The notes under the pieces: generated by a model
Told to the model about the DNA's origin: nothing
The model's database searches: none
The model's input: the letters and a program-made list of their open reading frames with translations, nothing else
From: an uncultured Eubacterium sp.
GTDB taxonomy: Bacteria > Bacillota_A > Clostridia > Lachnospirales > Lachnospiraceae
Assembly (NCBI GenBank): GCA_948468465.1
Contig: CAOKJJ010000096.1
Coordinates: forward strand, 1 to 17,978
Direction of reading: 5' to 3'
DNA length: 17,978 nucleotides
Made by a program: the position numbers and the translations under genes
Shown here: piece by piece, positions 1 to 17,978 of the stretch
Layout: each line of letters opens with the position of its first letter
How positions within the stretch are numbered: the first letter of the stretch is position 1

Positions 1-20
1 CTTAGCTGGGCGCACAGAGT

Positions 21-78
21 TTCTTAGCATTCTGGAGTAGGAGCCGCAAGCCAGGTCATTTTCCCCTCACCCGGCGTC
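21..78. repeat. Edge repeat, left copy (inverted relative to 17907-17962)
   Basis: This stretch matches the reverse complement of 17907-17962 at most positions. The best-kept core is ATTCTGGAGTAGGAGCC at 29-45, and the outer part resembles CCCCTCAYCCRGCGTC. A third, shorter relative (GACGCTGGATGAGGG) lies at 9177-9191. No protein is apparent in it. It looks like a dispersed intergenic repeat. Finding it at both edges of the window suggests that an assembly ended in repeats. Apart from this repeat and the direct repeat at 76-178, I see nothing in 1-287. Confidence 0.7.
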
Positions 79-178
79 AGATTCTGTCAAGCACGGACTA
101 AAAATATTTTGTAAATAAAGCATAAAATTTATCTAAATTTGTCGTATTTTATCTAATCCTCTGAATTTTCAGCTTCAT
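76..178. repeat. Direct repeat copy 1, downstream of yhcG
   Basis: The first 39 bases (76-114) are identical to 1611-1649, and the match continues with substitutions and small gaps for about 100 bp. Each copy lies just 3' of a minus-strand gene: this one after the yhcG relic, the other after the AlbA_2 gene. The two copies are 1535 bp apart and enclose yhcG with its promoter. I see no coding sense. It may be a duplicated 3' flank or an integration scar. Confidence 0.75.
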
Positions 179-287
179 CTTCCATTTAGATGTCAAGAAA
201 CAGTCCTTCCAACTCATCACAGTAGTTCCAGATTATTTTCACACTCTTTATTATACAACCCATACCATTCTTGCATATTTAGCTTTA

Positions 288-1312
288 CTATTTTTCTTCA
301 AATATTCTTAATATCTTGATAATTTCCTCTGGTTCCGGCAACATCTCCTTCATATCCTCAGGCAATGAATTACGAAGCTGATATGTTGCTACACCTATTG
401 GCACATCGGTCCGCTTCAATGCATATTCTACATAAGTCTTATCTTTACTCTTACAAATAATAATACCAATGGATGGATTCTCTCCAGGAAGTCTTATCTG
501 CTCATCCAATGCTGTTAGATATAACTGCATTTTACCAGCATATTCCGCTTCAAATTCACCTATTTTCAACTCAATGGCTACCAGGCTTCTCAGCCTTCTG
601 TGAAAAAGTAAAAGATCAATATACAAATCCTTATTTCCTACAACCAAATGATACTGGTTGCCAATGAATGTAAAATCACCACCCATCTCTATCAAAAAGG
701 CCCTGATATTATTTACAAGCTGCATTTCCAGCTCATGCTCTGAATACTCTGGAGAAAGCTCAGCAAAATCGAATGTATACTCATCCTTCACTGCTAATTT
801 TGCCTGCGTTCTTCGTCCTTCTGGTAATGTCAGATCAAAATTAGTCTGATTCGTCAAATATTTTTCATATGTCCGTGCCTCCACAAAATTAGTCAGCACA
901 CGTTTCGTCCAGCCATATCGCTTTGTCATTTGAATATAAAATTCCCTCTGCAGATCATCTTTGCATTTTTCCATGATGACTACATTGTTGCTCCTGCTTA
1001 TTTCTCGCACCATTGGCGCGAGTTTTGCAGAATCACGATATGTCAGGTAAAAATTACGCATCCTCCAAAGATTGGCTGCTGAATAACCTTTTGCACCTGG
1101 AAATTCTTTCTGTAGCTCTTTTGACAGCACCTGTACAATAGATTTCCCCAGCCATTTTCTTCCTGCCGTCTATAAATTTCCTCGCCAATTTCCCAATAAA
1201 GATTTATGGTTTCAGAATTTATCATCTGCAATACATGATATTGCTTTTTCTGTATCAGTTCTTTTAAGATATTTACCAAAGGTTCATATCCTACGATTTC
1301 ATATTTTTTCAT
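288..1312 (-). pseudogene. yhcG: YhcG/DUF1016-type PDDEXK nuclease, split by a -1 frameshift
   Basis: Two reading frames join into one YhcG (DUF1016) protein. The N-terminal part starts at ATG 1312 (MKKYEIVGYEPLVNILKEL) after GGAGAAGGGG. The rest, read in the -1 frame to 288, begins with the family sequence GWGKSIVQVLSKELQKEFPG. Repaired, the protein is about 341 aa, the usual family length. Its nuclease core shows D...VAIELK in LYIDLLLFHRRLRSLVAIEL, followed by IGEF, matching the PDDEXK pattern. The break is at the G4 run 1146-1149. One missing G would explain it, either as a true mutation or a sequencing error. The frame also opens further upstream (ATG 1408), but that lies before the predicted transcription start. 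Family members are DNA nucleases often found in defence islands or linked to restriction systems. The protein is inactive unless the shift is suppressed (see findings). Confidence 0.85.
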
Positions 1313-1408
1313 ACTTTTATTACCCCTTCTCCAAAGGCAAATGCGCAAGCAATTAGTCAAATGTAACGATAACCAACAAGTACATCCAAAATCTACTTTT
1401 TCAGACAT

Positions 1409-1437
1409 ATTATACTATGTTTGTATCACTTTCTCAA
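1409..1437 (-). promoter_or_regulatory. SigA-type promoter of yhcG
   Basis: On the minus strand, TTGAGA (1432-1437) and a perfect TATAAT (1409-1414) are separated by 17 bp. The predicted start near 1402 gives a leader of about 90 nt to ATG 1312. The spacer contains AAAGTGATA (1424-1432), which recurs in the hairpin at 1511-1573 and in the fic promoter, so it may be an operator. Confidence 0.7.
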
Positions 1438-1510
1438 TGAATTATTAAATGAATTTTTAAATTACCTCTCAATGGATGTACTGCAACTTTTCTCATAAAT
1501 TATTTTAATA

Positions 1511-1573
1511 AAAAAGTGATATAACTTGAAAAGGTTTTATCTGACACCTTTTATTTCAAATTCTATCACTTTT
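1511..1573. repeat. Long A+T-rich inverted repeat, copy A (possible terminator)
   Basis: The arms at 1511-1534 and 1547-1573 pair with a few mismatches: AAAAGTGATA, then TTGAAA-like sequence, then AAAAGG/CCTTTT next to a 12-base loop. On the minus strand the structure ends in six T residues, so it could end transcription coming from the AlbA_2 gene. The same inverted repeat, diverged, lies at 8845-8910 upstream of fic. The pair could also be a small palindromic repeat family. Together with the yhcG promoter and direct repeat copy 2, it accounts for most of the 350-bp gap 1409-1762. Confidence 0.6.
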
Positions 1574-1610
1574 CTACAATATACCCTATTTTTCGACCAG
1601 TTATGCCATT

Positions 1611-1710
1611 GTCAGATTCTGTCAAGCACGGACTAAAAATATTTTGTAAGTAAAGTATGAATTCTATCTAAACTTATCATTTTTTGTCTAATATTTTGAA
1701 TTTCATTCAT
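1611..1710. repeat. Direct repeat copy 2, downstream of the AlbA_2 gene
   Basis: Partner of 76-178; positions 1611-1649 are identical to 76-114, and the later part shares blocks such as TCTAAA and TTTTGTCTAAT. It contains TTGACA on the minus strand, but no -10 box follows at a suitable distance, so I do not call a promoter. Confidence 0.75.
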
Positions 1711-1762
1711 TTCTTTTCACTTACATATTTCATAATAGTAAAATAAATGGTCGTTTCAACAT

Positions 1763-3301
1763 TTACTGTTTCATTTCTTTATCATATACAAATCTGTATT
1801 TCCCTTTCCCTTTTCCTTTTACTGTCACTACAACTTCCATATCACGTAATTTTTTCATAATATCCTTGGATGAAGATGCAGAGCATTTAAGTATATCTTT
1901 TACTTCCGGTGCACCAAAAACCTGATTTGCTTCAATCATATTATATACCAGAATGATATTTGCCTTCGTTGGTTCATTATAATGCTGTACCTCAATAATA
2001 CTGTTTAAAGTTTCAATAGCCAGCTTCTTATTCCCAAAAGCCGTTTTTTGATATCCAAAAGCCAGCTTTTTATTCTGAATAGCTGAATTTTCTGCTTCAA
2101 AAGCCAGGTTATCTGACAGATCTGTCTCTTTCTCAAACGCAGAATTATAAATAACCGCCTGAAGCAGAAATACATTCGTGCAATACTCAGGCCCCTGCAG
2201 CCCCTTTGCTTCCATTTCCTGGCACATACGGTCTACGCCTTCTCCATATTCCTTAACAAAGTCAAACGCCCTTAAAAACTCAGCAATTTTAGGATTCCTT
2301 GAAAAATGCGTATGCCTTATATTATCTGCCCTCACAAGTCCAGGCAGCTTCCCGGGGCTTTCTACAACAATACGGTTGTCAAACATCTTGATCTGTATAT
2401 CAGTCCCGCTGATGCTGTATGCCCGGTGTGTTACTGCATTGACAATAATTTCCTGCCGCACAAATTTAGGATATTCTTCTTCGGTTACAAACAGTCCGTC
2501 TTTTCCAAGGTAAGTTTTTTCCTTGATCTGCGTACTGAGATAAGCTATGGAATCCGTAATCATTTTTAAAACATTCCCTTCAAAAATAACATCTTTGACC
2601 ACATTCATCTCAGCACCAAATTTCTCCTCTATTCCCTCATACCTTATAAACCGCACACGGGCACGCGGAAAAAAATCCTGCGGTTTCCTGCCAAATAACA
2701 GAACTGCCGCTGTGCTGACCTGCATTTTTCCGTCTCTTAGTTTTACAAATCCCCTATTCTCCATAAGAAATTCCTGTGCACTTTTCCGATACCCAATTTT
2801 TCTGGTATATTCCTCTACAAATTCTATATCCAGATCATCTATGCATGCCCCCGGCACCGGCTTATCCTCAAAAAACCTTTCCCCTTTATCATAAGTAAGC
2901 TGCAGCCTGTCATTAAATTCCAGTTTCTTTGACTTGTCGCCTACACGCAGGTAAACTTCATCTGCCTGGTTTGCATGTACATGCGGGCTTGGCTCTATAT
3001 GCATCAGTAAGACATGGTTGTTCCTGCCGTTAAAGTCTATGCATGGCACTTTTTCTATGGCAGCCTGCACTGTTGGCTCACAGAAGTCATACGGAACCCT
3101 GAGCAGTTCATTCATCTGCAGCACATTATCATCTGTCCCTTCAATCCTTCTGGTTTTATCTGAAATGCCAATGGCAACTGTTCCACCGTCAGCGTTTGCA
3201 AAAGCAACAAGCGTAACTGCCAGTGCTTTTGGATCAATATTTATGCTCTTGCGGTCAAAAATCTGCATTTCATCGAATGCTAAAATCTCTTCAATGGTCA
3301 T
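1763..3301 (-). CDS. AlbA_2/Schlafen-type ATP-binding, putative DNA-binding protein (COG2865-like)
   Basis: A 512-aa protein. Residues 12-48 (FDRKSIN... NADGGTVAIGISD) fit the AlbA_2 (Schlafen AlbA_2) fold, a nucleic-acid-binding or nuclease-like domain. Residues 283-297 (QEIIVNAVTHRAYS), 307-321 (FDNRIVVESPGKLPG) and 351-359 (EYGEGVDRM) fit the GHKL-like ATP-binding domain found in COG2865 proteins. Residues ~398-439 are heptad repeats, and the last ~75 residues look like a winged helix. The start is ATG 3301 behind AGGAAGGGG, only 26 bp after the gajB stop, so it is probably translated from the Gabija-like operon. Related proteins are annotated as transcriptional regulators or RNA/DNA-binding proteins, and some sit in defence islands. 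Its role here, as effector or regulator, is inferred only from position. Confidence 0.85.
   Translation of the reverse strand: MTIEEILAFDEMQIFDRKSINIDPKALAVTLVAFANADGGTVAIGISDKTRRIEGTDDNVLQMNELLRVPYDFCEPTVQAAIEKVPCIDFNGRNNHVLLMHIEPSPHVHANQADEVYLRVGDKSKKLEFNDRLQLTYDKGERFFEDKPVPGACIDDLDIEFVEEYTRKIGYRKSAQEFLMENRGFVKLRDGKMQVSTAAVLLFGRKPQDFFPRARVRFIRYEGIEEKFGAEMNVVKDVIFEGNVLKMITDSIAYLSTQIKEKTYLGKDGLFVTEEEYPKFVRQEIIVNAVTHRAYSISGTDIQIKMFDNRIVVESPGKLPGLVRADNIRHTHFSRNPKIAEFLRAFDFVKEYGEGVDRMCQEMEAKGLQGPEYCTNVFLLQAVIYNSAFEKETDLSDNLAFEAENSAIQNKKLAFGYQKTAFGNKKLAIETLNSIIEVQHYNEPTKANIILVYNMIEANQVFGAPEVKDILKCSASSSKDIMKKLRDMEVVVTVKGKGKGKYRFVYDKEMKQ
1985..2110 (-). repeat. 21-bp/7-residue repeats inside the AlbA_2 gene
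   Basis: Residues 398-439 read as six consecutive 7-residue units: NLAFEAE, NSAIQNK, KLAFGYQ, KTAFGNK, KLAIETL, NSIIEVQ. The consensus is (K/N)-x-A-(F/I)-x-x-(K/Q). In DNA, AAAAGCC(A/G) recurs about every 21 or 42 bases. The units lie in the linker between the ATP-binding domain and the C-terminal winged-helix-like part, so repeat number could vary without breaking the frame. Confidence 0.7.
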
Positions 3302-3327
3302 CTGTCTGCCCCTTCCTGTGCTTGTTT

Positions 3328-5379
3328 CTAATTGAAAATACAGTCTAATGTTTCTTTTACTTTGACAGAATCACCTGTGTAAATTATCCTCAAATGTTTC
3401 TTAGCCCGTGTTACAGCCACATACAAAAGGTTTCTTGCTTTCTCATATTTCATAATCTGCTGCTCTGTTTCCAGTCCAGTGTAATTTTCCAAAAATTTTT
3501 TTATAAAAACTTTATCCTCCTTTTTCTTTCCAAATCCATCTTCCAATACAATTAGTACATTTTCAAACTCCAGTCCCTTTGTTCCATGAAAAGTATGATA
3601 TATAACTTCCATTTTCTCATTACGTTCGATATAATTAAACCATTTTTCCAGTTCCGCCATGCTGACAGACAAAAGCTGCCTGACTCTGTTCAGACTCTCG
3701 TCTTCATCTTCATTTCCATCTTTTTCATCAAACTGCTGCTGTTCTAATACCTGCATAAAATATCCCGTAATATAATCACTTGTAATTTCATCCAAATCTA
3801 AAACAGCCTTTATTATGGTTCGGATATTATTGCTGCCCGCTTTATATTGCTCACACATCTGCAGCAAATAACTCCCTAATGTGTCGCCATCAATTTCTAA
3901 CAAGTTCTTTTTTATTGTTTTAAGCTGGGTAATATTTAACTCCTGATTGTCTTTTACGCCGCCATACAAAATTTTTTCAACCGGCGTCCCTTCCAATCTA
4001 ATGTCCACATAAAATTTAAGAATACGATATAAAAATGAAGCCGCCTTCCCAAGTTTTTCAGTATCTGTAGATAATAATTCCGTATTCAGCTGCTGAAAAT
4101 GAGCTCCTGAATATGCTGCCGATTTTTTAAAGATGTCATATAGATTGGAAATCCCTATTCTGTGCGCAACTTCTTCATTTTTTAGGACAAAACAATGTAA
4201 TTTTCCTTCATGCATATCCTTCCATTCATTTTTGCATTTTTCTATTGCTGCATCTATAGAATCCATATCATAATAAGCAACGCTTCCTCCTATACAGTCC
4301 ATAAAAATAGAGTTCTGCTGCATACCGTCTAAACGAATTTTATTTGCTATATCAATGATCTCTTTATACGAACGTCGGTTAAACTCCTTATTGACTTTTT
4401 TTAAACCAGAATGATATTCTAAAAGACGACATCCAATTCCATCATCATAAATATTCTGCACCTGGTCACCGTAATACCCTACAAAAAATGTACGCTGCAT
4501 TTCACCTGCGTGCCTATCGAGCGCTGCCATAATTTCAACCACTTCTATAGATGTGTCCTGATACTCATCTATAAATATATACGGAAATTGATCAAAAATA
4601 ATCTGCTGCAAAACCGGATATCTTAATATCAGTTTTTTTCCATATTCCAGTAAAGTATCATGACTGATTCTCATCCATTCCAAACGATCCTGATTATACA
4701 TTGCATTATACTCAATTTTTCTTAGTTTCCCCTGTGCTATTTTGGAAACACATATTTCATATCTCTTAATTTCATACAATTTACCAACAATTGCGCGGAA
4801 ATTTTTTATATTATCCATAATATTCGGATATTGCGCCACATAACCGCCAAAATGATTTCGAAATTCATCAGCACTCATTGAATATCCCTGATAAAATTCA
4901 TCCTTATAAATCCATACCTCTTCTTCAAATGTTTTTCTATCCTCAGTTGATAATTCCCAAAATGTCTTATAAATCTTTAATGATTCATTTGACAATTCTG
5001 CCCTATCATCAGCTATTATACCCTCCATTTTTTCTTTGTGTAACATTAGCAGTTCTTTCTGATATCCTTTAATCAGCCGCCATAATCTTTCATGAATTGT
5101 GGATACCACAGCAAGATTCGAATTGCCAATCTTATCTTTTACATGATTGGCAGCCACATTTGTATATGTAATACACATAATTTTCTGGTTATGTCTTTCC
5201 AATTGCGCCCCATATCTCTGAATTACATATTGAAGTGATTCTACCAGCGCATATGTTTTCCCCGAACCTGCACCAGCATCAAAAACCAGACTTTTGCTTT
5301 CATCAATGCATTTAAACAACTGATGCAAAATTTCGCGCTCCCGCTCCCTCTTTACCGGATCAATCTCCTGTAATCCCAT
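3328..5379 (-). CDS. gajB: GajB-like UvrD/Rep superfamily 1 helicase
   Basis: A 683-aa superfamily 1 DNA helicase with all main motifs: Walker A AGAGSGKT (residues 35-42), Walker B DEYQDT (271-276), GDQVQNIYDD (304-313), NRRS (334-337), motif V HGTKGLEFENV (598-608) and motif VI VAVTRAKK (654-661). I chose ATG 5379 because AGGAGG lies 9 bases upstream. The frame is open to a TTG at 5409, and another ATG at 5388 sits directly on the GGAGG. The start overlaps the end of gajA by 20 bp, so translation is probably coupled. In known Gabija systems a UvrD-like GajB assembles with GajA and helps control DNA cleavage during phage infection. It is longer than the ~500 residues of the best-studied GajB, so this may be a divergent Gabija subtype. 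I cannot exclude another OLD-helicase pair. Confidence 0.85.
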   Translation of the reverse strand: MGLQEIDPVKREREREILHQLFKCIDESKSLVFDAGAGSGKTYALVESLQYVIQRYGAQLERHNQKIMCITYTNVAANHVKDKIGNSNLAVVSTIHERLWRLIKGYQKELLMLHKEKMEGIIADDRAELSNESLKIYKTFWELSTEDRKTFEEEVWIYKDEFYQGYSMSADEFRNHFGGYVAQYPNIMDNIKNFRAIVGKLYEIKRYEICVSKIAQGKLRKIEYNAMYNQDRLEWMRISHDTLLEYGKKLILRYPVLQQIIFDQFPYIFIDEYQDTSIEVVEIMAALDRHAGEMQRTFFVGYYGDQVQNIYDDGIGCRLLEYHSGLKKVNKEFNRRSYKEIIDIANKIRLDGMQQNSIFMDCIGGSVAYYDMDSIDAAIEKCKNEWKDMHEGKLHCFVLKNEEVAHRIGISNLYDIFKKSAAYSGAHFQQLNTELLSTDTEKLGKAASFLYRILKFYVDIRLEGTPVEKILYGGVKDNQELNITQLKTIKKNLLEIDGDTLGSYLLQMCEQYKAGSNNIRTIIKAVLDLDEITSDYITGYFMQVLEQQQFDEKDGNEDEDESLNRVRQLLSVSMAELEKWFNYIERNEKMEVIYHTFHGTKGLEFENVLIVLEDGFGKKKEDKVFIKKFLENYTGLETEQQIMKYEKARNLLYVAVTRAKKHLRIIYTGDSVKVKETLDCIFN

Positions 5380-7558
5380 TCCTTCCATCCTCCTCCAGTT
5401 TTCCTCCAAGCCAGTCTAATCCCTCTTTTATATAATTAGGCAATTCAGGCCTTTTTTCAGAGTCTTTCTCCACAATTAATGCATATAACAGTTCACTGGC
5501 AAATTTCCCTTTTTCATTTGATAATTTTGCCTGCCACTTATATGACTGTTCCCTATTCTGATTCAAATCAGCTTTTTTTCCTGATCCAACTATGTCTTTA
5601 TAAATCTGTGGCTTTACTTTTTTCAATACATTATTTAAAAGATTATTTTCCGCATTTGTTAAAATAAATGCTTCCTCAAAACTCGTTGGGTAATATTCAC
5701 CTATTTTTTTCTGGTATGCAATATAAATGTTATCTTCTAACATATACGGCTTTATATTTGTCAGACTGTAAGCCTTATGAAAATACTTAATTGTTTTATT
5801 ACTGGTCTTCTGTCCTTTTAAAGTTTTAATCTGCGGATAATCATCTTGCTTTTTTTCTACTCCTTTCTCAATACCATCATCCTTTTTCTTTTTTTCTGGA
5901 CGGTTTATATCCAAATCTGTAATAATAAGCGCTGGAATATTCAATTTTTTTAGCAAGTTTTTATATATAAAAGCATGAGCCCCGCTGATCCCAAAAAGAG
6001 AAATATATCGTTTATTCAATTCTTCTTTTTCTTCAATGTAAAATGGCAGTATTGTTTCTTCTGCGAATCCTTCAACCAGTATCACCGCATCTGCAAAAAA
6101 TAATTCTGATACTTTATACTTAATGTGTTTTTTCAAAAAGGCAAAATCATCTTTTTCATCAGGCATAACTGCTGCATCGTCCAAATTTGCGACACATGCC
6201 ATGTTTCCTTCCGCATAAACATAGCAGATATCATCAAATGAATTGCCCATATGAACTTTGCTGTTCAAAATATGGGAAGAATGGGTTGTGACAATTAATT
6301 GGCTATTTAGTTTTCTTTTTTTATCCTCAATCAGCTTTTTCAAGGCTTCATTTATATTTTTAATAAACAATTCTTGCATTTGCGGGTGCATAAAAGATTC
6401 TGGTTCTTCTATTGCGATCAAATTAATTTTACTGTTATTTTTTTCTTCCGGATAATGTTCCATATAATCTATTAATTCTGCAATTATCATTACTAAATGA
6501 GTATATCCAAGACCATACTGGTCTTCGGGAATATTCAGCCCTTTCTCTACATACTCATAAAGCAGAAAACCTCTGACAAGCTTTTCCTCCGTAATATCCA
6601 TACTTAAATTTACTTTCATCACGTCGGACGCAACGATTCTTCCAATCGCATTATTAATGGCTTCGTGATGATGCTCTCTGATTCGTTTTGTCAGATTATT
6701 ATTGATAATATCTATATTTTTTTCCAATTCCAGACGCTTGCTTTCTACAATACTGTCATATCGGTAGGAAATGATTCTGTTAAATGCCTCCGTTAAAGCA
6801 TTAGCCCTTTTTACATTATTGGCAGATATACACTTGATATCTATTAAATTGGACAGCTTAAAATTACTATCGATACGTTCTGCTGCTAATTCATTTTCGG
6901 TTTCTTCTATACTTTTTTGATAATAGTTTATTTGAAATGACACTTTTTCCAGTTCCTTAAACATGATTTGAAAATCTGTTTTTACTTCCCCGCCAGAATT
7001 TTTCTGATCATTTCTTTTTTCTGCTTCTCTGGCTAATACCCTTTTACATGAATTCGCTATAGCTTCATTAAACTTTTCTTCTTCTGAAATCTCATATTTT
7101 ACAATGATTTCTATTTCTTCTCTCTCTACATCTCTCAATAACATAAAAGGTACAAGATTAGTAACCAGATCATCACTATTTTTTTCAAGGGCAATTGTTA
7201 AAACAAACTCTATCCATGGCGGTTCGAATAAAGCTGCTTCTCCCTCAATTTTATATCCATCCAGATAATGCTGAAAGCATTCTCCCAAATAGTGAAAATT
7301 AATATCTTTTACCTGCAGCCTATAGATGTCACTATTCTTTATCATTTTTAATAAAGCCTGGATCACTGATGTTTTACCCGTATTATTTTTTCCAACAATA
7401 AGTGTTGTTGATGAAGCAACATCTATGTTTGGTTTACTTTCATTTTTACCAACACGTGTATCTTTAACTTTTATTCCGTCAGCATTTACAAAAGTAAAAA
7501 TATTATGTTCATTCCTATATTTTCTAAAATTTTTCATCTGTAATTTCTTTAAGTACAT
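5360..7558 (-). CDS. gajA: GajA-like OLD-family ATPase/TOPRIM endonuclease
   Basis: A 732-aa OLD nuclease. The ABC-type ATPase half has Walker A GKNNTGKTS (56-64), a signature-like YGLGYTH (348-354), Walker B LIAIEEPES (380-388) and the H-loop TTHSSH (424-429). The TOPRIM half has its acidic motif VEGFAEE (495-501) and the metal-binding TDLDINRP (547-554). A Lys/Glu-rich, probably helical insert lies around 150-300. The start ATG 7558 has AGGAGG 8 bases upstream. Immediate coupling to a UvrD-type helicase gene is the Gabija layout, in which GajA is a DNA endonuclease inhibited by nucleotides and released when these run low during infection. It is longer than typical GajA (~580 aa). All catalytic motifs are present, so it is probably active. 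Confidence 0.87.
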   Translation of the reverse strand: MYLKKLQMKNFRKYRNEHNIFTFVNADGIKVKDTRVGKNESKPNIDVASSTTLIVGKNNTGKTSVIQALLKMIKNSDIYRLQVKDINFHYLGECFQHYLDGYKIEGEAALFEPPWIEFVLTIALEKNSDDLVTNLVPFMLLRDVEREEIEIIVKYEISEEEKFNEAIANSCKRVLAREAEKRNDQKNSGGEVKTDFQIMFKELEKVSFQINYYQKSIEETENELAAERIDSNFKLSNLIDIKCISANNVKRANALTEAFNRIISYRYDSIVESKRLELEKNIDIINNNLTKRIREHHHEAINNAIGRIVASDVMKVNLSMDITEEKLVRGFLLYEYVEKGLNIPEDQYGLGYTHLVMIIAELIDYMEHYPEEKNNSKINLIAIEEPESFMHPQMQELFIKNINEALKKLIEDKKRKLNSQLIVTTHSSHILNSKVHMGNSFDDICYVYAEGNMACVANLDDAAVMPDEKDDFAFLKKHIKYKVSELFFADAVILVEGFAEETILPFYIEEKEELNKRYISLFGISGAHAFIYKNLLKKLNIPALIITDLDINRPEKKKKDDGIEKGVEKKQDDYPQIKTLKGQKTSNKTIKYFHKAYSLTNIKPYMLEDNIYIAYQKKIGEYYPTSFEEAFILTNAENNLLNNVLKKVKPQIYKDIVGSGKKADLNQNREQSYKWQAKLSNEKGKFASELLYALIVEKDSEKRPELPNYIKEGLDWLGGKLEEDGRNGITGD

Positions 7559-7589
7559 GATATATTCCTCCTAAGTTAAATTAATGCCG

Positions 7590-7619
7590 ATTATGCTCAT
7601 CTTTGTATCGTCTATTCAA
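7590..7619 (-). promoter_or_regulatory. Possible promoter of the gajA-gajB-AlbA_2 operon
   Basis: On the minus strand, TTGAAT (7614-7619) and CATAAT (7590-7595) are 18 bp apart, about 30 bp ahead of the gajA start. This is the best match I see in the 151-bp gap after fic. The boxes are imperfect, and read-through from fic is also possible because no terminator hairpin is evident in the gap. Confidence 0.35.
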
Positions 7620-7709
7620 CATCTGCAACAAAACAATTTCATTTATCTTCCTTCATAATAGATGCCGTTTAATCTCATAATCATGTTATGCTGCTGTCAG
7701 TCTTACTTA

Positions 7710-8831
7710 TTAATTATTCACATATTGAAAAAGACGCAATAACCCATCAAACCTAAACAAACGATACCGCATCTGTCCCTCTGTTTTTAATAAAACTCCC
7801 ATCTCACATAATATTTCTATATATTTTGCAGCGGTATTATATGCCATACCAAATTCTCTCGATACATCGTTAACGCTAATGTATGGATTCTTTTCAATAT
7901 AAGCATATAAACGGAGCAGTATACCGCATGGCTTTCCAAAAATACGTATCTTATGCGTGTTTGTTTTTCTGAGTTCTTTTGCTGTTTCTAACTGACAAAT
8001 TGTATTTTCAGCAGACACAGCAATTCCGTTAATAAAAAATCTTAGCCATGCTGAAAAATTGCTAAAATGCTGGATATTTGTGAAATGTCTAAGACATTCA
8101 TCCTTTCCTTCCAATAGATACGCTGACATTGGAAACGCCGGATATGACAATATCCCTTCCTGCATCAGTATCAGTAAAATAAGAATCCTCCCGACCCTTC
8201 CATTTCCGCTTACAAAAGGATGTATTGTTTCAAACTGATAATACGATATTGCCGCTTTTACCAGCACGTCTGCCGAATGATTCGTCTGAATGAACTGCCT
8301 TAAATCTTCCATCAGCCCCCAAAGCTGATCAGGAGGGGGCGGATTATATTCTTCCATATTCGTTGCATACTGCGGATGCATTAGGAATACTTCCTTTCGG
8401 ATTTCTCCACTTAAGGATGTCAATTCACCTTTCATTATATTTTTATGAATTTTACATAAAACATTTAAAGAAAAAGGCTCTTTTTTCAATTTCTGTAAAG
8501 TGTCACAATAGTTTTTCACCATGATACCATCCGCCGTCTGTTTAGAAAAAATTAAAATGCTCTCCATATCTGCCATGATACCATCAAAAGCACATGAGTT
8601 ACGTGCTTCATTAAGCAAAATCATATGTAAGAATGGTTCTATATCCGGCAGGTTCCTAACTGTTCCCTCCAAAACCCCCAACAAGCGATGCGCCTGTGTC
8701 AGCATATGAGCCAATTCTATATCCATTTTCAAGCAGTCTGTCATTAAAGTCAGCTTATTCGGAAAAAAGCTCCAATGCAAAAAACCATTCACATTCAAAC
8801 AACGATAAAATTCCCCGCTATTATTTTTCAT
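7710..8831 (-). CDS. Fic-domain protein with altered active-site motif
   Basis: A 373-aa Fic protein with an N-terminal Fic_N-like region, a Fic core and a C-terminal winged helix (~300-360). The core motif reads HPFVSGNGRVGR (204-215). Histidine, GNGR and the last arginine are kept, but the acid normally found in HPFx(D/E)GNGR is S208. The N-terminal inhibitory motif, usually (S/T)xxxE(G/N), reads S79-CAF-D83-G84, with Asp for Glu. Fic enzymes usually transfer AMP from ATP to a target hydroxyl, and the acid helps bind Mg2+. AMP transfer may therefore be weak, altered or lost here. The start ATG 8831 follows GAGGATAGGTA. The gene lies 151 bp upstream of gajA on the same strand, and Fic proteins are common in defence islands and toxin-antitoxin-like loci. 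The family call is firm; the biochemical role is uncertain. Confidence 0.88.
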   Translation of the reverse strand: MKNNSGEFYRCLNVNGFLHWSFFPNKLTLMTDCLKMDIELAHMLTQAHRLLGVLEGTVRNLPDIEPFLHMILLNEARNSCAFDGIMADMESILIFSKQTADGIMVKNYCDTLQKLKKEPFSLNVLCKIHKNIMKGELTSLSGEIRKEVFLMHPQYATNMEEYNPPPPDQLWGLMEDLRQFIQTNHSADVLVKAAISYYQFETIHPFVSGNGRVGRILILLILMQEGILSYPAFPMSAYLLEGKDECLRHFTNIQHFSNFSAWLRFFINGIAVSAENTICQLETAKELRKTNTHKIRIFGKPCGILLRLYAYIEKNPYISVNDVSREFGMAYNTAAKYIEILCEMGVLLKTEGQMRYRLFRFDGLLRLFQYVNN

Positions 8832-8844
8832 TACCTATCCTCAT

Positions 8845-8910
8845 AAAAATGATATAATTTGAAGAAAGCAATTCTCTTACGTCTTTCATTTCAAATTATA
8901 TCACTTTTTT
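8845..8910. repeat. Long A+T-rich inverted repeat, copy B, in the fic leader
   Basis: The arms at about 8845-8868 and 8883-8910 pair as ATGATATAATTTGAA with TTCAAATTATATCA plus flanking A/T and GAAAG/CTTTC, allowing small bulges. This is the same element as 1511-1573. The right arm contains the -10 box of the predicted fic promoter. It could act as an operator or leader hairpin, or be a palindromic repeat unit that happens to supply a promoter. Confidence 0.6.
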
Positions 8911-8922
8911 GAGTTTAATCAA
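8895..8922 (-). promoter_or_regulatory. SigA-type promoter of fic
   Basis: On the minus strand, TTGATT (8917-8922) and a perfect TATAAT (8895-8900) are 16 bp apart, about 65 bp before the fic start. AAAGTGATA (8899-8907) overlaps the upstream side of the -10 box, as a related motif does in the yhcG promoter spacer. Confidence 0.6.
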
Positions 8923-8951
8923 GTTTATCTTTCGCAAACACCTTCGTCCCC

Positions 8952-8984
8952 ATAGCCATCCAAAAAAACGCAACACAATGTCAA
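8952..8984. repeat. Inverted intergenic repeat, left copy (partner 17872-17903)
   Basis: ATAGCCA, then AAAAAAACGCAACA and AATGTCAA match the reverse complement of 17872-17903 with two or three differences and a one-base gap. The two copies enclose the whole flagellin locus, about 8.9 kb apart. No coding sense is seen. The gap 8832-9243 otherwise holds the fic promoter and hairpin, the short repeat at 9046-9063 and the hairpins at 9111-9150 and 9180-9208. Confidence 0.65.
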
Positions 8985-9045
8985 TTCTGTTGCATAGTAT
9001 CAAAATTTTGCCATTTTGCGCAAGAAATTGTTTTTAAGTTCCTAG

Positions 9046-9063
9046 CCTGGATGAATTGGAAAA
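9046..9063. repeat. Short direct repeat CCTGGATGAAYYGGAAAA, left copy
   Basis: Matches 17845-17862 in the same orientation with two differences. It belongs to the mosaic of short repeats shared by the two outer flanks of the flagellin locus. Confidence 0.5.
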
Positions 9064-9110
9064 ATATTGATGAAGTGAAAGAATATAAAACAGAACAAAT
9101 AGTATAAGCG

Positions 9111-9150
9111 AAAAACGCAGGCCGGAAATCTCAAAATAGCTTTCTGGCCT
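9111..9150 (-). terminator. Terminator of the left flagellin copy
   Basis: The stem AGGCCGGAAA (9119-9128) pairs with TTTCTGGCCT (9141-9150) with one G-U pair and a 12-base loop. Read on the minus strand it is followed by GCGTTTTTCG, giving a five-T tail, about 95 bp after the stop codon at 9244. Confidence 0.65.
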
Positions 9151-9179
9151 TATTGTTACCATAGATGTAATTTTTTGAC

Positions 9180-9208
9180 GCTGGATGAGGGACAGAGCCT
9201 CATCCAGC
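9180..9208. repeat. Perfect 11-bp hairpin carrying the GCTGGATGAGG repeat
   Basis: GCTGGATGAGG (9180-9190) pairs perfectly with CCTCATCCAGC (9198-9208) around a 7-base loop. The first arm and preceding GAC match the edge repeats at 17907 and, inverted, at 64-78. On the minus strand it is followed by A residues, not T, so it is not a standard terminator for the flagellin. It may stabilise the transcript's 3' end. Confidence 0.6.
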
Positions 9209-11216
9209 TGGTTTTGACTGGCTTTACGGAAATCTTAAAACTGCTATCGCAGCAGATTTAATAACCTGTTCGGCACTTGGTTTGCCTGTGCAAGCACAGA
9301 ATCCGATACTTGTGTCAACAATTTGTTTTTCAAATACTCCACCATTTCCTTAGCCATATCCGCATCCCTGATTCTGGACTCACTGGCCTGGACATTTTGA
9401 GCAATGTTACGGTTATTCGAATTTAAATATTCGATGCGGTTCTGCAAGGCGCCGTAAGTGCTGCGTCTTTCACTGAGCATATTTATCGCTTCATCTAAAC
9501 GCCGCAGCGCTTTTTCTGCATATTTCGGCTTCGTAATTGTTATTGAGTTTATTTTCAGTGCTGCCGTACCGACACGCAGCCTTGGCAATTCCAGTCCTTG
9601 ATTGCCGAGCGCGCCGACCTGCAGCATAAATCCATCCTGGCTTTTCCGTCCGTTTTCACAATAAAATACAACACCCTTAGCACTGCCTCCGATTTCCGTA
9701 ATCGTATGGCTACCGGCTATTTTATGCGTAATTTTCAGCCGTCCGTTTTCGAGTGAAGCTATAAGCGGTGCTGTCTTCCCGTTATCGTCTCCATGCTCAA
9801 ATTTATCGTTTAAAAAGTCTACGACTTCCTTTGCATTGTAAAATTCCTTGGTAAATGTATAACTATGCGAGACGTTATCCGTTTTTAATGTCAGTGTACG
9901 CTTGTCCGGCGGAAAGATCACGCCGCCGGTAAGGCTCTGCGCTCCCGTTACGTAGGAAGGCTCCGGCTTTCCGTTTGTCTTATAAAATATCGAGCTTGCA
10001 GCGCTGCCGCGCACAGCTTCTAATACATACGTACCAGGCGCGGATTCTATTTTCTGTGAACTTCCAGGTTTTGTAGCTTCCAAAAGTGTAATCTGCAGCG
10101 CGTTTGCATCTATGGCTCCCGCAACTCCGGTGTTATGTCCGCCAACTTCAGCTTTCAGTTCAAATCCGGTAATATTTTTTACTGCAAGCTGTGCATTTAA
10201 CAACGGCGTAAGCGCTGCCGCAAGCTGGCTGCCTGTATAAATGCCTGGCGGTATGGTAACCTCCAGCGGTTTGGAATAATCTTTTTTCAGATCAGGCGGA
10301 TTGCTTTTATAAGTAAGATCCAAAATGAATTTATCATTTACTCCGCTTGCGATTTCAATCGGGTCACTTGTAACATCATAACGTCCGATGATAAACGCTT
10401 CATCATAGCTATGTTGCCCTACCTGAAGAACCGGCTGAGCATTATTTGTGCCGGAAGTATTTACGCAAAAAACATTTTTGTAAAAACTGCTGTTTTGTAT
10501 AGCCGGATCCTTAAAATTTCCATCTAGGGATACTGCATCCATCCGCAGCGAATTGTTGAAAGGGGATATTTTTATTTTTCCAGCTCCAATCTGCGAATCT
10601 ATGACTACCTGCAGTTCGGAGGCAAGCTGCTGAAGTGTATATGCTTTTGCAGGCAGTATTACGTTGCATTTAGTTCCGCTTTCCAGTTCAAATTCAAAAT
10701 TATTATTCGTGTTATCCAGTGTAATACTGGTAAATTTGTTTTCACCCCTCAGCTGCGCATAATCAGGCATATAAGGCCCTATCGGTGTTGGATTCAGTCC
10801 TACAAACGCCACCCATCCACTGCCATCATATCTGGTATCTACATCCAGCGAAAGTTTTTGCGACATGCCGGATAATGTTGTCGTAAGCGTTAAATGATTG
10901 CCGCTTAAAGATGCTTTTAAATTATGCCCGCCTTTCGCAAACTGCTTATTCAGCTCATCTATCAGTCCGGCTCTGGAATAAGTGCCATGATCTAAGTTTA
11001 TCCAAATGTTTCGGCCATTCAGGGCAATACGAAGGCCATCATTATAATCGTCTATCGTAGTACTGCTAAGCGGAATTTCTTTTTGCATCGTAATGGATGC
11101 CATCTGATTAATATCCGGTGCAGTTGATCCTTGAAGATAGTGTTCTTCTCCGGTTGCAGTAAGATGCATGCTGTTTACCTCTCTGCCGGTAAACAGCTGC
11201 GTATAAGCTCCCGAAG

Positions 11217-11234
11217 TATTTGCAAAATATTTGC
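11217..11234 (-). other. Deletion junction in the flagellin pseudogene
   Basis: TATTTGC occurs twice on the plus strand, at 11217-11223 and 11228-11234. In protein terms QIQNGAN is followed directly by FANTSGAYTQLF in a shifted frame, whereas the sister has 65 residues between QIQNGAN and FGSTAGAYNQLF. Two bases remain of the 195 expected, so ~193 bp are missing. Loss by slippage between short direct repeats is the likely cause. Confidence 0.75.
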
Positions 11235-12763
11235 TCCATTTTGAATTTGAATCGGATCTCTCAGTTCAGCCCTCCCTACAATTCTCATATCACCAGAATC
11301 ATAATCCGCTTTCTTGACAAAACCATACTTTGTATCTACAAACAAAGTTTTAAATGTTTCTCCATAAACACCAGAGTGATCAAATTCAAACTCAAGGTCT
11401 TGCCCGGTTGTTTCACTTGTCATACGTAAATAGTGAAATCTGACATATGTATCATTTAAATAAACACTGGGCGTTTCCGGTGCCGTTACAGAGATATCTG
11501 CCCCGGCTATCTTCTTAAACTCCTCGTTCAGAACATACGTCAGATTATCTTTGCTTGTATTGGAAACATCATCTATAATATACTCACCGGCAGGAATCTT
11601 AACGCTAATCTGATTTCCATTATATTTAAAGCTCAGTGTATCATTTGTGTTGTCTATTTTAAGTTTATTTGTAAAATCTTCATGGTAATATGTCTTTCCT
11701 GTAATCATAGCCGGAGTCCCGATCGTAGTCCCGTATCGAATGTTATCATAAAACACCGAGGTATAAATCTGCTCCGAACCAAGCTCCAGCTTAAACATAT
11801 TCCCTTTCAGTCCGGTAATATTGTTATCATAACCTCCGGTAATCTGAATGCAGCTTTGTCCAAACTCTTTTGCTTCCACACCCGGATACCCCGCAAGCTG
11901 CTGATTCAACAGCTTGATCAAGTCATCCCGTGTATATTCTCCGGCTGGTATCTTCATGGATACCGGCGTAGGCTTCGATCCGTCCAACGGCTCAATGTCA
12001 AACTGTATTTCATCATTCTGATCAGTCGTAATCTTAAGCGGCCAGCTGGAATCAAAAGCAGTCGTTCCTAACAGATTCATCGTAGACAGCCCATTATAGC
12101 AGCCATAAATTAAATAAGCCAGGCTCCCATCTACCGAGTCAATCTTCGTCGGCTGTCCGTCCGCACCTTCAAAATTCAGGCTGCAGCGCCCATCCTGCAT
12201 ATATTCCAGAACAAATCCAGGATTTTCCGGACTCATCTGTGCAAACGCGTCGTCAATTTCATCTATCAGCTCCTGTGTCGTATAGATGCCATCCGGTACA
12301 GTAATCGTATAAGTATCCGGTACATATTCTCCAACTGGCAGATGAATATTTAAGCTGTTATCCGGAGCCATAACCGCATGCTGCTGGTTCGAAGCCCATA
12401 CCCTGTTCCCGGCAATCTGATAATAAGAAGGCTCATGCTCCTGAAATACCGGCATGTTATTATAATACGTCGATGTATCTATCCGGTCAATTTCCGCCTG
12501 AATCTTATCCATTTCCATCGCCATTGCCATCCGGTCCTCCGGCGTATTGGTATCATTTAAGGACTGCACGGACAATTCCCGCATACGCTGCAGCATGCTG
12601 TGTATCTCATTCATAGCCCCGTCCGCGACCTGAATGTAGCTCGCGCCTTCTTCCCCATTATTTACCGCTTTGTTTAATCCGCGGATCTGCGCCCGCATTT
12701 TTTCTGAAATACTTAACTGCGCAGGCCCATCCGCAGCTGTATTAATCTGATAACCGCTTCCTA

Positions 12764-12923
12764 GAGCGTGTTTGAAAAATCATTCCCGCGATCTGCACTC
12801 CCCACTTTGCGGAGAATTCATCCCAAATTTAATCAACATAGCCCGCTATGCCTCATAAATTTGGGATAAATTCTCCACAAAGTGTGAAGTACATCTCACG
12901 GAAAGCATTTTTCAAACACGCTC
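12764..12923. mobile_element. 160-bp palindromic MITE inserted in the flagellin start region
   Basis: The ends are perfect inverted repeats (GAGCGTGTTTGAAAAAT and its complement), and nearly the whole element pairs with itself around a central CATAGCCCGCTATG. TA dinucleotides flank it on both sides (12762-12763 and 12924-12925). Taking out the element and one TA restores the flagellin reading CTAGGAAG seen in the sister. It has no transposase, so a full-length relative elsewhere in the genome would have moved it. The TA target duplication fits IS630/Tc1-type or some IS5-type transposases. Element plus duplication is 162 bp, a multiple of three, but it carries in-frame stops. Confidence 0.9.
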
Positions 12924-13122
12924 TAGCTTTTTCGTGCTCTTCTGATAATTACTTGCATTGATGCCATGCTGTTCAGCGGCCATAACAGCGGACATGTTGT
13001 GTAAAATCTGCATGGTCGTTTTTCTCCTTTCACGAGAAGATTTTGTTAACAGTTCAGCAAACTGTCGAAAAAATCTGTTTACAAATTTTCTCTGATACAT
13101 TTGTAATTTATCATGTCTGATT

Positions 13123-13151
13123 ATTATATAACGGGAAATTACTTTTGTAAA
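13123..13151 (-). promoter_or_regulatory. SigA-type promoter P1 of the disrupted flagellin
   Basis: TTTACA (13146-13151) and TATAAT (13123-13128) on the minus strand are 17 bp apart, about 110 bp before ATG 13013. The same two boxes with the same spacing precede the intact copy. A second site near the start codon is degenerate here (TCGACA, 17 bp, CAAAAT), unlike the good one in the sister. No sigma-28-type GCCGATAA box is seen. The 243-bp gap 13014-13256 holds this promoter and the leader of the plus-strand gene. Confidence 0.65.
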
Positions 13152-13256
13152 TACACAAAAAAATGATTTCCCGCACATAAAAAAATCCATCCTGCACATA
13201 ATACATCCTGTATTAAAAATAATTCTATATCAAGAACAAGAAAGAGGTACAAACAC

Positions 13257-13715
13257 ATGATTTTAACAGAAAAAGAAACAACCGCAATCAAAGATTTACA
13301 GACCCAGGAACAAAGCTGCATCGAAAAATACAACCGATATGGCAAAGAAGCTAAAGATACGGTATTGAAAGATCTGTTCCAAAACCTGGAAAAAGAAGAA
13401 AAAGAACACTATGAGTCTCTTGGCAAAGTACTTTCCGGCAGCGTGCCGACATGCAACTGCAACGATAGAGACGGCAAAAACTACAGCCCTCAGGCAACGT
13501 ACAACGCACTGACAGATAATGAAGACAAGAAAAACGACTGCTTCCTTGCAACAGACTGCATCGGCACAGAAAAAATGGTTTCCTCTGAGTACAACTCTAA
13601 TGTCTTCAAGTTCTCTGAGCCAAGCCTGCGCAAATTGCTGGCTGATATCCAGATTGAAGAGCAGAATCACGCAGAAATGCTGTATAAATATAAGACAGTA
13701 AACGGAATGGCTTAA
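13257..13715 (+). CDS. CotF-like spore coat / ferritin-like protein
   Basis: A 152-aa, mostly helical protein starting at ATG 13257 after AAGAAAGAGG. Residues 1-57 (LTEKETTAIKDLQTQEQS...) resemble the CotF-type spore coat proteins of Clostridia. Two ExxH motifs, E48-x-x-H51 and E135-x-x-H138, with E18 and E105 or E111, follow the pattern of a di-iron four-helix bundle. A CNC pair (66-68) plus C95 and C101 lie in the linker. It has no signal peptide or membrane segment. It is the only plus-strand gene, diverging from the left flagellin and converging on the right one. Proteins of this kind are annotated as spore coat proteins, but the metal ligands leave a rubrerythrin-like role open. No functional link with flagella is evident. 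Confidence 0.75.
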   Translation: MILTEKETTAIKDLQTQEQSCIEKYNRYGKEAKDTVLKDLFQNLEKEEKEHYESLGKVLSGSVPTCNCNDRDGKNYSPQATYNALTDNEDKKNDCFLATDCIGTEKMVSSEYNSNVFKFSEPSLRKLLADIQIEEQNHAEMLYKYKTVNGMA

Positions 13716-13733
13716 TTCCTAAAAAAGAGCAGC

Positions 13734-13813
13734 AAAGAACCACTGCACCTGTATGCGGCGTAACAATTCTATGATGTCTGACTGTTACGTGCATACAAGT
13801 GCAGTGGTTCTTT
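13734..13813. terminator. Bidirectional terminator between convergent genes
   Basis: The outer stem at 13734-13756 (AAAGAACCACTGCACC...) pairs with 13791-13813 over 23 bp with one G-U pair, and an inner GTAACA/TGTTAC stem sits within the loop. It lies 19 bp after the CotF-like stop and 15 bp after the intact flagellin stop. The A-rich stretch before it and T residues at both outer ends suit both directions. Confidence 0.85.
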
Positions 13814-13828
13814 CCTTCGTATGAAGCA

Positions 13829-16800
13829 CTACTGCAGCAGATTCAGCAGCCTGTTTGGCAGCTGGTTTGCCTGTGCAAGTACAGAATCCGATACTTGCGT
13901 TAATATTTTGTGTTTCAGGTATTCTACCATTTCCGCAGCCATATCCGCATCGCGCATCCTGGATTCGCTCGCCTGTACGTTTTCAGAGGTGTTCCGGTTA
14001 TTTGCGTTCAGATGCTCAATCCGATTGTGCAATGCGCCGTAAGTGCTGCGCTTCTCACTCAGCATATCTATCGCCTGGTCGAGCCGCTGCAGTGCTTTTT
14101 CTGCATATTTTGGTTTTGTAATGGTAATCGAATTTATTTTCAGCGCTGCCGTACCGACCCGCAGTCTTGGCAGTTCCAGCCCCTGATGGCCCAAAGCGCC
14201 GACCTGCAGCATAAAACGGTCCTGGCCTTTCCGTCCATTTTCACAATAAAAGACGATTCCTTTCGCACTGCCGCCGATTTCGGTAATCGTATGGCTGCCG
14301 ACTACTTTATGTGTAATTTTCAGCCGCCCGTTTTCCAACGACGCTACAAGCGGCGCCGGCTTTCCGTTATCATCTCCGTGTTCAAATTTATCGTTTAAAA
14401 AGTCTACCACTTCATCCGCATTGTAAAATTCCTTTGTAAACGTATAGCTATGCGTGACGCGGTCTGTTTTTAGTGTCAGCGTACGTTTGTCCACCGGAAA
14501 GACCACGCCGCCGGAAAGATTTTGCGATCCGGTTACGTAAGAAGGCTCCGGCTTTCCGGTTGTTTTATAAAAAACAGAACTCGCGGCGCTGCCGCGTACG
14601 CCTTCCAATATATACTCGCCAAGCGGACATTCTATTTTTTGGGTACTGCTTCCCGGTTTGAGCGCTTCTGTAAGCGTCAACTGCAAAACATTAGTATTTA
14701 TCACTCCCGACACTGGAATATCATTATGTGTTCCTATTCCAGCTTTCAGTTCAAATCCGGTAATATTATTTGCTGCCAGCTGTGCATTTAATACCGGTGT
14801 AAGTAAATCGGCAATCTGGCTGCCGGTATAAGTGCCTGCCGGTATCGTAGCTTCCAGCGGTATGGTATAATCTTTTTTCGGATCAGACGGCCGGCTTTTA
14901 TATGTAAGGTCCACAATAAATTTATCATTCATGCCGCTTACAATTTCTATCGGCCCTGTTGTAACATCATAACGTCCAACAATATATGCATCTTCGAAGT
15001 CGTGCTTCCCCTCCTGATTAATTGGCGTTCCTTTATGGCTACCTACCACATTTTTTCCAAATACAGCTTTATAAAAGCTGCTGTTCTCCTTGCCTGGATC
15101 AGTAAAATTACCGTTTAACGCAATAGCCTCCATTTTCAGCTTATTTCCATTGTTCGAAATTTTTATTTTTCCTGCTCCTACCTGCGAATCTATACCAGCC
15201 TGCAGTTCATTTGCCAGTTCCTGTACGGTATAAGCTTTTGCCGGCAGTGTCACGCTGCACTTTGTTCCATCCGTCAATGTAAACTCAAACTGATTATTTT
15301 TCTGATCCAAAGTAATATTCGTAAATTCATGAATACCATATAACTCAGAAAAATCAGGCATATCAGGCCCTGTTGTGACTGGCTCCGTTCCGACAAACGC
15401 TTTCCAGCCATTACTGCTATGCGTATACAAGCTAATCGACAACGTTTGAGATGTGCCAGTCAACGTAGTTGTTAGCGTTAGATGATTGCCCGTCAATGAT
15501 GCCTTTACTTTATGCCCATAATTTGCAAAATTTCTATTTAACTCATCTATCAATCCTTGTCTCGTATAGGTACCATCCGCCAATGTAACAGACATATAAG
15601 AACCATTTAAATTAAAAGCCAACACATTGTTTTGACTGTTAATGGTCGTACTGCTTTGCGGAATTTCATATTTCAGCGTATAAGATGCCATATCCTGTTT
15701 ATCAGGCGCAGTCGATCCCTGCGGATAATGTTCTTCGCCGTATACTGTTTGAGAATCGTACTTCGCCTGTTCCGTCTGGCCGGTAAACAACTGATTATAG
15801 GCACCCGCCGTACTCCCAAACGCAAGATCCGTAACGCTGCCCGCCAGCGCTTTGATCACCAGCCGCTGCCCTGAGGCTGCAAATTCAATCATTCCTTTCT
15901 GGCTGCCCGGCAGCTGATTGTTCAGTTCCGTAATCAAATCTGACAGAGAAGAATAAGTTCCTGGCGGAATCGTTATCGTAAATGCCGGAGTTTTATTTAC
16001 CGATAAAGACAATGTATTTGCCCCATTCTGAATCTGAATCTGTCCAGTTAAATATGCGGCTCCTGTAATCTGCATATCTCCGGAAGAATAGGTAGGATTC
16101 TTTTGAAAATCGTAGTTTGTGATCTCAAACAAAGTCCGATAAGTATCTCCATAGACACCCGTCATGTCAAAATCAAATGTAATATCATTCCCCGTCGAAT
16201 TGCTCGTAAATGATAAATACCTGTAAGTCTCCCATACCTCATTAATATTATCATAAATACTTGGCGCGGAAACAGTAATATCTGCTCCTGGAATATTTTT
16301 AAAAGCTTCATTGAGCACATACGTTAAATTATCCTGGCTTTGCTTTGTTACCAGGTCTATCACATAATCACCTGCAGGTATCTGCACTGTGATCTGGTTT
16401 CCGTTATATTCAAACTTTAAACTGTTATTCGTTTGATTTATCGTGATCTTCTTTGTATAAACAGGATCATAATATGTCTTCCCTGTCAGCAGTGCAGGCC
16501 TTCCGGACGAAATTCCATATTTGATATTATCATAAAACACTGATGTATACGTTTGTCCAGTTGAATTCTCCAACTTAAACATATTCCCTTTCAGTCCGGT
16601 AATGCTGTTATCAAATCCGCCTGTAATCTGAATGCAGCTTTGTCCATATTCTTTTGCTTCCACACCTGGATACCCCGCAAGCTTTTGATTCAGCAGTTTT
16701 ATCATTTCAGTCCGCGTATAATCTCCGGCTGGAATTTTTAACTCCACTAGCGTTGATTGAGAGCCATTCGTAGGCTCAATCATAAACTTCATTTCATCAT

Positions 16801-17638
16801 TTTGCCCATCCGTAATTTTAAGCGGCCAATTCCCATCAAATGCCGTTGTGCCTAACAAACTCATCGAAGAAAGCCCATTATAACAGCCATAAATAAGATA
16901 AGCCAGACTGCCGTCTACCGAATCAATTTTTGCTGGGTTTCCATTTTTACTCCCCTCAAAATTCAGACTGCAGCGCCCGTCCTGCATATATTCCAGCACA
17001 AATCCAGGGTTAGCCGGACGCATCTGCGCAAACGCATCATCAATCTCATCGATCAGTTCCTGTGTCGTATAAATGCCGTCCGGAACAGTAATCGTATAAG
17101 TATCCGGATTGAATTCCCCGGACGGCAAATGAATATTGAGACTATTATCCGGGGCGGCAATCGCATGCTGCTGATTCGAAGCCCATACCCGGTTCCCGGC
17201 AATCTGATAATAAGAAGGTTCATGCTCCTGAAATACCGGCATGTTATTGTAGTAAGTCGTCGTATCAATCCGGTCGATTTCCGCCTGTATCTTATCCATT
17301 TCCATCGCCATTGCCATCCGGTCCTCCGGCGTATTGGTATCATTCAAAGACTGCACGGATAATTCCCGCATACGGTGCAGCATACTATGTATTTCATTCA
17401 TGGCGCCATCCGCAACCTGAATATAACTTGCTCCTTCTTCCCCATTATTTACCGCTTTGTTTAAGCCACGGACCTGCGCCCGCATTTTTTCCGAGATGCT
17501 CAGCCGCGCCGGATCATCTGCAGCCGTATTAATCTGATAACCGCTTCCTAATTTTTTCACGCTTTTCTGATAATTACTTGCATTAATGCCATGCTGTCCA
17601 GCGGCCATAACAGCAGACATATTGTGTAAGATTTGCAT
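13829..17638 (-). CDS. Giant modular flagellin (1269 aa)
   Basis: Flagellin is the subunit of the flagellar filament; its terminal helices pack in the core and its middle is exposed. The N-terminal ~140 residues (NTAADDPARLSISEKMRAQV, GEEGASYIQVADGAMNEIHS) and the last ~95 (RSTYGALHNRIEHLN, ASESRMRDADMAAEM, LAQANQLPNRLLNLLQ) are classical. The middle ~1000 residues replace the short variable domain with eight modules built on V/I-P-A-G-x-Y-T-x-x-x-L-I-x-x-L-N. These centre near residues 185, 302, 420, 557, 686, 798, 932 and 1067. I chose ATG 17638 because GAAAGGAG precedes it and MQILHN matches flagellin starts; the frame also opens at 17686, upstream of the likely transcription start. Typical flagellins have 270-500 aa. 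I found no HExxH protease motif, so it is not a flagellinolysin. All helices needed for export and assembly appear intact. Confidence 0.92.
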   Translation of the reverse strand: MQILHNMSAVMAAGQHGINASNYQKSVKKLGSGYQINTAADDPARLSISEKMRAQVRGLNKAVNNGEEGASYIQVADGAMNEIHSMLHRMRELSVQSLNDTNTPEDRMAMAMEMDKIQAEIDRIDTTTYYNNMPVFQEHEPSYYQIAGNRVWASNQQHAIAAPDNSLNIHLPSGEFNPDTYTITVPDGIYTTQELIDEIDDAFAQMRPANPGFVLEYMQDGRCSLNFEGSKNGNPAKIDSVDGSLAYLIYGCYNGLSSMSLLGTTAFDGNWPLKITDGQNDEMKFMIEPTNGSQSTLVELKIPAGDYTRTEMIKLLNQKLAGYPGVEAKEYGQSCIQITGGFDNSITGLKGNMFKLENSTGQTYTSVFYDNIKYGISSGRPALLTGKTYYDPVYTKKITINQTNNSLKFEYNGNQITVQIPAGDYVIDLVTKQSQDNLTYVLNEAFKNIPGADITVSAPSIYDNINEVWETYRYLSFTSNSTGNDITFDFDMTGVYGDTYRTLFEITNYDFQKNPTYSSGDMQITGAAYLTGQIQIQNGANTLSLSVNKTPAFTITIPPGTYSSLSDLITELNNQLPGSQKGMIEFAASGQRLVIKALAGSVTDLAFGSTAGAYNQLFTGQTEQAKYDSQTVYGEEHYPQGSTAPDKQDMASYTLKYEIPQSSTTINSQNNVLAFNLNGSYMSVTLADGTYTRQGLIDELNRNFANYGHKVKASLTGNHLTLTTTLTGTSQTLSISLYTHSSNGWKAFVGTEPVTTGPDMPDFSELYGIHEFTNITLDQKNNQFEFTLTDGTKCSVTLPAKAYTVQELANELQAGIDSQVGAGKIKISNNGNKLKMEAIALNGNFTDPGKENSSFYKAVFGKNVVGSHKGTPINQEGKHDFEDAYIVGRYDVTTGPIEIVSGMNDKFIVDLTYKSRPSDPKKDYTIPLEATIPAGTYTGSQIADLLTPVLNAQLAANNITGFELKAGIGTHNDIPVSGVINTNVLQLTLTEALKPGSSTQKIECPLGEYILEGVRGSAASSVFYKTTGKPEPSYVTGSQNLSGGVVFPVDKRTLTLKTDRVTHSYTFTKEFYNADEVVDFLNDKFEHGDDNGKPAPLVASLENGRLKITHKVVGSHTITEIGGSAKGIVFYCENGRKGQDRFMLQVGALGHQGLELPRLRVGTAALKINSITITKPKYAEKALQRLDQAIDMLSEKRSTYGALHNRIEHLNANNRNTSENVQASESRMRDADMAAEMVEYLKHKILTQVSDSVLAQANQLPNRLLNLLQ

Positions 17639-17664
17639 CGTCGTCGGTCTCCTTTCGTGAGAAG

Positions 17665-17693
17665 ATTTTATGAACTGTTCCGTCAACTGTCAA
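17665..17693 (-). promoter_or_regulatory. Proximal SigA-type promoter P2 of the intact flagellin
   Basis: A perfect TTGACA (17688-17693) and TAAAAT (17665-17670) on the minus strand are 17 bp apart. The predicted start gives a leader of only about 20 nt that still contains the GAAAGGAG ribosome site. The disrupted copy has a degenerate version, so the intact gene probably has the stronger expression. Confidence 0.6.
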
Positions 17694-17771
17694 CAAAATC
17701 TATCATCTAACTTTTCCTTATATCTTTTCTTATACATTTGCTTATACGCCTGTAATCTATCAAGTAATTCC

Positions 17772-17800
17772 ATTATATAATGGCTGATTGTCTTTGTAAA
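17772..17800 (-). promoter_or_regulatory. Distal SigA-type promoter P1 of the intact flagellin
   Basis: TTTACA (17795-17800) and TATAAT (17772-17777) on the minus strand are 17 bp apart, as in the sister gene at 13123-13151. Conservation of both boxes and spacing while the leaders have diverged supports real use. Confidence 0.65.
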
Positions 17801-17844
17801 GCGATTGTTTATCTCATTCTTTATCCGATCTTATCCTTATCTAA

Positions 17845-17862
17845 CCTGGATGAACCGGAAAA
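17845..17862. repeat. Short direct repeat CCTGGATGAAYYGGAAAA, right copy
   Basis: Partner of 9046-9063, same orientation, two differences. Here it sits just upstream of the intact flagellin promoter; at 9046 it sits downstream of the pseudogene. Confidence 0.5.
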
Positions 17863-17871
17863 GAAACATTT

Positions 17872-17903
17872 TTGACATTTTGTTGCGTTTTTTTGTTGGC
17901 TAT
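17872..17903. repeat. Inverted intergenic repeat, right copy (partner 8952-8984)
   Basis: Reverse complement of the left copy with few differences; the shared core is TGTTGCGTTTTTTT. With 8952-8984 it encloses the flagellin locus. Confidence 0.65.
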
Positions 17904-17906
17904 TCG

Positions 17907-17962
17907 GACGCTGGATGAGGGGTGGGGCCTGGATTTCGGCTCCTACTCCAGAATGTTAAGAA
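17907..17962. repeat. Edge repeat, right copy (partner 21-78)
   Basis: Begins GACGCTGGATGAGGGG and ends GGCTCCTACTCCAGAAT, matching the left edge in reverse. Directly after it, CAGAATG (17949-17955) and CATTCTG (17971-17977) form a small hairpin-like palindrome that ends the window. No gene is visible from 17639 to 17978 beyond the flagellin promoters and these repeats. Confidence 0.7.
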
Positions 17963-17978
17963 TCCCTAAGCATTCTGC

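Follow-up and report, generated by a model that had tools for sequence, protein, structure and literature searches.

What kind of flagellin carries a very large region between two ordinary ends, how such a region arose, and what it does on the filament are the questions raised by a gene in the 17,978-nucleotide stretch of DNA analysed here (the window), which comes from a gut bacterium, an uncultured Eubacterium sp. (contig CAOKJJ010000096.1 of assembly GCA_948468465.1). The gene lies at 13829..17638 on the minus strand, as do all the features described below, and encodes a giant flagellin of 1269 aa and about 139 kDa, called P0001 here, with 0 internal stops in the reading frame. The flagellin-type ends proposed in a first-pass annotation of this DNA are confirmed by Pfam, which finds Flagellin_N (PF00669) at 17225..17632 (residues 3-138, E 2.9e-32) and Flagellin_C (PF00700) at 13835..14092 (residues 1183-1268, E 3.3e-22). 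With both end domains and a D1 fold, P0001 has the features of a bacterial flagellin (FliC), and its length exceeds the 1000 aa above which a flagellin is counted as giant. The ~1040 aa between the D0/D1 ends hold eight homologous modules and match no Pfam family, even at E up to 1. Flagellinolysins are also flagellins with a large inserted middle; this identity is ruled out for P0001, as the HExxH metallopeptidase motif is absent and the NCBIfam flagellinolysin score is 52.6 for a cut-off of 205, through the C-terminal end only. The FlgL equivalog score (80.1 bits) is likewise below its cut-off (127.2). A plasmid search at DNA level gave no match, and neither Rfam nor tRNA scanning found anything in the window.

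The annotation had read the middle region as eight diverged copies of one module, each with a characteristic turn. A strict pattern finds this turn at residues 186, 303, 421, 558, 799 and 933, and the two turns that it misses, at 687 and 1068, are inside the profile-found modules 5 and 8, so that all eight positions hold, by pattern or by profile. A module HMM recognises exactly eight copies in P0001 (i-E 2e-8 to 1e-20): module 1 at 16898..17170 (residues 157-247), module 2 at 16532..16819 (274-369), module 3 at 16124..16459 (394-505), module 4 at 15779..16051 (530-620), module 5 at 15401..15658 (661-746), module 6 at 15059..15325 (772-860), module 7, the weakest with 27.6 bits, at 14669..14959 (894-990) and module 8 at 14249..14518 (1041-1130). 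This HMM was derived from segments placed at the eight turns and is therefore not independent evidence; the independent tests are the HHalign controls and the structure. The HHalign input consisted of 106-residue segments around the turns, in an alignment of 102 sequences that comprises the fragment from the window together with 101 of the remaining 119 homologs listed. All 28 pairs of modules matched at probability 92.0-99.1 (90.6-98.6 in a first run that kept insert states), whereas 0/224 controls reached 90: reversed profiles gave 0/56 at 90 or above (maximum 87.3) and 2/56 at 50 or above, and column-shuffled profiles 0/168 at 50 or above (maximum 21.1). A self-alignment and a profile-profile comparison had both been proposed as checks. 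The second succeeded as just described, and the first, BLASTP of P0001 against itself, returned the trivial identity match alone, because the modules are too diverged and require profile methods (identity to module 6 is 12-32% for the other 46 modules compared). That blank self-comparison and that low identity are what can be said for a chance pattern or convergent beta strands in place of true repeats, an origin that the 28/28 profile pairs and the confident AlphaFold2 model, which has a helix after every turn, refute almost completely.

The AlphaFold2 model was made for residues 60-1225 from 102 sequences (pLDDT 89.4, pTM 0.64; the pTM is modest, so the relative placement of the modules is not fixed by it). 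It has helices at residues 192-205, 309-320, 438-447, 565-574, 693-706, 805-820, 939-956 and 1074-1087, which start 6, 6, 17, 7, 6, 6, 6 and 6 residues after turns 1 to 8 and are flanked by strands. The predicted monomer thus has the repeated domain at all eight positions, and the helix that the annotation placed after each turn follows seven of them at 6-7 residues and the third, in module 3, at 17. Further short helices are found between the modules in this model.

The fold of the module is not new. It belongs with the flagellin D2 / FliD "Flagellin_IN"-like domains, and a structural match of a module to the flagellin/FliD D2-type fold was obtained. Its strand pair, turn, helix with LN/IN and second strand pair are those of Flagellin_IN (PF07196) and of FliD D2/D3, and the module profile and PF07196 match the same FliD regions in L041, L043 and L109. 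In profile-profile comparisons with Flagellin_IN, three of the eight modules (3-5) are at 92-93%, two at 55-58% and three below 8%; a PF07196 search of P0001 stayed below the gathering cut-off, with no match up to E 1. Flagellin_IN is given as the commonest domain of flagellin middle regions (3286; PMC5595980, Table 1). The same kind of module, single or in short runs, is present in FliD, FlgK, a FlgL-like protein and smaller flagellins, and the other axial proteins examined carry one to about four copies, compared with eight to eleven in the giants. Other families contain frames of 892-1152 aa that match the module and were candidates for further giants; the four taken from them (L108-L111) all proved to be FliD, with three or four modules each. 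Against PDB sequences the module profile gave weak matches only (best E 0.01), a mixture of FliD, adenovirus penton, PBCV-1 capsid protein and unrelated enzymes. Foldseek matches to viral proteins mostly have a TM-score of about 0.1 over long alignments; single-domain matches also occur, among them one to the viral protein A0A0K2FLG1 (113 aa) with a target TM-score of 0.77 (2.9 Å, E 3.8e-3). We make no claim of a viral relationship from these matches, although one may exist.

Growth by repeated duplication, also proposed in the annotation, is supported by the relatives of P0001. A protein search (7996 candidates scored) returned at least 133 proteins, and in the 120 from which counts were taken, P0001 included and at i-E <0.001, we found 8 modules in 97 proteins, 11 in 13, 9 in 1, 7 in 7, 6 in 1 and 5 in 1. 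Several of the proteins with 5-7 modules are truncated. Eubacterium plexicaudatum ASF492, at 80-81% identity, is the nearest relative with a species name among the matches listed. G001 is a genome of the same genus, and 10/397 genomes of its family match at E 1e-60, their open frames spanning 1255-1824 aa; this family is Lachnospiraceae by MAG names, and NCBI places E. plexicaudatum in Eubacteriaceae. A tree was built from 92 modules of 10 proteins; its columns are few and many of its forks remain open. It groups the orthologous first (100/99), second (99/95), penultimate (100/99) and last modules (100/99). Of the modules in the 11-module proteins, 7 and 8 share a group with module 5 of the 8-module proteins (84/72, which is weak; 88/85 within), 9 falls with module 6 of the latter, and 6 stands in a group apart. 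With moderate support from this tree, two of the three extra copies thus belong with module 5, in the middle of the chain, and the array as a whole seems to have grown by duplications that are old for the eight modules and more recent mid-chain. G001 also encodes flagellins of 1054 aa and 668 aa, neither with a recognised module, which complicates any simple account: large middles have more than one origin in the genus.

The array can be compared with those of other large flagellins. Giant flagellins have been reported in many phyla, Firmicutes included, with Eubacterium plexicaudatum among the species named (Thomson et al., 2018; PMC6248924), and are thus not confined to the few marine bacteria mentioned in the annotation. 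The giants in that paper share with P0001 a length of more than 1000 aa, normal D0/D1 ends and a large insertion, and the one from E. plexicaudatum is the 80-81% identical relative, if the same protein is meant. The repeat domains described there are paired in tandem: besides a DX insert, the Oceanospirillales giants carry two such DE regions, and are set apart by this description from P0001 with its eight serial modules and from the relatives with eleven. In the sheath flagellins of E. coli O157:H7 and Achromobacter several outer domains interact around the filament, but these domains are three (D2-D4) rather than eight; their authors tie such flagellins to motility in viscous environments (PMC8931119). 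Vibrio cholerae flagellins (9n8h and others), with whole chains of 376-379 residues, are too short for such an array. The top Foldseek match of the whole model is the Geovibrio thiophilus flagellin (9au6, 792 aa, E 8.5e-11), which has a long outer region, although an rmsd of 32.7 Å over the whole alignment implies local domain matches at most. We found no literature description of an eight- to eleven-module flagellin array, and the outer-domain clustering and structural survey of Fields et al. (2024) may already show one. The annotation's view that the modular form might be undescribed may hold for the array but fails for its parts, since the kind of module is known and E. plexicaudatum had been named as having a giant.

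We favour, with a probability of about 0.72, the reading that P0001 is a true flagellin with eight D2-type surface domains that form a thick beta-domain coat, its array having grown by tandem duplication. P0001 would be exported and assembled as other flagellins are, its ends would polymerise into a normal core tube, and the chain would run outward via modules 1-2, through a variable outer part made of modules 3-7, and back via module 8. The filament would then be coated by a thick layer of beta domains. A rough volume estimate gives a diameter of 23-41 nm at a packing of 25-100%, for an assumed rise of 0.47 nm and an assumed core radius of 6.5 nm. The likely benefit would be a propeller of greater stiffness and width in viscous gut mucus, together with a changeable outer surface, and tandem duplication would have lengthened the module chain, most recently in its middle. 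Filaments of the Bermanella and Oleibacter giant flagellins measure at least 30 nm (PMC6248924).

A different role is tentatively conceivable, at somewhat lower than even odds: the giant may be a minor or special subunit, a scattered decoration or an adhesin, on filaments built mostly of small D0/D1-only flagellins. Besides its giant pair, E. plexicaudatum does have several other flagellin-like frames (323, 325, 506 and 626 aa, and smaller ones), some of which may however be FlgK or FlgL, and the authors who studied Bermanella marisrubri describe its giant as the sole flagellin of the filament (PMC6248924). The promoter region also bears on this. A sigma-A-like sequence, TTTACA-N17-TATAAT, lies 134 nt upstream of the gene (17772..17800) and 110 nt upstream of a second, broken copy (13123..13151), both as consensus matches only. 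With one mismatch allowed, 0.41 matches are expected by chance and at least two occur in 13/200 shuffles; both observed matches are exact, and the two hexamers are invariant across all four giant copies of the two species. As the window contains no sigma-28 consensus, this suggests, from sequence, that the giant flagellin is transcribed by the housekeeping machinery, and its expression may thus be separate from that of other flagellins.

The pattern of variation along the protein leaves a comparable place, again short of an even chance, for the proposal that the modules form a rapidly changing decoy surface, directed against antibodies and against phages that bind flagella, thickness being a by-product. 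Mean identity to P0001 over 101 homologs amounts to 57% and 60% for the two halves of D1; for modules 1 to 8 in turn it is 62, 55, 33, 38, 34, 28, 37 and 55%, so that modules 3-7 (28-38%) differ from modules 1, 2 and 8 (55-62%) as a decoy would lead one to expect; module number varies too, and the two gene copies in the window are most divergent in the middle (about 60-69% DNA identity), less so towards the ends. Relaxed constraint would yield the same pattern, however, and constrained chain ends with a free middle fit a chain that runs out and returns, its middle lying at the surface of the filament. Between the source and E. plexicaudatum, copy 1 has an overall dN/dS of 0.116 and copy 2 one of 0.098, with 0.02-0.23 in single regions. 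These ratios indicate that the giant flagellin gene is under purifying selection, and, being well below 1 in each region tested, they give no sign of positive selection on a whole region.

The second copy, downstream of the first in tandem, raises the further idea of a gene pair in decay, with the giant flagellin being lost, which we consider unlikely. Copy 2 (9244..13013, start ATG 13013-13011) is broken into open pieces at 11175-12698 and 9244-11169, with seven modules recognised, and differs from copy 1 by a 162-bp insertion and 193 missing bp. The insertion, in the N-terminal part of copy 2 at 12761..12926, is an inverted repeat with 82-nt arms. It belongs to a multi-copy repeat family, for which four congeneric genomes gave at least 80, 62, 80 and 1 matches over both strands, and so represents a MITE-like element. 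E. plexicaudatum copy 2 is broken as well, through two one-base losses at other places than the lesions of the source, and as the paralogs apparently predate the separation of the species, the two inactivations look like independent, recent events. The genus seems to point the same way, with G001 showing only a fragment that matches residues 977-1118 and only 2 of the 13 genomes examined, many of them assemblies in hundreds of contigs, matching at E 1e-60. Against decay, the reading frame of copy 1 is intact in both species and has the low dN/dS given above, the ratio of copy 2 implies that most of its history was under selection, and assembly errors may account for the one-base losses in E. 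plexicaudatum. DNA identity across species is 84.8% between the second copies and 78.8% between the first, and about 75% between paralogs. As orthologs are more alike than paralogs, a role of copy 2 as a silent source of sequence for gene conversion is unsupported overall. The conserved ends differ in this respect, paralogs and orthologs being about equally similar there, and conversion may have occurred in those parts.

A more speculative view, to which we give slightly less credit than to decay, is that the array is an adjustable arm, lengthened when its middle module duplicates, whose FliD-cap-like outer domains bind one filament to the next and so zip the subpolar tuft of E. plexicaudatum into a plaited bundle; those who described this species reportedly saw a tuft of flagella.

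Returning to the preferred reading, of a flagellin coated by serial D2-type domains, any novelty would lie in the array of eight to eleven modules, as the kind of domain and giant flagellins were already known. A 2025 survey records outer domains in 1/54 Bacillota flagellins (PMC12445082), and by that count the present group of giant flagellins is a notable exception. E. plexicaudatum ASF492 is a member of the defined Altered Schaedler Flora of mice (PMC5884553). Counted by recognised copies of a single outer domain, flagellins form a natural ladder (1, 2, at least 3, 8, 9 and 11), and this ladder would make the effects of outer-layer size on stiffness, on swimming in mucus and on immune recognition testable in gut commensals.

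The large flagellins of the genus are not all of one kind. At E 1e-60, the giant flagellin was matched in 2 of 13 genomes of the genus. Genome G001, from the same genus as the window, carries two adjacent flagellins of 1054 and 668 amino acids (locus L107, 189-3350 and 3725-5728, both on the minus strand), in neither of which was any copy of the P0001 module recognised; these proteins are a different kind of large flagellin from P0001, the intact 1269-amino-acid protein of the window. G001 also has a giant-flagellin remnant (locus L037, 1306-1713), where residues 977-1118 are matched at 41%.

The two flagellin copies of the window are separated by a plus-strand gene for a 152-amino-acid Coat_F/rubrerythrin-like protein (13257-13715). 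A 152-amino-acid frame occupies the equivalent relative position in Eubacterium plexicaudatum, the closest named relative (locus L007, 11904-12362, minus strand), matched by place and length only. The broken copy 2 contains a MITE-like inverted-repeat element (12761-12926), which is present in at least dozens of copies in three of the four genomes of the genus searched, with a single match in the fourth. The flagellin pair adjoins a defence-like island, entirely on the minus strand, composed of a Gabija pair (3328-7558) identified by PADLOC (GajA, 5360-7558, E 7.3e-191; GajB, 3328-5409, E 5.6e-220) and, adjoining it, a YhcG-type PDDEXK nuclease (288-1130), a Schlafen AlbA_2/HATPase_c_4 protein (1763-3301) and a SoFic-like Fic protein (7710-8831).

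Seven of the 120 proteins among the matches listed (P0011, P0016, P0066, P0071, P0107, P0117 and P0118) carry a precomputed match to PF01686, by family name the adenovirus penton base. The profile of the P0001 module scored weakly against penton and PBCV-1 chains, and a fold match was obtained with a 113-amino-acid viral protein.

Cysteine is usually absent from flagellins, and P0001, a predicted protein of an extracellular filament, has six. Several giant-flagellin homologs among the matches listed are annotated 'hypothetical protein'. In mouse gut metaproteomes, PMC4919841 reports, two E. plexicaudatum 'hypothetical proteins' decrease more than 1000-fold on a high-fat diet; because several giant-flagellin homologs bear that same name, either of these diet-reduced proteins may be the giant flagellin.
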